The notes: a model not told the origin generated them from the letters alone. Positions 1-64,000 are shown, numbered from the stretch's first letter. The stretch is DNA of 64,000 nt from Bifidobacterium catenulatum subsp. kashiwanohense JCM 15439 = DSM 21854 (GCF_001042615.1 NZ_AP012327.1:372001-436000); one strand, 5' to 3'. Numbers and translations are program-made.

Positions 1-513
1 GAGCTGATTTCCGAAGCACAGCATACGCGCGATGAGGCCGAGGCATACGCTTCCGACAAGCGTGAGGCAGCCGACAAGCAGGCTGCCAGCATTCTCAAGC
101 AGGCCGCCGAAGAGGCCGACGAGCAGATCAACGAGCGTCGTGAGGCAGCCAAGAGCGAGCTTGAAGGTGTGCAGCAGCGCATCGCCGACCTGCAGACCCG
201 TGAGGCGCAGATCACGCAGCGTGTCAGTGAACTGCGTGCCATGTTTGCCAACGCGTTCTCCGGTTTCGGTGCGAACGGCCTGTCCGTGGTCAATTCCATC
301 GACGGCGAACAGTATGAGTCCGCAGCTGAAGCTGAAACTCCGGCGGAATCGCACGACGAGAGCGGCGAAACTGTTGCGGGCGAACCGGAAGTGACCTTCG
401 ACGAGGATGTTGTCTCCGACGAACAGCAGAATAATGACGACTTTGAAGAACCGTCCGAAGACGAGCAGTCTGACCAGGGCGAGGAAGCACAGGAGGAACA
501 GAACAATGACTGA
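1..513 (+). CDS. C-terminal part of a coiled-coil DivIVA/cell-division-initiation-like protein (5' end outside window)
   Basis: Reading frame 1 is open from the first base to the TGA at 511-513, so the gene begins before the window. The visible part starts with about 75 residues rich in Ala, Glu, Lys, Arg and Gln, with repeated AEAYA/REAADKQAA-like heptads that predict a long coiled coil. It ends in a very acidic tail of Glu, Asp and Gln (about 65 residues) that is probably disordered. This composition fits the coiled-coil scaffold proteins of actinobacterial division and polar growth (DivIVA or SepIVA type), but the N-terminal domain that would decide it is not visible. The stop codon overlaps the start of the aminopeptidase C gene by 8 bases, and that gene's ribosome binding site lies inside this tail, so the two are probably co-translated. 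The family assignment is inference. Confidence 0.6.
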   Translation, partial: ELISEAQHTRDEAEAYASDKREAADKQAASILKQAAEEADEQINERREAAKSELEGVQQRIADLQTREAQITQRVSELRAMFANAFSGFGANGLSVVNSIDGEQYESAAEAETPAESHDESGETVAGEPEVTFDEDVVSDEQQNNDDFEEPSEDEQSDQGEEAQEEQNND

Positions 514-1846
514 CATCACGCCGTTGAGCGCTGATGCATTGGCAACGCTGGTTGAGGATTTCGAAGCCAGCGACCACAACCGTATGGCCATGAACGCGGT
601 CACCGCGGCGGGCATCAACAAGGTGGCGCGCAACTATGACCGCGCCCGCCTGATGCAGCGCAGGTTTTCCACCATTGTCGACAATGGTACCGCCACCCAT
701 CAGGATCGTTCCGGCCGTTGCTGGCTGTTCAGCTCGCTGAACGTGGCCCGTTTCGTGGCCAAGAAGAACATGGGGCTGAAGGAATTCGAGTTCTCCCAGA
801 ACTATGCCATGTACTACGACAAGCTCGAGCGCGTCAACTACTTCCTGCAGGATGTGGCTGAACTGGTGAAGGCCGGCGAGCCGTCCGACTCCCGCCTGAT
901 CCAGCATCTGCTCGCCGACGTGATGGGCGACGGCGGTCAGTGGACCATGGCCATGAACGTATACAAGAAGTACGGTGCCGTTCCGAAGGATCTGTTCCCG
1001 GAAACCGAATCCTCCAAGAACACCGGCGAAATGAACGTGCAATTGCGTCGCCTGTTGCATACGGCCGTCGCGCACATGTATGCCGATCCGGCTTCGATCG
1101 AATCGGTGATCGCCGAAGCGACCGCCGCCGGCCACCGTATTCTGACGATTCACTTGGGCGAGCCGCCGAAGAGCTTCGACTGGGAGTGGACCGACAAGGA
1201 CGGCGAGTTCCACCGCGATGGTGAGATCACGCCTGTGGAATTCTGGCAGAAGTACGTCGGTTCCGCCGATTTGGAAAGCTACGTGTGCCTGGTCGACGAT
1301 CCTCGTCAGGAGCATGCGAAGGGCAAGAAGATCGGTATCGAGCACTTGGGTAATGTGGCCGGGGGAGACCCGACCGAATACCTGAACGTGCCGAACCAGT
1401 TCATGAAGGATTGCGTACGTCAGATTCTCGAAGAGCAGGGCATTCCAGTATGGTTCGGTGCCGACTGCCACCCGATGATGGATCGTGAAAACGGCGCTTG
1501 GGCCACTGATCTGTTCGAATACGGCAAGGTGTATGGTGTCGACTTCGATCTGAACAAGGAAGATCGCGTGCGTTTTGCCGATTCCGCGATGAACCACGCT
1601 ATGGCGTTCGTTGGCGTGGACGTTGCCGAAGACGGCACGACCACCCGTCGTTGGCGTGTGGAGAACTCTTGGGGCGACAAGATCGCAGACAAGGGCTACT
1701 TCACCATGAGCGATGATTGGTTCACCGAATACGTGTACGAGGTTGCCGTGCCGAAGGCGCTGCTCCCTGCCGAATATCAGGCCGCTCTTGACGAACCTGC
1801 CACCATGCTCCCCGCATGGGATCCGATGGGCGCTCTGGCTGACTGA
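506..1846 (+). CDS. pepC: Aminopeptidase C (bleomycin hydrolase family, peptidase C1B)
   Basis: A 446-residue cytoplasmic cysteine aminopeptidase, the normal length for PepC/bleomycin hydrolase. It removes N-terminal residues from peptides and feeds amino acids to the cell. The papain-like catalytic residues are visible: Cys72 in RSGRCWLFSSLN, His364 in MNHAMAFVGVD and Asn387 in VENSWGD. No signal peptide is present. An open frame continues upstream, but the ATG at 506 is chosen because an AGGAGG lies at 491-496 with good spacing and because family proteins begin close to this point. The start overlaps the end of the upstream coiled-coil gene. A strong terminator follows at 1871. Confidence 0.95.
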   Translation: MTDITPLSADALATLVEDFEASDHNRMAMNAVTAAGINKVARNYDRARLMQRRFSTIVDNGTATHQDRSGRCWLFSSLNVARFVAKKNMGLKEFEFSQNYAMYYDKLERVNYFLQDVAELVKAGEPSDSRLIQHLLADVMGDGGQWTMAMNVYKKYGAVPKDLFPETESSKNTGEMNVQLRRLLHTAVAHMYADPASIESVIAEATAAGHRILTIHLGEPPKSFDWEWTDKDGEFHRDGEITPVEFWQKYVGSADLESYVCLVDDPRQEHAKGKKIGIEHLGNVAGGDPTEYLNVPNQFMKDCVRQILEEQGIPVWFGADCHPMMDRENGAWATDLFEYGKVYGVDFDLNKEDRVRFADSAMNHAMAFVGVDVAEDGTTTRRWRVENSWGDKIADKGYFTMSDDWFTEYVYEVAVPKALLPAEYQAALDEPATMLPAWDPMGALAD

Positions 1847-1870
1847 TACGTAAACCGACAAGCCGATTGA

Positions 1871-1924
1871 CGAATGCCGACTGCATGGGACTTCGCAAAA
1901 AGTCCAGCATGCAGTCGGCATTCG
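1871..1924 (+). terminator. Long hairpin after pepC
   Basis: A 17-bp perfect stem pairs 1871-1887 with 1908-1924, extended inward by GGACTT/AAGTCC around a small loop. It is followed by a weak T-rich stretch (GTGTTATTCC). It separates pepC from the DAHP synthase gene. Confidence 0.8.
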
Positions 1925-2022
1925 TGTTATTCCACTTTTATCCGTTAAGGTAACTTCGGTGATTATCATCCAAGCACAGTATGCATGAAGCAGGTATGCA
2001 GGTATAAGGAGGAGCAGAAGAG

Positions 2023-3156
2023 ATGTCAGGTCTTCGCGGTCCAGATAGTTCGAGGGATGCACAATTGTTGGATAACGCTGTGTTTCCGGAGACCGTGGAT
2101 GTCAATATTCGACAGTTGGACCCGATTCCCGCTCCTCGATATTTTCTGAAGGAAATCCCGCTTACCGATGAGATGAGCGATCTGGTGTTGAAGTCCCGTC
2201 AAGAAATCCGCGATGTGCTGAATGGCAAAGACGACCGTCTGCTTGCCATCGTCGGCCCCTGCTCGATTCATGATCCGAAAGCCGCGCACGAATACGCCGA
2301 AAAGCTCGCGGCCGTCAAAAAAGAGCTGGAAGACCGGCTGGTCATCGTGATGCGCGTGTATTTCGAAAAGCCGCGCACCACCATCGGTTGGAAGGGTCTG
2401 ATCAACGATCCTGATCTCGACGGCCAGTTCAACATTCGCAAGGGCATGTGGCTCGCACGCAAGGTGCTGGCCGATGTGCTGGGTCTTGGACTCCCGGCAG
2501 CCACGGAATGGCTTGACCCGATTACCCCGCAGTACATCTGCGACCTGATCAGCTGGGGTGCGATCGGCGCTCGCAACACCGAAAGCCAAGTGCATCGCGA
2601 GCTCGCGTCGGGCATGTCGATGCCGATTGGGTTCAAGAACGCCACCGACGGTTCGGTCAAGCCGGCAGCAGACTCCTGCTTCGCGGCCGCCTTCGAGCAT
2701 CATTTCCTGTCCATTAATCTTGACGGACGCGTGATTTCCGCCGAAACCAAGGGCAATTCCGATTGCCACCTGGTGTTGCGCGGTTCTTCGCACGGTCCGA
2801 ACTACGACACCGAATCCGTGGCGAAAGCGTTGGCCGATCTGAAGGTTTCCAAGGCTTCCGGACCGAGCGAACACGGCATCGTCATCGACGCGGCGCACGG
2901 CAACTGTGGCAAGAACGAAGTGCGCGAAGCTGAAGTGGTCGAAAACATCGCATCCCGCATCGCAACAGGCGAACAGGGCATCAGCGGCATTATGATGGAA
3001 AGCTTCCTGAAAGCCGGCAATCAGAAGCCCGCTCCGCTCGACCAGCTGGAATACGGCAAGTCCATCACCGACGCTTGCGTGCCGTGGGAACGTACCGAAC
3101 AGCTGCTGCACACGCTTGCCGAAGCGGTTGAAAGCCGCCGCAAACTTGCCGAATAA
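2023..3156 (+). CDS. Class I 3-deoxy-7-phosphoheptulonate (DAHP) synthase, first copy
   Basis: A 377-residue AroF/G/H-type enzyme that condenses phosphoenolpyruvate and erythrose 4-phosphate in the first step of the shikimate pathway. Family motifs are GPCSIHD, VYFEKPRTTIGWKGLINDPDLDG, GARNTESQVHRELASGMSMPIGFKN, DAAHGNCGKN (metal-binding His) and SGIMMESFLKAGNQK. The ATG at 2023 has a strong AAGGAGGAG about 8 bases upstream. A second, clearly homologous copy follows at 3303 in the same direction, separated by a terminator, so the two are independently expressed paralogues rather than one operon. Two copies usually allow separate feedback control by different aromatic amino acids; which one senses what cannot be read here. 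The aroF/aroG symbol is therefore left open. Confidence 0.93.
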   Translation: MSGLRGPDSSRDAQLLDNAVFPETVDVNIRQLDPIPAPRYFLKEIPLTDEMSDLVLKSRQEIRDVLNGKDDRLLAIVGPCSIHDPKAAHEYAEKLAAVKKELEDRLVIVMRVYFEKPRTTIGWKGLINDPDLDGQFNIRKGMWLARKVLADVLGLGLPAATEWLDPITPQYICDLISWGAIGARNTESQVHRELASGMSMPIGFKNATDGSVKPAADSCFAAAFEHHFLSINLDGRVISAETKGNSDCHLVLRGSSHGPNYDTESVAKALADLKVSKASGPSEHGIVIDAAHGNCGKNEVREAEVVENIASRIATGEQGISGIMMESFLKAGNQKPAPLDQLEYGKSITDACVPWERTEQLLHTLAEAVESRRKLAE

Positions 3157-3186
3157 TCGCAAATAAGCGTAAATAATCGTCAATAG

Positions 3187-3232
3187 AAAAACCGTGCAAA
3201 AACCGCGTAATCTGCGTGATCGCACGGTTTTT
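3187..3232 (+). terminator. Terminator after first DAHP synthase
   Basis: AAAAACCGTGC (3187-3197) pairs with GCACGGTTTTT (3222-3232), with the T-run built into the 3' arm. The symmetric A- and T-runs would let it work on either strand. Confidence 0.85.
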
Positions 3233-3253
3233 GCATTGTGATTGCTATTCTTG

Positions 3254-3285
3254 GGAAAGATAGTGATTTGGAAAGATAGTGATTT
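3254..3285. repeat. Perfect 16-bp tandem repeat (2 copies)
   Basis: GGAAAGATAGTGATTT occurs at 3254-3269 and again at 3270-3285 with no spacer, just upstream of the second DAHP synthase. The second copy includes the alternative in-frame GTG at 3279. Confidence 0.9.
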
Positions 3286-3302
3286 CCAAGGAGAGCAGTG
3301 AG

Positions 3303-4487
3303 ATGCAGCAGCAGCTGAACACGCCTGAAGAGCTTCGTGCCATCCGTCAGGCCATGGATGAAGGTAAGAATCCGCTGGTGGTTACGGATGTGCCGCGATG
3401 GGAAGATCAGGTTGGCATCAGCCGCATCGTGAACCGCCGAGTGCTTGAATTTGAGGTGCTTCCCACACCGGCGCAGGTGTTGGGTGATCTGCCGCTCAGC
3501 GATCAGGCGCAGGAAATCGTCGCCTATTCTCGAGATGAGATTCGCGCCTGCCTATATGGTCAGGATGATCGATTGCTGGTGATTGTAGGCCCATGTTCCG
3601 TGCATGATCCTGCTGCAGCGCTCGATTATGCCCGTCGTTTGGCCGCGTTGAAAGACGAGTTGGGCGGCGAATTGCTGATTGTGATGCGCGTGTATTTCGA
3701 AAAGCCGCGTACCACAGTCGGCTGGAAAGGTCTGATTAACGATCCCGACATCGATGGCAGCTGCAATATCAAGAAGGGTTTGCTATTGGCCCGCCGTACA
3801 CTGCTTGGCGTATTGGACGCCGGTTTGGCTGCGGCCACGGAATTCCTGGAACCAACCAGCCCGCAGTACATTTCCGACGCGGTCAGCTGGGGTGCGGTCG
3901 GCGCTCGCAACACCGAAAGCCAGGTGCACCGTCAGCTCGCTTCGGGCATGTCGATGCCGATCGGCTTCAAAAACGCCACCGATGGTTCCATCAAAGCGCC
4001 GACCGATTCATGTTTTGCTTCGGCGCAACAGCACACGTTCTTCGGCGTCGATCACATGGGCCGCGCAGCCGTAGTCAAAACGCTCGGCAACCCCGACTGC
4101 CATGTGGTGTTGCGCGGTTCGAGCAGCGGTCCGAACTATGACGCCGAATCCGTGGCGAACGCCATGAAGCTGATTCGTGAGAAAATGCCGGCAGAATCCG
4201 CGGCCGCGCACGGCCTGATCGTGGACTGTTCGCATGGAAATTCCGGCAAAGACGAGCATCGTCAGGCCGAAGTGGTGCGCAATATCGCAAGTCGCATCGC
4301 CGACGGTGAAGAGGGCATCACCGGCATTATGATGGAAAGCTTCATCGAGGGTGGCAGCCAAAAACCGGCACCGCTTGCCGAACTGACGTACGGTCAATCC
4401 ATCACCGACAAATGCTTAAGCTGGCAGACCACGGAACAGCTGCTGCGCGAACTCGCGCAAGCCGTGGGCAAGCGCCGCTGGAAGTGA
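3303..4487 (+). CDS. Class I DAHP synthase, second copy
   Basis: A 394-residue paralogue of the preceding enzyme with the same motifs: GPCSVHD, VYFEKPRTTVGWKGLINDPD, GARNTESQVHRQLASGMSMPIGFKN, DCSHGNSGKD and TGIMMESFIEGGSQKPAP. It differs mostly in a longer N-terminal segment of about 20 residues (MQQQLNTPEELRAIRQAMDE), which in class I enzymes is often the allosteric part. The ATG at 3303 is preferred over the in-frame GTG at 3279 because AAGGAGA lies at 3288-3294. The next gene (nucleosidase) starts about 60 bases downstream without a visible terminator, so the two may be co-transcribed. Confidence 0.93.
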   Translation: MQQQLNTPEELRAIRQAMDEGKNPLVVTDVPRWEDQVGISRIVNRRVLEFEVLPTPAQVLGDLPLSDQAQEIVAYSRDEIRACLYGQDDRLLVIVGPCSVHDPAAALDYARRLAALKDELGGELLIVMRVYFEKPRTTVGWKGLINDPDIDGSCNIKKGLLLARRTLLGVLDAGLAAATEFLEPTSPQYISDAVSWGAVGARNTESQVHRQLASGMSMPIGFKNATDGSIKAPTDSCFASAQQHTFFGVDHMGRAAVVKTLGNPDCHVVLRGSSSGPNYDAESVANAMKLIREKMPAESAAAHGLIVDCSHGNSGKDEHRQAEVVRNIASRIADGEEGITGIMMESFIEGGSQKPAPLAELTYGQSITDKCLSWQTTEQLLRELAQAVGKRRWK

Positions 4488-4546
4488 GCGAAGCGAAAAT
4501 AAGCGAAACCGAGCAAAAGCGTGAAGCAATCGAAAGGAACGAACGC

Positions 4547-5254
4547 ATGAGTACAATCGCCATCATCGGCGCCATGGACGAGGAAGTTGCCAATATCGCA
4601 TCCGCATTGAGCGACATTACCGTAACGGAGGAAGCCGGCGTCAGCGTGACGCGCGGTACCATCGAAACCAACAAGGGCACGCGTGTCAACGTTGCTGCAA
4701 CGGTTGGCGGCATGGGCACCGTCAATATCGCCGCCACCACGCAGCATCTCATCGACGCGGACCAGCCTGACGCCGTGATTTTCTCCGGCATCGCAGGCAA
4801 TCTCAACACGCATCTGCACATCAACGACGTGGTGCTTGGCGGCACGCTGCGCTACCTCGACACCGACATGCGTCTCGTCGGCCAGTGGAAGCCAGGAACT
4901 GCGGACCAGCCGGTGGAGGAATTCCACTCCGACGACCGCCTGATCGAAGTTGCCGATAAGGTGCTGACCGATCTGAACGTGCATCACATTACCGGCATCA
5001 TCGCCACCGGCAACTATTTCGTGGACGGTCCGAAGAAAGTGGAGCAGGTGATTCGCGAAACCGGCGCGGACGCGGTCGAAATGGAAGGCGCCGCGGTGGC
5101 ACATATCGCGGCACGCAACGACCTGCCCGTGCTAGTCATTCGCGCGTTGAGCGACAATGCCGACACGGATTACGTGGAATTCAAGGAATTCGACATTTCA
5201 GAATATGCCGACACTGCGGCGAAAATCGCAGTGAATATCGTCAAGCGCATGTAA
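4547..5254 (+). CDS. mtnN: 5'-methylthioadenosine/S-adenosylhomocysteine nucleosidase
   Basis: A 235-residue enzyme that cleaves adenine from methylthioadenosine, S-adenosylhomocysteine and 5'-deoxyadenosine, clearing by-products of methylation and polyamine synthesis. It starts with the family hallmark IAIIGAMDEEV, has FSGIAGN in the middle, the purine/ribose site VEMEGAAVAHIA, and the catalytic Asp region VIRALSDNAD. The frame is open far upstream through the end of the DAHP synthase gene, but the ATG at 4547 matches where the family begins and has GAAAGGAAC upstream. A terminator follows immediately. Confidence 0.93.
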   Translation: MSTIAIIGAMDEEVANIASALSDITVTEEAGVSVTRGTIETNKGTRVNVAATVGGMGTVNIAATTQHLIDADQPDAVIFSGIAGNLNTHLHINDVVLGGTLRYLDTDMRLVGQWKPGTADQPVEEFHSDDRLIEVADKVLTDLNVHHITGIIATGNYFVDGPKKVEQVIRETGADAVEMEGAAVAHIAARNDLPVLVIRALSDNADTDYVEFKEFDISEYADTAAKIAVNIVKRM

Positions 5255-5261
5255 GCGCAGC

Positions 5262-5298
5262 ACGGCCCGTCCAGCGCATCGATTGCTGGACGGGCCGT
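5262..5298 (+). terminator. Terminator after mtnN
   Basis: A 14-bp GC-rich perfect stem (ACGGCCCGTCCAGC at 5262-5275 with its complement at 5285-5298) and a 9-base loop. Only a short T-stretch follows. Confidence 0.8.
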
Positions 5299-5354
5299 CT
5301 CATATTTCGGTATGGCGAATCTCATGAAAGTGAACTGCAGGGAAACTTCCGATG

Positions 5355-5393
5355 GCGTACGGGAATCGCGTACGGGAATCGCTTTCGGGAACC
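5355..5393. repeat. Three 13-bp direct repeats upstream of the sensor kinase
   Basis: GCGTACGGGAATC occurs perfectly at 5355-5367 and 5368-5380, followed by the diverged copy GCTTTCGGGAACC at 5381-5393. The array ends 44 bases before the kinase start. It could be a regulator binding array or a replication-slippage product. Confidence 0.85.
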
Positions 5394-5436
5394 GCTACTG
5401 TTGAAGAAGAATGACGGATTATCGGAAGGTTAACGT

Positions 5437-6795
5437 ATGACGCTGGAGCACGTGGCGATTGCGATTGCGATGGCGATGGCGATTGTGGTTGTCGCAGTGG
5501 TCGCCTTTCTGCTGGGGCGTGTCCGGGGCGTGCTGCTCGGGGAGGATGAGATCGACCCGAATGATCCAAGCCTGTTCGACGTGCAGAAGAACATGTCGCT
5601 GTTCGGTCCGCGCGTGCCTGTGCAGTCCACGGAACGCCAGCTTATTGCCGTTATGCCGGAGGCGTTGATCGTCGTCGATTCGCTGGCGTCGGTCAAATAT
5701 GTGTCCCCGGGCGCGCAACGTTTCGGCATTGTTGAAGACCATGCGATGACGCTCGCCGAAATACGCGATATTCTGCGATTGGTGTCGACCGACGGCGTGG
5801 TGCGTGAGCGTGAATTGTCGATTCCGTTGGATCGCGCCGCTCGCGCCGCCGCAAAGAACACTGACGGCAAGGGCATTGAGGCAGGCAAGTTCCGCCCTTC
5901 CGACACGCTGTACCTGCATGTGCGCGTCGGCCAGATTTCCGATGATCTGTTTGCGATTTTCATTTCCGACATGAGCGAGCAGCGTCGTTTCGAAATCATG
6001 CGTCGTGATTTCGTGACCAATGTTTCGCACGAATTGAAAACTCCGGCAGGTGCGATTTCTCTGCTTGCCGAAACGATTGGCGATGCTGCAGACGATCCCG
6101 ATATGGTGAAGTATTTCGCTGGTCGCGTGTCCAAGGAATCCGAACGATTGACGGAATTGGTGCATCGTCTGATCGACTTGCAGAAGGCGCAAAGCGCGGC
6201 TGCGGTGCTGAATGCGGAACGGCTTTCCGTGCTTGCTTTGGCACGCGAGGCGATTGTCGAAAACCAAGTGAATGCTGAATCGAAGCATATCAGCATGGTG
6301 CTTTCGCTGAATGGCAAGCAGAAGCTGGTGCACGTCGAGGGTGCCGAAAACGCTGTTGACCGGGATGACGTGTTCATCAACGCCGACCATGAAACCATCA
6401 AAACCGCGGTGAAGAACTTGGTGGAGAACGCCATCAACTATTCTCCGGAACACACCACCGTTGCGGTAGGTGTCGGCAGTGGCGATGGTAAGGTCTCGAT
6501 TCGTGTCGTCGACCAGGGCATCGGCATTCCGGAATCCTCGTTGGATCGTATTTTCGAGCGATTCTACCGTGTCGATCCCGCGCGCTCCCGCGAAACAGGG
6601 GGTACAGGATTGGGTTTGGCCATTACCAAGCATTGCGTGCAGGATTGCGGAGGCACTATCGCCGTGTGGTCGCGTGAAGGGGAGGGGTCGACCTTCACCA
6701 TCACCTTGCCCCAGGCGAAATCGGAGCAAGACGAGGAATCTGCGAAATCTGAAACCGCGGAAATTAGTGAATCAGCGCAGCTTCCAATCGAATAA
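5437..6795 (+). CDS. Sensor histidine kinase, SenX3/PhoR-like (phosphate sensing)
   Basis: 452 residues. One hydrophobic segment lies at residues 5-27. A PAS-like region follows (about 65-180), then a HisKA domain with phospho-acceptor His198 in NVSHELKTPAGAIS, and a HATPase domain with N box NLVENAINYS, G1 VVDQGIGIP, F box IFERFYRVD and G2 GGTGLGLAITKH. This is the architecture of the mycobacterial SenX3 and E. coli PhoR kinases, which sense phosphate indirectly through the Pst transporter. The partner regulator gene starts 82 bases downstream and pstSCAB follows, which supports a phosphate role. The acidic/Ser-rich tail after the kinase core is not conserved. The ATG at 5437 has a weak SD (GGAAGG about 10 bases upstream). 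Confidence 0.88.
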   Translation: MTLEHVAIAIAMAMAIVVVAVVAFLLGRVRGVLLGEDEIDPNDPSLFDVQKNMSLFGPRVPVQSTERQLIAVMPEALIVVDSLASVKYVSPGAQRFGIVEDHAMTLAEIRDILRLVSTDGVVRERELSIPLDRAARAAAKNTDGKGIEAGKFRPSDTLYLHVRVGQISDDLFAIFISDMSEQRRFEIMRRDFVTNVSHELKTPAGAISLLAETIGDAADDPDMVKYFAGRVSKESERLTELVHRLIDLQKAQSAAAVLNAERLSVLALAREAIVENQVNAESKHISMVLSLNGKQKLVHVEGAENAVDRDDVFINADHETIKTAVKNLVENAINYSPEHTTVAVGVGSGDGKVSIRVVDQGIGIPESSLDRIFERFYRVDPARSRETGGTGLGLAITKHCVQDCGGTIAVWSREGEGSTFTITLPQAKSEQDEESAKSETAEISESAQLPIE

Positions 6796-6824
6796 TTCAA
6801 GCAAAACGAATAATTCAAGCAAAT
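6789..6824. repeat. 18-bp tandem repeat spanning the kinase stop codon
   Basis: CGAATAATTCAAGCAAAA at 6789-6806 is repeated at 6807-6824 with only the last base changed. The kinase stop codon (6793-6795) lies in the first unit, so slippage here would change only the 3' untranslated part. Confidence 0.85.
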
Positions 6825-6877
6825 AACCAAATCAATCAACGTTCCAATCAACAAGAGCACACAGAGGAGAAGCACCA

Positions 6878-7582
6878 ATGACGCGCATTCTGATCGTCGA
6901 GGACGAGGAATCGTATCGAGAGCCGCTGGTCTACCAGCTCACCCGCGAAGGCTACGACGTGTCCGCCGCTGCCACCGGTGAGGAAGGATTGGAACTGTTC
7001 ACCAAAGGAGGCATCGATCTGGTGCTGCTCGATCTGATGCTGCCCGGGCTTGACGGCACTGCGCTATGCCGCAGAATTCGTGAGCAAAGCCGTGTGCCGA
7101 TCATCATGCTCACTGCGAAAAGCGCGGAAATCGACAAGGTGGTCGGTTTGGAAATCGGCGCGGACGACTACATCACCAAGCCGTACTCGTTCCGCGAGCT
7201 GCTGGCGCGGGTGCGTGCGGTGCTGCGACGCAACCAGATGGTGGCCGACGCGACGGAATCCTCCGACGACGATATTCCGCTGATTTGCGGCGACATTTCC
7301 ATGAAGATCGGCCAGCATGAGGTGATGGTGCGCGGAGAGAACGTGTTCTTCCCGCTGAAGGAATTCGAGCTTCTCGAATATCTCATGCAGAACAAGGGCC
7401 GTGTGATGACTCGCCACCAGCTGATCGACCGTATCTGGGGGTCCGATTACGTTGGCGACACCAAAACGTTGGATGTGCACGTCAAGCGTGTTCGCTCCAA
7501 AATCGAGGAGGATCCGGCGCATCCGAAATATCTGACCACCGTGCGCGGTTTGGGATACAAAATCGACGTTCCTGCGGAATAA
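6878..7582 (+). CDS. OmpR/PhoB-family response regulator, RegX3-like
   Basis: 234 residues. The receiver domain (1-120) has the acidic pair in VEDEES, phospho-acceptor Asp52 in LVLLDLMLPG, Thr in MLTAKS and Lys in DYITKPYS. The C-terminal winged helix (about 135-230) has FPLKEFELLEYLMQNKGRVMTRHQLIDRIWG and the final TVRGLGYKID hairpin. It is the cognate partner of the preceding kinase and the probable activator of pstSCAB through the direct repeats at 7761-7782. A GAGGAG ribosome binding site precedes the ATG at 6878. There is no PhoU gene in the window. Confidence 0.9.
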   Translation: MTRILIVEDEESYREPLVYQLTREGYDVSAAATGEEGLELFTKGGIDLVLLDLMLPGLDGTALCRRIREQSRVPIIMLTAKSAEIDKVVGLEIGADDYITKPYSFRELLARVRAVLRRNQMVADATESSDDDIPLICGDISMKIGQHEVMVRGENVFFPLKEFELLEYLMQNKGRVMTRHQLIDRIWGSDYVGDTKTLDVHVKRVRSKIEEDPAHPKYLTTVRGLGYKIDVPAE

Positions 7583-7903
7583 AGCGGAAATATCGCGATA
7601 GCTGGAAATATATAAGATAAAATATTGCGATTCCAGTAATCATCGTAATTTACCGAATAATTGATTATCGATTGATAACTGAATATAAGACCGTGGTATC
7701 ACGGTAGTCGCCGAAGATCGGTGAATGGAAATGACGAAAACGTCCGAAGTGTCGTAGAGTGTTCATCTTCCGTTCACCGATTTTGGTTTTGCAGGACCAA
7801 AACCACCAATAGGCTTGACATTGTCATGAAGAACGATGGCGACAACAGAATATGAAATGTCAGAAACATACGCCATCAGAATGTTGACAGAGGGAAAAGA
7901 ATA
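7583..7903 (+). promoter_or_regulatory. Intergenic regulatory region between the regulator gene and pstS
   Basis: 321 bases without a gene. The first half is AT-rich (7590-7700) with no clear terminator hairpin. The second half holds the Pho-box-like direct repeat described separately and a TTGACA at 7814-7819 that could be a -35 element, with no convincing -10 at the right distance. A GAGGGAAAAGA ribosome binding site precedes the pstS ATG. Confidence 0.5.
7761..7782 (+). promoter_or_regulatory. Pho box: two 11-bp direct repeats of GTTCA type upstream of pstS
   Basis: GTTCATCTTCC (7761-7771) is followed directly by GTTCACCGATT (7772-7782). Streptomyces PHO boxes are 11-bp direct repeat units with conserved GTTCACC, so spacing and core match. 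The site lies 122 bases before the pstS start and just downstream of the RegX3-like regulator gene. Binding by that regulator is inference. Confidence 0.7.
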
Positions 7904-9034
7904 ATGCGTAGTTCCATTCTCGTACGCTCCATTGCAGCTGTGTCCGGCATTGTGATGCTGGCTTCCGTCGCGGCTTGCGGCGACAACACTGCTTCCAACA
8001 CTGATTCTTCGGCTAGCCCCGACACCAAGACCACCGAAACCGTGTCCGGCAACTTCTCCGGCGCTGGCGCTTCCTCCCAGCAGGCTGCTGTGGAAGCTTG
8101 GATCGCCGGCTTCCAGGGCACCAACCCGGATGCCAAGGTCGCTTACAACCCGTCTGGTTCCGGCGCTGGCGTTTCCACCTTCCTGACCGGCGCCACCGCA
8201 TGGGCCGGCTCCGATGCCGCCCTGTCCAATGACGAGGTCGAGCAGTCCAAGAGCGTGTGCGCTTCCGGCAACGCCTTCGACATCCCGGTCTACGTCTCCC
8301 CGATCGCAGTGGTCTTCAACCTCAACGGTATCTCCGGCAAGGGTAAGACCCTGAACATGGACGCTGACACCATCGCCAAGATCTTCGACGGCAAGATCAC
8401 CAAGTGGAACGATGACGCCATCAAGCAGCAGAACCCGAAGGTTGACCTGCCTGATCTCGACATCACCGTGGTGCACCGCTCCGACAAGTCCGGCACCACC
8501 AAGAACTTCCTGAGCTACGTCAAGGATGCCGCTGGCGACGCTTGGGGCTATGAGCTCGGCGAGAACTGGCCGAACGAGGTTGGCCAAGGCGCCAAGGGCA
8601 CCTCCGGCGTGATCTCCACCGTGCAGCAGGCTGACGGCACCATCGGCTACGCCGATGCCTCCCAGGCTGGCGAGCTCGGCACCGTTGCAGTGAAGGTCGG
8701 CGACAATTACGTGCCGTTCTCCGCTGAGGCCGCCGCCAAGGTTGTGGATGCCTCCCCGCTCGACGAATCCGCCACCGGCGACAACCGTGTGGTCGTCAAG
8801 CTCGATCACAACACCACCGAGGCCGGCGCCTACCCGATCGTGCTTGTCTCCTACGACATCGCCTGCCCGGCATACAAGGATGCCAACACCGCCAAGTTCG
8901 TCAAGTCCTGGCTCACCTACGTGGTCAGCGACGAGGGCCAGCAGACCGCTGCCTCCGCTGCAGGCTCCGCTCCGCTGTCCGACACCATGCGCCAGAAGGT
9001 CCTCAAGTCCATCGACGCCATCGAAACCAAGTGA
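7904..9034 (+). CDS. pstS: Phosphate ABC transporter, substrate-binding lipoprotein
   Basis: 376 residues. A lipoprotein signal peptide ends in LASVAACGD with the lipidated Cys25, so the protein is anchored outside the membrane. Phosphate-binding motifs of PstS are visible: FSGAGASSQQAAVEAW, ATAWAGSDAALSNDEV, VVHRSDKSGTTKNFLSYV, GYADAS and the C-terminal TYVVSDEGQQTAASAAGSAPL. The coding sequence uses preferred codons strongly, as expected for an abundant binding protein. First gene of the pst operon; a hairpin at 9085 separates it from pstC, which would let pstS mRNA accumulate above the permease message. Confidence 0.96.
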   Translation: MRSSILVRSIAAVSGIVMLASVAACGDNTASNTDSSASPDTKTTETVSGNFSGAGASSQQAAVEAWIAGFQGTNPDAKVAYNPSGSGAGVSTFLTGATAWAGSDAALSNDEVEQSKSVCASGNAFDIPVYVSPIAVVFNLNGISGKGKTLNMDADTIAKIFDGKITKWNDDAIKQQNPKVDLPDLDITVVHRSDKSGTTKNFLSYVKDAAGDAWGYELGENWPNEVGQGAKGTSGVISTVQQADGTIGYADASQAGELGTVAVKVGDNYVPFSAEAAAKVVDASPLDESATGDNRVVVKLDHNTTEAGAYPIVLVSYDIACPAYKDANTAKFVKSWLTYVVSDEGQQTAASAAGSAPLSDTMRQKVLKSIDAIETK

Positions 9035-9084
9035 GCTTTGGTACAGTAAGCGATAAGCTCTCGGTGAACGGCAACTGACCGTCT

Positions 9085-9129
9085 GTTTCAGGCCGCAGCC
9101 GCAACATGAAAGCGGGTGCGGCCTGAAAC
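9085..9129 (+). terminator. Intercistronic hairpin between pstS and pstC
   Basis: A 13-bp perfect stem (GTTTCAGGCCGCA at 9085-9097 with 9117-9129) and a 19-base loop, without a T-run. It probably works as an attenuator or 3' mRNA stabiliser rather than a full terminator, since pstC follows in the same direction. Confidence 0.7.
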
Positions 9130-9234
9130 GGTACTTGTAGGTGAAACGAAAAACGTAACCATCGAACGTCATCATCGCAAGTCATCGAACGTCATCGTAG
9201 ACCTGTTCAAGCAATCGCAAGTTAAGGAGAACCC

Positions 9235-10188
9235 GTGAGTTCGCAAAGCAAAACGGCACAGCAGCCGGTGAGCGGCAAAAACGCGGACAAGGTGTTCAAG
9301 GGCGTGGCCTACGCCTGCGGCATCCTGATCCTCGTGGTGCTCGCCGCCGTCGCGCTGTTCCTGCTGTTCCGCGCATGGCCGTTGATCGGCGGCGATCAGC
9401 AGGCCAATAGCGAAACCATCAGCAACTTCACCGGCGGCAAGGCCTCCAGCTTCTGGGGCTACGTCGGACCGCTGCTGTTCGGCACCGTGCTGATCTCCGC
9501 GCTGGCACTGTTGATTTCCTTCTTCGTGTCGGTCGGCATCGCACTGTTCATCTCGCACTATGCGCCGAAGAAGCTCGCCACCGCCTTGAGCTATGTGGTC
9601 GATCTGCTTGCCGCAATCCCGTCTGTTATCTACGGTCTGTGGGGCGGCTTGGTGCTGGTGCCCGCCATCTACCCGTTCTGGAATTGGGTGGCCAAGTATC
9701 TTGGCTGGATTCCGCTGTTCGCAGGTCCTGCCGCCAATCCTTCCCGTACCGTCGCCACTGTGGCCGTGGTGCTCGCAGTCATGATTCTGCCGATCATCAC
9801 CTCCATGTCCCGTGATATCTTCCTGCAGACCCCGCGCCTTCAGGAAGAGGCGGCGCTCGCCTTGGGTGCCACTCGTTGGGAAATGGTCAAGCTTGCGGTG
9901 CTGCCGTTCGGCAAGTCCGGTGTGGTGTCTGCTTCGATGTTGGGCTTGGGTCGTGCCCTTGGCGAAACCATGGCCGTGCTCATGATCCTGTCTCCGGGCC
10001 TCAACTACTCCATCAAGCTGCTGCAGGCCTCGCAGAATCAAACGATTGCAGCCAACATCGCCGCGCAGTATCCGGAAGCCAACGATCTCGGCGTGTCCGT
10101 GCTGATCGGCACCGGCCTGGTGCTGTTCCTCATTACTTTCGTGGTGAATTTCATCGCCCGTAAGCTTACCGAGAAAGCGAGTGCGTGA
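9235..10188 (+). CDS. pstC: Phosphate ABC transporter, permease
   Basis: 317 residues with six hydrophobic segments and the binding-protein-dependent permease loop EEAALALGATRWEMVKLAVLPFGKSG, which contacts the ATPase PstB. The segment LAAIPSVIYGLWG is typical of PstC. It starts with GTG at 9235 behind AAGGAGA. Its stop overlaps the start of pstA, so the two permease halves are translationally coupled. Confidence 0.94.
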   Translation: MSSQSKTAQQPVSGKNADKVFKGVAYACGILILVVLAAVALFLLFRAWPLIGGDQQANSETISNFTGGKASSFWGYVGPLLFGTVLISALALLISFFVSVGIALFISHYAPKKLATALSYVVDLLAAIPSVIYGLWGGLVLVPAIYPFWNWVAKYLGWIPLFAGPAANPSRTVATVAVVLAVMILPIITSMSRDIFLQTPRLQEEAALALGATRWEMVKLAVLPFGKSGVVSASMLGLGRALGETMAVLMILSPGLNYSIKLLQASQNQTIAANIAAQYPEANDLGVSVLIGTGLVLFLITFVVNFIARKLTEKASA

Positions 10189-11183
10189 TGACCGCAGTGA
10201 ATAACAACGCTTCTCCGATGGACGGTGCCCCCGTCATCGATTTCGACAAGTTCAAGCCGACGCGTTCCTTTACCGCTGCACGTAAGCGCAAGGACCTCGC
10301 GATGCGCGTGCTGATCGCGCTTGCATTCATTGTGGCGCTGATTCCGCTGTTCTCGGTGCTGCTCACCACCATCGTCAACGGTGTCAAAAGGCTGAACCTC
10401 AACTTCCTGAGCTATAACATGACCGGCGTGGTCGGTGGCAATCCGACGCCGTCCGGTGGTTACGGCGGTATTCAGCACGCCATCATCGGTACGCTGGAAA
10501 TCACGTTCGGCGCTATGGTCATTTCCATTCCAATCGGTCTGATGTGCGCCGTGTACTTGGTGGAATATTCCAACCGCGGCAAGCTGGCTCGCGTCATCAC
10601 CCTGCTGGTCGACGTGATGAGCGGTATCCCATCCATCGTTGCCGGTTTGTTCGCATTCTCGATGTTCACGATTCTGATTGGACCTGGCACCATCAACGGT
10701 TTCGAAGGTTCCGTGGCACTGTCGCTGCTGATGCTGCCGACCGTGGTCAAGTCTTCTGAAGAAATGTTGAAGATCGTGCCTCACGATTTGCGTGAAGCGT
10801 CGTATGCTTTGGGCGTTACCAAGCAGCGCACAATTACGAAGATCGTGTTGCGTACCGCTTTGCCGGGCATTGTTTCCGGTGCGATTCTCGCCGTCGCCCG
10901 TGTGATTGGTGAAACCGCTCCGTTGCTGATGACCGCAGGCTACATCGCCTCCACGAACGTCAACCTCTTCTCCGGCCAGATGACCACCCTTCCGGTATAC
11001 GTCTACCAGGAGTATTCCAAGCTCAACGCGAACTGCCCGGCTTCCGCCGACGCTTCCTGCGTGACCACCATCCCGATGGAACGCGCATGGGCCGCAGCTC
11101 TCGTGCTGATCCTCATCGTGCTTATCCTCAACCTTATCGGTCGGCTCGTGGCGAAGATCTTCGCTGTCAAGTCGGAACGATGA
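10188..11183 (+). CDS. pstA: Phosphate ABC transporter, permease
   Basis: 331 residues with six predicted membrane segments. PstA features are YLVEYSNRGKLARVI, DVMSGIPSIVAGLFAFSM and the ATPase-contact loop REASYALGVTKQRTITKIVLRTALPG. The ATG at 10188 shares one base with the pstC stop; a GTG at 10185 in the same frame is an alternative and would give a GTGA overlap. It forms the membrane channel with PstC. Confidence 0.93.
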   Translation: MTAVNNNASPMDGAPVIDFDKFKPTRSFTAARKRKDLAMRVLIALAFIVALIPLFSVLLTTIVNGVKRLNLNFLSYNMTGVVGGNPTPSGGYGGIQHAIIGTLEITFGAMVISIPIGLMCAVYLVEYSNRGKLARVITLLVDVMSGIPSIVAGLFAFSMFTILIGPGTINGFEGSVALSLLMLPTVVKSSEEMLKIVPHDLREASYALGVTKQRTITKIVLRTALPGIVSGAILAVARVIGETAPLLMTAGYIASTNVNLFSGQMTTLPVYVYQEYSKLNANCPASADASCVTTIPMERAWAAALVLILIVLILNLIGRLVAKIFAVKSER

Positions 11184-11224
11184 GCGGTAGTCTTACATAC
11201 AGAAACAACATATAAGGAACCAAA

Positions 11225-11992
<768 letters not shown>

Positions 11993-12004
<12 letters not shown>

Positions 12005-12029
12005 TCGGCAAAGCCGATCTGCCAAAGCG
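11993..12029 (+). terminator. Hairpin overlapping the end of pstB
   Basis: CGCTTTGGC-T-GATCGGC at 11993-12009 pairs with GCCGATC-T-GCCAAAGCG at 12013-12029 around an AAA loop, giving a near-perfect 17-bp stem with one T-T mismatch. The 5' arm includes the last pstB codons. No T-run follows, so it may protect the pst mRNA 3' end. Confidence 0.75.
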
Positions 12030-12058
12030 TAGCGTCGGTCCAGGGCGATGCCGTTAAG

Positions 12059-12081
12059 CAAACAGTCCAGTGGACTGTTTG
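12059..12081. repeat. 23-bp palindrome downstream of pstB
   Basis: CAAACAGTCCA at 12059-12069 and its exact complement TGGACTGTTTG at 12071-12081 flank a single central base. With a one-base centre it cannot fold fully as RNA, so it may be a protein site or a repeat element. I recall similar AACAGTCC/GGACTGTT palindromes in other bifidobacterial intergenic regions, but that is memory and was not checked. Confidence 0.75.
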
Positions 12082-12111
12082 TAGGCGGCGCCGAGATGCG
12101 ACAGTATCGAG

Positions 12112-12153
12112 GCAGGAAATATTGCCTTGCCTTGGCAAGGCTCCTTTTCCTGC
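12112..12153 (+). other. Two-tier stem-loop in the pstB downstream region
   Basis: Outer helix GCAGGAAA (12112-12119) with TTTCCTGC (12146-12153). Inner helix GCCTTGCC (12124-12131) with GGCAAGGC (12134-12141). It is part of a run of structures from 11993 to 12297. The 14-base string GGCTGATCGGCAAA next to it (12167-12180) also occurs at 11999-12012. Confidence 0.65.
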
Positions 12154-12188
12154 GAGCCTGCACGCGGCTGATCGGCAAATCATCTCTT

Positions 12189-12297
12189 ACTCCCGCTTGC
12201 GGTGGATTGTCGCACGAATGTGTGGTCGAAAGTGGTTGTTTCGCTAACCATTTCGATCTCATTCGTGGCGGCCGTTCTCCTGAGCGGGAGTTTTTTG
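12189..12297 (+). ncRNA. Candidate structured small RNA or 3'-derived RNA with intrinsic terminator
   Basis: Three nested helices enclose one loop. ACTCCCGCT (12189-12197) pairs with AGCGGGAGT (12283-12291). CACGAATG (12213-12220) pairs with CATTCGTG (12260-12267). TCGAAA-g-TGGTT (12226-12237) pairs with AACCA-TTTCGA (12246-12256). The outer helix runs directly into TTTTTT (12291-12296), so it doubles as a terminator. No open frame or ribosome binding site fits. The arrangement looks like a long-hairpin regulatory RNA, either transcribed on its own or processed from the end of the pst transcript. No known family is recognised. Confidence 0.55.
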
Positions 12298-12327
12298 TAT
12301 GTGATGTCTGATCGCGACACGCTCTAT

Positions 12328-12342
12328 TGATAATGATTCTCA
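12328..12342. promoter_or_regulatory. Zur/Fur-type box upstream of the zinc-type binding protein
   Basis: TGATAATGATTCTCA is a 7-1-7 imperfect palindrome close to the actinobacterial Zur consensus (TGAAAATGATTTTCA). It lies 43 bases before the ATG at 12386, where bound repressor would block transcription. It implies derepression under zinc starvation; Fur-type iron control is the alternative. Confidence 0.75.
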
Positions 12343-12385
12343 ATTAGGTTATGATGGCGTTATATCACGTTAGAGAGGATCTATC

Positions 12386-13279
12386 ATGCACCGTATTACG
12401 AGAATTGCGATTGCCGCACTTGCTTCTGTAGGAATGCTTGCGTCGGTTGCTGCGTGTGGAAGCAGCCAATCAACATCCGAAAAAAACGGAACCATCGAAG
12501 TGGTCGCTTCCGTGAATCAGTGGGGTACCGTGGCGAAAACTCTGGGCGGCGACAACGTCAACGTAACCAGCATCATCAATTCCACCAATGTGGATGCGCA
12601 TGATTACGAGCCGACCACGTCGGATATCGCCAAACTGCAGAAAGCGCAAGTCATCATCGTCAATGGAGCCGGCTACGACGCGTGGGCGGTCAAAGCGGCG
12701 CAAACCGCCAACGCAACCATCGTCAACGCCGCTGAAGTCGGCGGGGTGAACGACGGTGAGAATCCGCATGTCTGGTTCTCCGCTGATGTACGCAAGGCAG
12801 TGGCACAGGCGATCACCGAAGCGTACGAACAGGCCGACGCCGCGAAAAAGAACGATTTCGACAAGATGAATGACCAATGGACGGCTGAAGAAAACAACGT
12901 CGAAAGCAAAATCACCGAAGTGAAACAGAAAACGGATGGATTGGCGTACGCCGCAACGGAATCCGTGGCAAGCTATCTGGCGGAAGACATGGGGCTGACC
13001 GACGCAACGCCAAGCGGGTACGCGCGAGCCACCGCGAACGAAAGCGAGCCGACGCCAACGGATATCAAGCAGTTCACCGATGCGTTGAAGGCGGGCGAAA
13101 TCAAACTGTTGGTGGTCAACACGCAAGAGGAAAGCGAGTTGACAGGCAAAATCACGGACGCTGCGAAATCCGTGGAAGTGCCCATGGTCGAACTGACCGA
13201 GCAAATGCCGGAACAATATGATTCCCTGACGGCGTGGATGGAAGGTCTTGTTGACGCCTTTTCGCAAGCCATTGCGTAA
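12386..13279 (+). CDS. Zinc/manganese-type ABC transporter substrate-binding lipoprotein (orphan)
   Basis: 297 residues. A lipoprotein signal ends LASVAACGSS with lipidated Cys24. The rest has the cluster A-I binding protein fold (ZnuA/TroA/PsaA): VASVNQWGTVAKTLGGDNVNVTSII, the metal-ligand His in DAHDYEPTTSDIAKL, a second His in ENPHVWFSADV and the typical long helix rich in charged residues. There is no long His-rich loop. No permease or ATPase gene is adjacent, so it must work with components encoded elsewhere. The Zur-like box upstream favours zinc. A bidirectional terminator follows. Confidence 0.87.
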   Translation: MHRITRIAIAALASVGMLASVAACGSSQSTSEKNGTIEVVASVNQWGTVAKTLGGDNVNVTSIINSTNVDAHDYEPTTSDIAKLQKAQVIIVNGAGYDAWAVKAAQTANATIVNAAEVGGVNDGENPHVWFSADVRKAVAQAITEAYEQADAAKKNDFDKMNDQWTAEENNVESKITEVKQKTDGLAYAATESVASYLAEDMGLTDATPSGYARATANESEPTPTDIKQFTDALKAGEIKLLVVNTQEESELTGKITDAAKSVEVPMVELTEQMPEQYDSLTAWMEGLVDAFSQAIA

Positions 13280-13328
13280 GTCAGTTACATAACAAGTAAT
13301 ACGAAAGCAAGCAAAACGGGATAACAAG

Positions 13329-13363
13329 AGGGGCGACTCCGCAGTGAAAGCGGAATCGCCCCT
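13329..13363. terminator. Bidirectional terminator between convergent genes
   Basis: AGGGGCGACTCCGC (13329-13342) pairs with GCGGAATCGCCCCT (13350-13363) with one mismatch and a 7-base loop. It lies between the plus-strand binding protein and the minus-strand permease. Confidence 0.8.
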
Positions 13364-13417
13364 AGTATTTTCACATCAGTCGTTTGCATGGATACCGATG
13401 TGAACCGACATTCGGAA

Positions 13418-14806
13418 TTACAGGATTGCGGTGATGATGAAGTCCAGAATGAACAGCAGCGACACAACCCAGATCACCGGATGCACTTCCTTGGCCTTGC
13501 CCTTGCAGGTCTTGATCAGGCAGTAGGTGATGAAGCCGCCGGCGATGCCGTAGGAGATGGAGTAGCTGAACGCCATGAATACGGAGGCGAAGAACGCCGG
13601 TACGGCCTCGGAGATATCGCCCCAGTCGATTTCCTTCAGCGAGGACGCCATCATGCAGCCCACCACCACGAGCACGCCTGCGGTTGCGGCGGACGGAATG
13701 GCGGAGATGACCGGGGATAGGAAGGCGGACAGGGCGAAGCAGATGGCCACGACCACGGAGGTCAAGCCGGTGCGGCCGCCAGCGGCGATACCTGCGGAGG
13801 ATTCCACATACGTGGTGGTGTTGGAGGTGCCGCAGACGGCGCCGATGGAGGTTGCGATCGAATCGGCGAACAGGGCCTTGTCCATCTTGGAGGAGAAGCC
13901 AGAACCGTTTTCGAGGGCTTGCTCGTCTTCCGCGGAGAAGATGCCGGTGCGGCGGCCGGTGCCGATGAACGTGCCGATGGTGTCGAAGGTGTCGGACATG
14001 GAGAATGCGAAGATCGTCAGCAGGATGATCGGCAGCTTCGACATGTCGGAGAACAGCGATGGGAAGCCTTCGGCGCTGAAGATAGCGCCAAAGGTCTGTG
14101 GCAGCTGGGCGAAAGTGTCGCCGATGGAGAGGGAGTTGGCCATGGTGGTCTGACCCATTGGAATGCCGGCGACGGCGGTGACCGCGATGGCGATCAGCAT
14201 GCCGCCGCGCACCTTGAGCACGGTGAGGATGATGGCGAGGAACAGGCCGATGATGAACAGCCAGATGGTCGGATTGTTCATGACGGCCAGACCTGGGGTG
14301 GCCTGCACGGTGTCGCCGTTCTTGGCGTCGGCCTTGGTGGTGAAGGTGAAGAAGCCGACGTTCAGAAAGCCAACGTAGGCCACGAACAGGCCGATGCCGC
14401 CGCCGATGGCGTTCTGCAGCACTTCCGGAATGGCTTGGATGATGATCTTACGAATCTTGGTGACGGTGATCAGAATGTTGATCAGGCCGCACAGGAACAC
14501 CATGCACAGGGTCTGCTGCCAGGTGAAGCCGAGGCCGAAGCAAACGGTGTAGGTGAAGAACGCGTTGAGGCCCATGCCAGCGGCCTGAGCGTACGGAACG
14601 TTGGCGAACAGGCCCATGACAAGCGTGCCCGCGATGGCTGCGATGATGGTTGCGAGGAACACGCCGCCCCACGGCATGCCCGTTTGCGACAGGATCTGTG
14701 GATTGACGATGATGATGTACGACATTGCGAAGAACGTGGTCAGACCGGCCATGACCTCAGTGGACACGGTGGTGCCGTTCTCCTTAAGATGGAAGAACTT
14801 TTCCAT
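13418..14806 (-). CDS. NCS2-family purine (adenine/guanine/hypoxanthine) permease
   Basis: 462 residues with about 12-14 hydrophobic segments. It matches the AzgA/PbuG/GhxP branch: an N-terminal VMAGLTTFFAMSYIIIVNPQILSQTGMP, then ANVPYAQAAGMGLNAFFTYTV, GGGIGLFVAYVGFLNVG, FSMSDTFDTIGTFIGTGRRTG, and GTSNTTTYVESSAGIAAGGRTGL with the substrate-binding Glu/Thr region. It takes up purine bases by proton symport for salvage. The ATG at 14806 is preceded on the minus strand by GAGAGATAGAGAG, a loose ribosome binding site. Exact substrate is not readable. Confidence 0.9.
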   Translation of the reverse strand: MEKFFHLKENGTTVSTEVMAGLTTFFAMSYIIIVNPQILSQTGMPWGGVFLATIIAAIAGTLVMGLFANVPYAQAAGMGLNAFFTYTVCFGLGFTWQQTLCMVFLCGLINILITVTKIRKIIIQAIPEVLQNAIGGGIGLFVAYVGFLNVGFFTFTTKADAKNGDTVQATPGLAVMNNPTIWLFIIGLFLAIILTVLKVRGGMLIAIAVTAVAGIPMGQTTMANSLSIGDTFAQLPQTFGAIFSAEGFPSLFSDMSKLPIILLTIFAFSMSDTFDTIGTFIGTGRRTGIFSAEDEQALENGSGFSSKMDKALFADSIATSIGAVCGTSNTTTYVESSAGIAAGGRTGLTSVVVAICFALSAFLSPVISAIPSAATAGVLVVVGCMMASSLKEIDWGDISEAVPAFFASVFMAFSYSISYGIAGGFITYCLIKTCKGKAKEVHPVIWVVSLLFILDFIITAIL

Positions 14807-15206
14807 ATCTCTCTATCTCTCTTGGGTTGGTAGGAACGTTCCGACTGTTGCGCGGCGCGTTCCGGCGAGAATTGCGACTCGCCTTATGGAATCGTGGGAT
14901 TCCGAACAAAGACTAACCGTAACACTTAAGCAAGTCATGATGATTTCGTGAAGCGCGACACGCCCGGATCTTCGCAAGTCCAAGCATGGTCGTAGGTTAT
15001 TCACCTGTAAACCACAGACCGTTGGTTGGAGTGCGCAAGCGCTCATGAAGTTTGGTTCGCCAAGCCAGCGCAGGTTGAAGAACATACGCCCACCAAGGGC
15101 TTTCCGCTTAGCGGTCGAATGTTGCTCTGCCTGTGTGCAGGGCTTTTTTGTTGCCCGGTGAAACGTTCCTGCTTCACAGTCAATGGTTGACTAAGGAAGG
15201 AACGCC
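14807..15206 (+). promoter_or_regulatory. Intergenic region with ribosomal protein L10-type leader and attenuator
   Basis: 400 bases without a gene. The last 200 have the features of the autoregulatory leader before rplJ-rplL: a run of short helices from about 14990 containing GTTGGTTGGAGTGCGCAAGCGC, then a hairpin GCTCTGC (15124-15130)/GCAGGGC (15137-15143) followed by TTTTTT (15144-15149), which is an attenuator or premature terminator. The L10(L12)4 complex binds such leaders to limit its own synthesis. A GGAAGGAA ribosome binding site precedes rplJ. The left part is the divergent promoter region for the purine permease. Confidence 0.65.
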
Positions 15207-15728
15207 ATGAAGAGGCCCGAAAAGGAAGCGGTGATCGCCCAGCTTACGGATAAGTTCCGTGACGCTGATGCTATCTACCTGACCGAGTACCGCGGGCTTA
15301 CCGTTCCGCAGATCTCTGAACTGCGCGAAAAGCTAGGCCGCGATACTTCCTACACTGTGGCTAAGAACACGCTGATTCGCATCGCAGCCAAGGAAGCTGG
15401 CGTCGAAGGTCTCGATGAGATCCTCGCTGGTCCGACCGCTGTGACCTTCGTGAAGGGTGACTTCATCGAAGCTGCGAAGACCCTGCGTGACTTCGCCAAG
15501 ACCAACAAGGCACTGATCATCAAGGGCGGCTTCGCTGATGGCACCGTCTACGATGCTGAAGGCGCCAAGAAGCTGGCAGACCTCAAGTCTCGCCCGCAGC
15601 TGCTCGCCGAGTTCGCCGGCGACATCAAGGCTACGATGTCCAAGGCCGCGTACCTGTTCAACGCTCTGCCGACCAAGGCCGTGCGTACGATCGATGCGCT
15701 CCGCGAGAAGCAGGAAAAGGCCGCCTGA
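15207..15728 (+). CDS. rplJ: 50S ribosomal protein L10
   Basis: 173 residues. It begins MKRPEKEAVIAQLTDKFRDADAIYLTEYRGLTVPQISELREKL and contains YTVAKNTLIRIAAKEAG and GPTAVTFV, all L10 hallmarks. It anchors L7/L12 dimers to the ribosome stalk through its C-terminal helix. It heads the rplJ-rplL pair behind an L10-type leader. Confidence 0.98.
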   Translation: MKRPEKEAVIAQLTDKFRDADAIYLTEYRGLTVPQISELREKLGRDTSYTVAKNTLIRIAAKEAGVEGLDEILAGPTAVTFVKGDFIEAAKTLRDFAKTNKALIIKGGFADGTVYDAEGAKKLADLKSRPQLLAEFAGDIKATMSKAAYLFNALPTKAVRTIDALREKQEKAA

Positions 15729-15838
15729 TTTCATTGCGGTTAGCCGCATGAATGATAGTGACCACAAAAGAAAATAATTGTTTTAGGTGACGGTCACCTC
15801 TTCAATCAAGCCGTCGCCAAGAATGAAAGGAAGCCATT

Positions 15839-16219
15839 ATGGCTAAGTACACCAACGATGAGCTGCTCGAAGCTTTCGGTGAGATGACCCTGGTTGAGCT
15901 CTCCGAGTTCGTCAAGGCTTTCGAAGAGAAGTTCGACGTCGAGGCTGCCGCTCCGGCTGCTGTCGCCGTTGCCGCTCCGGGCGCTGCTGCTCCGGCTGAG
16001 GAAGAGAAGGACGAGTTCGACGTCATCCTCTCCGCCGTTGGCGACAAGAAGATCCAGGTCATCAAGGCCGTCCGCGCTATCACCTCCCTGGGTCTGGCTG
16101 AGGCCAAGGCTCTGGTCGACGGCGCTCCGAAGGCTGTCCTGGAGAAGGCCAAGAAGGAAGACGCTGAGAAGGCTAAGTCCCAGCTCGAAGAAGCCGGCGC
16201 TACCGTCGAGCTCAAGTGA
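15839..16219 (+). CDS. rplL: 50S ribosomal protein L7/L12
   Basis: 126 residues. The N-terminal dimerisation domain ([32 protein letters not shown]) is followed by an Ala/Pro-rich hinge. The C-terminal factor-binding domain has [40 protein letters not shown]. It recruits translation GTPases. It lies 110 bases after rplJ with AAAGGAAGCC upstream, and a terminator follows. Confidence 0.98.
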
Positions 16220-16258
16220 TTCGCGCGGCTTGAAGCCGCATATCACGATCTTGAGTGG

Positions 16259-16289
16259 AAACCCCGTTCGCCACAAGGCGGCGGGGTTT
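16259..16289 (+). terminator. Terminator after rplL
   Basis: AAACCCCG (16259-16266) pairs with CGGGGTTT (16282-16289), with an inner CGCC/GGCG helix. Typical ribosomal operon terminator with a short T-run. Confidence 0.85.
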
Positions 16290-16482
16290 CCGCATATTCT
16301 CAGGTTTTTCTTTCGCTGACAATCCAATAAAACCCGATTTGGGCGTGAACGCTTCCATATCGTGCCATACAATGGGGGAAATAGGCGAAAGTTGTCAATT
16401 AATCGCGTCATAATCCTGAAATACGTGGCAAGGCATGACACAATGGCAAAGAGTGTTGTGTGTGAAAGGAAGGCCGACAACG

Positions 16483-17892
16483 GTGAGCGAAGATCAACGA
16501 ACGGCGCAGCAGTGGACCGTCAAGGTTGATGGAACCGAACTCAAGAAGCTGGAAAGCGGCGAAAGCGTGGAAATCGGCCGTAAGCCGTTACGTCCTCTGG
16601 TGGATGATGGATTCGCGCGACTTGACATTATGGACGCAAACAAATCCATGTCGAAACGGCATGCCATTTTTTCAGTTGATGCGCAGGGCAATGCTTCCGT
16701 GCGTGATCTCAAGTCGACCAATGGTTCGTTCGTGGTGGCCGACAATGGCCAATTGATGCGTCTGCCGGCGGATGAGGATTTCCAATTGCCGACCACACCG
16801 ATGACGCTGCAATTCGGTGACGTGCGCGTCACCTTCGAACGAGACATCGCACAGACAGTGCCTGAGACTGAGAGCCATGCGTCGGCTTCGGTCTCCAACC
16901 TGTTCTCCTACGCAGTGTCCGACGAGGTGCCGCAGGAGCCTGATGCGGTGGATATGTCGGTCGATGATATTCTCAACCTGCGTGCCGGCGAGCCGACCGC
17001 ATTGTTCAACGCGCGCAACGTCGCCAATCGTGTTAATTTCATGCAACTTGCCGAGCGTCAGTCTTTTGCTCCCGTCCGTTCCAACGAGCCGGATTATGGA
17101 GATTTGCCGTCTGTTTCGTTGGTGCAGCATAACGTGGTCGCAGACAATACTCCGCGCGACCTGTTCGCGGATGCCGTGGCGGAACAGCAGGCCGCGGAGG
17201 AAGCCGCCAAGAAAAACGCTGCGGAAAACGAACATGAAGCGAATCAGCCGGAATCCGTGCAGGAAGTCGCATTGCCGACGCAAACCGCAACAGGCAACGA
17301 AACCGAGCATGACACGATTCCCGTGAGCAAGCTGTTCAGCGCGCATCCGAGTAAACCGATTATCGTGGCGTTGCCGGCTGAAGAAAACAATATGTCGGAA
17401 CAGCAGACAGAAGCATCGCACGAGCAGTCCAACGAAATAGGGGAGCAGTCTGCCACGATCGTGGAGCAGACACACGACGAAACTCCAAGCCAAGAGGAAA
17501 CAGCGTTGCAGCAGGCCGATGATGAGCGCTTCAGGCCACATGCTACACAATCGCAGGTTGCGAGCGAACCGTCGCCGGACGAAACCAGCGCGTTCAAGCC
17601 TGTTTTCGAACCCGGATCAGTGTTCGACCGCGTTTCCAAGGGCGAGCTCGTCAAGCAGGAGCAGACCATCGAAGTCGACGGGCTGACTTCGGATGATGCC
17701 AAGCGCACCGACGATTTCACCGTGCAGTTCGAGATGGCGCGTCATCCGGAACTGCTGCCATTCCTTGCCATGAACCCGTCGCTATACGACGATCTGTATG
17801 CATGGCTGGGCGCATTGGGCAATACAGACATCGACGCGGCCCTGTCACATAATCCGGGGTATGCGGAATACCGTAAAGCGGTAGGGAAGTGA
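16483..17892 (+). CDS. FHA-domain protein with disordered middle and short C-terminal helical domain
   Basis: 469 residues from GTG 16483, chosen because AAAGGAAGG at 16465-16473 fits it; an in-frame ATG at 16435 lacks one. Residues about 25-90 form a forkhead-associated domain with the phosphothreonine-binding residues intact: Gly32-Arg33, Ser57...His60 in SKRH and Thr79-Asn80-Gly81. Residues about 130-400 are acidic, Gln/Glu-rich and probably disordered. The last 60 residues (FEMARHPELLPFLAMNPSLYDDLYAWLGALGN...) resemble the variant repeat units common in bifidobacterial proteins. Its stop overlaps the start of the next gene by 4 bases. The FHA domain implies control by a Ser/Thr kinase encoded elsewhere. 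Confidence 0.8.
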   Translation: MSEDQRTAQQWTVKVDGTELKKLESGESVEIGRKPLRPLVDDGFARLDIMDANKSMSKRHAIFSVDAQGNASVRDLKSTNGSFVVADNGQLMRLPADEDFQLPTTPMTLQFGDVRVTFERDIAQTVPETESHASASVSNLFSYAVSDEVPQEPDAVDMSVDDILNLRAGEPTALFNARNVANRVNFMQLAERQSFAPVRSNEPDYGDLPSVSLVQHNVVADNTPRDLFADAVAEQQAAEEAAKKNAAENEHEANQPESVQEVALPTQTATGNETEHDTIPVSKLFSAHPSKPIIVALPAEENNMSEQQTEASHEQSNEIGEQSATIVEQTHDETPSQEETALQQADDERFRPHATQSQVASEPSPDETSAFKPVFEPGSVFDRVSKGELVKQEQTIEVDGLTSDDAKRTDDFTVQFEMARHPELLPFLAMNPSLYDDLYAWLGALGNTDIDAALSHNPGYAEYRKAVGK

Positions 17893-20800
17893 GCCAACAC
17901 ATGAGCGAAAGCAAAGAGAACATCACTGAGCTGGATCGTATTCGTGGGTGGCGTGAGAAGTATCGTCTTGGCCTGTCGCCGTCGCCGCTTGAGGATGTGA
18001 CGCAGCTGAGTGCCCAACTTGATATGACGCACGCGCACCCGTCCGGCATCGCGCAGCTATTCGCCAGCGGGCATGTTCAGCTCAATTCCTTGTTCCGTGA
18101 CAACGGCATGTTACGTGCCGCGGGTCGTCGTGTGGAACGTGTGCTTGATGACCGTGAGGCAAAAAGCCGTGTCAGCGGCGTGGGCGAGTTGTCTTTGGTG
18201 GTCGGCGTGGCCATTTGGAAGGGCAATCAGATGCCGGTGCTCATGTACCCGGTCGAAGTGCGCAAAGAAGGCCGCAATATCGAAAACGGCACGGTGATCG
18301 CATTCACAGGGCGTGTACGTCTGAACGCGGCTTTCGCGGCCGTGCTGCGCGAGAACAACGTCATATTGGATGAGGCCAAGCTGTTTGACGGTTCGAACTA
18401 TGAGAGCGGCACGCCAGAGACGTCTGCGGTGTTCGCGGCCATTACGGATCGTGCGGCCAACGCGTTCCCCGATTTTGAGATCGAAAGGCACATTATTCTC
18501 GGGTGCTTTATGGATCCGGCGTCGCAGATGCTGGTGGAAAGCCAGAAGATCATCGATCAGTTGGCCCAAGGTCCGACCGGCAACACCGCTTTGGACGCTT
18601 TGGCTGGAGACAAGGCCGCCGCTGAAGCATTGGAGGGGGCTGAGATTCCGGAATACAGCCCGTTCGATGCCGACCCGCATGGCGAGTATGAGGTCGGCGA
18701 TATCGACAATACCGTCCGATACGCTTCGCAACTTGCGTCCGCGGGCCATTCGTTGTTTGTGGATAGCTCGATTGCTAACAATACCGCCGAGCAGGCTGCC
18801 GCGATCGCATCCCGTTGTGTGATGAACGGACGTTCCGTGCTTTATGTGCCATGCGTGACCGATCAGAAACGTCGATTTGTGCAGGCCGTCGCCGCGAATG
18901 AGATGAGCGGACAGTTGTTAGATATCGCCGATGACGGTGCCAATGCGGCTATTGATCGTCAATTGATTGCCGCTGTTGGATTCCAATCCGGTGTTGCTTC
19001 GTCTCGATTTGATCAGATTTCCGACGAATTGGTTGGTGTGCGCTCCCGTTTGACCCGTTATCTGGGCGATCTTCATGGCGTGAGCCAGGAGTGGGGCGTA
19101 TCCGCCTACCAGACGATTCAGAATCTCGCTCAGATCGCGGCGCTACCCACCCATCCGACCACGCACGTGCGTTTGAGTAAGCAGACTGCGCATTCCATTG
19201 CGGACAAGATCGAGGATTGGGCTGCGAAACTGCAGCGTGCGGGTGAGCTTGGCGAATACACCATCACGGAGAACGACACCGCATGGTACAAGGCTTCGCT
19301 GTATTCCGAAGAGGAAGCGGTGAGCGCATACCAGCGTGTGGTCGAACTGTTGCGCAAGGTGCTGCCCGCCACCCGTGAGCAGGTGGCCAGCACGGTGCAG
19401 ACCTGCGGATTCCCGATTCCAACGACCGCCCAGGAGTGGGGGCGCCAGGTCATGGTGTTGAAGAACCTGCGCCGAGTGCTTGACGTGTTCCAGCCGGAAA
19501 TCTTCGAACGTGACATCGCATCCATGATCGAGGCGACCAAGCCGAAGGCCGAACGCAAGGCCGAAGGCAGTTCCATGGGATTCTGGGAGCGTCGCCGCCA
19601 CATCAAGGAAGCCAAGGGCATGCTGCGCGTCGGTGCCCAAGTGGAGAACCTGCACGAGGCGTTGCTTGTGGTGTCCAAGCAGGCCGATCAGTGGCATATG
19701 TTCGTGCCTCATGGCGGCTGGCCGGTGCTGCCCGCCAAGCTGGATGACATCATCGAAACGCAGGAGAATCTCAATCGGGATATGACCGCGTTGAATGCGG
19801 TGCTTGCCACAACCCCGCAGGGAGGCAATCTCGAAACCGTTGACTTCAACCAGGTCGAAGAGCGTTTGAAGGCCCTGTATGACGACAAGCAGGCGCTTGA
19901 CAATCTGCCGGAGCGCGCCCGTTTGGAGCGTGACTTCCACTCGGTTGGTCTTGACGAGCTGATTGAGGATCTGAACAATCGTGGTATTCCCAACGATGCT
20001 GTCGCAGGGGAACTGCAGTTGGCATGGTGGACCACGGCGTTCGAGGATATTGTGAAATCCTCCGCCATTATCTCCAACCAGGATGGTTCGGCATTGCAGG
20101 GCGCTGCGGAACGCTTCGCCCAAGTCGACGTGGAGCACGTGCGTTCGATCGGGCCGATGGTGGCACAGGAATCCATGCGTCGCCTGTGCGACATGCTGTT
20201 CTCGCGTACGCAGGAAGCCAATCTGCTGCATACCATGCTTGCCGGCTCCCACAACGTTTCGTTGAATCGCCTGCACAAGGAGCATCCGCAGATTCTCGCA
20301 GCGGCGAAACCGATTCTTGTTGCGACGCCCGCCACACTTGCAGCGATCACCGATCCGGCGCCGTTAGCTGACGTCGTCATCATCGATGCAGCCGCGCATA
20401 TCCAGTCCATCGAATTGCTGAGCATCATCAGCCGTGCCAAGCAGGTGGTGGTGATCGCACATCGTGAAACAGTCACATCCGATGGTCTGAAGCGTCTTAT
20501 CGCACTGCTGCCGAGCGTAAAAATCGCCAATCGTCCTGTTCGACGCGCTCCGAAGCTCAATGCGTTCCTGGAATCGGAAGGCTACGGCTCCGTACCTTTC
20601 GACGTGGCAAGAGAAGGCGCGCAAGGCGAGATCGCCTACCATTTCGTACCTGACGCCAACGGTGTGCCGGTCATCACTTCGGGACTGGTGGAAAGCAGCC
20701 AGCAGGAGATCGATGAGGTGGTCAGGCTGATCACTAAGCGCGCCGCCGGTTTTACCATTGTGCCCGCATCATACATGCTTACAGTGGTGACGCTTACGCA

Positions 20801-21521
20801 TACGTTCCGCACCCGACTGGGGGCAGAGCTCAAGGCCATCGCCAACAAGAACAAGGCCATGGGCATGTTCCTTCGCCATGTGCGCATCGTGGATATCTCC
20901 GACGTGGCCGGAGCGCATGCCACTGATGCGATTCTTGCGATGTGCTATGCGAAAACCTCCCATGGGCGCCTACTGCAGCAGTTCGGAGCGTTGGAATCCG
21001 AAGGCGGGCGAGGCATGCTGCTGGACGCGTTGGCCGTGCCGGACCGCCATCTTGACATCGTGTCCGCGTTCTCGTCGTCCGACATGGATGACGAACGTCT
21101 GCATCAGGCCGGCCCGAAGATGCTGAAGACCGTGCTTCGTTGGATGGAGCAGCTTGATGACAGCGTGGTGCGCCCCGCCGTCAGGATGACCGGCTCGAAC
21201 GTGCTTCTCAACGATCTTGCCGATCGCATTCGAGCCCGTGGACTGAATGTGGCCGTCGATTATGGTTTCGACAATGGATCCAAGCTGCCGCTGGTGGTCG
21301 GTCTGAACGACAAGCCGTTCGCGTTGGCGGTGCTCACCGACGATGCGCAATTCATGGGGTTGCAGTCCACCAGGGAACGTCACCGTGTGCTTTTGCAGAA
21401 CATCGAATCGCTTGGCTGGTCTGTTATGACCGTGTGGAGCGTTGGTGCGTTCGTGAATCCAGACAAGGAAGTGGACCGTATCGTGGCACGCCTGAGCGAC
21501 CTGTATCAGGAGGGCAAGTGA
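17889..21521 (+). CDS. Large SF1 helicase/nuclease-like protein with degenerate catalytic motifs
   Basis: 1210 residues from GTG 17889 (GTGA overlap with the FHA gene); ATG 17901 is an equally possible start. The order resembles the DUF4011-type helicase-nuclease proteins. The N-terminal region (GELSLVVGVAIWKGNQMPVLMYPVEVRKE) is followed by a P-loop position at about residues 288-306, a long helical insertion, a Walker B position near Asp833 and a C-terminal restriction-endonuclease-like domain (about 1110-1205, ending VWSVGAFVNPDKEVDRIV). The expected GTGKS is replaced by DSSIANNTAE, the DEAS box by DAAAH, and the nuclease Asp...Glu-x-Lys positions by KLPLVV and LAVLTDD. The frame is intact, so it is not a pseudogene but probably a non-catalytic scaffold or binding protein. 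Function unknown. Confidence 0.7.
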   Translation: MSQHMSESKENITELDRIRGWREKYRLGLSPSPLEDVTQLSAQLDMTHAHPSGIAQLFASGHVQLNSLFRDNGMLRAAGRRVERVLDDREAKSRVSGVGELSLVVGVAIWKGNQMPVLMYPVEVRKEGRNIENGTVIAFTGRVRLNAAFAAVLRENNVILDEAKLFDGSNYESGTPETSAVFAAITDRAANAFPDFEIERHIILGCFMDPASQMLVESQKIIDQLAQGPTGNTALDALAGDKAAAEALEGAEIPEYSPFDADPHGEYEVGDIDNTVRYASQLASAGHSLFVDSSIANNTAEQAAAIASRCVMNGRSVLYVPCVTDQKRRFVQAVAANEMSGQLLDIADDGANAAIDRQLIAAVGFQSGVASSRFDQISDELVGVRSRLTRYLGDLHGVSQEWGVSAYQTIQNLAQIAALPTHPTTHVRLSKQTAHSIADKIEDWAAKLQRAGELGEYTITENDTAWYKASLYSEEEAVSAYQRVVELLRKVLPATREQVASTVQTCGFPIPTTAQEWGRQVMVLKNLRRVLDVFQPEIFERDIASMIEATKPKAERKAEGSSMGFWERRRHIKEAKGMLRVGAQVENLHEALLVVSKQADQWHMFVPHGGWPVLPAKLDDIIETQENLNRDMTALNAVLATTPQGGNLETVDFNQVEERLKALYDDKQALDNLPERARLERDFHSVGLDELIEDLNNRGIPNDAVAGELQLAWWTTAFEDIVKSSAIISNQDGSALQGAAERFAQVDVEHVRSIGPMVAQESMRRLCDMLFSRTQEANLLHTMLAGSHNVSLNRLHKEHPQILAAAKPILVATPATLAAITDPAPLADVVIIDAAAHIQSIELLSIISRAKQVVVIAHRETVTSDGLKRLIALLPSVKIANRPVRRAPKLNAFLESEGYGSVPFDVAREGAQGEIAYHFVPDANGVPVITSGLVESSQQEIDEVVRLITKRAAGFTIVPASYMLTVVTLTHTFRTRLGAELKAIANKNKAMGMFLRHVRIVDISDVAGAHATDAILAMCYAKTSHGRLLQQFGALESEGGRGMLLDALAVPDRHLDIVSAFSSSDMDDERLHQAGPKMLKTVLRWMEQLDDSVVRPAVRMTGSNVLLNDLADRIRARGLNVAVDYGFDNGSKLPLVVGLNDKPFALAVLTDDAQFMGLQSTRERHRVLLQNIESLGWSVMTVWSVGAFVNPDKEVDRIVARLSDLYQEGK

Positions 21522-21787
21522 GCGTCGACGAGCATTCTCCGCAGGAGTCTTCCCAGGAAACTGACCAGCCTGCCGTTCGCGTGGTGTCCGGCTATTGCGC
21601 CACTCGCCGAACGGCACGCAAGCACAAGCGTGTGATCCGCCAGGGCACTGAGCTGTTCGATGCGGACGGCGTTAAGCTCGAACCGTCCGATGTGCTCACC
21701 GAACGTCAGCGCAATGCGGATGATGACAAGCGTATTCTGGGTGAACTGCCGCCGCATTGGGGCGTGTTCTCCGAGAGGGGACGCTGA
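21518..21787 (+). CDS. Conserved small protein of the FHA/pseudo-helicase cluster
   Basis: 89 residues from GTG 21518, which overlaps the previous stop as GTGA; AGGAGGGCAAG just upstream serves as ribosome binding site. After an acidic, probably disordered N-terminus it has a basic middle (SGYCATRRTARKHKRVIRQGTELFDADG) and ends ERQRNADDDKRILGELPPHWGVFSERGR. No family is recognised. The repeated 4-base overlaps tie it to the FHA protein and the pseudo-helicase, so the three products probably act together. Confidence 0.7.
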   Translation: MSVDEHSPQESSQETDQPAVRVVSGYCATRRTARKHKRVIRQGTELFDADGVKLEPSDVLTERQRNADDDKRILGELPPHWGVFSERGR

Positions 21788-21815
21788 CATTCGCTTGGGA
21801 TTTGTTTCGTTGTCG

Positions 21816-22505
21816 TCACGAACTGACGATGGCGATAATCGCGCTGTACTCTTGAGCCTGCAAAACGGTCGCCGCTTCATGAGGAGGCATGGCAAACACC
21901 GCAAGGGTGTTGCCGTCCGCATCGCGCGAGGGTTTTGCGGTCAGGATCGCGCCCGAGCATAATTCGCGCAGCGTCACGGCATCCGTATCCGGGGATGCCT
22001 CCGGTGTTGCCTCGCCGAATATCGTGGCGCTGGAAAGTGTCACGACATCGCCAAGCGACAGATTGTCGGCGGAACTTGCCAATCGCACTTCGATTACCGT
22101 GTATCCTTCGGAAACAACGGGAGAGGCACGCGCCATGGTCGACGTGACGATGCCGCCTTCCGCAACGTCCACTTGGGCGATTAGCCCGACGGCATCGGCG
22201 CAATCATGGAAAACATTACGTAAGGCCTTGTCATACGGAAGATCGCGCAATGCGAGCGAATCCGCGGTAATCACGCTGCCTTTCGCAATGGGCTGCGCTG
22301 CGATGACAACCGGTTGCGTGGAAATCGTCAATCGCACGCACTGCAGGGCTGCGAACATGGCAAGTCCGGCACAGACCGCGGCGAGCAGCCGGTGCAATCG
22401 TGCATTCTTCCGTCGCCAATGAGGCGCAGTCCGCGTGCCATCGGTCGTTCGCCTGCCATCCATGCCCTGCAGACGTTGCAACAAATCATGAAAAAAGGTC
22501 ACCAT
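21816..22505 (-). CDS. SAF-domain membrane-anchored protein (CpaB-like)
   Basis: 229 residues. One membrane segment at about residues 38-58 (LHRLLAAVCAGLAMFAALQCVRL) follows a basic cytoplasmic stretch. The outside part contains a SAF domain: VVIAAQPIAKGSVITADSLALRDLPYDKALRNVF, then DVAEGGIVTSTMA and GYTVIEVRLASSADNLSLGDVVTL. SAF domains occur in CpaB pilus assembly proteins and antifreeze-like proteins; in actinobacteria a SAF protein often sits beside 5-formyl-THF cyclo-ligase and the FmdB zinc ribbon, as here. No pilus genes are near, so the role is unknown. The downstream gene end is 29 bases from the convergent small gene. Confidence 0.75.
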   Translation of the reverse strand: MVTFFHDLLQRLQGMDGRRTTDGTRTAPHWRRKNARLHRLLAAVCAGLAMFAALQCVRLTISTQPVVIAAQPIAKGSVITADSLALRDLPYDKALRNVFHDCADAVGLIAQVDVAEGGIVTSTMARASPVVSEGYTVIEVRLASSADNLSLGDVVTLSSATIFGEATPEASPDTDAVTLRELCSGAILTAKPSRDADGNTLAVFAMPPHEAATVLQAQEYSAIIAIVSS

Positions 22506-22643
22506 GCATGCATGATGACCTTACGAATAGCTGTTGCGCAAGCCGAATCAAGGGTTGTGGTCGGAGGATGTAAGTTATCCACAGGCTTCGGCATGTCGCC
22601 TTGTTTTCCAAGGGTTGAGCTTGTTTGAATTATGTGATTGAGC

Positions 22644-22826
22644 TCACTTGGATTTGTCGGTGCGGTAGAAACCGGATCCTTTGAATTCGATCGGCGGTGC
22701 GGAATACACCTTGCGGACCTGTTCCTCGCCGCATTCGGGGCAGATGGTGATCGGGTCGTCGGTGAACGACTGCTGCTCGGTGAAATCGTAGTTGCAGTTC
22801 TTGCAACGGTAATGATAAGTAGGCAA
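22644..22826 (-). CDS. FmdB-family zinc ribbon protein
   Basis: 60 residues: two CxxC pairs (CKNC and CPEC) in MPTYHYRCKNCNYDF...ICPECGEEQVRKVYSAPPIEFKGSGFYRTD, the complete hallmark of the FmdB regulatory-protein family. The mycobacterial relative Rv0991c was reported as a redox-regulated chaperone partner with a disordered tail; this protein is shorter and ends soon after the zinc ribbon. It lies in the same minus-strand run as the cyclo-ligase and the SAF protein. Confidence 0.9.
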   Translation of the reverse strand: MPTYHYRCKNCNYDFTEQQSFTDDPITICPECGEEQVRKVYSAPPIEFKGSGFYRTDKSK

Positions 22827-22922
22827 AGTATCCTCGCTTCAACAGGTTCTCAAATTTCTTAACGGGACATATCCTAGTACGCTCCCTGAGACGGCCGCAT
22901 GAACGTCTTGTTCACGAATGGT

Positions 22923-23585
22923 CTATTGGCGAACCTCCATGAATCCATCCGGCGTAAGCACTCCGTCAACGGGAATGTCGTGCGCTTCATGGGGCACCGG
23001 CTTGTCGGTCGGCTCCCAGGGCCAGCAGACCGCTACCACGCGCGATCCGACCGCACGGTATTCAAGCGCCCGGTCGTACCATCCTCCGCCACGCCCCAAA
23101 CGGAATCCCTCATGATCGACGGCAAAAGCGGGAACGATGATCAGTCCAGCGTTTTTCAACGCTTCGGGCCCGCATACGCTGTTGCTGGGTTCCTGCGGAC
23201 GATGTGTGTTGGTGGAGCCGTCGCTGTTGGTCTGATCACGCAGATCGTGGATGCTGTCAAGCTCGCTCCAACCAATATCCGTGCCTTCTCCAAGCCGTGG
23301 AACGAGTACTCGGCAGTTCGAATCGAAAAGTGCCTGCAACATTGGTGTCATCGACATTTCGCTACCCATGGATGCGAATGCGGCCACCGTGGTGAATGAA
23401 TGGATGAGATTCGCCTGCCGTGCCTGCTCGGCCAGTTTTCGACCGGCTTTCATCCGTTCCTCAGGGCTTGTCCGTTTTCTTCTTGCGATTGCGTTCTTGC
23501 GCCATTGCCTTTTCAGATCGCGTTGCGTTGCGGTTTCGTCACGCGTGCTGTCGCCTGCGACATTGGTTTGCATATTCGGGGTCAT
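22923..23585 (-). CDS. 5-formyltetrahydrofolate cyclo-ligase
   Basis: 220 residues from the ATG at 23585; a longer open frame upstream is ignored because the family begins near KRQWRKNAIARRKRTSPEERMKAG. The ATP/folate site is seen as IIVPAFAVDHEGFRLGRGGGWYDRAL, and the C-terminus has VPHEAHDIPVDGVLTPDGFMEV, both standard. It converts 5-formyl-THF to 5,10-methenyl-THF using ATP. An insertion of about 20 polar residues (RDQTNSDGSTNTHRPQEPSNSV) before the ATP motif is unusual. It is divergent from the acetyltransferase with only 67 bases between. Confidence 0.9.
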   Translation of the reverse strand: MTPNMQTNVAGDSTRDETATQRDLKRQWRKNAIARRKRTSPEERMKAGRKLAEQARQANLIHSFTTVAAFASMGSEMSMTPMLQALFDSNCRVLVPRLGEGTDIGWSELDSIHDLRDQTNSDGSTNTHRPQEPSNSVCGPEALKNAGLIIVPAFAVDHEGFRLGRGGGWYDRALEYRAVGSRVVAVCWPWEPTDKPVPHEAHDIPVDGVLTPDGFMEVRQ

Positions 23586-23652
23586 ATCGCATGTTGTACC
23601 ACGGGATGGTTGCGCGAAAACGAAAATGTTATGCGCATGGCAGAATGAAAGC

Positions 23653-24303
23653 GTGACGATTTTGCAATCTTTGCGCGGCATGATGCGTTCGGAATCCAAT
23701 GCCATCGATGTTCCGCGGTTTATCCAATCGCACGGGCTCCACGTTCCCATAATCCTGCGGCCGCTGACCTTCGACGACTGTGACGAATGGAACGACGTCC
23801 GTTGGCGTAATGACGACTGGCTGAAGCCGTGGGAATCCGGAGACCCGTTGCATGGTGCGTCGATGTCGTTCAATGAGTGGGTGCGCGCGATGCGGCGCAA
23901 CGAGCGAAACGGCACCGGAGTGGTGTTCGCCATTGAGCAGCATGGGCGTATCATCGGCCAGATTTCGCTGGGAGCGATCTGTTATGGCGCCATGCGCACT
24001 GGTGTGGTCGGCTACTGGATCGACGAACGCTGCGCAGGTCGTGGATATGCTCCCATGGCCGTCGCGTTATTGGCTGATTGGGCGATGTTTGATCCTTCCG
24101 GACCGCAATTGCATCGTATGGAAATCGACCTGCTTCCCGAAAATGAGCGTTCCCGCAAGGTCGCGCTCAAGGTGGGAGCATGTTATGAGGGTGTTCGCAA
24201 ATCGTACATGTTCGTCAACGGGCAATGGCGTGATCATGAATCGTATGCGCTGCTACCGGAGCGCGCACCAAACGGTTTCACCGCGCGGTTGATGGGCGAG
24301 TGA
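23653..24303 (+). CDS. GNAT-family N-acetyltransferase, RimJ/RimL-like
   Basis: 216 residues from the GTG at 23653; an in-frame ATG at 23680 is the alternative and neither has a strong SD. It follows the RimJ/RimL pattern: IILRPLTFDDCDEWNDVRWRNDDWLKPWESG, then GQISLGAICYGAMRTGVVGYWIDERCAGRGYAPMAVALLADWA with the acetyl-CoA loop (Arg-Gly-Tyr-Ala), then LHRMEIDLLPENERSRKVALKVGACYEGVRKSYM. It probably acetylates the N-terminus of a protein (ribosomal or other). The position beside the cyclo-ligase is conserved in mycobacteria. Confidence 0.87.
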   Translation: MTILQSLRGMMRSESNAIDVPRFIQSHGLHVPIILRPLTFDDCDEWNDVRWRNDDWLKPWESGDPLHGASMSFNEWVRAMRRNERNGTGVVFAIEQHGRIIGQISLGAICYGAMRTGVVGYWIDERCAGRGYAPMAVALLADWAMFDPSGPQLHRMEIDLLPENERSRKVALKVGACYEGVRKSYMFVNGQWRDHESYALLPERAPNGFTARLMGE

Positions 24304-24402
24304 GCCGTTGACGAGGTGCAACACGCGCTTTCGACGCACATGTTCGACACGCGGGGGCGTGTGCCCCGGAGAATGTCGGAATGTCACCTATTCTTATGAG
24401 TT

Positions 24403-25605
24403 ATGGGTTATGAATCGTTAAGCACGGTTGTGGTGCTTGCGATTGTGATTATTCTCATGGCTTTCTGGCTGCCCAAACGGACGGTCAAAGGCATGAAGCG
24501 GGTAATCGAGCACCGAGAGGACCGCTTTTCGCCGTCGCTGCATCTGGTGGATGCCGACAGCGGAACGCGATTCTCCGATGAGACCGCCGCAAAGGCGAAA
24601 GGGGCAATAATGCAGTCCAACGAGACGCATGAGGGCAAGCTGACCGACGAAAGGATCGCGCATGTCCGTGCCTTTCGTCGTGCCGCGATCCGCAGAAGGC
24701 GGATTATTGTTGTCTCGATGCTGGTGATCACAATCGTCGTGTTGATGTGCGCGTTTGTGTTGCATTTCAGTCCGTTGTTTGCTTTGATTCCCGCATCGCT
24801 GCTTGCTGGAGTGCTTGCTTTGGGGGTGAGGGCCGCCAAGCAGGCCGCAGCGTGGGAGCGTAAGGTCGCCAAGTATCGTTCCAAGATGAGGAAGCGGGCT
24901 GCGGCGGAGCGCAAGCGTGCCCAAGAGGAACAGGCGGAGCGCTCGCGTTTGCAGGAGCAGGAGCTTGAGGAAATTCGTAGAATCGCCGAATCTCAGGTGC
25001 CGACCGATGTTATGCCGGAAGGTGAGATTCGTCAGGCGATCGATCGCGGCAAGGTCGACCGCGATGCTGCCGTAAGCAAGCGTAAGGAGACGCCTGAGGC
25101 GAAAACCGATACGGAAGTGAATGTTGTGGATGCGCAAGTCGTGCCGAATGAGACGAACGGTCTGTCCATCCACGATGAGCGGGATGAAATCGTCAAAACC
25201 GAGAATGTGGACGCCCGTGACGATATGTCGTCGCCCACTGTGGTGAACGCGTCGCAGGATCTGATTTCGTTTTCGCTGGGCGCGCCGCGCGACGGCAACG
25301 ATATTGTGCAGGCCGCTCCGGAAAGCATGGAGATTAAATCCACCCGTCAGGTGGCCAAGGCCGTGCCTTCGACTGCGAGTGCGGTTTCCGACAATGTCGA
25401 GCCGTTGATTGTGCCGACCGATGCGATCAGCAGCATGGATTCCGACGAGGCCGCCGCTCGTGTGGAGGCTGGTGTGCATCTGCGGGACGTGGATGCCGTG
25501 GGATTCCACGACGCCGAGGTCAGCGCCGACGTCGAGGCTCCCAGCGTTACCTCCGATTCTCTGGGTGTGGGCTTGGCATCCATTATGGCCCGTCGTGGTG
25601 CATGA
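24403..25605 (+). CDS. Conserved actinobacterial membrane protein with coiled coil
   Basis: 400 residues. A first hydrophobic segment at about 6-24 (TVVVLAIVIILMAFWL) is followed by WLPKRTVKGMKRVIEHREDRFSPSLHLVDAD. A hydrophobic pair lies at about 103-150. Then comes a strongly charged coiled coil (ERKVAKYRSKMRKRAAAERKRAQEEQAERSRL...) and a long low-complexity acidic tail. The RxDRFSPSL string and the neighbourhood (FmdB, cyclo-ligase, RimJ-like) match the mycobacterial Rv0996 type. Function unknown; a cell-envelope role is only a guess. No clear SD precedes the ATG at 24403. Confidence 0.7.
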   Translation: MGYESLSTVVVLAIVIILMAFWLPKRTVKGMKRVIEHREDRFSPSLHLVDADSGTRFSDETAAKAKGAIMQSNETHEGKLTDERIAHVRAFRRAAIRRRRIIVVSMLVITIVVLMCAFVLHFSPLFALIPASLLAGVLALGVRAAKQAAAWERKVAKYRSKMRKRAAAERKRAQEEQAERSRLQEQELEEIRRIAESQVPTDVMPEGEIRQAIDRGKVDRDAAVSKRKETPEAKTDTEVNVVDAQVVPNETNGLSIHDERDEIVKTENVDARDDMSSPTVVNASQDLISFSLGAPRDGNDIVQAAPESMEIKSTRQVAKAVPSTASAVSDNVEPLIVPTDAISSMDSDEAAARVEAGVHLRDVDAVGFHDAEVSADVEAPSVTSDSLGVGLASIMARRGA

Positions 25606-25663
25606 CGGAGGGAAAGCGAACGTACGAAACGCACGAAACGTGCAAACAAGCGTAAAGAACATC

Positions 25664-25689
25664 AGCCTGAAACCGAATGGTTTCAGGCT
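25664..25689 (+). terminator. Terminator before groS
   Basis: AGCCTGAAACC (25664-25674) pairs perfectly with GGTTTCAGGCT (25679-25689) around a GAAT loop, followed by TTTT. Confidence 0.9.
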
Positions 25690-25713
25690 TTTTCGTATAT
25701 TTTGCTCTCAGCG

Positions 25714-25740
25714 TTAGCACTCGAGTTGGCAGAGTGCTAA
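25714..25740. promoter_or_regulatory. CIRCE element (HrcA operator)
   Basis: TTAGCACTC (25714-25722), nine bases, then GAGTGCTAA (25732-25740): a perfect match to the CIRCE consensus TTAGCACTC-N9-GAGTGCTAA bound by the heat-shock repressor HrcA. It lies about 120 bases upstream of groS. Confidence 0.97.
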
Positions 25741-25858
25741 TAATCGCGCTAGGATATGTCTCAGCGCGGAAGGACGACGCCGTAAGTGATCGTCAGCCTC
25801 TTGCAAGCGGGTCCCGGCGCGGTAAGTAACGATTTCTCTTAGAAAGAGGAGGTCCACA

Positions 25859-26152
25859 GTGTCGATCTCACTCACACCGTTGGAAGACAAGATCATCGTC
25901 AAGCAGGCGGAAGCCGAGACCCAGACCGCATCCGGTCTGTTCATTCCGGACAACGCCAAGGAGAAGCCGCAGCAGGGTGAAGTCCTGGCTGTCGGCCCGG
26001 GCCGTCGTAACGACGCCGGCGAGCGCATTCCGGTCGACGTCAAGGTCGGCGACAAGGTGCTGTACTCCAAGTATGGTGGCACCGAGGTGCACTATCAGGG
26101 TGAGGATTACCTGATCGTCTCCGCCCGCGATATTCTGGCCATTCTCGGCTGA
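25859..26152 (+). CDS. groS: Co-chaperonin GroES
   Basis: 97 residues, full length. [49 protein letters not shown] includes the mobile loop ([11 protein letters not shown]) that binds GroEL; the end [16 protein letters not shown] is standard. It starts with GTG behind AGAGGAGGT. It is controlled by the CIRCE element upstream. groEL does not follow, so groS is monocistronic here, a split arrangement known in bifidobacteria. Confidence 0.97.
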
Positions 26153-26172
26153 GCGTAGCGCGTAGCTGTTTG

Positions 26173-26224
26173 AAGACCCCGTCAGCGAACGATTGGTGGA
26201 CAATCGTTGCGTTGGCGGGGTCTT
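26173..26224 (+). terminator. Terminator after groS
   Basis: AAGACCCCGTCAGCGAACGATT (from 26173) pairs with AATCGTTGCGTTGGCGGGGTCTT (to about 26224) in a long stem with a bulge and mismatches, followed by a weak T-rich tail. Confidence 0.8.
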
Positions 26225-26554
26225 GTTGATTTCAATCGCTTGAAGTTCCTGCAATAGGCTGTGCGCGACCGATGCGTGCCATGTTCATCGGCATTGGCGT
26301 GCTGGTGTTGGCGTCGCTGTTCAAACGGTCTGCAGGGAAAGTCCAGAAAAAATACTCATGCTTTTTCTTTTCGGGATTTTCTCATGAGGATTTGCTCTGA
26401 TTGGCGCTGACATGTAGCTGATAGTGGAAAAACGTTGGAATTTCAACGATTTGGAGCTTTTTAGGCAATCGCGACACGCCGTATTTGCATTAGTCACATG
26501 GTCTGTGGCATACTAAACGGGTTGCCGGTTCGGGTTCAACCAAACAGGCAGCAC
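26225..26554 (+). promoter_or_regulatory. Intergenic region and tRNA promoter
   Basis: About 330 bases with no supportable gene. A likely promoter is TTGCAT (26485-26490), 18 bases, CATACT (26509-26514), ending 40 bases before tRNA-Tyr. Small inverted motifs occur around 26430-26445 (CGTTGgaattTCAACG) of unknown meaning. Confidence 0.5.
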
Positions 26555-26636
26555 GGCGGATTTCCCAAGCGGTCAAAGGGAACTGACTGTAAATCAGTCG
26601 CCTCGTGCTTCAGTGGTTCGAATCCACTATCCGCCA
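26555..26636 (+). tRNA. tRNA-Tyr (anticodon GUA)
   Basis: 82 bases with a class II long variable arm. The acceptor GGCGGAT pairs with ATCCGCC, the anticodon loop is CTGTAAA within CTGACTGTAAATCAG, and the T arm has GGTTCGAATCC. CCA is not encoded. First of three plus-strand tRNAs in front of rpmG. Confidence 0.95.
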
Positions 26637-26637
26637 C

Positions 26638-26709
<72 letters not shown>

Positions 26710-26714
26710 CTCAT

Positions 26715-26788
26715 GGCGGGATAGCTCAGCTGGCTAGAGCGTACGACTCATAATCGTAAGGTCAAGAGTTCGAGTCTCTTTCTCGCTA
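26715..26788 (+). tRNA. tRNA-Met (anticodon CAU), elongator type
   Basis: 74 bases. Acceptor GGCGGGA pairs with TCTCGCT using two G-U pairs, D arm AGCTCAGCTGGCTAGAGC, anticodon stem-loop CGACTCATAATCG, T arm AGAGTTCGAGTCTCT. The fully paired first base argues against the initiator tRNA. Confidence 0.93.
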
Positions 26789-26840
26789 CAAAGGTCGACG
26801 GAACGTCGGCATAGCAACGAACCACAAGAGGTGAACTTAG

Positions 26841-27011
26841 ATGGCAAGCAAGAGCGCCGACATTCGTCCGGGCATCACGCTGGCATGCACCGAGTGCAAG
26901 GAGCGTAACTACATCACGACGAAGAACCGCCGTAACACGCCGGATCGTCTTGAGCTGAAGAAGTTCTGCTCCCGCTGCGGCAAGCAGACCGTGCATCGCG
27001 AGACCCGCTGA
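26841..27011 (+). CDS. rpmG: 50S ribosomal protein L33 (zinc-binding form)
   Basis: 56 residues beginning [32 protein letters not shown] and ending [17 protein letters not shown]. Two CxxC pairs make it the zinc-binding (C+) form. AAGAGGTGA precedes the ATG. It follows tRNA-Met by 52 bases, as in many actinobacteria, where secE-nusG normally come next; here murB follows a terminator instead. Confidence 0.96.
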
Positions 27012-27028
27012 GCGAGTTCAAAGCTTTC

Positions 27029-27053
27029 AACCCGACCAATTGGTCGGGTTTTT
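27029..27053 (+). terminator. Terminator after rpmG
   Basis: AACCCGACC pairs with GGTCGGGTT around AATT (27029-27050), followed by T-rich TTTTTG. Confidence 0.9.
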
Positions 27054-27118
27054 TGTTTTCTCCGAAACCCCTCTTGACACCTTTTCAGCTGCCTTCCCCG
27101 CACGCTAAGCTAATCACC

Positions 27119-28318
27119 ATGACTAATTTCGCAGATCTCACCACTATTGCCGTAGGCGGGCCAATCGCATCCTTTATTGAACCGACCTCGCGTGTCGGCG
27201 TTATTGAAGCCGTTGAAGATGCCGATGCCAAAGGCTTGCCGTTGTGCGTGATCGGAGGCGGATCCAACATGCTCGTGGCCGACACGCCGTTCGATGGCGT
27301 CGTGGTCCGTGATGCGCGACACGCCGTAAGTGTGCTTGATGAGGCAGCGCCTGCCGAAAACGACGAAAAAATCGTGCACGTCAACGCCGAAGCCGGATGC
27401 AATTGGGATGATTTCGTCGACTACTGCGTCGGGCTTGGCCTGGAAGGCGTGGAAGGACTTTCCGGCATTCCGGGCACCGTCGGCGCGTCGGTGGTGCAGA
27501 ATATTGGCGCATACGGCCAAGAGGTCGCATCCAGCGTCGAAAGCGTGGAAGTCTGGGACCGCAAAGACAAGCAAACCAAAGAGCTCACTAATCAGGAACT
27601 GCATTTCGGTTACCGTATGAGTGTGCTCAAAGCCAGCATGTACAGCGCTCCGGCCACACCCGCAGCCGAATTCTTTCCGACGCCGCGTTACGTGGTGCTG
27701 TCCGTCACCTTCGCACTGCATCACAGCGCAACCGGCGTGGTCGGCTACGGTCAGCTCGCCAAGGCATTGGGTGTGGAAGTGGGCGAACGCATGTCGACAA
27801 CGGATATTCGCAACGCGGTATTGAAAGTACGTGCCTCCAAGGGCATGCTTGAGGATTCCCACCGTTACTTGACCGAAGCCATGCGCGGCACCAAAAAAAG
27901 CGAACTGGTCGCCATCGCACATAATGCGCAGCGCACACAGGAAGGCAATGACGAACCTGACTATAATCGCCATAGCTGTGGCAGCTTCTTCATGAATCCG
28001 ATTCTCACCAAAGAGCAGGCGGCAAGGCTTCCCGAAGATGCGCCGCGATTCAGCGCTACCCTGCCGGATGGCACGCCTGGAGTCAAAACATCCGCAGCAT
28101 GGCTTATCGATCATGCAGGCTTCCATAAAGGCTACAAAACCAGCGAAAACGCTACTGCGGGACTGTCCACCATGCATACGTTAGCGTTGACCAACCGAGG
28201 AGGAGCCTCGGCAGCCGACATCGTGAAACTTGCCAAAACCGTGCAGGATGGTGTCGAGCGGGCGTACGGCATCCGTCTCGTTCCAGAACCGGTCGTCATC
28301 GGCATGAGCCTCAAGTAA
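27119..28318 (+). CDS. murB: UDP-N-acetylenolpyruvoylglucosamine reductase
   Basis: 399 residues. FAD-binding site in LPLCVIGGGSNMLVADTPFDGVVV and EGVEGLSGIPGTVGASVVQNIGAYGQEV; catalytic region FGYRMSVLK; C-terminal CGSFFMNPIL and AAWLIDHAGFHKG. It makes UDP-MurNAc for peptidoglycan. The ATG at 27119 has no SD; a TAAGCT ends 7 bases before it, so a leaderless transcript is likely. The open frame upstream is not homologous and is ignored. Confidence 0.95.
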   Translation: MTNFADLTTIAVGGPIASFIEPTSRVGVIEAVEDADAKGLPLCVIGGGSNMLVADTPFDGVVVRDARHAVSVLDEAAPAENDEKIVHVNAEAGCNWDDFVDYCVGLGLEGVEGLSGIPGTVGASVVQNIGAYGQEVASSVESVEVWDRKDKQTKELTNQELHFGYRMSVLKASMYSAPATPAAEFFPTPRYVVLSVTFALHHSATGVVGYGQLAKALGVEVGERMSTTDIRNAVLKVRASKGMLEDSHRYLTEAMRGTKKSELVAIAHNAQRTQEGNDEPDYNRHSCGSFFMNPILTKEQAARLPEDAPRFSATLPDGTPGVKTSAAWLIDHAGFHKGYKTSENATAGLSTMHTLALTNRGGASAADIVKLAKTVQDGVERAYGIRLVPEPVVIGMSLK

Positions 28319-28348
28319 ACGTAAGAACGAAGAGAGAAGGGAAACACA

Positions 28349-29845
28349 ATGAACGTATTACGCAAGAAATCCGTCGAGCAGACGCTGGCGGAAACAGAGG
28401 AGTCGGGTCGCTCCCTGAAACGAGACCTGACCTGGTGGGATTTGGCCATTATGGGTGTGGCCGTGGCAGTCGGCGCGGGCATCTTCTCCATTGGTGCCCA
28501 GGCGGCAGCCTTCCATGCGGGTCCGGCCGTAATTATCAGCTTCCTCATCGCCGGCGTGGTATGCGGTGCGGCCGTAATGTGCTATGCCGAATTCGCGTCC
28601 ATGATTCCGGTTGCGGGATCCGCCTACACCTTCACTTACACCACCGTCGGTGAGGTCGTCGCGTGGGTGATCGGCTGGGATTTGATCCTTGAAATGCTGA
28701 TGGCAGGCTCCGTCGTCTCAAAATATTGGGGAGTCTATCTCAACGATTTCTTCCGGCTGGTTGGCTGGAATATCAACACCAACATCACCATCGGATCATT
28801 CAATTTCGATTTCGCGCCAATCATCGTCGTAGCGTTCTTCACGACACTCTTGGTGTGCGGCACAAAAATCGGCGCACGAGTCGACGGCGCGCTCACCATA
28901 CTGAAAATCGCCATCGTACTATTCGTGGTAATCGTCGGATTCTTCTACGTCAAAGCCGAGAACTTCACCCCGTTCATTCCACCGAGCGAACCGGCAACCG
29001 CCACCGGATCCGGCTTGACCGCAACCATGGAACAGCCATTATGGCAGTGGGCCACTGGCATGACCCCCAGCATTTACGGCGTTGCCGGCATCATCTCCGG
29101 AGCCGCGCTCGTGTTTTTCGCGTTCCTCGGCTTCGATGTGGTCGCCACCACCTCCGAAGAAACCGTTAATCCGAAGAAGAACGTTCCGCTGGGCATCGGC
29201 GTGGGCATGGGACTGATCATCGTGCTCTACACCCTCGTTGCCATTGTCACCACCGGCATGGTCTCCTACAAAGACCTCGCCAAGCAGAAAGACCCGTCAC
29301 TCGCCACGGCATTCGAAATGGTCGGCGCTGACTGGGCCGCCAAAATCATCAGTTTCGGCATTGTGATCGGCCTGGCAACCGTGGTTATGGTGCTGCTGCT
29401 CGGCCTGACCCGCGTGGTGTTCGCCATGAGCCGAGATGGCCTGCTGCCGCGCTCGCTCAGTCACACGGGCAAGCACGGCACTCCAGTGCGTCTGCAGATT
29501 GCCGTCGGCGTGGTCATGGCACTCATCGCAGCCAGCTGCAACGTCAGTATCCTTGCCGACATGGTGAACATCGGCACGCTGTCGGCATTCACTCTTGTTT
29601 CAATCTCTATTCCAATCATGCGTAAGAAGCGCCCCGACCTGAAGCGAGTCTTCAAAATCCCCGGCAATCCATGGGTGCCTATCCTCATCGCGCTCGCCAA
29701 CATCTGGCTCATGCTCAACCTGAGCGTGCTCACCTGGATTCGATTCGTGGTCTGGCTTGCGGCTGGCTTCTGCATCTACTTCGGCTACGGCTACCGCCAC
29801 GCCCGACTCGGCACGGGAGAGCTGGAAGTTGGCAATCAAGAGTAG
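28349..29845 (+). CDS. APC-superfamily amino acid permease (cationic amino acid transporter type)
   Basis: 498 residues with about 12 hydrophobic segments. The N-terminal LTWWDLAIMGVAVAVGAGIFSIGAQAA holds the substrate-binding GAGIF motif, followed by YAEFASMIPVAGSAYTFTYTTVGE and FFAFLGFDVVATTSEETVNPKKNVPLGI, typical of the CAT branch (YfnA-like). A GAAGGGAAA precedes the ATG. It lies 30 bases after murB, so it may share its transcript. Substrate not readable. Confidence 0.9.
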   Translation: MNVLRKKSVEQTLAETEESGRSLKRDLTWWDLAIMGVAVAVGAGIFSIGAQAAAFHAGPAVIISFLIAGVVCGAAVMCYAEFASMIPVAGSAYTFTYTTVGEVVAWVIGWDLILEMLMAGSVVSKYWGVYLNDFFRLVGWNINTNITIGSFNFDFAPIIVVAFFTTLLVCGTKIGARVDGALTILKIAIVLFVVIVGFFYVKAENFTPFIPPSEPATATGSGLTATMEQPLWQWATGMTPSIYGVAGIISGAALVFFAFLGFDVVATTSEETVNPKKNVPLGIGVGMGLIIVLYTLVAIVTTGMVSYKDLAKQKDPSLATAFEMVGADWAAKIISFGIVIGLATVVMVLLLGLTRVVFAMSRDGLLPRSLSHTGKHGTPVRLQIAVGVVMALIAASCNVSILADMVNIGTLSAFTLVSISIPIMRKKRPDLKRVFKIPGNPWVPILIALANIWLMLNLSVLTWIRFVVWLAAGFCIYFGYGYRHARLGTGELEVGNQE

Positions 29846-29875
29846 TCTTGAACGGTAAGTGTTAAGGAGGTAACC

Positions 29876-30196
29876 ATGCCATACGTTGTCGCTCAGCCGT
29901 GCGTCGATGTCAAAGACAAGGCCTGCGTGGACGAATGCCCGGTCGATTGCATCTACGAGGGCTCCCGTTCCCTGTATATCAATCCGAACGAATGCGTGGA
30001 TTGCGGTGCATGCGAACCGGTGTGCCCGACCGAAGCCATCTTCTATGAAGACGATCTGCCAGACGAGTGGGCTTGGTACAAGGATGCCGCAGTCAGCTTC
30101 TTCGCCGAAGTCGGTGATATGGGCGGCGCTTCCGCAGCCGGCCCGATCGGCAAGGATCCGGAGCAGGTAGCTGCTCTGCCGCCGCAAAATCAGTGA
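29876..30196 (+). CDS. fdxA: 7Fe/8Fe ferredoxin
   Basis: 106 residues. Two cluster motifs, [17 protein letters not shown] and [12 protein letters not shown], match the FdxA-type actinobacterial ferredoxin with one [3Fe-4S] and one [4Fe-4S] cluster. The conserved [17 protein letters not shown] follows. Strong AAGGAGG. The fdxA-dapC order is widely kept in actinobacteria. Confidence 0.95.
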
Positions 30197-30275
30197 TTGG
30201 CATTTGAAAGCGGCCTTTTCCCGTTGGAAGAGGCCGCATATTTTGTTTATAGAGGATTATTAAGGGGTTTTCACG

Positions 30276-31430
30276 ATGGGCTTTCATGAGTTTTCTTCGC
30301 CATACGATTGGTCGCGTATCGCAGCATACAAGCGCACGGCAAAAGCCGCGTTCGGAGGCATGATCGACCTGTCCGTGGGATCTCCCGTCGATCCCGTGCC
30401 CGACTCGGTGCGCAAGGCGCTCGCAGTGGCGGCGAATGATCCGAATGCGTATGGATATCCGGCTACTGCAGGTACTGCCGATTTACGTACTGCGATTGCT
30501 GAATGGTTTTCGGTGACTCGCAATGTTGATTTGCAGGCGATTCATGCTGATGTGGTGCCTACCGTCGGCTCCAAAGAGGGTGTTGCGTTGATGGCGTCGC
30601 TACTGCATTTCGGTGAGGATGATGTTGTGGTGCAGCCGAAGGTTTCGTACCCGACGTATGAGATCGGCACGCAGTTGGCTGGGGCGAAGGTGCTTAAGGT
30701 CGACGATGTGGCTGATGTTGCGTCGTGGCGCAATGTGCCTGGTGTCAAAGCGGTGTGGGTGAATTCCCCTTGCAATCCGACGGGCGAGGTGCATTCGGCC
30801 GAGCGGATGGCTGGCATTGTCGTAGCTGCGCGTGAGATCGGCGCGGTGGTGCTTTCCGACGAATGCTATGCGCTGATGCAGTGGAGGGATGCTGTGAATG
30901 ACGCTGAAGGTGAAGCTGATTCACTTGCGTCGACGCCGTGCGCGCTTTGTGACGATGTGTGTTTGGGCTCCGCCGAAGGCGTATTGGTGCTGTACTCGCT
31001 GAGCAAGCAAAGCAACATGGCCGGGTATCGTACGGCGCTTATCGCTGGCGATCGATCGCTGATCGGGCCGATGGCGGCATACCGCAAACAGATCGGGCAG
31101 ATCATTCCCGGACCGGTGCAGGCTGCGATGGCCGCCGGGCTGCGTGACTTCGACGCGGTCAAGACCCAGCATTCCCGTTATCAGGAGCGTCTGGGCATGC
31201 TGGTGAGTGCTCTGCGCGCATACGGATACTGCACCGACATGCCGCAAGGCGCGTTGTACGTGTGGGTGAAAGCCAAGTCCGGCGACTGCTGGGAGGATCT
31301 GCGCCAGCTTGCCGAAATCGGCATCGTCGCCAGCCCCGGCGAGTTCTACGGAGCGCCGGAATACCTGCGATTCTCGGCTACGGCCAGTGATGCGGCGATC
31401 GCCTCCGCCGCGGAACGATTGGCACGTTGA
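30276..31430 (+). CDS. dapC: Succinyldiaminopimelate aminotransferase (PLP, class I/II)
   Basis: 384 residues. Fold type I aminotransferase with DLSVGSPVDPVPDSVRKAL, YPATAGTADLRTAIAEWF, the Schiff-base Lys244 in YSLSKQSNMAGYR, and phosphate-binding VNSPCNPTGEVHS. The place next to fdxA marks it as the DapC-type enzyme of lysine/diaminopimelate synthesis. An insertion with acidic and Cys residues around 205-225 (AEGEADSLASTPCALCDDVCLG) is longer than usual. Terminator at 31479. Confidence 0.9.
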   Translation: MGFHEFSSPYDWSRIAAYKRTAKAAFGGMIDLSVGSPVDPVPDSVRKALAVAANDPNAYGYPATAGTADLRTAIAEWFSVTRNVDLQAIHADVVPTVGSKEGVALMASLLHFGEDDVVVQPKVSYPTYEIGTQLAGAKVLKVDDVADVASWRNVPGVKAVWVNSPCNPTGEVHSAERMAGIVVAAREIGAVVLSDECYALMQWRDAVNDAEGEADSLASTPCALCDDVCLGSAEGVLVLYSLSKQSNMAGYRTALIAGDRSLIGPMAAYRKQIGQIIPGPVQAAMAAGLRDFDAVKTQHSRYQERLGMLVSALRAYGYCTDMPQGALYVWVKAKSGDCWEDLRQLAEIGIVASPGEFYGAPEYLRFSATASDAAIASAAERLAR

Positions 31431-31478
31431 CGGTTTGCTGACGATGGCCTTTTGACGAACGAAAGCGTTGAAAACAAA

Positions 31479-31507
31479 AAGGACCTCCGGTTCGCTCGGA
31501 GGTCCTT
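31479..31507. terminator. Terminator between dapC and the tRNA remnant
   Basis: AAGGACCTCCG (31479-31489) pairs with CGGAGGTCCTT (31497-31507). T-rich on both strands, so it can end dapC and any minus-strand transcript. Confidence 0.88.
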
Positions 31508-31513
31508 CATTAT

Positions 31514-31529
31514 GGCGGAGTCAGAGGGA
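31514..31529 (-). pseudogene. 3'-end remnant of tRNA-Ser (possible attL)
   Basis: 16 bases identical to the 3' end of tRNA-Ser plus two bases beyond (50376-50391). The next 14 bases are 8/14 identical to the T arm, then similarity ends, so no tRNA can form. It sits 7 bases after a terminator hairpin, as the real tRNA does on its 3' side. Confidence 0.6.
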
Positions 31530-32140
31530 GTCCAACGCCCATGCGTCTTATGGCTATGTGCAGCTGTTGATGTCGCTGATCCAGGAGTGGCGTGCGCTAC
31601 TCAAGCGTCCGGAACTACCATTCATATTCGCCCAATTGCCGAACTATACTTTGGAACCCGATTGCGATTGGCCAAGGCTGCGTGATGAACAACGGCGCGC
31701 TTTGACGTTGTGGAACACGGCGATGGTGGTGACGATCGGATATGGAGAGGATAATGACCTGCATCCTTTGGATAAGCGCCATGTCGCGCAGCGCTTGGCA
31801 ACGGCTGCCGAGTCGTTGGTTTATGGACGTGATCGCGAGCCGATGGGGCCGCTTCCTGTCATGGCGATTCACAAGGATGACGGCATTGAGATCTCCTTCA
31901 TCCATACGGGAGGGGGATTGGTCTGCACAGGCGACGTGCCTTTTGACATCTTGGAGCCGGGAGGCTCGATATATCGGGTGAAGGCTTGTCGGTACGATTG
32001 CCATGGCGGTCACTTGATTAAGGTTCCGATCAGTCAGGAAATCAGGTTGAATCGAGGAACGTTGATTCGTTATGCTTGGGATCTGTCACCGGAGCTGTTC
32101 CTGTATAATGATCAGGGATTGCCCGCCACTCCCTTTGAAT
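31530..32140 (+). pseudogene. C-terminal fragment of a sialate O-acetylesterase (SASA) family esterase
   Basis: The plus frame (about 31535-32140) reads ASYGYVQLLMSLIQEWRALLKRPELPFIFAQLPNY and later YGEDNDLHPLDKRHVAQRLATAAESLVYG, the C-terminal catalytic Asp-His block of the SASA/CE6-type acetylesterases. The beginning, including the nucleophile Ser region, is missing. At 32140 the frame runs into the inverted repeat and ends 65 bases later, so the true C-terminus is lost too. The matching N-terminal piece lies 11.5 kb away at 43655. Not functional. Confidence 0.7.
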
Positions 32141-32558
32141 TACGGAAGGTACGATCAACAACGAGGGACCACACTCATTTGTTACAGAGGACTGCGTCTA
32201 TCTGAGCTACAGCGGAGGCGCTGCAAACAGCTACACGTACGCGGTCGGTCTGCTGACCGCGAATCCGCAGGATGATCTTTCCAATCCCGCAAATTGGCAC
32301 AAAAGCCTTACACCGGTATTGCACTACCAGTCGGTTGCGGGAGAATACGGCCCCGGCCATAATTCCTTCTTCCGGGACGATCTTGGCAACCTGTGGATTG
32401 CGTTCCACGGCGAGGTCAGTTACGAAAGCCGTGAACGTTGCGCCGGTATTCGCCGCGTGCATTTTGATGTGGATGGACGTCCGAGATTCAACCTTTCCGC
32501 GAATCGCGACGTCAATCTGGCCCTGCGCAATGTGTCGATCCACGTGACAGTGAAATAA
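32141..32558 (+). pseudogene. 3' fragment of a GH43 gene (copy of the end of the gene at 34153)
   Basis: Encodes the last about 138 residues of the GH43 protein at 34153-35961, identical in sequence, ending RNVSIHVTVK at 32558. It is fused at 32141 to the esterase fragment out of frame, has no start, and is non-functional. It is convergent with lacI, five bases apart, as in the other copy. Confidence 0.9.
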
Positions 32559-33034
32559 ACGAATTAGTCGACCGTACGAGGCGCACATGTGCTGTTGCGT
32601 ACCACCAGCCCCACAGGCAGAATCGTCGTACGCAACAGCACCCTGTTGGCGTGGATATCCATAATCAGCCGGGTGGCAAGCGATGCCATTTCTTGCAACG
32701 GCTGATGAACAGTGGTCAACGGCGGCCCCATGAACTCCGAGGTCTGTATGTCATCGAACCCCACTACGGAAAGATCTTCCGGAATACGTAGCCCCAGCTG
32801 TCGTGCCGCCTCATATACGCCCATACATTGCAGACCGCTTCCTCCAAAAATGGCGGTGGGTCGATTCTCCACGTCCCTAAGTAACGACATCGCCTGCTCA
32901 TAGCCGCTTTGAGTTCTGAAATCACCTTCCCGAATCAAAGTGGAATCGTGAAGGATTCCTTTTTCTTCAAGAGCCGACATATAACCCGACAGACGCGCCC
33001 TGGAGCAGAACATGGACCGGGGACCGGTGATAAT
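32141..33034 (+). repeat. Left arm of an 894-bp inverted duplication
   Basis: Positions 32141-33034 are the reverse complement of 33677-34570 (each pair of positions sums to 66711). Translations in several frames are identical between the arms, so identity is near or fully perfect. The arm carries the 3' end of a GH43 gene and the 3' part of lacI. Similarity stops sharply at both edges. Confidence 0.95.
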
Positions 33035-33622
33035 GCCGATACGGGTATGGCCGAGATCCAACAAATGCTTTGTCGCGATAACACCTCCTCTCCAATTGTC
33101 CGCCTGCACAGAGATGCTGTCGCTTGACGGCTCACCTGATGGATCAAGAATGACATACGGTATATCGTGATCACTCAAACATTTATGCTCGCTGTCAGTC
33201 AGCTCGGAAAACACGAGAATGGCACCAATCGGGCGTCGTTGTGCCACATCATCCACCCATTGCGGATCTACATGCTCCCGGCTACCGCTTTGTGTGACGA
33301 CGACGCTGACATCAAACAGTTTGGCTGTCGTCACCATACCACGTAACAGCTCCATGCCCCACACGGTGTCAAGACTTTCAAACACCACTTCGATGCACCG
33401 GCTGGTGCGGTACAGATGTCGTTTATGACGCGAATACCCGCTGGCCCTCAGCTCCGTATCAATGCGTTTGTGCGTTTCGGCCGAAACATCCGGATGACCG
33501 TTGAGAACCTTGGACACGGTCGCTAACGAGTATCCTGTCCGACGTGCGATATCAGCAAGACGGACGCCTTGCACCCGACGATCCATAGCATGTGAACGCC
33601 GTCCAGAAGATGAGGCCGCCAT
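32564..33622 (-). CDS. LacI-family transcriptional regulator
   Basis: 352 residues from ATG 33622, which has GAGGAGGGAG upstream; a much longer open frame beyond it comes from the repeat arm and is not coding. HTH at residues 20-42 (VRLADIARRTGYSLATVSKVLNG), hinge helix region, then a periplasmic-binding-like effector domain with GAILVFSELTDSEHKCL, LLDLGHTRIGIITGP and LSVVGFDDIQTSEFMGPPLTTVHQPLQEM. Residues 197-352 lie in the left repeat arm and are duplicated at 33677. A sugar-responsive repressor of the surrounding GH43 and transporter genes is the natural inference. Confidence 0.92.
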   Translation of the reverse strand: MAASSSGRRSHAMDRRVQGVRLADIARRTGYSLATVSKVLNGHPDVSAETHKRIDTELRASGYSRHKRHLYRTSRCIEVVFESLDTVWGMELLRGMVTTAKLFDVSVVVTQSGSREHVDPQWVDDVAQRRPIGAILVFSELTDSEHKCLSDHDIPYVILDPSGEPSSDSISVQADNWRGGVIATKHLLDLGHTRIGIITGPRSMFCSRARLSGYMSALEEKGILHDSTLIREGDFRTQSGYEQAMSLLRDVENRPTAIFGGSGLQCMGVYEAARQLGLRIPEDLSVVGFDDIQTSEFMGPPLTTVHQPLQEMASLATRLIMDIHANRVLLRTTILPVGLVVRNSTCAPRTVD

Positions 33623-33644
33623 AAGCCACTCCCTCCTCGTACGC

Positions 33645-33675
33645 TGTATGTTACTTACAGTCGCACCCATGTCAA
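33645..33675 (-). promoter_or_regulatory. lacI promoter with candidate autoregulatory operator
   Basis: On the minus strand TTGACA (33670-33675) and TAACAT (33648-33653) are 16 bases apart. The -10 lies inside TGTATGTTACTTACA (33645-33659), a 15-base palindrome broken only at three A/T positions, suited to a LacI-type repressor. The -35 is one base from the right repeat arm. Confidence 0.55.
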
Positions 33676-33676
33676 T

Positions 33677-34147
33677 ATTATCACCGGTCCCCGGTCCATG
33701 TTCTGCTCCAGGGCGCGTCTGTCGGGTTATATGTCGGCTCTTGAAGAAAAAGGAATCCTTCACGATTCCACTTTGATTCGGGAAGGTGATTTCAGAACTC
33801 AAAGCGGCTATGAGCAGGCGATGTCGTTACTTAGGGACGTGGAGAATCGACCCACCGCCATTTTTGGAGGAAGCGGTCTGCAATGTATGGGCGTATATGA
33901 GGCGGCACGACAGCTGGGGCTACGTATTCCGGAAGATCTTTCCGTAGTGGGGTTCGATGACATACAGACCTCGGAGTTCATGGGGCCGCCGTTGACCACT
34001 GTTCATCAGCCGTTGCAAGAAATGGCATCGCTTGCCACCCGGCTGATTATGGATATCCACGCCAACAGGGTGCTGTTGCGTACGACGATTCTGCCTGTGG
34101 GGCTGGTGGTACGCAACAGCACATGTGCGCCTCGTACGGTCGACTAA
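33677..34147 (+). pseudogene. 3' part of lacI, second copy (headless)
   Basis: An open frame on the plus strand gives the same 156 C-terminal residues as the intact lacI (...SVVGFDDIQTSEFMGPPLTTVHQ... to APRTVD). DNA-binding domain and promoter are absent in this orientation. It would become the functional 3' end if the 642-bp centre inverted. Confidence 0.9.
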
Positions 34148-34570
34148 TTCGTTTATTTCACTGTCACGTGGATCGACACATTGCGCAGGGCCAGATTGAC
34201 GTCGCGATTCGCGGAAAGGTTGAATCTCGGACGTCCATCCACATCAAAATGCACGCGGCGAATACCGGCGCAACGTTCACGGCTTTCGTAACTGACCTCG
34301 CCGTGGAACGCAATCCACAGGTTGCCAAGATCGTCCCGGAAGAAGGAATTATGGCCGGGGCCGTATTCTCCCGCAACCGACTGGTAGTGCAATACCGGTG
34401 TAAGGCTTTTGTGCCAATTTGCGGGATTGGAAAGATCATCCTGCGGATTCGCGGTCAGCAGACCGACCGCGTACGTGTAGCTGTTTGCAGCGCCTCCGCT
34501 GTAGCTCAGATAGACGCAGTCCTCTGTAACAAATGAGTGTGGTCCCTCGTTGTTGATCGTACCTTCCGTA
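33677..34570 (-). repeat. Right arm of the 894-bp inverted duplication
   Basis: Reverse complement of 32141-33034. The 642-bp unique segment between the arms holds the lacI promoter and the first 196 codons. The outer edge lies inside the intact GH43 gene. Confidence 0.95.
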
Positions 34571-35961
34571 TTTTCCCAGCTGAGCGTCGGACGGCTGAGC
34601 AGTCGTGGTTCGCTGGCCAGCATCCATGGCCGGTCTTCGTTCAATGCGGCGATATAGAGCATGGAGCCGGTATCGAACGAATCGTTGAATCCGTTGCGGT
34701 ATGACCATACAGCGTAGGTGTGGCCCCCAGCCTTGATTACCGTCATATCGAGCGTGATTCCACTTGCGGCCAACGGGCTGCCATCCGCACGTACAAGGCG
34801 TTTTGGTTCTTCCCAACTTTCCTGGTCGATGAAACTCCCGCCATGACGTAGATGCATGACATGGCATTGCGGTCCCCAGATCTTGCCGCTGATGGCGAAG
34901 AAGATATATGGTTCGCCGCCCACGATGTGGAATTCCGGTGCCCAGAACGTCTGGATATGGCCTTTTAGCTCGTCGTAAGGTAAAATCAGATGGTTTTCGA
35001 TGCCAGGAGCGAATAACTCCTCCGGACTGTCGGCTTCTCGCGCATAGAACTCAACGTCGTTCATTTTGTCATTGGTGAACAGCAGGTAATATTTGCCTGC
35101 CCACGGTACGATGACCGGATCGCCGGTTCCGTGCGTGAGCGGGAAACGATAACGGTTTCCATGCAGCACGCCGTGCACGACATAATCGCCTGGCTTGGTG
35201 AAGTCCACGGTGGACATATCCCAATCCACTTGTTGCGGCGCGGTGGAGCCGTCCGTATACGTTGCAATGGCGGCAATAGATTCGATATCCTTCGCGCAGT
35301 GGGCGATAACGGAATCGGGCATATGAGTGGCGCAGTGGGAGAGCTCTCCCCAGTATAGTGTCAGTTTGTCGGCCAGTGAGGCATTAATCATAACGCTATT
35401 ACCAGGTATGGCATCCTCCGGTAGACCTGGCAGCATTTCAGCTTCCTTTTCCTCATGCCAGACGGTGGGCTTGACTTCGAGGGCAGTGCCGGGCAATGTG
35501 GGGAGCAATGTCTCATAGCAGCCAGAATCGGATTTCCATGCAAATGAGTAACCGTCATCTTCGATATGGACGTGCAATGCGTGAGCGGCTTCATTTCCAA
35601 TCGAAAGCGGATCAAGCTGCGTAAAGGTCATGAAATCCTTGGTCTTCCATATCAATATGCGGTGGTTGGAATCTGGCTCTCCTGTTTCCTGTGTGCGTAT
35701 TGCGGCGATGCCCCAACCTCCCTCTATAAGGGGAAAGATGTAGGGGTTTTTCAGGCTTTTTGTGTCAATTGTGTTGTTTTCTGTGATATCTGCCGGGGCG
35801 AATAGGATACCGTAGTTCTGGTTCAGAGATTCATAAACGCGACCGTCTCTGCTGATGGCAAAGTGAACGGCGTAGGCCAGACCGCAGGGTGTCATCCCAG
35901 GCTTATGGATGCGTGTATATGCAAGGATGGTGGCGGTTCGTCTGTTGAGAATATGCTCCAT
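34153..35961 (-). CDS. Glycoside hydrolase family 43 protein with internal Ig-like domain
   Basis: 602 residues from ATG 35961 (AGAGGAT upstream). No signal peptide, so cytoplasmic. Residues about 1-180 resemble propeller blades (LAYAVHFAISRDGRVYESLNQNYGILFA). Residues about 195-275 look like a bacterial Ig-like unit (YTDGSTAPQQVDWDMSTVDFTKPGDYVVHG). From about 280 a GH43 five-bladed propeller follows: GDPVIVPWAGKYYLLFTNDKMND, QTFWAPEFHIVGGEPYIFFAI, ITLDMTVIKAGGHTYAVWS, NNEGPHSFVTEDCVYLSYSGG with the likely acid Glu. Probably an arabinofuranosidase or xylosidase on oligosaccharides. Residues about 465-602 lie in the right repeat arm. Confidence 0.8.
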   Translation of the reverse strand: MEHILNRRTATILAYTRIHKPGMTPCGLAYAVHFAISRDGRVYESLNQNYGILFAPADITENNTIDTKSLKNPYIFPLIEGGWGIAAIRTQETGEPDSNHRILIWKTKDFMTFTQLDPLSIGNEAAHALHVHIEDDGYSFAWKSDSGCYETLLPTLPGTALEVKPTVWHEEKEAEMLPGLPEDAIPGNSVMINASLADKLTLYWGELSHCATHMPDSVIAHCAKDIESIAAIATYTDGSTAPQQVDWDMSTVDFTKPGDYVVHGVLHGNRYRFPLTHGTGDPVIVPWAGKYYLLFTNDKMNDVEFYAREADSPEELFAPGIENHLILPYDELKGHIQTFWAPEFHIVGGEPYIFFAISGKIWGPQCHVMHLRHGGSFIDQESWEEPKRLVRADGSPLAASGITLDMTVIKAGGHTYAVWSYRNGFNDSFDTGSMLYIAALNEDRPWMLASEPRLLSRPTLSWENTEGTINNEGPHSFVTEDCVYLSYSGGAANSYTYAVGLLTANPQDDLSNPANWHKSLTPVLHYQSVAGEYGPGHNSFFRDDLGNLWIAFHGEVSYESRERCAGIRRVHFDVDGRPRFNLSANRDVNLALRNVSIHVTVK

Positions 35962-36420
35962 AACGTAATCCTCTCGGTGGGGTGAAGCTGTGTCCTTGAT
36001 TCCGGGACGCATGGCTTATGTGATTCGGAATGGGCGCAACGATGCGCCGCTTGTAGATTATAGCGCAATATTTCTGTGTTCATAGGTCGGCCCTCCGATG
36101 ATTGCCATAGCAGGCAGGGTCCATGTTGACGTCGTGCCGTGTCGCTGTTTTGCATACCTAGGTGATGAGGCGCGTACAGGGGTTTGTCGCTAAGCTCGTC
36201 TGTGGGAACATGTATATTCCTTTATTTTAGCGGGAAAATATAATCGAAAGTTTCGTAAAGTACTGGCGAGTCGTTTTCGTTATTAAGATTTCCAGTATTT
36301 AAGTTAAACGATTTGACTTTTTTAAAACTAAGCTATATAATCAAACAGTGATTTGGCTAAAAGCCAAAGTTTTGCGAAACATAAAGATGTGCTTCGTGCA
36401 TGTCACCAAAGGAGAAAGAC
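35962..36420. promoter_or_regulatory. Divergent promoter region between GH43 and the transporter run
   Basis: 459 bases without a gene. Plus strand: a consensus-like promoter, TTGACT (36313-36318), 17 bases, TATAAT (36336-36341), 80 bases before the binding-protein gene. An imperfect inverted pair TTAAGTTAAA (36299-36308) and TTTAAAACTAA (36321-36331) straddles the -35 and could be an operator, of a shape seen for ROK/XylR regulators. Minus strand: TATAAT at 36057-36062 could serve the GH43 gene. A 16-base imperfect palindrome GGAACATGTATATTCC lies near 36206. Regulator assignments are inference. Confidence 0.6.
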
Positions 36421-38109
36421 ATGATGAGATCAAGAGCCTGGAAGCGTGTGCTTGCAGCCGCCTGTGCAGGTATTGTGGCCTTTTCTGTGGCCGCGTGTGA
36501 TGGCAATGATGCAGCCATTAAGAAAGCGGAAAACATCGTCAACATCGCGACGATTTCTACGTCGCAGCTTACTGAGAACTGGAATCCTCTGAGCCCGACC
36601 GCTTCTCAAGGTACTTGCGGTGCTCTGTATGAGGGGCTGTTCTACGTGAATGTGGCAGGCGGCGACGATACGATGCAACCGATGCTGGGCGAATCGTATA
36701 AGTTCAGCGATGATAACAAAGAGCTTACGATTAAGTTGAAGGACGGCCTGAAATGGAGTGACGGTAAGCCGATTACCTCTGATGATGCCGTGTATACCTT
36801 TAATTTGATTAATAAAACCAGTAGCTTGAACAGTATTGGCTGGCACGGCACTGTTAAAAAGGTCGACGACACCACCTTCACGCTAATTTTTGATCAGGTT
36901 GCAACCATGACGGCTCGCGCCATTCTCACCGGTGTTCCGTTGGTTCCGAAGCATGTTTTCGAAAAGATGGACGACGTGACCACCGATGTGAATAAGAATC
37001 CTGTCACGAGTGGCCCATTCACACTTGATGAAAAGGACTTTACCTCACAGAACTATGTGTTCCGTGCAAATCCGAATTACCATGAGAAGGGCCAGCCATA
37101 TATCGACGGTGTTCGCTACACATCCTATGCTGGCGGTACTGCCACCCAGGATGCAATCATCGCAGGTGAAATCGACTGGGCTTCGAATGTATTCCAGGAT
37201 CCGGAGAAGCAGTTGAAGAATGCTCCGGTTGATTATCTGACTATGCCGTCTAGTGCGCAGGTGCTGGTCACCTGTTCCAATGCCGAACTTGGCTGCACTG
37301 GTCCGCAGACCGATGTTGCCGTCCGTAAGGCGATTTATTACGGTATGGATCGTGCGCAGTTGAACAAGCTGGCATTCTACGGTATCTTCTACGATTCCAG
37401 CTCTTCGCTGACTCCTACTCCTGAAAACGAAGAGTACCTGTCTCCGGATGTTCCTGAATCGACGGTTCCGGAAGAGGCCAATGTTGAAAAGGCAAAGCAG
37501 TTGCTTGAAGATGCCGGTTATACGATGGGCAGTGATGGCATCTACCAGAAAGACGGCGTGCGTCTGAGTTTTGAAGTGCCCGCGATCTCCGGCTGGACCG
37601 AATCAATCAACGGTGTTGATGTTGCTGGTCAGCAGCTGAAGAAGGTCGGTATCGAAATGAAGGTCAAGCAGGTTTCCGCCAATGAGATGACCGAACTGTA
37701 CTCGAAGGGTGATTTCCAGATCATCACTGAGAACATGTGGTATTCGGGTTCCGAGCCGTATGACTTCTACAATACTTTCTACGCTTCCGACCAGACGGCT
37801 AAGGTCGGTGAGAAGGGCGTTAACGGGTGGGCCCGTTACTCCAACAAGACCGTAGACGATGCGTTGGATGTCATCAACTCGACCACCGATACCAATGTAA
37901 AGAAGGAACAGTACGCCATTATCCAGCAGCAGGTCTATGACGACATGCCATACATCCCGATGATGCGTACCGCAACCATGGTGGAGACCAGTAAGGAATA
38001 CACCGGTTGGGTCACTAAGGACAACGTCTACGCCGCCCCGGCCAGCTGGAATACCTGGGACACAGGTATCATCCTTCGTCAGATTAAGCCTGTGACGGAT
38101 AACAAGTGA
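36421..38109 (+). CDS. ABC transporter substrate-binding lipoprotein, oligopeptide/oligosaccharide type (SBP_bac_5)
   Basis: 562 residues from ATG 36421 behind AAAGGAGAAAG. A lipoprotein signal ends FSVAACDGN with lipidated Cys26. The body is a cluster C binding protein: GTCGALYEGLFYVN, LTIKLKDGLKWSDGKPITSDDAVYTFNLI, TSGPFTL, DVAVRKAIYYGMDRAQL, ending with VYDDMPYIPMM. Such proteins bind peptides, nickel or, in several bacteria, plant oligosaccharides. The gene heads a run that ends in xylan-degrading enzymes, so xylo-oligosaccharide binding is inferred. It is unusual, since bifidobacterial xylo-oligosaccharide uptake is known mainly for CUT1-type transporters. Confidence 0.88.
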   Translation: MMRSRAWKRVLAAACAGIVAFSVAACDGNDAAIKKAENIVNIATISTSQLTENWNPLSPTASQGTCGALYEGLFYVNVAGGDDTMQPMLGESYKFSDDNKELTIKLKDGLKWSDGKPITSDDAVYTFNLINKTSSLNSIGWHGTVKKVDDTTFTLIFDQVATMTARAILTGVPLVPKHVFEKMDDVTTDVNKNPVTSGPFTLDEKDFTSQNYVFRANPNYHEKGQPYIDGVRYTSYAGGTATQDAIIAGEIDWASNVFQDPEKQLKNAPVDYLTMPSSAQVLVTCSNAELGCTGPQTDVAVRKAIYYGMDRAQLNKLAFYGIFYDSSSSLTPTPENEEYLSPDVPESTVPEEANVEKAKQLLEDAGYTMGSDGIYQKDGVRLSFEVPAISGWTESINGVDVAGQQLKKVGIEMKVKQVSANEMTELYSKGDFQIITENMWYSGSEPYDFYNTFYASDQTAKVGEKGVNGWARYSNKTVDDALDVINSTTDTNVKKEQYAIIQQQVYDDMPYIPMMRTATMVETSKEYTGWVTKDNVYAAPASWNTWDTGIILRQIKPVTDNK

Positions 38110-38137
38110 CGTTACCGCCAATATCCCAAACAATTGG

Positions 38138-38168
38138 TAGGTGTCCGTCAGATATCGACGGACACCTA
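38138..38168 (+). other. Intercistronic hairpin after the binding-protein gene
   Basis: TAGGTGTCCGTC (38138-38149) pairs perfectly with GACGGACACCTA (38157-38168) around AGATATC. No T-run. Probably stabilises the upstream message or attenuates the downstream genes. Confidence 0.75.
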
Positions 38169-38188
38169 CCCTACCGAATCGAGAAGCC

Positions 38189-39181
38189 ATGAAATACTAT
38201 CTTCGTAAGTTCGGGTTCTATCTGGTCGCTTTCTTTGCTGCGCTTACGCTTAATTTCGCTATCCCGCGCATGCTTCCAGGCGATCCGGTGGACATCGTGC
38301 TGAACAGATTGGCATCAAAGGGCCCTGTACAGCCGGACACGCGAGCTGCTATAGAATCCATGCTGGGTCAAAGTGACGGTCAGCCGCTTTGGAACCAATA
38401 CGTTACGTACCTTAAAAACATTTTCACCGGAAACTGGGGTATCTCGGTGGCCTACTTCCCAACCCCGGTTTTGGAAGTCATCAAGAACGCACTTCCTTGG
38501 ACAATCGGTCTGGTTGGCATTACCACGATTCTGTCCTTCATCCTGCAGCAGATTATGGGCATTGCTGCTGGTTGGAAGCACGGACGAAAGTTCGACAGCT
38601 TCATTGTCCCGGTATCCACAGTATTCCAGTCTGTCCCTTACTTCTGGCTTGCATTGATTTTTGTGTCTTTGTTCGCCAAGACTTTGGGATGGTTCCCGCT
38701 TTCCGGCGGATACGATTACCAACATCTGAATCCCGTGCTTTCGCCTGTGTTCATCGGTAGCTTACTGCATTACGCTTTCCTTCCCGCTTTGACTATTTTG
38801 GTTAGCTCCTTTGGTGCAGGTGTGGTTGGTATGCGTAACATGATGGTTTCCACATTGTCTGAGGACTACATTCTCACTGCAGAGGCCAAGGGTTTGACAG
38901 ATTCCCGTATCAAGTGGCGTTATGCGGCTCGAAACGCCATTCTTCCGTCGGTGTCTGGTTTCGCTGTTTCCTTGGGCAACGTCGTGGGCGGCTCGCTGCT
39001 TACTGAAACGGTGTTCTCTTATCCTGGCATTGGTCAGCAGCTGCTTTTGGCTGTGCAGAACAATGACTACGCCCTGATGCAGGGCATCTTCATGATCATC
39101 ACAACCAGCGTCTTGGTCGTCAATTTCATCGTGGATGTTTTTTACGGTTTCATTGATGCCCGAACTCGCCAGACGGACTGA
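38189..39181 (+). CDS. ABC transporter permease, DppB/OppB type
   Basis: 330 residues from ATG 38189; the frame is open upstream through the hairpin but has no homology there. Six membrane segments. The N-terminal YLRKFGFYLVAFFAALTLNFAIPRMLPGDP is characteristic of DppB-type permeases, as is the ATPase-contact loop EDYILTAEAKGLTDSRIKWRYAARNAILP and the end TSVLVVNFIVDVFYGFIDARTR. It pairs with the following permease. Confidence 0.9.
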   Translation: MKYYLRKFGFYLVAFFAALTLNFAIPRMLPGDPVDIVLNRLASKGPVQPDTRAAIESMLGQSDGQPLWNQYVTYLKNIFTGNWGISVAYFPTPVLEVIKNALPWTIGLVGITTILSFILQQIMGIAAGWKHGRKFDSFIVPVSTVFQSVPYFWLALIFVSLFAKTLGWFPLSGGYDYQHLNPVLSPVFIGSLLHYAFLPALTILVSSFGAGVVGMRNMMVSTLSEDYILTAEAKGLTDSRIKWRYAARNAILPSVSGFAVSLGNVVGGSLLTETVFSYPGIGQQLLLAVQNNDYALMQGIFMIITTSVLVVNFIVDVFYGFIDARTRQTD

Positions 39182-39196
39182 TTGGAGGGATCTGTC

Positions 39197-40138
39197 GTGA
39201 CTTCACAAACTATGACTGCTACAAAAGTGTCCAATCATCAGGCTCCTAAACGTAATCGCTTCGATGCGGTCAAGCGTATGCTTCCGCGTCGCTCCGCCAA
39301 GCTCGTCACAGGTCTTGTACTGCTCGGTGCGGTGCTGCTGTTCGCGATTATCGTGCCATTTTTCGGCGATGACCCGAATGCCATCAGTGACATAGGCCTG
39401 ACAGCCCCGTCGGCACAGCATCTACTGGGTACGACGATGAGTGGCCAGGATGTGTTCATGCAGTTGGCGTATGCGACGCGTGGATCTCTGATTATTGGCT
39501 TCTCAGTGGCAATAATTGCGACGATTCTTTCTGGAATCTTCGGTATCCTTGGTACGTACGTCGGTGGCATCTGGGATGATTTGCTGGCTTTGATTACTAA
39601 CGTCATGCTAGTTATCCCTGGACTGCCTCTGACCATCGTCATTGCAGTGATGTCCCCAACCCGAGGCATCGCTATGGTGATCATCGTTTTGGCTATTACC
39701 TCTTGGGCCGGCTCGGCCCGAGTGCTGCGCGCGCAGACCCTATCCATGCGCGGTAGGGACTATGTGCTGGCGGCAAAAATCTCAGGCGAACGTCCTTGGC
39801 GAGTCATTGTTGTCGAAATTCTGCCGAATCTGTTGCCTTGCATGGCTTCGCAGTTCGTGTTTGCCGTGATTTTCGCAATTCTTGGCGAATCCTCGCTGTC
39901 ATTCATTGGACTTGGTGCTTCTGGCCAGTTGACTTTGGGCACGATGTTGTACTACTCCCAGAATGCGGCCGCTATCAATATCGGTGCGTGGTGGTGGTTC
40001 ATCCCGCCGGGAGTCGTTGTGGCCATCATCGGCGCTGGCCTGTCCTTCATCGACTTCACGATCGATGAGGTGATTAATCCGAAGCTGCGCACGTTGAACG
40101 CCAAGCCTGCCAAGAGCAAGAAAGCGAAGGTGAAGTGA
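39197..40138 (+). CDS. ABC transporter permease, DppC/OppC type
   Basis: 313 residues from GTG 39197, 15 bases after the previous stop, with GGAGGG at 39184-39189. Typical N-terminal cytoplasmic helix then SAKLVTGLVLLGAVLLFAIIVPFFGDDPN, HLLGTTMSGQDVFMQLAYATRGSLIIGF and the loop RGRDYVLAAKISGERPWRVIVVEILPN. Ends in a basic tail. Confidence 0.9.
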   Translation: MTSQTMTATKVSNHQAPKRNRFDAVKRMLPRRSAKLVTGLVLLGAVLLFAIIVPFFGDDPNAISDIGLTAPSAQHLLGTTMSGQDVFMQLAYATRGSLIIGFSVAIIATILSGIFGILGTYVGGIWDDLLALITNVMLVIPGLPLTIVIAVMSPTRGIAMVIIVLAITSWAGSARVLRAQTLSMRGRDYVLAAKISGERPWRVIVVEILPNLLPCMASQFVFAVIFAILGESSLSFIGLGASGQLTLGTMLYYSQNAAAINIGAWWWFIPPGVVVAIIGAGLSFIDFTIDEVINPKLRTLNAKPAKSKKAKVK

Positions 40139-40139
40139 G

Positions 40140-41012
40140 ATGTCTGAAGTCGATAAGGACGTCCTGTTCGAGATTAACGATCTTGATGTCATCTACGATT
40201 CCGAGAATCCGGTACATGCTGTGCAGCATGCCAACTTGCAGATTCGACGTGGAGAGATCATGGGTTTGGCCGGTGAATCTGGATGCGGCAAATCCACGCT
40301 TGCTTACAGTGTGAACCGTTTGCTGAAAGCTCCTGGACGTATCTCCTCGGGAGAAGTGCTGTTCCATGATGCATCCGGCGAAACAATTGATGTGCGTGCC
40401 TTACAGGGGAAAGCATTGCGTGACTATCGCTGGGCGAAGACATCCATGGTGTTCCAAGGCGCAATGAATTCATTGAGTCCGGTTACCAAGATTGGTAAGC
40501 AATTGGAGGATGTGTACATTACGCATTGTCCTGGTATGAGCAAATCGGAGCGTCAGGATCGATGCGCTGAGTTGTTGAAGATTGTGCATGTTGACCCCAA
40601 TCGTTTGGCTGCATACCCGTTCGAACTGTCTGGTGGCATGCGTCAACGTGTGATGATTGCCATGGCTTTGGCCCTTGATCCACAGTTGATTATCATGGAT
40701 GAGCCGACGACTGCGCTCGATGTGGTCGTCCAACGCGAAATCATTCAGCAGATCACAGAACTCAGGAATCAGCGTGGCTTTTCCGTCATCTTTATCACGC
40801 ATGATTTGCCGATGCTTTTGGAAATCACGGATCGTATCGCCGTGATGAAGAACGGTGTCATTGTTGAGCAGAACACGTCCGAGAACATCTATTGGCATGC
40901 CCAGCATCCATATACCCAGCGTTTGCTGGGCTCCTTCCCGTCCTTGACGGGCGATCGTGGAGATTTTGTCCGCGTGGTTGCGAAGAATTCGGAGGTTAAG
41001 AGCCATGAGTGA
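40140..41012 (+). CDS. ABC transporter ATP-binding protein, DppD/OppD type
   Basis: 290 residues. Walker A GESGCGKST, Q-loop MVFQGAMNSLSP, signature LSGGMRQRVMIAMALALDP, Walker B LIIMDEPTTALDV, switch VIFITHDLPMLLEITD. The C-terminal HPYTQRLLGSFPSLTGDRGDF is the start of the oligopeptide-type extension but stops before a Cys cluster. Overlaps the next gene by 8 bases. Confidence 0.93.
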   Translation: MSEVDKDVLFEINDLDVIYDSENPVHAVQHANLQIRRGEIMGLAGESGCGKSTLAYSVNRLLKAPGRISSGEVLFHDASGETIDVRALQGKALRDYRWAKTSMVFQGAMNSLSPVTKIGKQLEDVYITHCPGMSKSERQDRCAELLKIVHVDPNRLAAYPFELSGGMRQRVMIAMALALDPQLIIMDEPTTALDVVVQREIIQQITELRNQRGFSVIFITHDLPMLLEITDRIAVMKNGVIVEQNTSENIYWHAQHPYTQRLLGSFPSLTGDRGDFVRVVAKNSEVKSHE

Positions 41013-41820
41013 AATCAAGCTCGATCACATTGTCAAGGATTTCGATCTGCGCAATGGTCTGAAACACACCACGATTCATGCGGTCAAGGATGCCAGCTTT
41101 ACGCTGGAATCCGGAAAGACGATTGCGTTGGTGGGCGAATCCGGTTCCGGTAAATCAACTATCGCGCGAATGATTACTTGCTTGGAGACTCCGACTTCAG
41201 GTACCATTACACTTGATGGTAAGCCGGTTCCTCGCGGCGGCAGGGCTTTGCACCAGTATCGTCACAACGTGCAGATGGTATTCCAAGATCCGTTTGCTTC
41301 CTTGAATCCGTATCACAATATTTATCACCATCTTGTTCGTCCGATGAAGATCAATCATTTGGCTAAAACAGAAGAGGAATATGAAGAGCGGGTCATGAAG
41401 CTTTTGGAGCGCGTCGAATTGTCTCCGGCCAAGGACTTCATGTGGCGGCGTCCTCATGAACTGTCCGGCGGACAGCGTCAGCGTGTAGCCATCGCTCGCG
41501 CTCTGGCTCCTCAGCCCAAGATTCTTATTGCTGACGAACCGGTTTCGATGTTGGATGTGTCCCTACGCCTAGGTGTGCTGAACCTGTTGGCCCGTATCCA
41601 GCAGGAAGAACAGCTTGCCATGCTGTACATCACTCATGATCTGGCGACTGCCCGTCACTTTTCTGATGAAATTATGGTGATGTACCACGGCGATATTGTT
41701 GAACATGGTCCATCGGATGAGGTGATTCTGCATCCGAAGAACGAGTATACGAAGAAGTTGCTTGGTGCCGCACCGGATCCGGATGCGTTTTTCCGTGCCA
41801 AGCGTGACCATATCGCGTGA
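41005..41820 (+). CDS. ABC transporter ATP-binding protein, DppF/OppF type
   Basis: 271 residues from ATG 41005, with GGAGG 12 bases upstream and an overlap with the preceding gene. Walker A GESGSGKST, Q-loop MVFQDPFASLNP, signature LSGGQRQRVAIARALAPQPK, Walker B ILIADEPVSMLDVSLR, switch YITHDLATARHFSD. It forms the second ATPase of the heterodimer. A strong intercistronic hairpin follows before the hydrolase genes. Confidence 0.93.
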   Translation: MSEIKLDHIVKDFDLRNGLKHTTIHAVKDASFTLESGKTIALVGESGSGKSTIARMITCLETPTSGTITLDGKPVPRGGRALHQYRHNVQMVFQDPFASLNPYHNIYHHLVRPMKINHLAKTEEEYEERVMKLLERVELSPAKDFMWRRPHELSGGQRQRVAIARALAPQPKILIADEPVSMLDVSLRLGVLNLLARIQQEEQLAMLYITHDLATARHFSDEIMVMYHGDIVEHGPSDEVILHPKNEYTKKLLGAAPDPDAFFRAKRDHIA

Positions 41821-41826
41821 CGGATT

Positions 41827-41877
41827 GTGTGGCATAAACCGCTGTCGTCTATATAAGGCAGTCCGTTTATGCCACAC
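41827..41877 (+). other. Intercistronic hairpin between transporter and hydrolase genes
   Basis: GTGTGGCATAAAC (41827-41839) pairs perfectly with GTTTATGCCACAC (41865-41877). 13-bp stem, 25-base loop, no T-run. GAGCGTTTATT and the start codon of the GH43 gene follow within 30 bases. Confidence 0.75.
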
Positions 41878-41905
41878 TGTTGCATTCTCATAGGGAGCGT
41901 TTATT

Positions 41906-43537
41906 ATGCAAATCGCAAACCCCGTTCTCCCGGGATTCAATGCCGATCCCTCTATGATTCGAGTCGGGGATACCTACTACATTGCCAATTCCACGTTCGA
42001 ATGGTTCCCAGGTGTCCGTCTGCACGAGTCCAAGGACATGGTCCATTGGAACCTGTTGCCGAGTCCACTGAGCCGCATAAGCCAGCTTGATATGCGAGGC
42101 AATCCGTCATCCGGTGGCATCTGGGCTCCGGACCTTTCCTATGCGGACGGCAAATTCTGGCTGATCTACACGGACGTGAAGGTCGTGAACGGTGCGTTCA
42201 AGGATTGCACGAACTATTTGGTCACTGCCGAAAGTATCCATGGTCCGTGGAGCGAGCCGATTCGCGTGAACGGTGTCGGCTTCGACGCAAGCCTGTTCCA
42301 TGACGACGATGGCCGCAAGTATCTGGTGCAGCAGACTTGGGATTTTCGTGAGTACCATCATGGCTTCGACGGCATCACACTGACCGAATTCGATGTGAAG
42401 ACGATGAAGCTCAAGCCGGAAACTGAACGTACGATTTGGCGCGGTACGGACGTCAAACTCACCGAGGGACCACATCTGTACAAGATCAATGGCTATTACT
42501 ACCTGTTCGCCGCTGAAGGCGGTACCGTGTATACGCATCAGGAAGTCGTGGCCCGATCCAAGACTTTGGACGCGTTGTCCTTCGAAGGCATGCCGTCGAA
42601 TCCGTTCATCACGAATTTCGACACGCCGCGTTCCTATCTGCAAAAGCAGGGGCATGGCGCGCTGGTCGATACCCCGTCCGGCGAATGGTATTACGCCTCG
42701 CTGTGCGGTCGTCCGTGGCATCACGACAATGAATCCTTCACTGATCCGCGCGGCTGGTGCACGCTGGGGCGTGAAACCTCCATCCAGAAGGTCGAATGGA
42801 CCGAGGATGGCTGGCCGTATATTGTCGGAGGCCATGGCGGACAGCGTTATGTGGATGCTCCGAAGGATGCCATCGAGACCGAGGCACCTGCGGATCACAG
42901 CCAGCATGACGATTTCATGTCCGATACGTTGGATTTGAATTGGAATACGCTGCGTGTGCCGTTCGATGGCAAGATGGGCAAGGTCGGTGGCGGCGTGTTG
43001 GAACTGCGTGGCCAGGGCTCGCTGTGCAACCTTTTCGATCTGTCGTTGGTGGCACGTCGTTGGCAGGCGTTCAACTTCGATGCGACCGTGAAAGTCGAAT
43101 TCGATCCGAAGAATTACCGTCAAATGGCCGGTCTGACGAATTACTATGACGATTTGTGCTGGTCCTGGGTGTTCGTGACCTGGGACGAACAACGTCAGTG
43201 CCGTGTGATTGAAGTCGCACAGAACGATTTCAACAACTACACGTCTTTCCTGCGCGACAAGGCACCTGTTGTGCCGGATGACGTGAAGACCGTATGGCTG
43301 CGCACGAAGGTGCGTAAGCAGTGGTATTCGTACGAATATTCGTTTGATGGGACTTCATGGGTCGATTTGGGCGTGAAACTGGACGCGAAGATCCTGTCGG
43401 ACGACTATATCCTGCGTCGATACGGCGGATTCTTCACCGGAGCATTCGTCGGTTTGGCTGCAATCGATCTTTCTGGATACGACAGGGTTGCGAAATTCAG
43501 CGAATTCGATTATCGGGAATTGCCCGATAACGAGTAG
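41906..43537 (+). CDS. GH43 beta-xylosidase/alpha-L-arabinofuranosidase
   Basis: 543 residues, intracellular (no signal). The GH43 propeller begins MQIANPVLPGFNADPSMIRVGDTYYIANSTFEWFPGVRLHESKD and is followed by a beta-sandwich domain (about 330-543), the layout of GH43_11-type beta-xylosidases. Catalytic residues fall at Asp14 (base), Asp127 and Glu187 (acid, in TEGPHLYKING), nearly the same numbering as the Selenomonas ruminantium enzyme SXA (Asp14, Asp127, Glu186). It releases xylose from the non-reducing ends of xylo-oligosaccharides and may also remove arabinose. It is the first hydrolase after the transporter. Confidence 0.92.
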   Translation: MQIANPVLPGFNADPSMIRVGDTYYIANSTFEWFPGVRLHESKDMVHWNLLPSPLSRISQLDMRGNPSSGGIWAPDLSYADGKFWLIYTDVKVVNGAFKDCTNYLVTAESIHGPWSEPIRVNGVGFDASLFHDDDGRKYLVQQTWDFREYHHGFDGITLTEFDVKTMKLKPETERTIWRGTDVKLTEGPHLYKINGYYYLFAAEGGTVYTHQEVVARSKTLDALSFEGMPSNPFITNFDTPRSYLQKQGHGALVDTPSGEWYYASLCGRPWHHDNESFTDPRGWCTLGRETSIQKVEWTEDGWPYIVGGHGGQRYVDAPKDAIETEAPADHSQHDDFMSDTLDLNWNTLRVPFDGKMGKVGGGVLELRGQGSLCNLFDLSLVARRWQAFNFDATVKVEFDPKNYRQMAGLTNYYDDLCWSWVFVTWDEQRQCRVIEVAQNDFNNYTSFLRDKAPVVPDDVKTVWLRTKVRKQWYSYEYSFDGTSWVDLGVKLDAKILSDDYILRRYGGFFTGAFVGLAAIDLSGYDRVAKFSEFDYRELPDNE

Positions 43538-43545
43538 GTGTTTTG

Positions 43546-43576
43546 GTGGCGACGGGAGCTGTGTTTTCGTCGCCAC
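43546..43576 (+). other. Hairpin after the first GH43 gene of the run
   Basis: GTGGCGACG (43546-43554) pairs with CGTCGCCAC (43568-43576); the loop contains TTTT. No T-run after the stem. Confidence 0.65.
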
Positions 43577-43654
43577 TGACGTATGCAAGCCGTCATGAAT
43601 CGTATACGGAGACTTTATGTGGACTTGTCAAAGATGGAAGAAGGAAGAGCAGCG

Positions 43655-43765
43655 ATGCTTGCGATGCCGAAGATTTTCGATGACGGATGTGTGCTGCAAT
43701 CCGGGCAGGACGTACCGGTATGGGGTTGGTGCGAACCATGGCGGAGCGTTACTGTCACGGTTTAG
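43655..43765 (+). pseudogene. N-terminal fragment of a sialate O-acetylesterase (SASA) family esterase
   Basis: 36 codons from ATG 43655 with GGAAGAG upstream: MLAMPKIFDDGCVLQSGQDVPVWGWCEP and then SVTVTV before the stop. This is the N-terminal signature of the SASA family (F-D-G-VLQ...PVWGWA-PG--VTV). Everything after the first beta-sandwich strand is gone. Together with the fragment at 31530 it suggests one esterase gene that was broken up. Confidence 0.7.
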
Positions 43766-43793
43766 GAACATGTGTGAATAAGGAGATTCAGCA

Positions 43794-45836
43794 ATGAAGT
43801 TTGAATACCATGTCAAACCAACCGGCAGCGATGTTGCGTGCGGCGACGCGGAGCATCCGTTCGCCACGATTTCCAAGGCCGCACAGATGGCCTCTCCGGG
43901 TGATACGGTAATCGTGCATGAAGGCGTATACCGCGAACAAGTCGATCCGAAACGCGGCGGTCTGAGTGAACATGAGCGCATCACCTACTGCGGAGCCGAA
44001 GGCGAAGCACGGCCGGTTATCAAAGGCTCGGAATGCGTGCAGGGCTGGACGGAATTGGCCGATCATCCGCATGTGTGGACGGTGATGCTTGATAATACGA
44101 TGTTCGGGGATTTCAATCCATTCGCGACCCCGATTTTCGGTGACTGGCTGGAAATGCCCAAGTTCGGCAAGGATCCGGACAAACATCTTGGCGATGTGTA
44201 TCTCAACGGTGTTTCCTTCTTCGAATCGACGACGTTGGAAGGCGTATACGATCCGCAGCCGCGTGATACGGATGAGGATTTCGCGTTGAAGATTCCCTGC
44301 CCTGTGCCGGATGTGGACCGTACACGTTATGTATGGCATGCCGAAGTGGACGAAAATGCCGGCACCACAACGATCTGGGCGAATTTCCAAGGTGTCGATC
44401 CGAATGAGGAACTGGTGGAGGTCAGTGTTCGTCGCACATGCTTCTTCCCTTCCCGCAACCATGTCAACTACATCACTGTGCGTGGCTTTGAAATGGCGCA
44501 GGCCACTGGAGATTGGGCGCCGCCTACCTCGCAGCAGTGGGGCATGATCGGCCCGAACTGGTCGTATGGCTGGATCATCGAAGACAACGTGCTGCATGAC
44601 GCCAAATTCTCCGCGGTGTCATTGGGCAAGGAAATCTCATCCGGCGACAACGAGTGGGCGAAAACCGAGCGCAAGACCGGTTACCAGTACCAGTTGGAGG
44701 CCGTGTTCAAGGCCCGTCGCATCGGCTGGGAAAAGGGGCTGATCGGCGGTCATATCGTACGCAACAACGACATCTACGAGTGCGGACAGAATGCCATCGT
44801 CGGACATATGGGCAGCGCATTCTGCCGTGTCGAGCATAACCATGTCCATCACATTGCGTTGAAGCGTGAATTCTTCGGATGGGAGGTCGCTGGCATCAAA
44901 TTCCATGCCGCATTGGATACGGTCATTGCCAACAACAACATCCACGACTGCTCGCTGGGCATGTGGATGGATTGGCAGACGCAGGGCACGCGCATCACGC
45001 GCAATGTGTTCCACGATAACGTCCGTGACCTCATGATTGAAGTGAGTCATGGGCCGTATTTGGTGGACAATAACGTTTTTGCCTCGCCGGTGATGTTTCA
45101 GAACTGGTCGCAAGGTGGTGCCTTCGTCAACAATCTGATTTGCGGCGGCATTGAACCGCATACCGTCCCCGACCGTTCCACGCCGTATCACTATCCGCAC
45201 ACCACCGAGGTGGCCGGGTGCGCTGTGGTATCCGGCGGCGATGAGCGTTGGCTGAACAACATGTTCGCGCCGCAACCGGTGAAACCGACCGTCGGTGAAT
45301 ATGGTTTGTCCGCCTACAGCGATTGCCCGATGTCGATGCATGAATACTTGGAACGCCAGCGGGCCATGTGGGCAGATCCTTCGCAGGGTGGTGGCGAGCG
45401 CAATCCTCTGCAGTCTCTATACGCGGGCGGCAACATCTATCTGTCCGGCGCACAGGGGCTGAACAAGCAGGAAGGTGCGGCCGACGATTCGGAACGCATG
45501 CAGGAGGACGCCCCGTTCTTCGGCGGCACCGCCTCCACGAGCGTTGCGTGTGATGAGCCCATGCCGGTGACATTGGTCGAAGAACCCGATGGACTGTACC
45601 TGCAGTGCACTGTGCCACAGGCCGTCACCGATACCAGAATGCAGGTCGTCACCAGCGATATGCTCGGCGTGCCTCGCATCGTGGAGGAACGCTATGAACA
45701 GCCCGATGGCAGTGACTATGTGCTGGACACCGACTTGCTGGGACAAGCCTTGACGGCAACGGAACGCAAAGCCGGGGCGTTGAATGGTCTTGTCTCCGGA
45801 GAGAATCACATCCGAATCTGGGAATGGAACAACTGA
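43794..45836 (+). CDS. GH120 beta-xylosidase (right-handed parallel beta-helix)
   Basis: 680 residues, no signal peptide. The N-terminal FEYHVKPTGSDVACGDAEHPFATISKAAQMASPGDTVIVHEGVYRE is the parallel beta-helix entry typical of this fold. A jelly-roll-like inserted region follows (about 65-200), then helix repeats (IRNNDIYECGQNAIVGHMG, HNHVHHIALKREFFGWEVAGIKFHAA, NNNIHDCSLGMWMDWQTQGTRITRNVF). The sequence and its neighbours match the GH120 XylB of B. adolescentis, active on short xylo-oligosaccharides. It precedes GH8 by two bases. Confidence 0.85.
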   Translation: MKFEYHVKPTGSDVACGDAEHPFATISKAAQMASPGDTVIVHEGVYREQVDPKRGGLSEHERITYCGAEGEARPVIKGSECVQGWTELADHPHVWTVMLDNTMFGDFNPFATPIFGDWLEMPKFGKDPDKHLGDVYLNGVSFFESTTLEGVYDPQPRDTDEDFALKIPCPVPDVDRTRYVWHAEVDENAGTTTIWANFQGVDPNEELVEVSVRRTCFFPSRNHVNYITVRGFEMAQATGDWAPPTSQQWGMIGPNWSYGWIIEDNVLHDAKFSAVSLGKEISSGDNEWAKTERKTGYQYQLEAVFKARRIGWEKGLIGGHIVRNNDIYECGQNAIVGHMGSAFCRVEHNHVHHIALKREFFGWEVAGIKFHAALDTVIANNNIHDCSLGMWMDWQTQGTRITRNVFHDNVRDLMIEVSHGPYLVDNNVFASPVMFQNWSQGGAFVNNLICGGIEPHTVPDRSTPYHYPHTTEVAGCAVVSGGDERWLNNMFAPQPVKPTVGEYGLSAYSDCPMSMHEYLERQRAMWADPSQGGGERNPLQSLYAGGNIYLSGAQGLNKQEGAADDSERMQEDAPFFGGTASTSVACDEPMPVTLVEEPDGLYLQCTVPQAVTDTRMQVVTSDMLGVPRIVEERYEQPDGSDYVLDTDLLGQALTATERKAGALNGLVSGENHIRIWEWNN

Positions 45837-45837
45837 T

Positions 45838-46977
45838 ATGACAAATGCAACCGATACCAACAAGACATTGGGCGAGTCCATGTTCGCACAGTGCGGATAT
45901 GCCCAGGACGCCATCGATAAGCGCTTGTCACAGGTCTGGCATGAAATTTTCGAAGGTCCGAACAAATTCTATTGGGAGAACGACGAAGGTCTTGCCTATG
46001 TGATGGACACCGGCAACAACGATGTACGTACCGAGGGTATGAGCTATGCGATGATGATCGCCCTGCAATACGACCGTAAGGACGTATTCGACAAGCTGTG
46101 GGGCTGGGTAATGCGTCACATGTACATGGAGGACGGTCATCATGCGCATTATTTCGCATGGTCGGTCGAGCCGGACGGTACGCCGAACTCGAATGGTCCT
46201 GCACCTGACGGCGAGGAATATTTCGCGATGGATCTGTTCCTCGCTTCCCGTCGCTGGGGTGATGGCGAGGATATCTACGAATATTCCGCATGGGGACGCG
46301 AGATCTTGAGATATTGCGTTCATAAGGGCGAACGCTACGACGGCGAGCCCATGTGGAATCCCGACAACAAGCTCATCAAGTTCATTCCGGAAACCGAGTG
46401 GAGCGATCCGTCCTACCATCTGCCGCACTTCTATGAAGTATTCGCCGAAGAGGCCGACGAAGAAGACCGTCCATTTTGGCATGAGGCAGCCGCCGCAAGC
46501 CGTCGCTATCTGCAGGCGGCCTGCGACGAGCGGACCGGCATGAATGCTGAATACGCGGATTATGACGGAAAGCCGCATGTCGACGAGTCCAATCATTGGC
46601 ATTTCTATTCCGACGCCTACCGTACCGCGGCGAATATCGGACTGGATGCAGCCTGGAACGGTCCGCAGGAAGTGCTGTGCGACCGCGTCGCCGCGCTGCA
46701 GCGATTCTTCCTGACCCACGACCGTACTAGCGTCTACGCCATCGACGGCACCGCCGTGGATGAGGTCGTGCTTCATCCGGTCGGATTCCTGGCCGCGACC
46801 GCGCAAGGCGCACTTGCGGCGGTGCATTCGACCCAGCCCGACGCGGAACATAATGCCCGTGAATGGGTGCGCATGCTGTGGAATACGCCGATGCGAACCG
46901 GCACGCGTCGTTACTATGACAACTTCCTCTATGCTTTCGCCATGCTGGCGTTGAGCGGAAAGTATCGGTATGAATGA
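45838..46977 (+). CDS. GH8 reducing-end xylose-releasing exo-oligoxylanase
   Basis: 379 residues from ATG 45838. GH8 (alpha/alpha)6 barrel without signal peptide. Likely catalytic acid Glu66 in NDVRTEGMSYAMMIALQYDRKDVFD; further family strings are HYFAWSV, APDGEEYFAMDLFLASRRWG, DPSYHLPHFYEVFAE and SDAYRTAANIGLD. The Rex branch of GH8 removes one xylose from the reducing end of xylo-oligosaccharides of three or more units and leaves the non-reducing-end enzymes to finish. Overlaps the next gene by 4 bases. Confidence 0.9.
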   Translation: MTNATDTNKTLGESMFAQCGYAQDAIDKRLSQVWHEIFEGPNKFYWENDEGLAYVMDTGNNDVRTEGMSYAMMIALQYDRKDVFDKLWGWVMRHMYMEDGHHAHYFAWSVEPDGTPNSNGPAPDGEEYFAMDLFLASRRWGDGEDIYEYSAWGREILRYCVHKGERYDGEPMWNPDNKLIKFIPETEWSDPSYHLPHFYEVFAEEADEEDRPFWHEAAAASRRYLQAACDERTGMNAEYADYDGKPHVDESNHWHFYSDAYRTAANIGLDAAWNGPQEVLCDRVAALQRFFLTHDRTSVYAIDGTAVDEVVLHPVGFLAATAQGALAAVHSTQPDAEHNAREWVRMLWNTPMRTGTRRYYDNFLYAFAMLALSGKYRYE

Positions 46978-48563
46978 TGATTACCTCAACTAATCCTATG
47001 GTCTACACGGATTTTCCTGATCCAGACATCATCCGGGTCGGGGACGTGTATTACATGGCCACTACGACTATGCATTTCACACCCGGGTGCGATATTCTGC
47101 GCAGCTATGACCTAGTGCATTGGGAATTCATTGCGCACGCATTGAATATCGTGGCGGATACCCCTGAAGAACGTTTGGAATGTGAAGGTGCCAACGCCTA
47201 CGGTCGAGGCATGTGGGCGCCGTCACTGCGTTACCATCGGGGCACCTGGTATGTGTTGTTCGCCGCCAACGATACGCATACCAGCTATCTGCTGACGGCG
47301 GACGATCCATGCGGCCCATGGCGAAAGCGTGAGCTTGACGGCTTCTATTACGACAGCGGACTGTTCTTTGACGACGATGATCGAGCCTATGTCGTACATG
47401 GGCAGTCGACATTGCGCATCACGGAGTTGAATCCTGAATTAAGCGGGCCGATGCCGGGTGGGCTCGACCGGGTCATCGTGCAGGACGATCCGCAGGCCGA
47501 CCTTGGTTATGAGGGCAGTCACCTGTACAAGCATGATGGACGCTATTACGTCTTCACCTGTCACTTCCCGCAAGGCAAGGGCAAAACAGAAGCCTGCTTG
47601 ATGGCCGAATCCTTGGATGGCGCTTTCGAAGTGCGTGAAATTATCGAAGACGACCTGTCCTTCCACGGTTACGGAGTCGCGCAAGGCGGTATGGTGGACA
47701 CTCCGGACGGCGACTGGTATGCATTCATGATGCAGGACCGCGGCGGTGTGGGACGCGTGCCGATACTGATGCCGATGCGGTTCGGCGAGGACGGATTCCC
47801 CGTCGTCGGCGAGAACGGCAAAGTGCCGCAGTCGGTCAGCGTGCCGGCTGCAAGCTGTGCCGAACCTGTCACGCCCATCAACGGCAGCGAATTCATAGCC
47901 CGGTATAACGCCGAAGGCGGAGTCGATGCCGACTGTCTGCAGCCATACTGGCAGTTCAATCACATCCCACATAACGAATACTGGTCACTGACGGAACGTC
48001 CGGGAGCATTCCGCCTGCATTCCGGACGCATCAGCTCGAATCTCAATCATGCATGGAACACGCTGACGCAGCGCACGATGGGGCCTGTGACGGTGGCCGA
48101 AGTCACCGTCGACGCGTCGACATTGCATGATGGCGACTTCGCCGGATTGGCGGCGTTCCAAGGATGCTATTCCTACATCGCGCTTACGCGAAGGAACGGC
48201 CGCACGATGCTGACCGTCCAATACAAGCCGGTGAATGACGATTCCATCTTCTCCGACGATGATTGGGACAGTCCAGCCGTAACGGATGCGGAAATCATGG
48301 CGGATGCGGATTGCATGCGCCTGCGCGCAGTATATGATTTCACCGATTGCAAGGATGAAGTGACGTTCTTCTACCGCGATGCGGATACGCCGGAATCCGA
48401 ATGGTGTCCATTGGGGACAGCGCACCGGATGATCTTCAAAATGGATCATTTCACAGGTTGCCGTATCGGATTGTTCCTGTATTCGACAAAAGAGACCGGT
48501 GGAATCGCCGATTTTTACGACTTTGCGTATTCGACGCCGAATACGAAGGAAAGAGAGCAATGA
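46974..48563 (+). CDS. GH43 beta-xylosidase-type enzyme (second of the run)
   Basis: 529 residues from ATG 46974 (the ATG at 46977 is an alternative), overlapping the GH8 stop. GH43 propeller: MVYTDFPDPDIIRVGDVYYMATTTMHFTPGCDILRSYDLVHWE with base Asp16, WAPSLRYHRGTWYVLFAAND, YYDSGLFFDDDDRAYVVHG, and acid Glu in GYEGSHLYKHDGRYYVFT. The C-terminal beta-sandwich begins near 330. It resembles GH43_12-type xylosidases/arabinofuranosidases and XylC of B. adolescentis. Its specificity relative to the GH43 at 41906 cannot be read. Confidence 0.88.
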   Translation: MMITSTNPMVYTDFPDPDIIRVGDVYYMATTTMHFTPGCDILRSYDLVHWEFIAHALNIVADTPEERLECEGANAYGRGMWAPSLRYHRGTWYVLFAANDTHTSYLLTADDPCGPWRKRELDGFYYDSGLFFDDDDRAYVVHGQSTLRITELNPELSGPMPGGLDRVIVQDDPQADLGYEGSHLYKHDGRYYVFTCHFPQGKGKTEACLMAESLDGAFEVREIIEDDLSFHGYGVAQGGMVDTPDGDWYAFMMQDRGGVGRVPILMPMRFGEDGFPVVGENGKVPQSVSVPAASCAEPVTPINGSEFIARYNAEGGVDADCLQPYWQFNHIPHNEYWSLTERPGAFRLHSGRISSNLNHAWNTLTQRTMGPVTVAEVTVDASTLHDGDFAGLAAFQGCYSYIALTRRNGRTMLTVQYKPVNDDSIFSDDDWDSPAVTDAEIMADADCMRLRAVYDFTDCKDEVTFFYRDADTPESEWCPLGTAHRMIFKMDHFTGCRIGLFLYSTKETGGIADFYDFAYSTPNTKEREQ

Positions 48564-50011
48564 AGCGACAGGTCATAGTGGCGCAAGGAACTGTCGAAGG
48601 CTTGGCGGCTGAAGATCAGGGCATCACCGTGTTCCGAGGGGTCCCGTTCGCCCAGCCTCCCGTCGGCGGTCTGCGCTGGCGTGCGCCGCAGCCGGCCCTG
48701 CCATGGGATGGTGTGCTGCAAGCCTTCGATTTCGGGCCTACCGCGATGCAGCCGACGCCGGGCGCCTCCGATGATTTCTATGATCGTGAATGGGGCACCG
48801 ATCCGGCCGTGCCGATGAGCGAGGATTGCCTCTACCTGAATATTTGGACTCCGGCATTACGCGGATATGGCGCGGATAGCATGGTAGCCTCCGAAAAGCT
48901 GCCGGTCATGGTCTGGATCTATGGCGGAGCCTATCAATGTGGCGGCACATTTGAAAAGGAATTCGACGGCACACATCTCGCCGCGAACGGCGTCGTTGTG
49001 GTCAGTGTGGCCTATCGTCTGAATGCATTTGGGTTTATGACGCACCCTTTGCTGCATGAGGAGGCCGTAGAACGCGGCGACGGCGAACCATATGCGAATT
49101 TCGGATTCCTGGATCAGCGTGCCGGAATCCAATGGGTGAAGGAAAACATCGCGAAGTTCGGCGGAGATCCGGAAAACATCACGGTTTTCGGCCAATCGGC
49201 CGGTGCCGCCAGCGTCTTGGCCCAGGTCTGCTCGCCGATGAATCATGGCCTGTTTCAGAAAGCCATCATGCAATCCGGCGCAGGCTTAGGGTATTTCAAT
49301 GCGCGGCAGGACACGCTGGAGCATGCGCAGGCCAACGGAATCCGTCTGTTCGAAGCATTGGGTGTCTCCACGCTGGAGCAGGCCCGTGCAATCCCGGCCC
49401 GAACGGTATTGGAAGCCGCCGAGTCCCTGCCTGTTCCACCGGACAGCGGACGTGAAGATGACTGGTCGATGATCGTCAATTGGGTGCCATGCGTGGACGG
49501 CCTGTTCCTTCCCGATCAGGAGGAGCGTATCGTTGAGGGCTGCAAGGCCAACAACGTCGACATGCTGGTCGGCAACACGACCAATGAGTTCATCGCTTCG
49601 ACTGAAGATGGGAAGCCTGTGCATGTCGGACAGCTCGGCAATCTCACGCTGATCCGCAAATGGACCGCAAGCGGTGGAACCGCGCCATACTACTATCATT
49701 TCGATGTCGCTATGCCGGGGGATGATGCCGGAGCCTTCCACTCGTCCGATCTGTGGTTCTCCTTTGGAAGCCTTGCGAAATGCTGGCGTCCGTTCGTTGG
49801 ATGGCATTACGATCTGGCAAGGCGAATGGGGCTGTACTGGACCAATTTCGCTGCCAATGGCGATCCCAACGGAACGGACCGTGACGGAACGCCGCTTCCT
49901 GTATGGGATCCTTGCATCGGTGAGGAATGCCCCGCCATGCATTTGTGCCAAGAACCGGGCATGCGGACGGATTGGCTTACCGAAACGGATCGAAAAGCAT
50001 TCGGCCTGTGA
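48560..50011 (+). CDS. Type-B carboxylesterase, probable intracellular xylo-oligosaccharide esterase
   Basis: 483 residues from ATG 48560 in an ATGA overlap with the GH43 gene. Alpha/beta hydrolase of the carboxylesterase family: FRGVPFAQPPVGGLRWRAPQP, SEDCLYLNIWTP, oxyanion loop PVMVWIYGGAYQCGG, nucleophile Ser213 in TVFGQSAGAASV. No signal peptide. Its place at the end of the xylan run suggests removal of acetyl or feruloyl groups from imported oligosaccharides and may compensate for the broken SASA esterase. Confidence 0.82.
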   Translation: MKRQVIVAQGTVEGLAAEDQGITVFRGVPFAQPPVGGLRWRAPQPALPWDGVLQAFDFGPTAMQPTPGASDDFYDREWGTDPAVPMSEDCLYLNIWTPALRGYGADSMVASEKLPVMVWIYGGAYQCGGTFEKEFDGTHLAANGVVVVSVAYRLNAFGFMTHPLLHEEAVERGDGEPYANFGFLDQRAGIQWVKENIAKFGGDPENITVFGQSAGAASVLAQVCSPMNHGLFQKAIMQSGAGLGYFNARQDTLEHAQANGIRLFEALGVSTLEQARAIPARTVLEAAESLPVPPDSGREDDWSMIVNWVPCVDGLFLPDQEERIVEGCKANNVDMLVGNTTNEFIASTEDGKPVHVGQLGNLTLIRKWTASGGTAPYYYHFDVAMPGDDAGAFHSSDLWFSFGSLAKCWRPFVGWHYDLARRMGLYWTNFAANGDPNGTDRDGTPLPVWDPCIGEECPAMHLCQEPGMRTDWLTETDRKAFGL

Positions 50012-50046
50012 CGGCATGCCGTTGATGTATAAATACTGATATGTAA

Positions 50047-50076
50047 ACAGGGGCGGTCTTTGTGGATCGTCCCTGT
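50047..50076 (+). terminator. Hairpin after the carboxylesterase gene
   Basis: ACAGGGGCGGTC (50047-50058) pairs with GATCGTCCCTGT (50065-50076), with two G-U pairs. Weak T content downstream. Confidence 0.6.
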
Positions 50077-50104
50077 CGCATAATGGTTTGCCGTTGCGCG
50101 TGCA

Positions 50105-50338
50105 GGAGGATTTCGAGACTGATTATCCGACTTTTCACCGTTTCCGTCGTCTGGTTCGTCGGTGGCGTCTCGCGGAGGCTCGGGCCATTAAAGACCCTGT
50201 TCGGCGTCGTGCGGATATCACGTAGTCGGTAGGAGCCTTGCCGTTTATCTGCTGTTTGAGCATGTCGGTCATGGCGTCGCCCATGTGTATCGTCGCGTTG
50301 GATGCCTTGAAATCGTTGGTACTCCGCCGTTTTGGCAT
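50105..50338 (-). pseudogene. Decayed C-terminal remnant of a LacI-family regulator
   Basis: On the minus strand one frame reads MGDAMTDMLKQQINGKAPTDYVI, and a +1 shifted frame continues PNRVFNGPSLRETPPTN. Joined, these resemble the last about 45 residues of LacI regulators (dimer helix, then ...VRESL/GPSLRE end). There is no DNA-binding domain. It differs from the lacI at 32564. It fills the otherwise empty 366 bases between the esterase gene and tRNA-Ser. Confidence 0.4.
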
Positions 50339-50372
50339 GAAAAAAGGGCTTCCGGATTTCTCCGAAAACCCT
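50338..50372 (-). terminator. Terminator of tRNA-Ser
   Basis: On the minus strand AGGG-TT-TTCGGA pairs with TCCGGAA-G-CCCT and is followed by TTTTTT. It begins 6 bases after the tRNA 3' end. Confidence 0.8.
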
Positions 50373-50377
50373 CAAGG

Positions 50378-50465
50378 CGGAGTCAGAGGGATTCGAACCC
50401 TCGAGCCGCTAAAAACGACTAACACCTTAGCAGGGTGCCCCTATCGGCCACTCAGGCATGACTCC
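50378..50465 (-). tRNA. tRNA-Ser (anticodon GCU)
   Basis: 88 bases. Acceptor GGAGTCA/TGACTCC, discriminator G, long variable arm, anticodon stem-loop CACCCTGCTAAGGTG, T arm GAGGGTTCGAATCCCTC. CCA is not encoded. Its 3' end is the right boundary of the accessory block. Confidence 0.95.
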
Positions 50466-50653
50466 ACTGTTTTACCGTTTTCACGACGCAACAGCATGTA
50501 ACTATACCATCCATTTGCGGGCAAAACACCATATCTCGAAAAAAAGATGAAAGAACGTTGAAATATCGGGGAAAATCCGTGCTATATGCATGTGCGTGCT
50601 TTATGAAATCGCAACTGTCGACACGCTGTTTTCGTAAGATAAACTGCGATATT

Positions 50654-50693
50654 CGAACATTTGTTTCAAAGGAACGTGAAAAACAGCTATCAT
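50654..50693 (+). promoter_or_regulatory. LexA-like (SOS) box overlapping the dinB promoter
   Basis: CGAACATTTGTTTC (50654-50667) matches the actinobacterial/Gram-positive SOS box CGAAC-N4-GTTCG in 8 of 10 fixed bases. TTCAAA (50665-50670) and TATCAT (50688-50693), 17 bases apart, form a promoter whose start point would fall at about 50700, the dinB ATG. Confidence 0.65.
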
Positions 50694-50699
50694 GGAATT

Positions 50700-52004
50700 A
50701 TGAGTACCGCACCGAGAATCGCAGCAGCCAAACGTGACTGGGGCCATGACGAGGCTGGGTGCACGGTGCTGCATATCGACATGGATGCTTTCTATGCGTC
50801 TTTGGAAGTGGCCCGGCACCCGGAATACCGCGGCAGGCCGGTGATCATCGGCGTGGGCAATCGTTCGGTGGTGTCCGCGGCCAGCTACGAGGCGCGGCAA
50901 TACGGCATCAACTCGGCCATGGCAAGTTCTAGGGCGCAAAAGCTATGCCCGAACGGCATTTTCCTTCCGGTCGACATGAGTTACTATCGCGCGATGTCGC
51001 ATCGCATTTTCAAGGAAGTGCTCAGTCGAATTACCGGCCGCATCGAACAGGTATCGGTTGACGAATGCTATATGGACGTTTCCGGAGCGTTGCTGCGGTG
51101 GGGCAGTCCCAGTGCCATTGGAGCGTGGATACGTGAACAGGTGGCCTTGCGCTACAACATCACCTGTTCCGTCGGCATCGCGGCGAACAAGCTGGTCGCC
51201 AAAATGGCATCCACCAATGCCAAGCCCAACGGCATGTTGATGATTCCCGTGGCGCGGCATGCGCAATTCGTGCAGATGATGCCATTGCGTGGCATTCCCG
51301 GCATCGGACCTTCTCTGGAAAAGCGTCTGAACGCGTGGGGCGTCGACTCGGTCGCCGACCTTGCATGCATGAGTCTCGAATCTCTGGAGCGGGCCACCGG
51401 ATCTGCTATCTCCGCACACGGCCTGTATCAGGCGGCCCGAGGCTTGGACGATAGGCCCGTCGTACCATACACGCAGGAAAAATCGATTGGCGCGGAACGT
51501 ACCTTCGAAGCAGACACACAAGACATGCGACAGGTGTGTTCTATGCTTCGCTGGTGTTGCGATGACGTGGCTACGTCGTTGCGTAAGCGTGGTTTCCTTG
51601 CACGCAAGGTCATGGTCAAACTCCGATTTCCGGACTTGAGTTATGCGACGAAAGGGCGCACGCTGGACTGCCCTACTGACGCGGCGAGCGTGCTTTACCC
51701 GCAATGCGTAGACCTGCTACTCGCCATGATGGGCATGGTCCCGGAGTCCGTGCATGCCATTTCCCTTGCTCGGCCCGTGCGTTTGGCGGGAATGAGCGCC
51801 AGTGGACTTGTGCTTGCCGAAGAGACTGCGATCCAGCCCTCACTGGATGATCTGCTGGAAGAAAACGAAGCCGAACGGCATGCGGCGGTTCAGGCAAAAT
51901 CTGCGCAAATGCAGACCCACGCAAAACGTTTGCGTGGTGCGGAAGCAGCACTGGATGCGGTGCGTCAAAAATACGGCAATGACATCGCCAGCTTCGGAGT
52001 GTAG
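50700..52004 (+). CDS. dinB: DNA polymerase IV (Y family)
   Basis: 434 residues. Y-family motifs: VLHIDMDAFYASLEVARHPEYRGRPVIIG with the metal-binding Asp pair, SYEARQYGINSAMASSRAQKLCP, QVSVDECYMDVS with catalytic Asp-Glu, SVGIAANKLVAKMAS, and the HhH LRGIPGIGPSLEKRLNAWGV. The little-finger domain follows. There is no canonical clamp-binding peptide at the very C-terminus, where a charged tail (LLEENEAERHAAVQAKSAQ...) is seen. No SD precedes ATG 50700, consistent with a leaderless transcript. The LexA-like box implies SOS induction and translesion synthesis. Confidence 0.93.
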   Translation: MSTAPRIAAAKRDWGHDEAGCTVLHIDMDAFYASLEVARHPEYRGRPVIIGVGNRSVVSAASYEARQYGINSAMASSRAQKLCPNGIFLPVDMSYYRAMSHRIFKEVLSRITGRIEQVSVDECYMDVSGALLRWGSPSAIGAWIREQVALRYNITCSVGIAANKLVAKMASTNAKPNGMLMIPVARHAQFVQMMPLRGIPGIGPSLEKRLNAWGVDSVADLACMSLESLERATGSAISAHGLYQAARGLDDRPVVPYTQEKSIGAERTFEADTQDMRQVCSMLRWCCDDVATSLRKRGFLARKVMVKLRFPDLSYATKGRTLDCPTDAASVLYPQCVDLLLAMMGMVPESVHAISLARPVRLAGMSASGLVLAEETAIQPSLDDLLEENEAERHAAVQAKSAQMQTHAKRLRGAEAALDAVRQKYGNDIASFGV

Positions 52005-52072
52005 AAGCCGGGGTGCGTCCGTTATTCTTGAATTGAAGAGTTGAGAAGGTTTTAGAGGAAGGCGGGAACGCC

Positions 52073-53437
52073 ATGAAATACAGAAAAGAGGCAGTGCACG
52101 CAACCAACCCGGAAGTGCTTGCGGCCGGCCGACGCAGGCTCGCGTTCGCGGCGTTGACCGTGCTTGCCGTCGTGCTTGTTGCGGGAATATGGCTGCTGGT
52201 GCATAGCCTTCAATCAAAGCAGAGTGATGCCGATGCGAAGCCGGCAACAACGGTGAGCGAGCCAAAAACGGTTGAAAAGAAACAAGTGACCGAATCTGCG
52301 GAGCATCATGGCAATTCCCCAGATTGCCCCGATACCGATTGCATCGCCATGCTTGTCAACGGTGATCTGCTGTTCCATGAGGGATTGTGGAACCAGTATG
52401 CCAGCGCCAACACCGCGGCCACCGACGGCACCGCATTTGATTTCACCGGTCTGTTCGAACCGATGCGCAAATATATCGAAGCTTCCGACATCGCCGTATG
52501 TGAATTCGAAACACCTATCGCACAACGTGGCGGTTCATATTCCGCCTATCCGATTTTCAATATTCCTCCAGAAGTGGCCGATGCCGCGAAAAATGTGGGA
52601 TATCATGCCTGCACTCATGCTTCGAATCATTCTTGGGATCAAGGTGCCGACGGCATCGCACGTTTGTGGGACACGCTTGAACAGGACGGCATAGCGCAAA
52701 CCGGTTCCTATAAAACCGAAAAGGATTCGTATGAGCCGTTGGTCATCGATTCGCCGACGGGCGGCGGCAAAATCGGACTCGTTGCGGGAACCGTATCGTT
52801 GAATGCGCAAACGCCTGACTACGACTGGCGTGTGGATCGCCTTCGCGAATCCGGAGATCCGAACCATCAGGCCGATATAGACAAGGCCGTGGCCAAGGCG
52901 AAGGCCGCTCGAGCACAAGGTGCCGACGTGGTGGCCATGGCCATGCATTCCGTGCAGGAATACTTGGACTACGCCGATTCCTGGCAGCAGGATGAAGCGC
53001 ACGAGCTAGCTGATACGGGCGCATTTGATGTGATCTATGGTGCCGGTTGCCATTGCGCGCAGCCGATCGAGAACTATAACGGCACTTGGATCATCTACGG
53101 TTTGGGTAATGCCGTAACCGAATCGGCCAATACTGCAGACACCATCGTAAACAACCAAGGTGTGACCGCGCGCATTCAATTCGCAGGCAAAAAAGGCGTG
53201 GCAGGCTCGTGGCGCGTCAACCGTATCGACTGGGTGCCCAGCGCCAATGTGACGCAAGGCAAATACCAATGGTGTTCGCTGGCAAGCGATCATCCGGAAG
53301 GCCCCTGCTGGGATGAAACGCAAGACGCGAATGTGCGCCAACGCATCTGGGACGTGCTCTATTCCATGGGCGCCGACCAAAACGTGGTCAAGGAATGGAA
53401 TATAACCGCAGAGCGGGCGAGTTCATCTGGCGAGTAG
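52073..53437 (+). CDS. CapA-family (PGA_cap) metallophosphatase-like membrane protein
   Basis: 454 residues. An N-terminal anchor (RLAFAALTVLAVVLVAGIWLLV, about 23-44) puts the domain outside the cell. Motifs of the CapA/PgsA family are MLVNGDLLFHEG, DIAVCEFETPIAQRGGSYSAYPIFNIPPEVADAAKNVG, ACTHASNHSWDQGADGIARLWDTL, VVAMAMHSVQEY and GAGCHCAQPIENYNGTWIIYGLGNAV. Family members take part in poly-gamma-glutamate or capsule formation, but stand-alone copies like this one have unknown roles. AGAGGAAGG precedes the ATG. Confidence 0.87.
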   Translation: MKYRKEAVHATNPEVLAAGRRRLAFAALTVLAVVLVAGIWLLVHSLQSKQSDADAKPATTVSEPKTVEKKQVTESAEHHGNSPDCPDTDCIAMLVNGDLLFHEGLWNQYASANTAATDGTAFDFTGLFEPMRKYIEASDIAVCEFETPIAQRGGSYSAYPIFNIPPEVADAAKNVGYHACTHASNHSWDQGADGIARLWDTLEQDGIAQTGSYKTEKDSYEPLVIDSPTGGGKIGLVAGTVSLNAQTPDYDWRVDRLRESGDPNHQADIDKAVAKAKAARAQGADVVAMAMHSVQEYLDYADSWQQDEAHELADTGAFDVIYGAGCHCAQPIENYNGTWIIYGLGNAVTESANTADTIVNNQGVTARIQFAGKKGVAGSWRVNRIDWVPSANVTQGKYQWCSLASDHPEGPCWDETQDANVRQRIWDVLYSMGADQNVVKEWNITAERASSSGE

Positions 53438-53518
53438 TTTTCCATGGCACAATATGCCTCATACCGTTGGTTGAAAACGCGGAAGAACCGCTTGAACACA
53501 CAGTGTGAGGTGAAAGAC

Positions 53519-54508
53519 ATGGATGAAATCTACGAAACCCAGCCGGAACGTACCGATCTGCCTCTGGTGGTTATGCCCGTCATCATCGAATCGATGATTG
53601 AACCGTTCGAAAAGAACTTCGAGCTGTTCAAAGACATTGCCCGCGTACGCATGTACAAGGATTTCACGCTCGATGAAGACACCATCGTCGCGCGGTGCGC
53701 CGAAGCCGACGCCATCATAGTGGTCGGATTCCACTGCGCCGACTCGATCCTCAACCGTCTGAACGCCAAGTGCTACGCGTTCGGCGGCACCGGCGTAGCC
53801 AGCTACATCGATCTAGCCAAAGCCAAGGAACGCGGCATCCGCGTATGCAACGTGGTGCACTACGGCGACCATGCCGTAGCCGAACACACCATCGCATTGC
53901 TCATGGAACTCGCCAGGCAGGTCGGCAAACTCGACAGGCAAGTCAAAGAAGGCAATTGGGATGGTGTCGACGGCTATGAACTGTACGGTAAGAAGCTTGG
54001 CATCATCGGCCTTGGCGGCATTGGCCAAACCGTGGCGCGTATCGCCGGAACTCTCGGCATGAACGTGTCCGCATGGAACTCCCACGTTCCCGAGCAGGTG
54101 TTCACCGACCTGAACGTCACTCCGGTTGACGATATGAACGAACTGATTGCCGGATCCGACGTGGTGTCCATCCACTTGCCGTTGCTGGACTCCACAAAAG
54201 GCATTGTCACCGCGCAAAATCTTGAGGCTCTGAAACCGGGAACCATGTTCATCAACACGGCCCGTGCGGAAATCATCGAGTCAGGCGCGTTGCTCTCCAG
54301 ACTCCAGCGCGGCGACATTCCTGCGGCGCTCGACGTGTTCGACCATGAGCCGCTCACTGCCGACGATCCGCTGTGCTCGATTCCAGGCATCATCCTCACC
54401 CCACACACCGCCTGGCGCACCGACGGCGCATATGTGGGCATCACCAAGCAGGTTGTTCAATCGGTCGCGGCTTACTTTAAGGGCGAGGATTTCAACGTCG
54501 TCGTGTGA
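53519..54508 (+). CDS. D-isomer-specific 2-hydroxyacid dehydrogenase
   Basis: 329 residues from ATG 53519 (GAGGTGA upstream). Catalytic/NAD domain: GKKLGIIGLGGIGQTVARIAGTLGMNVSAWN with the NAD fingerprint GxGxxG; SIHLPLLDSTKGIV; the Arg/Glu region FINTARAEIIESGALLSRL; ALDVFDHEPL; and catalytic His in LTPHTAW. The enzyme reduces a 2-keto acid or oxidises the D-hydroxy acid. It resembles phosphoglycerate or glycerate dehydrogenases but lacks a regulatory ACT domain, so the substrate is uncertain. Confidence 0.88.
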   Translation: MDEIYETQPERTDLPLVVMPVIIESMIEPFEKNFELFKDIARVRMYKDFTLDEDTIVARCAEADAIIVVGFHCADSILNRLNAKCYAFGGTGVASYIDLAKAKERGIRVCNVVHYGDHAVAEHTIALLMELARQVGKLDRQVKEGNWDGVDGYELYGKKLGIIGLGGIGQTVARIAGTLGMNVSAWNSHVPEQVFTDLNVTPVDDMNELIAGSDVVSIHLPLLDSTKGIVTAQNLEALKPGTMFINTARAEIIESGALLSRLQRGDIPAALDVFDHEPLTADDPLCSIPGIILTPHTAWRTDGAYVGITKQVVQSVAAYFKGEDFNVVV

Positions 54509-54575
54509 GCGATCGCATGAAACGGTATAAGAAAAAACGTACGGACGGTCGGCGTGATTGGGTAGGTTGAAAGAC

Positions 54576-55214
54576 ATGCAGACCATACTCGATTCCGCTG
54601 ATCAGCCCGCGCATGATGCGTTCGTCGAGAAGAAATCGGAATTCATCGGCGACGCCTGCCATATCAATTCCTTGGATGAGGCGCTCGCGTTTGTGCAGAT
54701 GATTCGCGATCAGCATCCGAAAGCCCGTCATGTTGCCTATGCTGCGGTGTGCGGTGGCTCCGACGGCCGTTTGGCCGAGCGCATGAGTGATGACGGCGAG
54801 CCGTCGGGCACGGCCGGCAAGCCGATTCTCGACGTGCTGCGCGCCAACGAGATGACGGATTGCGTGGTTGCCGTCACCCGATATTTCGGTGGGATCTTAT
54901 TGGGTTCCGGCGGTCTGATCCGTGCATATTCCACGGGTGCGTCCATCGCCGTCAAAGCGGCGACCAAAGCGAAAATCGTGCCGTGTAGCGAATATCAGGT
55001 AACGCTCGACTACTCACAATTGGGCAGTTTCCAGAATCTTCTCGCCTCGGTGCAGGGTGAGCAGGCGGACGCGCAGTACACCGATCGCATCGTATTGGCG
55101 GTTGTCGTGCCACAGGAGCAATCGCAGCAATTCGAATCGCGTGTGGTCGAAACGTTCAATGCAACCGTGACTCCACAGAAAACGGGAACTTCCAATCGTC
55201 CGGTGAAAATGTGA
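54576..55214 (+). CDS. YigZ/IMPACT-family protein
   Basis: 212 residues from ATG 54576. The N-terminal UPF0029 domain has EKKSEFIGDACHINSLDEALAFVQMIRDQHPKARHVAYAAVCG, DDGEPSGTAGKPILDVLRANEMTDCVVAVTRYFGGILLGSGGLIRAYSTGA, the full family hallmark. The C-terminal part (VTLDYSQLGSFQNLLASVQGEQADAQYTDRIVLAVVVPQEQ) matches the ferredoxin-like DUF1949. Role not established; the eukaryotic relative modulates translation. Confidence 0.92.
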   Translation: MQTILDSADQPAHDAFVEKKSEFIGDACHINSLDEALAFVQMIRDQHPKARHVAYAAVCGGSDGRLAERMSDDGEPSGTAGKPILDVLRANEMTDCVVAVTRYFGGILLGSGGLIRAYSTGASIAVKAATKAKIVPCSEYQVTLDYSQLGSFQNLLASVQGEQADAQYTDRIVLAVVVPQEQSQQFESRVVETFNATVTPQKTGTSNRPVKM

Positions 55215-55246
55215 ATCCCGGAAGACAATGACGTAAGGTGGAAACT

Positions 55247-55918
55247 ATGACCGATGCTGAAATCAAGCAAGACGGCAATGCCGAGAACGAATCCGCACAA
55301 TCGCAAGGCCAGGAGATTCCTTCGGATTTCGAGCCTCTGACCGCGACTTACGAGCGTTTGCGGCATTCCGCGGATGCCGCTGAACTGAGTGAATTCGCAC
55401 GCCGGCCATTGCCTGACCGTTCCGAACAGGCTGCGTTCTCGCGAGCCACGGCACTGCTGGAGGCTGTCGCAGGCAATACGCATACGCCGTTGGAAGATCG
55501 CGTTTTCCTCGCGGAAACCATGCCGTTTCCGAATATTCTCGTCAAACTGTCCACCGACGAATCCGTTGAGGTGCGCAAGGCCGTTGCCGGCAATTCCAAT
55601 GATAAGAATTGGCTGGTGGGGCGTCTCACCAAGGATGAGTCCCCCGAAGTGCGCGATGTCGCATTGCGTAACAAGCGGACATCTTGGAAGATGAGGCTCG
55701 AAGGCGCACAGGATCCGGATACGGATTCGCAAACCCTTGATTTTTTGGGATCCTTGGGAACCGAGATCGAACCGAATGCTCCTGCGGTACTCGCTTCCAT
55801 GGTGCGCAGGGCCGTTGCGGTGAACCCGAATGCATCCGATCAGATGCTGGAAAAACTTGCGCGGGATGCGTCGGGAGAAGTAAAAAGAGCCGCTGAAAAG
55901 CGTCTTTCGGAGAAATAG
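55247..55918 (+). CDS. Repeat protein with LRV/HEAT-like units
   Basis: 223 residues from ATG 55247 (AAGGTGG upstream). After a polar N-terminus come short helical repeats of about 24 residues: VKLSTDESVEVRKAVAGNSNDKNWL, GRLTKDESPEVRDVALRNKRTSW and, near the end, RRAVAVNPNASDQMLEKLARDASGEVKRAAEKRL. The pattern VR-AVA-N fits leucine-rich repeat variants (LRV) or HEAT-like units used for protein binding. No Fe-S Cys cluster is present. Function unknown. Confidence 0.7.
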   Translation: MTDAEIKQDGNAENESAQSQGQEIPSDFEPLTATYERLRHSADAAELSEFARRPLPDRSEQAAFSRATALLEAVAGNTHTPLEDRVFLAETMPFPNILVKLSTDESVEVRKAVAGNSNDKNWLVGRLTKDESPEVRDVALRNKRTSWKMRLEGAQDPDTDSQTLDFLGSLGTEIEPNAPAVLASMVRRAVAVNPNASDQMLEKLARDASGEVKRAAEKRLSEK

Positions 55919-55987
55919 TTGCATACGTTGTCATTTTTATGAGATTTTTGCGCGTGGTGCGTGTGATTGGGGCATAGACTGTTGCTT

Positions 55988-58150
55988 ATGACAGAACAGA
56001 CCGAAAATGCAACGCGTCTAGCCCGTCCGCTCATTCGTTTGGCAAAGTTGGTGGGTGTCGCCACCAGTTATGTCGGTATGAGCCGTGATTACCACGAAAT
56101 CGAAGACGATGTTCTTGTGGCGGTGCTCAAAGCGCTTGGAATCGACGCTTCCAACGATGATGCGATCGAACGGTCCATCACCACCATTCAGCGTGAACGC
56201 AACATCCGAATCGTTCCCCCGACCGTGTTGCACATTGTCGGTAAGAAAAGCAAAGTAGAAGTCCATGGCGGCGCGCTTGACGTTCCTGCAGCTTCCATCA
56301 CGTTGGAAGATGGCGAGACGTATGCCGGCAAAATCGAGCATGAGGGCGGCAGCGGTGCCGCGGTCGAGGTCGATGGCGTATTTGTGTGCACATCGTATCT
56401 GGTGCTTCCGGAAGACCTTCCCGAAGGGTATCACACCCTTGAGGTCACCGTGGGTGGCAAGACGGAGTCTGCAACCGTTATCAGCGCTCCGGAGAAGATC
56501 GAACTGCTCGACGAGATGAAGGAAGGCTCCCTGTGGGGATGGATGAGCCAGCTCTATTCCATCCGTTCCAGCGGCTCTTGGGGAATCGGCGATTATGAGG
56601 ATCTGAAGACCCTGCTCGTCGAATCCAAGAAGAAAACCGGTGCCGATTTTATGCTGATCAATCCGCTGCATGCCGCCGAGCCGGTGCCGCCGATCGAGCC
56701 GTCGCCGTATCTGCCGATTTCGCGCCGTTTCATCAACTTCAGCTATATTCGTCCGGAATCCATGCCGGAATATGCCACGCTTTCGCCGGAAGATAAGACG
56801 AAGGTCGACGCGCTGCACGAGCAGGTCGAACCCCTCAACGGCGATGCGCAGGTTTTGGACCGTGAAACGATGTGGCGTACCAAGATGCAGGCGTTGTGGG
56901 TCATCTACAAAGCAGGTCTTTCCATACAGCGTCAAGCTGAGTTCGACCAGTATCTCGCCGAAGTGGGCGATGAAATCGAATCCTATGCCACGTGGTGCCT
57001 GTGCTACGACAAGTGGGGCGCCTCCAATGGCAGCGACGACGATTGGGTGCGTAAGTTTAATCGTGGTTCCGAAGAGGTCGCGCAGCTTCGCGCGCAGTAT
57101 CCTGACACGCTCGAATTCTACCGTTGGCTCGAATGGGTCGCCACCGAGCAGCTGCATGCGGCCCAGCAGGCGGCGCGTGACGCAGGCATGAAGATCGGCA
57201 TCGTCGCCGACATGGCGGTGGGTGTGCACCCGGCCGGTTCCGACGTGTGGTGGAATCCTGAGCGTTTCGCCAAGGGTGCCACGGTCGGCGCCCCGCCAGA
57301 CATGTTCAACCAGCAGGGTCAGGATTGGAGCCAGCCGCCGCTGAACCCGATTGCCCTTGATCAGACCGGTTACAAGGTGTACCGAGACATGGTGCATGGC
57401 ATGTTCTCCAATGCGGGCGCGGTGCGTATTGACCATATTCTCGGCTTGTTCCGCTTGTGGTGGATTCCGGAAGGCAAGAAGGCCATGGACGGCACCTACG
57501 TGCATTACGATTCTGACATCATGCTCGGCATTCTCGCGCTGGAAGCGTCTCGCGCCGGTGGCGTGGTCGTGGGCGAGGATCTTGGCGTGGTTCCGGCTTA
57601 TGTGTCCAAATCGCTGTCCGAGCACGGCATTCTCGGTTGCGCAGTGGAATGGTTCGAACAGTTCGACGGTGTGTTCCGTGCACCGAAGGATTGGCGTCCG
57701 TATGCGCTGGCTTCCGTCAATACGCACGATTTGCCTCCGGCGGCAGGCTACTTGGAGTATGGGCATGTCAAGCTGCGCGAGCAGTTGGGATTGTTGTCCG
57801 GTCCGGTCGAGGAATTCAAGAAGTCCGCGGAAGCCGAGCATAACGCCATGCTGAACATGCTTGTCAAGGAAGGCTATCTTGACGCTGACGTGCTGGAAGA
57901 TGAGCTTGCCAACGAAAACGAGATCATCGACGCCCTGTACCGCGGTCTTAAGGGATCGCCATGCAAGCTGATGGCAGCATCCATTGTCGATGCGGTCGGT
58001 GAAAAGCGCACGCAGAACCAGCCGGGAACCTGCAACGAGTACCCGAATTGGCGTATTCCTTTAGCTGACGGCGATGGCAATGTCGTGCCTCTGGAAGAGT
58101 TGTTCGGCAATACTCGACTGCAGGAGATCGCGGCGATTATGCGCGGCTGA
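55988..58150 (+). CDS. malQ: 4-alpha-glucanotransferase (amylomaltase, GH77)
   Basis: 720 residues from ATG 55988. An N-terminal beta-sandwich extension (about 1-170) is typical of actinobacterial MalQ. The GH77 core has GSLWGWMSQLYSIRSSGSWGIGDYEDLKTLL, LINPLHAAEPVPPIEPSPYLPISRRFIN, nucleophile Asp in AVRIDHILGLFRLWWIPEG, acid Glu in VVVGEDLGVVP and Asp in VNTHDLPP. It transfers glucan segments between maltodextrins and acts with the debranching enzyme below in glycogen/maltodextrin metabolism. No SD; TAGACT (55975-55980) suggests a leaderless start. Confidence 0.95.
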   Translation: MTEQTENATRLARPLIRLAKLVGVATSYVGMSRDYHEIEDDVLVAVLKALGIDASNDDAIERSITTIQRERNIRIVPPTVLHIVGKKSKVEVHGGALDVPAASITLEDGETYAGKIEHEGGSGAAVEVDGVFVCTSYLVLPEDLPEGYHTLEVTVGGKTESATVISAPEKIELLDEMKEGSLWGWMSQLYSIRSSGSWGIGDYEDLKTLLVESKKKTGADFMLINPLHAAEPVPPIEPSPYLPISRRFINFSYIRPESMPEYATLSPEDKTKVDALHEQVEPLNGDAQVLDRETMWRTKMQALWVIYKAGLSIQRQAEFDQYLAEVGDEIESYATWCLCYDKWGASNGSDDDWVRKFNRGSEEVAQLRAQYPDTLEFYRWLEWVATEQLHAAQQAARDAGMKIGIVADMAVGVHPAGSDVWWNPERFAKGATVGAPPDMFNQQGQDWSQPPLNPIALDQTGYKVYRDMVHGMFSNAGAVRIDHILGLFRLWWIPEGKKAMDGTYVHYDSDIMLGILALEASRAGGVVVGEDLGVVPAYVSKSLSEHGILGCAVEWFEQFDGVFRAPKDWRPYALASVNTHDLPPAAGYLEYGHVKLREQLGLLSGPVEEFKKSAEAEHNAMLNMLVKEGYLDADVLEDELANENEIIDALYRGLKGSPCKLMAASIVDAVGEKRTQNQPGTCNEYPNWRIPLADGDGNVVPLEELFGNTRLQEIAAIMRG

Positions 58151-58180
58151 TCGCGTTTGGCATCAGATATTAGATATAGT

Positions 58181-58229
58181 AAAACCGGTGATATGAAACG
58201 GAACGTCCGTTTGCGTATCGCCGGTTTTT
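58181..58229 (+). terminator. Terminator after malQ
   Basis: AAAACCGG-t-GATA (58181-58193) pairs with TATC-g-CCGGTTTT (58216-58228); an inner AACGGA/TCCGTT helix extends it. Ends in a T-run. Confidence 0.85.
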
Positions 58230-58480
58230 CGTTGCTGTGGGAAAAGAGTTATTTTACGTTGATTTCGCTATACGATGTGTCGCAAATGTCAAGGCTGGCG
58301 ATACACTAGTAGATTGTTGTGTTTCCCTACGGGGTCCTTCAAAGCGCTTTTCCCACTCGCCATCGAGGACTTTCAGGGAGCCCACGGATAATGAGACCTG
58401 AAAACGGCATCATTCCGCGCCTAACCAACGCATTGATGTTGATGGAAGGTCCGGAACACAATATATAGAAAAGGTACATC
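58230..58480 (+). promoter_or_regulatory. Leader and promoter region of rplM-rpsI
   Basis: 250 bases without a gene. TACACT at 58302-58307 is a likely -10. From about 58315 a GC-richer leader of some 165 bases runs to the GTG start; a CCCTACGGGG-like hairpin lies at its beginning. Such a long leader suggests autogenous control, but I cannot match it to a defined family. Confidence 0.45.
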
Positions 58481-58930
58481 GTGAAAACTTTCACTCCGAA
58501 GCCAGCTGATCTGACTCACGACTGGTACGTTATCGACGCCACCGACGTGGTGCTCGGCCGTCTCGCTTCCCAGGCAGCCATCCTGCTGCGTGGCAAGAAC
58601 AAGCCGACCTACGCTCCGCACGCCGATTCCGGCAACCACGTGATCATTCTCAACGCCGATAAGATCGCTCTGACCGGCAACAAGTTGGGTAAGGAACTGT
58701 ACATGCACTCCGGTCGTCCGGGTGGCCTGCGTCGCGATAGCTACGGCAAGCTGCTCAAGACCAACCCTGAGCGCATCATCAAGTCCGCTATCAAGGGCAT
58801 GCTGCCGAAGAATCGTCTGGCCAAGGTCCAGCTGGATCGCCTCCACATCATCTGTGGCACCGAGCATCCGTACGCTGGCCAGAAGCCGCAGGTTTTCGAG
58901 ATCGCTCAGGTCTCGCAGCAGGCTAAGTGA
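58481..58930 (+). CDS. rplM: 50S ribosomal protein L13
   Basis: 149 residues starting with [72 protein letters not shown], then [32 protein letters not shown], all standard. AAAAGGTAC lies upstream. Forms the usual pair with rpsI. Confidence 0.98.
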
Positions 58931-58950
58931 ACCGAAGGGAGATAGGAAAC

Positions 58951-59442
58951 ATGGCTGAAAACACCAACAACTCCGCGGTTCTCGAGACCGAAGAGGAGCT
59001 CACCTCGTACACCACCGAAACCAACGCTGGCGCTGGCACCGGTACTTCCGCTATCGCTCCGGGCTACGGCACCGGTCGTCGTAAGGAAGCCGTCGCTCGT
59101 GTTCGCCTGGTTCCGGGCACCGGCAAGTGGACCATCAACGGTCGCACCCTGGAAGAGTACTTCCCGGCCAAGCTGCTGCAGCGTGAGGTCAACTCCCCGA
59201 TCGTGCTTCTCAAGCTCGAAGGCAAGTTCGACGCTATCGTCCTCGTTGACGGTGGCGGCACCACCGGCCAGGCTGGCGCAATCCGCCTGGGCGTTGCCCG
59301 CGCTCTGAACGCCATCGATCGTGATGCGAACCGCGCAGCCCTGAAGAAGGCTGGCTTCCTGACCCGCGACGCTCGCGTCGTGGAACGCAAGAAGGCCGGT
59401 CTGCACAAGGCTCGTCGCGCTCCGCAGTTCTCGAAGCGCTAA
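58951..59442 (+). CDS. rpsI: 30S ribosomal protein S9
   Basis: 163 residues from ATG 58951. An acidic, Thr/Ala-rich N-terminal extension of about 40 residues (typical of actinobacteria) precedes the S9 core [34 protein letters not shown]. It ends with the RNA-contacting [16 protein letters not shown] tail reaching the P site. GGGAGATAGG precedes the ATG, 20 bases after rplM. Confidence 0.98.
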
Positions 59443-59460
59443 AGCTTTACGGCTTATACG

Positions 59461-59492
59461 AAACCCCTCGGAAATTCGTTTTCCGAGGGGTT
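59461..59492 (+). terminator. Terminator after rpsI
   Basis: AAACCCCTCGGAAA (59461-59474) pairs with TTTCCGAGGGGTTT (about 59479-59492), with a short loop and T-rich end. Lies between convergent rpsI and glgX. Confidence 0.9.
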
Positions 59493-59530
59493 TCTTGGTA
59501 TTCGAACGATTCAGGCAGCGCTTGATGGAA

Positions 59531-61978
59531 TCAGGCGGTCGGCATCTGCTTCATCGCACTGATGCTCAACGCCGGGAGCGTCCACAATGTCGGATCGTCT
59601 TCCGACAATCCATCGTCGGCGGATTGCAGATTTGCTTCATTGTCTTGCACCTGCCAGTACATCATATTGATGCGGTGCAGATGATTGCGCAGTCTACCTG
59701 CCGGCTTGTTTTCCGACTCTGCGTCGAATTCCGACACCCGTTCGATGGACGTTCCTAAACCGGGATATTCGCCGACGATCTCCGATGAAGACCAGACCAT
59801 CTCCCATTCAATGCCTTTCGGAAGATGGAAACGTGTGACTTCGTCGGAACCATTGATCAGAATTAGCAGGCTCGGCTCGTCGGGGGAGAGCAGTTGCATG
59901 GCGAACGAGCGTACGGCAGGATTCGTCCAATCCGAATCGTCCGGCATCTGCCCGTTCGGAAGATACCAATGCACGCGATCGGATTTCTTCAGCAAACCGA
60001 TTTTGCTCAGGCGCGTGAAGAAATCCTCATGACTGTACAAATCGTGGGATTTTCGCAACGTGATTAAACGTGACGTTAGATTGAATTGCTTCAATTCCGG
60101 CGTCTGCTCGGTGCTGTACAGCCAATCCCAATCAAGCCATGTAGTGTCATTGTCTTGCGTGTAGGCGTTGTTGTTGCCGTTTTGCGAATTGCCGAATTCG
60201 TCACCGGCGAGCAGCATTGGCGTACCCAACGACAGTAAGAGCGTGCCCAGCAGGTTCATGATGGCACGCTGGCGCTGCTGCACGATGATTTGGTCGCTGC
60301 TGGGGCCCTCATGCCCGAAATTGACGGAATGGTTGTTGTTTGTTCCGTCGTGGTTGTTTTCGCCGTTGGCTTCGTTGTGTTTGTTCTTGTACATGGTCAG
60401 GTCGGCAGTGGTGAAGCCGTCGTGGCAGGCCACATAGTTCACGGAGGCGGTCGAACCGCGGCCGGGGTCGGTGGCGAACAGGTCGGAAGATCCGCATAGG
60501 CGTGTGGCCATGTCTTGCATGGTCATTTCGCCGTATTCGCCGCCGCGTGTGCGATCCACGTCGGTCAGCCAGAATTTGCGCGTGCAGTCGCGGAAACGGT
60601 CGTTCCATTCTGCGAAAGGAATGCCGAATTCGCCGGTGCGCCAGCCGTTCGGGCCGCAATCCCATGGTTCCATGATCATTTTGAGATTGCCGAGCAGCAT
60701 GTCGGAGCGCAAGGCGTACAGGAATGGATGGTAGCGGGTGAATTCACCGTCGAGACGTGCCAGCGTCGCCGCAAGATCGAATCGGAATCCGTCGATGCCA
60801 ATGCGTTTGGCCCAATAGCGCAACGAATCCACGGCGAACGTGGTGACGTGCGTGTTGGTGAAATCAAGCGTGTTGCCGCAACCGGTGGTGTCGTACAGAC
60901 GGCTGATCTTGTCTTTGGTGCGTCGGTAGTACGAGAGATTGTCAAGGCCTCGCCAGCAAATGGTCGGGCCTTCGGGGCCTGATTCGCAGGTGTGGTTGTA
61001 AACCACATCCATAATCACTTCAAAGCCGGCCTCGTGCAATGCGCGCACCATGTCGATGACTTCTTGCCGTACTGCGGCCGCGCCTGCCTCTTGCGAGCGT
61101 TTGGTAGCATATGAGGATTCGGGGGCGAAATATCCGAGTGTGGAGTATCCCCAGTAGTTGGTGCGTCCTCGTTCCTGCAGGAAGAGTTCCGATTGTTTGG
61201 CTTGGATCGGCAGCAGTTCGATGGAGGTGACGCCCAGATCCTGCAGGTATGAGAGCGTGGCCGGGTGTGCGAGGCCCGCGTAGGTGCCGCGAAGTTCTTT
61301 GGGCAGCCATGGCGCGTTGGCGGTGAAGCCTTTGACATGCAGCTCGTAGATAACCGTTTTGCTCCACGGAACGTGTGGATGCGAGGGCTCTCCTACGTGT
61401 TTGTCGATGGCGCGGTCGTCTATGGCTACGGAAACGGGCATGCGCCCTACCGAGTCGATGGTGCTCATCGGTCCGAAGGGGGAGCCTTTGACCTTGCCGT
61501 TGACGATTTCGCATTCGTAGGCGAATGCGCCTGGATCGAGTTTCATCGATCCTTCGATGCCTTTGGCGTATGGGTCAAGCAGCAGCTTGTAGGGGTTGAA
61601 ACTCACGCCATGATTGGGATCCCATGGGCCGTTGACGCGGTATCCGTATTGCATGCCGTCCCATGCTTGTGGCACGTGCACGTACCACAGTCCGTAGTTG
61701 GGACCGTCCATGCGGAACAGTGTTTCGCGAAGATTGAGCGAGGGAATGCGTCTGGTGCAGATGCGCTGTTTTTTGGCCTGATCGATGAACGTGAGTCCGG
61801 GTTCGTTGAACAGCCGTGCGGCGTCGGCATAGAAGGCGCTCGGTTGGTCAAGTGGTTCAAGTACGCAAAACCACACTTGGTCTGCTGTTTCTGAGCGGAC
61901 AACGGCGTCCGCGCCACCATCGTCGGTGAAATAGAGACCTGGTCGGGTTGCGTAGCGGTGCAAAGGTGGGTTCTTCAT
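59531..61978 (-). CDS. glgX: Glycogen debranching enzyme (GH13, GlgX/isoamylase type)
   Basis: 815 residues. An N-terminal carbohydrate-binding module (about 10-130) is followed by the GH13 barrel: VIYELHVKGFT, EVIMDVVYNHTCESG, nucleophile Asp in IGIDGFRFDLAATLARLDG, acid Glu in KMIMEPWDCGPNGW, and NYVACHDGFTTADL with the third carboxylate. GTPMLLAGDEFGNSQNGNNNAYTQDN is typical of GlgX. It cuts alpha-1,6 branches of glycogen limit dextrins. It is longer than E. coli GlgX (about 657) mainly in the C-terminal region. The ATG at 61978 lacks a strong SD. Confidence 0.93.
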   Translation of the reverse strand: MKNPPLHRYATRPGLYFTDDGGADAVVRSETADQVWFCVLEPLDQPSAFYADAARLFNEPGLTFIDQAKKQRICTRRIPSLNLRETLFRMDGPNYGLWYVHVPQAWDGMQYGYRVNGPWDPNHGVSFNPYKLLLDPYAKGIEGSMKLDPGAFAYECEIVNGKVKGSPFGPMSTIDSVGRMPVSVAIDDRAIDKHVGEPSHPHVPWSKTVIYELHVKGFTANAPWLPKELRGTYAGLAHPATLSYLQDLGVTSIELLPIQAKQSELFLQERGRTNYWGYSTLGYFAPESSYATKRSQEAGAAAVRQEVIDMVRALHEAGFEVIMDVVYNHTCESGPEGPTICWRGLDNLSYYRRTKDKISRLYDTTGCGNTLDFTNTHVTTFAVDSLRYWAKRIGIDGFRFDLAATLARLDGEFTRYHPFLYALRSDMLLGNLKMIMEPWDCGPNGWRTGEFGIPFAEWNDRFRDCTRKFWLTDVDRTRGGEYGEMTMQDMATRLCGSSDLFATDPGRGSTASVNYVACHDGFTTADLTMYKNKHNEANGENNHDGTNNNHSVNFGHEGPSSDQIIVQQRQRAIMNLLGTLLLSLGTPMLLAGDEFGNSQNGNNNAYTQDNDTTWLDWDWLYSTEQTPELKQFNLTSRLITLRKSHDLYSHEDFFTRLSKIGLLKKSDRVHWYLPNGQMPDDSDWTNPAVRSFAMQLLSPDEPSLLILINGSDEVTRFHLPKGIEWEMVWSSSEIVGEYPGLGTSIERVSEFDAESENKPAGRLRNHLHRINMMYWQVQDNEANLQSADDGLSEDDPTLWTLPALSISAMKQMPTA

Positions 61979-62292
61979 AACCTCATTCTAAACACTTTGA
62001 AATTATCTGTTGACTTGCTATGTCGAGGCTGTCGGCGCTCGTGCCGGTCTGATCCAGCCGTGAGCTTGAACTCGAGCAGGTGCAGGACTTCCTCGACGGC
62101 AAAATCGCCGCCGCTTCCAAGGCTGTCGTCAAAATCGGTGCCAGACACTGTCTATTCGTCCTGAACAGCTTGGAATTAGCGAAAAAGTATCACGACATGA
62201 CGGCAAATGCGCCGCCGACATCGCCGCATAGCGCATATCCTAATCACAAAAGGGAAAAACAATCGTATTCATCGTCATCAGGAGGTAATTTT
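61979..62292. other. Intergenic region without a supportable gene
   Basis: 314 bases. A short plus frame from about 62050 (LEQVQDFLDGKIAAASKAVVKIGAR) has protein-like composition and may be a decayed gene end, but I recognise no family and find no start signal. The last 30 bases hold the AGGAGGTAAT ribosome binding site of the next gene. Confidence 0.5.
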
Positions 62293-62694
62293 ATGGCGAA
62301 AGCAATGTCTGAATTCACTACCGATCTGCAGCATTCCGGCATGCCGGCGAAGGATCTCGACGAAACCATCGAATTCTATACGAAGAAGCTTGGTTTCGAA
62401 CTGGCCGGACTGTTCCATAACGGCGAAAACCGTTGTGCATTCCTGCGTTACGGCCATCTGACCATCGAAACGTGGGAGGGTGATCCGGCTCCGCTGACCA
62501 CTGGTGCCATCAACCATTGGGCATTCGACACTCCCGACATCGAAGCCGCATTCGAAAACGCGAAGGAACTCGGGCTGAATTTCAAAGATAACGAAATCCA
62601 GCATATCGACAGCTTCTGGGAGCATGGCATCCGCTACTTCAACGTATACGGACCGAACGGCGAAACCATTGAATTCTGCCAGATCGTCAAATAA
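62293..62694 (+). CDS. VOC-superfamily (glyoxalase/bleomycin resistance-like) protein
   Basis: 133 residues from ATG 62293 (strong AGGAGGTAAT). One vicinal-oxygen-chelate module pair: LQHSGMPAKDLDETIEFYTKKLGFELAG, CAFLRYGHLTIETWEGDP, INHWAFDTPDIEAAFENAKELGL, FWEHGIRYFNVYGPNGETIEFCQIV. Possible metal ligands are His14, His76 and Glu127 by pattern. Substrate unknown; antibiotic resistance should not be assumed. Confidence 0.85.
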   Translation: MAKAMSEFTTDLQHSGMPAKDLDETIEFYTKKLGFELAGLFHNGENRCAFLRYGHLTIETWEGDPAPLTTGAINHWAFDTPDIEAAFENAKELGLNFKDNEIQHIDSFWEHGIRYFNVYGPNGETIEFCQIVK

Positions 62695-62717
62695 CTATCG
62701 TTAGATGATTAATGATT

Positions 62718-62743
62718 AAATAATCGTTGAAAATAATCGTTGA
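62718..62743. repeat. 13-bp tandem repeat (2 copies)
   Basis: AAATAATCGTTGA at 62718-62730 and 62731-62743, directly adjacent, just after the VOC gene. Confidence 0.9.
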
Positions 62744-62781
62744 AAACAAATACAACAAGCGATACAGACGGAAGCAAACAA

Positions 62782-62827
62782 AGAAGCGTGCGCTGAACCT
62801 TATATACGGGTTCGGCAGCACGCTTCT
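62782..62827. terminator. Bidirectional terminator between convergent genes
   Basis: AGAAGCGTGC (62782-62791) pairs with GCACGCTTCT (62818-62827), with an inner CTGAACC/GGTTCGG-type helix. T-run on the plus side (TTTTTG) and a T-rich minus side. Confidence 0.85.
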
Positions 62828-62870
62828 TTTTGTTATGCAATCGATGCGATTAATATGTGCGCAAAAGCGG

Positions 62871-64000
62871 TCACATATCGCATAGTTCGCGTACGTACGG
62901 CTCCACAAAACGCAGGGCTGCGCCGATAATGTCTTGATGGTCGAGCGCCATTCCCTTGCGCAGGGTGAAATCCGTGGTGCCGAATGGCGTATGTTCCACC
63001 ACACGTTCGCGTAGTCCGGCCATATCGTCATCATCGAGATATTGTGCTGCCTCACCGCTGATGATCACGTCACCGGCCAGTACCGAGCGAATATTCGTTA
63101 CCGCCAGCGCCACATAATCCAGCCATTGTGAGAATCGTTTGCGATGCTCCTGCTCGCCTTGTTCCAACACCGAGAAGAAGCCGGGCAGGCTTTCGCCATC
63201 TTCCATCAGCGTTTCCGGCGAGCAATACGTATCCATGCAGCCCTGTTGCCCGCAGTAGCAGGTGTTGCCTCCTGGAATCAGCGTCATATGTTCGATTGAG
63301 CCATTGCATTGGTTTGGCCCCTGGTAGAGCGATCCGTCTACGATGACCGCGCCTCCGGGTCGTCGCTCGAGGTAGATGCAGACGGCATCCTTCAGATTGT
63401 GGTCGAACCAGAGTTCCGCCATGGCAGAAGCGTCGGAATCGTGAATCATCAGCGACGGATAGTTGAGGCCGTGGCTGAGTTCGCTGAGTTTCAGGCCGGT
63501 GTTGTTCATGATTTTGCCGAAGGTGATCGACTGTCCGTCTGCCGATACGATGCCTTGCATGCAGAAGGCCACGCCCAGCACCGTGCTGCCTTGTTTCGCC
63601 AGTTCTTGCGCGAAATCGTTGATGATGCCGTTCATGCGCTGGTAGTAGGCGTCGTTGTTGCGATAGGGGAGTGTGCGCTGTCTGGTGGTCACGGATTTGC
63701 CGTTCAGATCAATGGCGATGGCCGTGATTCGTGTGGTTTGGATTCGCACGCCGATAGCCACGCTGGAGTGTGCCGCGAATTCGTAGATTTGCGCTTTGCG
63801 TCCACCGGTGGATTGTTGCATCTCGCCTTTGACGATGAGCCCGTCGGTCTCCATGGCGCGCAGATTCTGCGTGATGGTTGGCAGGCTGAGCCCTAATTCG
63901 TGTTCGAACATCTGCTTGGTGGCTGAACCTTGGGTGTAGATGAACGCGGTCATGGCCTTGAGATTGGCTTCTTTGACTGATAAGGCGGATTGGGCTTTCA
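62871..64000 (-). CDS. ROK-family transcriptional regulator (5' end outside window)
   Basis: At least 376 residues; the frame is open to the window edge. The N-terminal winged helix is visible (SATKQMFEHELGLSLPTITQNLRAMETDGLIVKGEMQQSTGGRKA). The sugar-binding/ROK part has AIGVRIQTTRITAIAIDLNG, VLGVAFCMQGIVSADG, MIHDSDASAMAELWFDH and the zinc-binding NTCYCGQQGCMDTYCS. It is a NagC/XylR-type repressor. The first residues and target genes lie outside the window. Confidence 0.88.
   Translation of the reverse strand, partial: KAQSALSVKEANLKAMTAFIYTQGSATKQMFEHELGLSLPTITQNLRAMETDGLIVKGEMQQSTGGRKAQIYEFAAHSSVAIGVRIQTTRITAIAIDLNGKSVTTRQRTLPYRNNDAYYQRMNGIINDFAQELAKQGSTVLGVAFCMQGIVSADGQSITFGKIMNNTGLKLSELSHGLNYPSLMIHDSDASAMAELWFDHNLKDAVCIYLERRPGGAVIVDGSLYQGPNQCNGSIEHMTLIPGGNTCYCGQQGCMDTYCSPETLMEDGESLPGFFSVLEQGEQEHRKRFSQWLDYVALAVTNIRSVLAGDVIISGEAAQYLDDDDMAGLRERVVEHTPFGTTDFTLRKGMALDHQDIIGAALRFVEPYVRELCDM

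Follow-up and report, generated by a model that had tools for sequence, protein, structure and literature searches.

The stretch of DNA considered here, referred to as the window, comprises 64,000 nucleotides of the genome of Bifidobacterium catenulatum subsp. kashiwanohense JCM 15439 = DSM 21854, a single contig of 2.34 Mb (G000). The designation HEL is used for the product of the open reading frame 17889-21521 and its orthologues, and TAIL for the small PPHW protein encoded downstream of it; f-numbers denote families and L-numbers loci. The following features were assigned.

16435..17892, plus strand: gene of an FHA + LRV_2 protein of 485 amino acids, directly upstream of HEL
16570..16761, plus strand: FHA domain, with the phosphothreonine-site residues GR, SxxH and TNG present
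17725..17850, plus strand: C-terminal LRV_2 domain of the FHA protein
17889..21521, plus strand: HEL, predicted pseudo-helicase/pseudo-nuclease gene, 1210 amino acids, GTG start
18759..18791, plus strand: ghost Walker A (motif I), VDSSIANNTAE; IKGPPGTGKSQ in intact orthologues
18981..20048, plus strand: helical insert (residues 365-720) that separates motif I from motif II
20379..20399, plus strand: ghost motif II (Walker B/DEAS), IIDAAAH; xxDEASQ, e.g., IFDEASQ, in intact orthologues
21015..21047, plus strand: ghost motif VI (arginine finger), MLLDALAVPDR; RLNVAVTRARR or RLNVAITRSRR in intact orthologues
21213..21494, plus strand: Vsr-like REase domain at residues 1109-1202 (Pfam MTES_1575), catalytic Asp/Glu replaced
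21518..21787, plus strand: TAIL, small PPHW-motif protein, 89 amino acids, GTG start, four-base overlap with HEL
21719..21760, plus strand: conserved core DDDKRILGELPPHW of TAIL; the same motif is the C-terminus of fused HEL proteins elsewhere
21816..22505, minus strand: SAF-domain gene, a convergent neighbour common to relatives across the order (synteny anchor)
22644..22826, minus strand: FmdB-type zinc ribbon gene, assigned by position and resemblance, the domain itself having been tested only in the relative L041

The reading frame of HEL is open throughout, as had been stated in an earlier note on this DNA, and the overlaps of four bases with both neighbours described there were found again, namely GTGA at 17889-17892 for the FHA gene and GTGA at 21518-21521 for TAIL. 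The former overlap hinges on the GTG start of HEL; an ATG is located at 17901. In relatives, HEL and the small gene are followed by convergent genes for MscL, the SAF protein, the FmdB zinc ribbon and 5-FCL, with varying completeness.

Fold and family descent of HEL

A phmmer search of HEL against the PDB returned no real match, and a fold search was therefore needed. The AlphaFold2 model of residues 11-1210, obtained with a 58-row alignment, had a mean pLDDT of 90.2 and a pTM of 0.78. According to VIA-align, the model resembles the solved structures of IGHMBP2 (4b3f; Z 17.1, 480 residues, rmsd 5.8), UPF1 (2xzo; Z 16.7, 475 residues, rmsd 6.0), Dna2 (Z 16.1) and Aquarius (Z 16.1), and Foldseek agrees in that Upf1-like SF1B helicases are the best solved matches. 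HelD, the RNA-polymerase-bound SF1 protein, ranked low in the Foldseek list, and its likeness was dismissed as that of the generic RecA core. The predicted model contains the two RecA domains typical of SF1B; on the strength of this model, HEL keeps the SF1B helicase fold and does not have the unrelated fold that a structure search might have revealed.

At the level of family models the relationship is less direct. The DUF4011 model of Pfam does not match HEL of the window, and MTES_1575 matches it with an E-value of 2.2e-9 and 37.7 bits, 0.5 bit under the gathering cut-off of 38.2. NCBIfam ProA (E 7.6e-46, 156 bits against a cut-off of 1500) and Hhe (E 9.1e-17, 60 bits against 2000) do not reach their cut-offs; PADLOC PDC-S37 matches with an E-value of 1.5e-50. 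Orthologues with intact motifs match AAA_11, AAA_12, MTES_1575 and mostly DUF4011 above the Pfam cut-offs, both DUF4011 and MTES_1575 being found in L079, L105 and L096, and the assignment to the DUF4011-type family, which had been proposed earlier, therefore holds. From the sequence comparison, HEL is seen to descend from DUF4011-type SF1B helicase proteins with a Vsr-like nuclease, the kind to which MTES_1575 of Microbacterium testaceum belongs (PMC3710099). Descent from active helicases is indicated by the intact-motif orthologues at the same locus within the order, whose activity is deduced from their sequence. The synteny of the locus is common to motif-less and intact members, which argues for one inherited gene.

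In comparison with the DUF4011-type SF1 helicase + Vsr/MTES_1575 REase proteins (Hhe, ProA, PDC-S37), HEL is alike in domain order, SF1B fold and recognisable REase end, and two of the order's families have orthologues in which the helicase motifs and Pfam domains are kept. HEL differs in being motif-less, in its length of 1210 amino acids (theirs 1550-1900), in scoring far below the family cut-offs, and in being a single-copy core gene at a fixed locus that is linked to a PPHW gene.

Loss of the catalytic motifs

Upon alignment with relatives, the replacements named in the earlier note were found to sit at the correct motifs. The Walker A sequence GxGKS/T is absent at the aligned position, as are the Walker B DExx, the arginine finger of motif VI, and both the catalytic Asp and Glu of the REase domain; the latter positions read KLPLVV and ALAVLTDD, with RIDLAV/PIDLAV and VLAIECDG/LVAVETDG in relatives. 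As far as sequence motifs are concerned, HEL is devoid of everything associated with ATP binding and hydrolysis, force coupling and DNA cleavage.

Among 106 proteins examined, 15 retain the Walker A lysine together with the DE box (13 of 22 in f17, one in f4 and one in f45), while all 23 rows from the Bifidobacteriaceae lack both. Motif loss is uniform among these Bifidobacteriaceae rows but not throughout the order, where f17 and f4 contain intact forms; the close homologues with Walker motifs that would have spoken against the proposal were not encountered, such motifs being retained only in distant families and there at the same aligned position. Nor was the Walker A lysine present in a second, independent collection of 79 named genomes, among them Actinomyces, Cellulomonas, Oerskovia, Georgenia, Ruania and Promicromonospora, as far as their rows were properly aligned, rows L224 and L255 being in a wrong frame and left out of this reading. 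For the scan of these genomes a closer set served as query; the full-breadth alignment contained no stretch conserved enough for it. A regular-expression match to GKS/T in 17 of the 79 relatives was rejected as a displaced Walker A and attributed to the GFGKT of the RecA2 motif V region. Many relatives (e.g., L062, L079) have a GxGKT-like stretch, GYGKTPHGR, at this place, which can mimic a Walker A.

It might be argued that HEL is a cryptic enzyme, binding or hydrolysing nucleotide via substitute residues or via the GxGKT of RecA2 motif V, given that G[FY]GKTPHG is present in many relatives and the helicase fold is kept. However, the stretch is located in RecA2, is equally found in orthologues whose Walker A is normal, and in the window protein has the sequence CYAKTSHGR; the residues at motifs I, II and VI differ freely among the motif-less members, and in PriA of Deinococcus radiodurans an exchange of the Walker A lysine for arginine alone accompanies the loss of activity (PMC4504706). 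A cryptic activity is, consequently, regarded as improbable.

The open frame had been taken earlier as a sign of selection, and this is corroborated by pairwise omega values of 0.04-0.13 for HEL within Bifidobacterium and by its presence in 101 of 101 genomes of the genus, a few copies being interrupted by an insertion or by the end of a contig. Values of 0.35-0.39 were obtained for two pairs from other families. That HEL would be a decaying relic, its frame open by chance, could be put forward as every catalytic motif is gone; it is refuted by these selection data. When the 50 most conserved sites of the motif-less relatives are mapped, 19 fall into the helical insert (14.7 expected), compared with 11 in intact relatives, and none falls into the motif I block, which holds six in intact members. 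Judged by these conserved sites, the fold of HEL is retained and the ATPase centre is not.

Beyond the genus, HEL is found as a single-copy gene in 292 of 297 genomes and 93 of 94 genera of the GTDB order, the five genomes without it all being fragmented or incomplete assemblies; at the class level it is confined to 24 of 148 genomes, order members counted in. A full-length copy persists even in two family members with genomes of 0.8-0.9 Mb that are 99-100% complete. HEL is a core single-copy gene of the bifidobacteria and of nearly all of their order.

Phylogenetic trees of HEL, for which the motif columns were removed prior to building and a second set was calculated under a mixture model, follow the families. 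The intact GKS/DEAS proteins are placed in f17 and f4, two families of the order, and in f45. The remaining families sampled from the order fall into a motif-less clade (SH-aLRT 100 with 68 rows; 99 with 43 rows under the mixture model), and f38, f25 and part of f17 represent further motif-less lineages. A minimum of four to five changes between the intact and the motif-less state would be required; the direction of change, i.e., loss, was deduced from the intact outgroups and not from parsimony. Graded forms of motif I lead from GRTQ, GQTQ, GATQ and GGTQ via GADVPG to those of the bifidobacteria. Motif loss, common to almost the whole order, is no local oddity; according to the trees, the loss of the catalytic motifs is ancient and recurrent, having occurred in one large clade and separately in at least three other lineages. 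The intact relative L072 (G428, f45) is located away from the mscL locus, with the PPHW gene of the same genome on another contig, and for these reasons may be a defence-type paralogue instead of a true orthologue.

The best family models being anti-phage ones (ProA, Hhe and PDC-S37, with the E-values given above), HEL could be imagined as a defence protein, acting either by killing the infected cell or by binding nucleic acid of the phage. Its distribution, however, is that of a vertically inherited core gene at a fixed locus, kept also in the 0.8-0.9-Mb genomes, and contrasts with the usually patchy occurrence of defence genes; its ProA and Hhe scores amount to a tenth or less of the respective cut-offs, and its catalytic motifs are lost. 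There is, then, only a slim chance that defence is its present role.

Two bifidobacterial genomes encode a separate DUF4011 helicase of approximately 1600 amino acids (L070 in G046, and G063:C9:87208-88857), with Walker A and DEAS intact in L070; it is presumably a mobile defence-type gene. Since pseudoenzymes often regulate active paralogues, HEL might serve an active DUF4011 helicase of its own cell as a subunit with a regulatory or decoy role, in favour of which these two genomes, with an intact relative in the one read, could be cited. A second relative at E<=0.001 occurs, however, in only 2 of 101 genomes of the genus, and because an active paralogue is that rare, this possibility is largely refuted.

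The PPHW protein and the FHA protein

TAIL ends in DDDKRILGELPPHWGVFSERGR. It had been described as a small basic protein, but its pI is 6.3, with 15 K/R against 16 D/E residues. A PPH[WFY] sequence directly before a stop codon, downstream of HEL, on the same strand and within 1.5 kb, was found at 85 of 94 loci, and the surrounding motif is nearly always [DN]xRxLxxxPPHW; control windows gave 1 of 94 (antisense) and 0 of 94 (upstream of or inside HEL). In 14 loci, belonging to f5, f9, f13, f15 and f17, PPHW is the C-terminus of HEL itself, and in 65 further loci the PPHW gene is tightly spaced and on the same strand as HEL. In the repeat with named genomes, PPHW accompanied HEL in 71 of 79, four of these being fusions, which include Occultella and Luteimicrobium. 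A D/N-x-R-x-L-x3-PPHW protein is, in short, linked to HEL and has become fused with it repeatedly. Variants of the small protein were observed as well: those of f37 end in KPPHH (PPHW/PPHH loci L163-L182), and in L032 and L033, from the 0.8-0.9-Mb genomes, it is reduced to a frame ending in LPPHFDSFA, with the HEL and FHA genes kept. No family for the small PPHW protein was found in Pfam, NCBIfam or PADLOC at loose thresholds.

A profile of 48 positions (GWGD ... DxRLxRxRPPHW) matched 117 of 148 genomes of the class Actinomycetes at E<=0.1, usually in one copy and including many genomes without HEL; in a sample of the phylum, all matches at E<=0.001 were inside the class. In HEL-less genomes, the PPHW gene is often located beside mscL-SAF-fmdB-type genes; the PPHW protein is, thus, older than its pairing with HEL. 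For the same reason, adjacency alone could be an inherited chance insertion, and only the fusions argue for joint function. It is, accordingly, conceivable that the link is positional, HEL having been inserted next to a housekeeping locus of greater age (PPHW, mscL, SAF, fmdB, 5-FCL) and acting independently of the PPHW protein. In f38 and f25, moreover, the two genes are separated by 0.7-5 kb or found on different contigs, which fits this view. It would not be expected to yield C-terminal fusions in five families and in the named genera, nor does it sit well with the four-base overlap in the window and the tight same-strand spacing elsewhere; independence of the two proteins is, for this reason, somewhat unlikely. 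When a natural fusion (L125) was modelled, no docking site was found; the tail segment is of low confidence (pLDDT 38-61), and the model, therefore, says nothing either way.

The FHA domain of the upstream protein is well recognised by PF00498 (32.7 bits against a cut-off of 20.7), and its phosphothreonine-site residues are kept in those orthologues whose N-terminus is covered. In this respect it corresponds to the actinobacterial FHA proteins of the FhaA/FhaB type, from which it differs in its architecture of FHA domain, long acidic linker and LRV_2; with the FhaB model of NCBIfam it scores 13 bits against a cut-off of 125, which is no match. Three more LRV_2 matches occur in G000, at C1:2269500, 1832439 and 1832019, two of which share one frame of 222 amino acids. 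The FHA gene is located directly upstream of HEL, on the same strand, at 38 of 38 Bifidobacteriaceae loci, mostly with gaps of -4 to +18, and its omega within Bifidobacterium is 0.09-0.33 where dS is measurable. FHA gene, HEL and small gene, thus, occur together across the bifidobacteria, as had been anticipated. At the loci examined outside the Bifidobacteriaceae, no FHA gene was found beside HEL, for which reason it is seen as a lineage-specific addition. The suggested coupling to an FHA protein stands for the Bifidobacteriaceae and fails as the core of the system; as the genomic comparison indicates, the conserved partner of HEL is the small PPHW protein and not the FHA protein.

Proposed function and meaning

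The preferred reading, to which we attach a probability of about one half, is that HEL is an ATP-free pseudo-helicase/pseudo-nuclease scaffold forming a unit with the PPHW protein, to which an FHA adaptor is joined in bifidobacteria. HEL would work without ATP as a structural platform, its RecA, helical-insert and REase surfaces binding nucleic acid and/or a protein partner; the same retained surfaces would also bind the PPHW protein, giving rise to a fixed two-protein unit. In the Bifidobacteriaceae, the FHA-LRV_2 adaptor, a product of this same operon, would tether this unit to a threonine-phosphorylated partner and, thereby, bring about phospho-controlled recruitment, a partnership suggested by the operon structure. 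Most probably, a mobile defence-type DUF4011 helicase was captured beside the older PPHW gene in the ancestor of the order; catalysis would then have been lost several times while the scaffold function was kept. In terms of its sequence record, HEL is probably an ancient non-catalytic scaffold with an important function. The wider notion of an order-wide core complex, made up of a repeatedly inactivated DUF4011 helicase-nuclease scaffold and an ancient PPHW protein, with phosphothreonine control by FHA added in bifidobacteria and a scaffold role of such weight that it outlasted genome reduction to 0.8 Mb, is put forward tentatively.

Two known pseudohelicases invite comparison. PriA of D. radiodurans, in which the Walker A lysine is replaced by arginine, has no ATPase activity and still binds DNA and DnaB (PMC4504706); as in HEL, Walker A/B of a bacterial helicase is lost and the gene is kept. 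PriA belongs to a family of SF2, has suffered the milder loss and acts in a known pathway, whereas HEL is order-wide and has lost its nuclease motifs, too. By analogy, it may serve as a precedent for ATP-independent binding by HEL. Utp25 of the SSU processome shares with HEL the vestigial motifs and the helicase fold and is kept as an essential non-catalytic protein (PMC9539457); in contrast to HEL, it is a eukaryotic DEAD-box relative in a known complex and without a nuclease domain. Validated pseudohelicases are rare, only Deinococcus PriA and Utp25 being counted in the latter study (PMC9539457).

In the open literature on PPHW, degenerate helicases of Actinobacteria and DUF4011, no description of the HEL family was found. 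Pseudohelicases as a class are already known; new is a predicted pseudo-helicase/pseudo-nuclease that is core to a whole order, has lost catalysis repeatedly and has a conserved peptide partner. Since one conserved locus offers both intact orthologues and several in which the motifs were lost independently, the order of events in the loss of activity would be directly testable. A universal, unstudied gene pair is, thereby, flagged in the bifidobacteria and their order, together with an uncharacterised small-protein motif that is common to a whole bacterial class.
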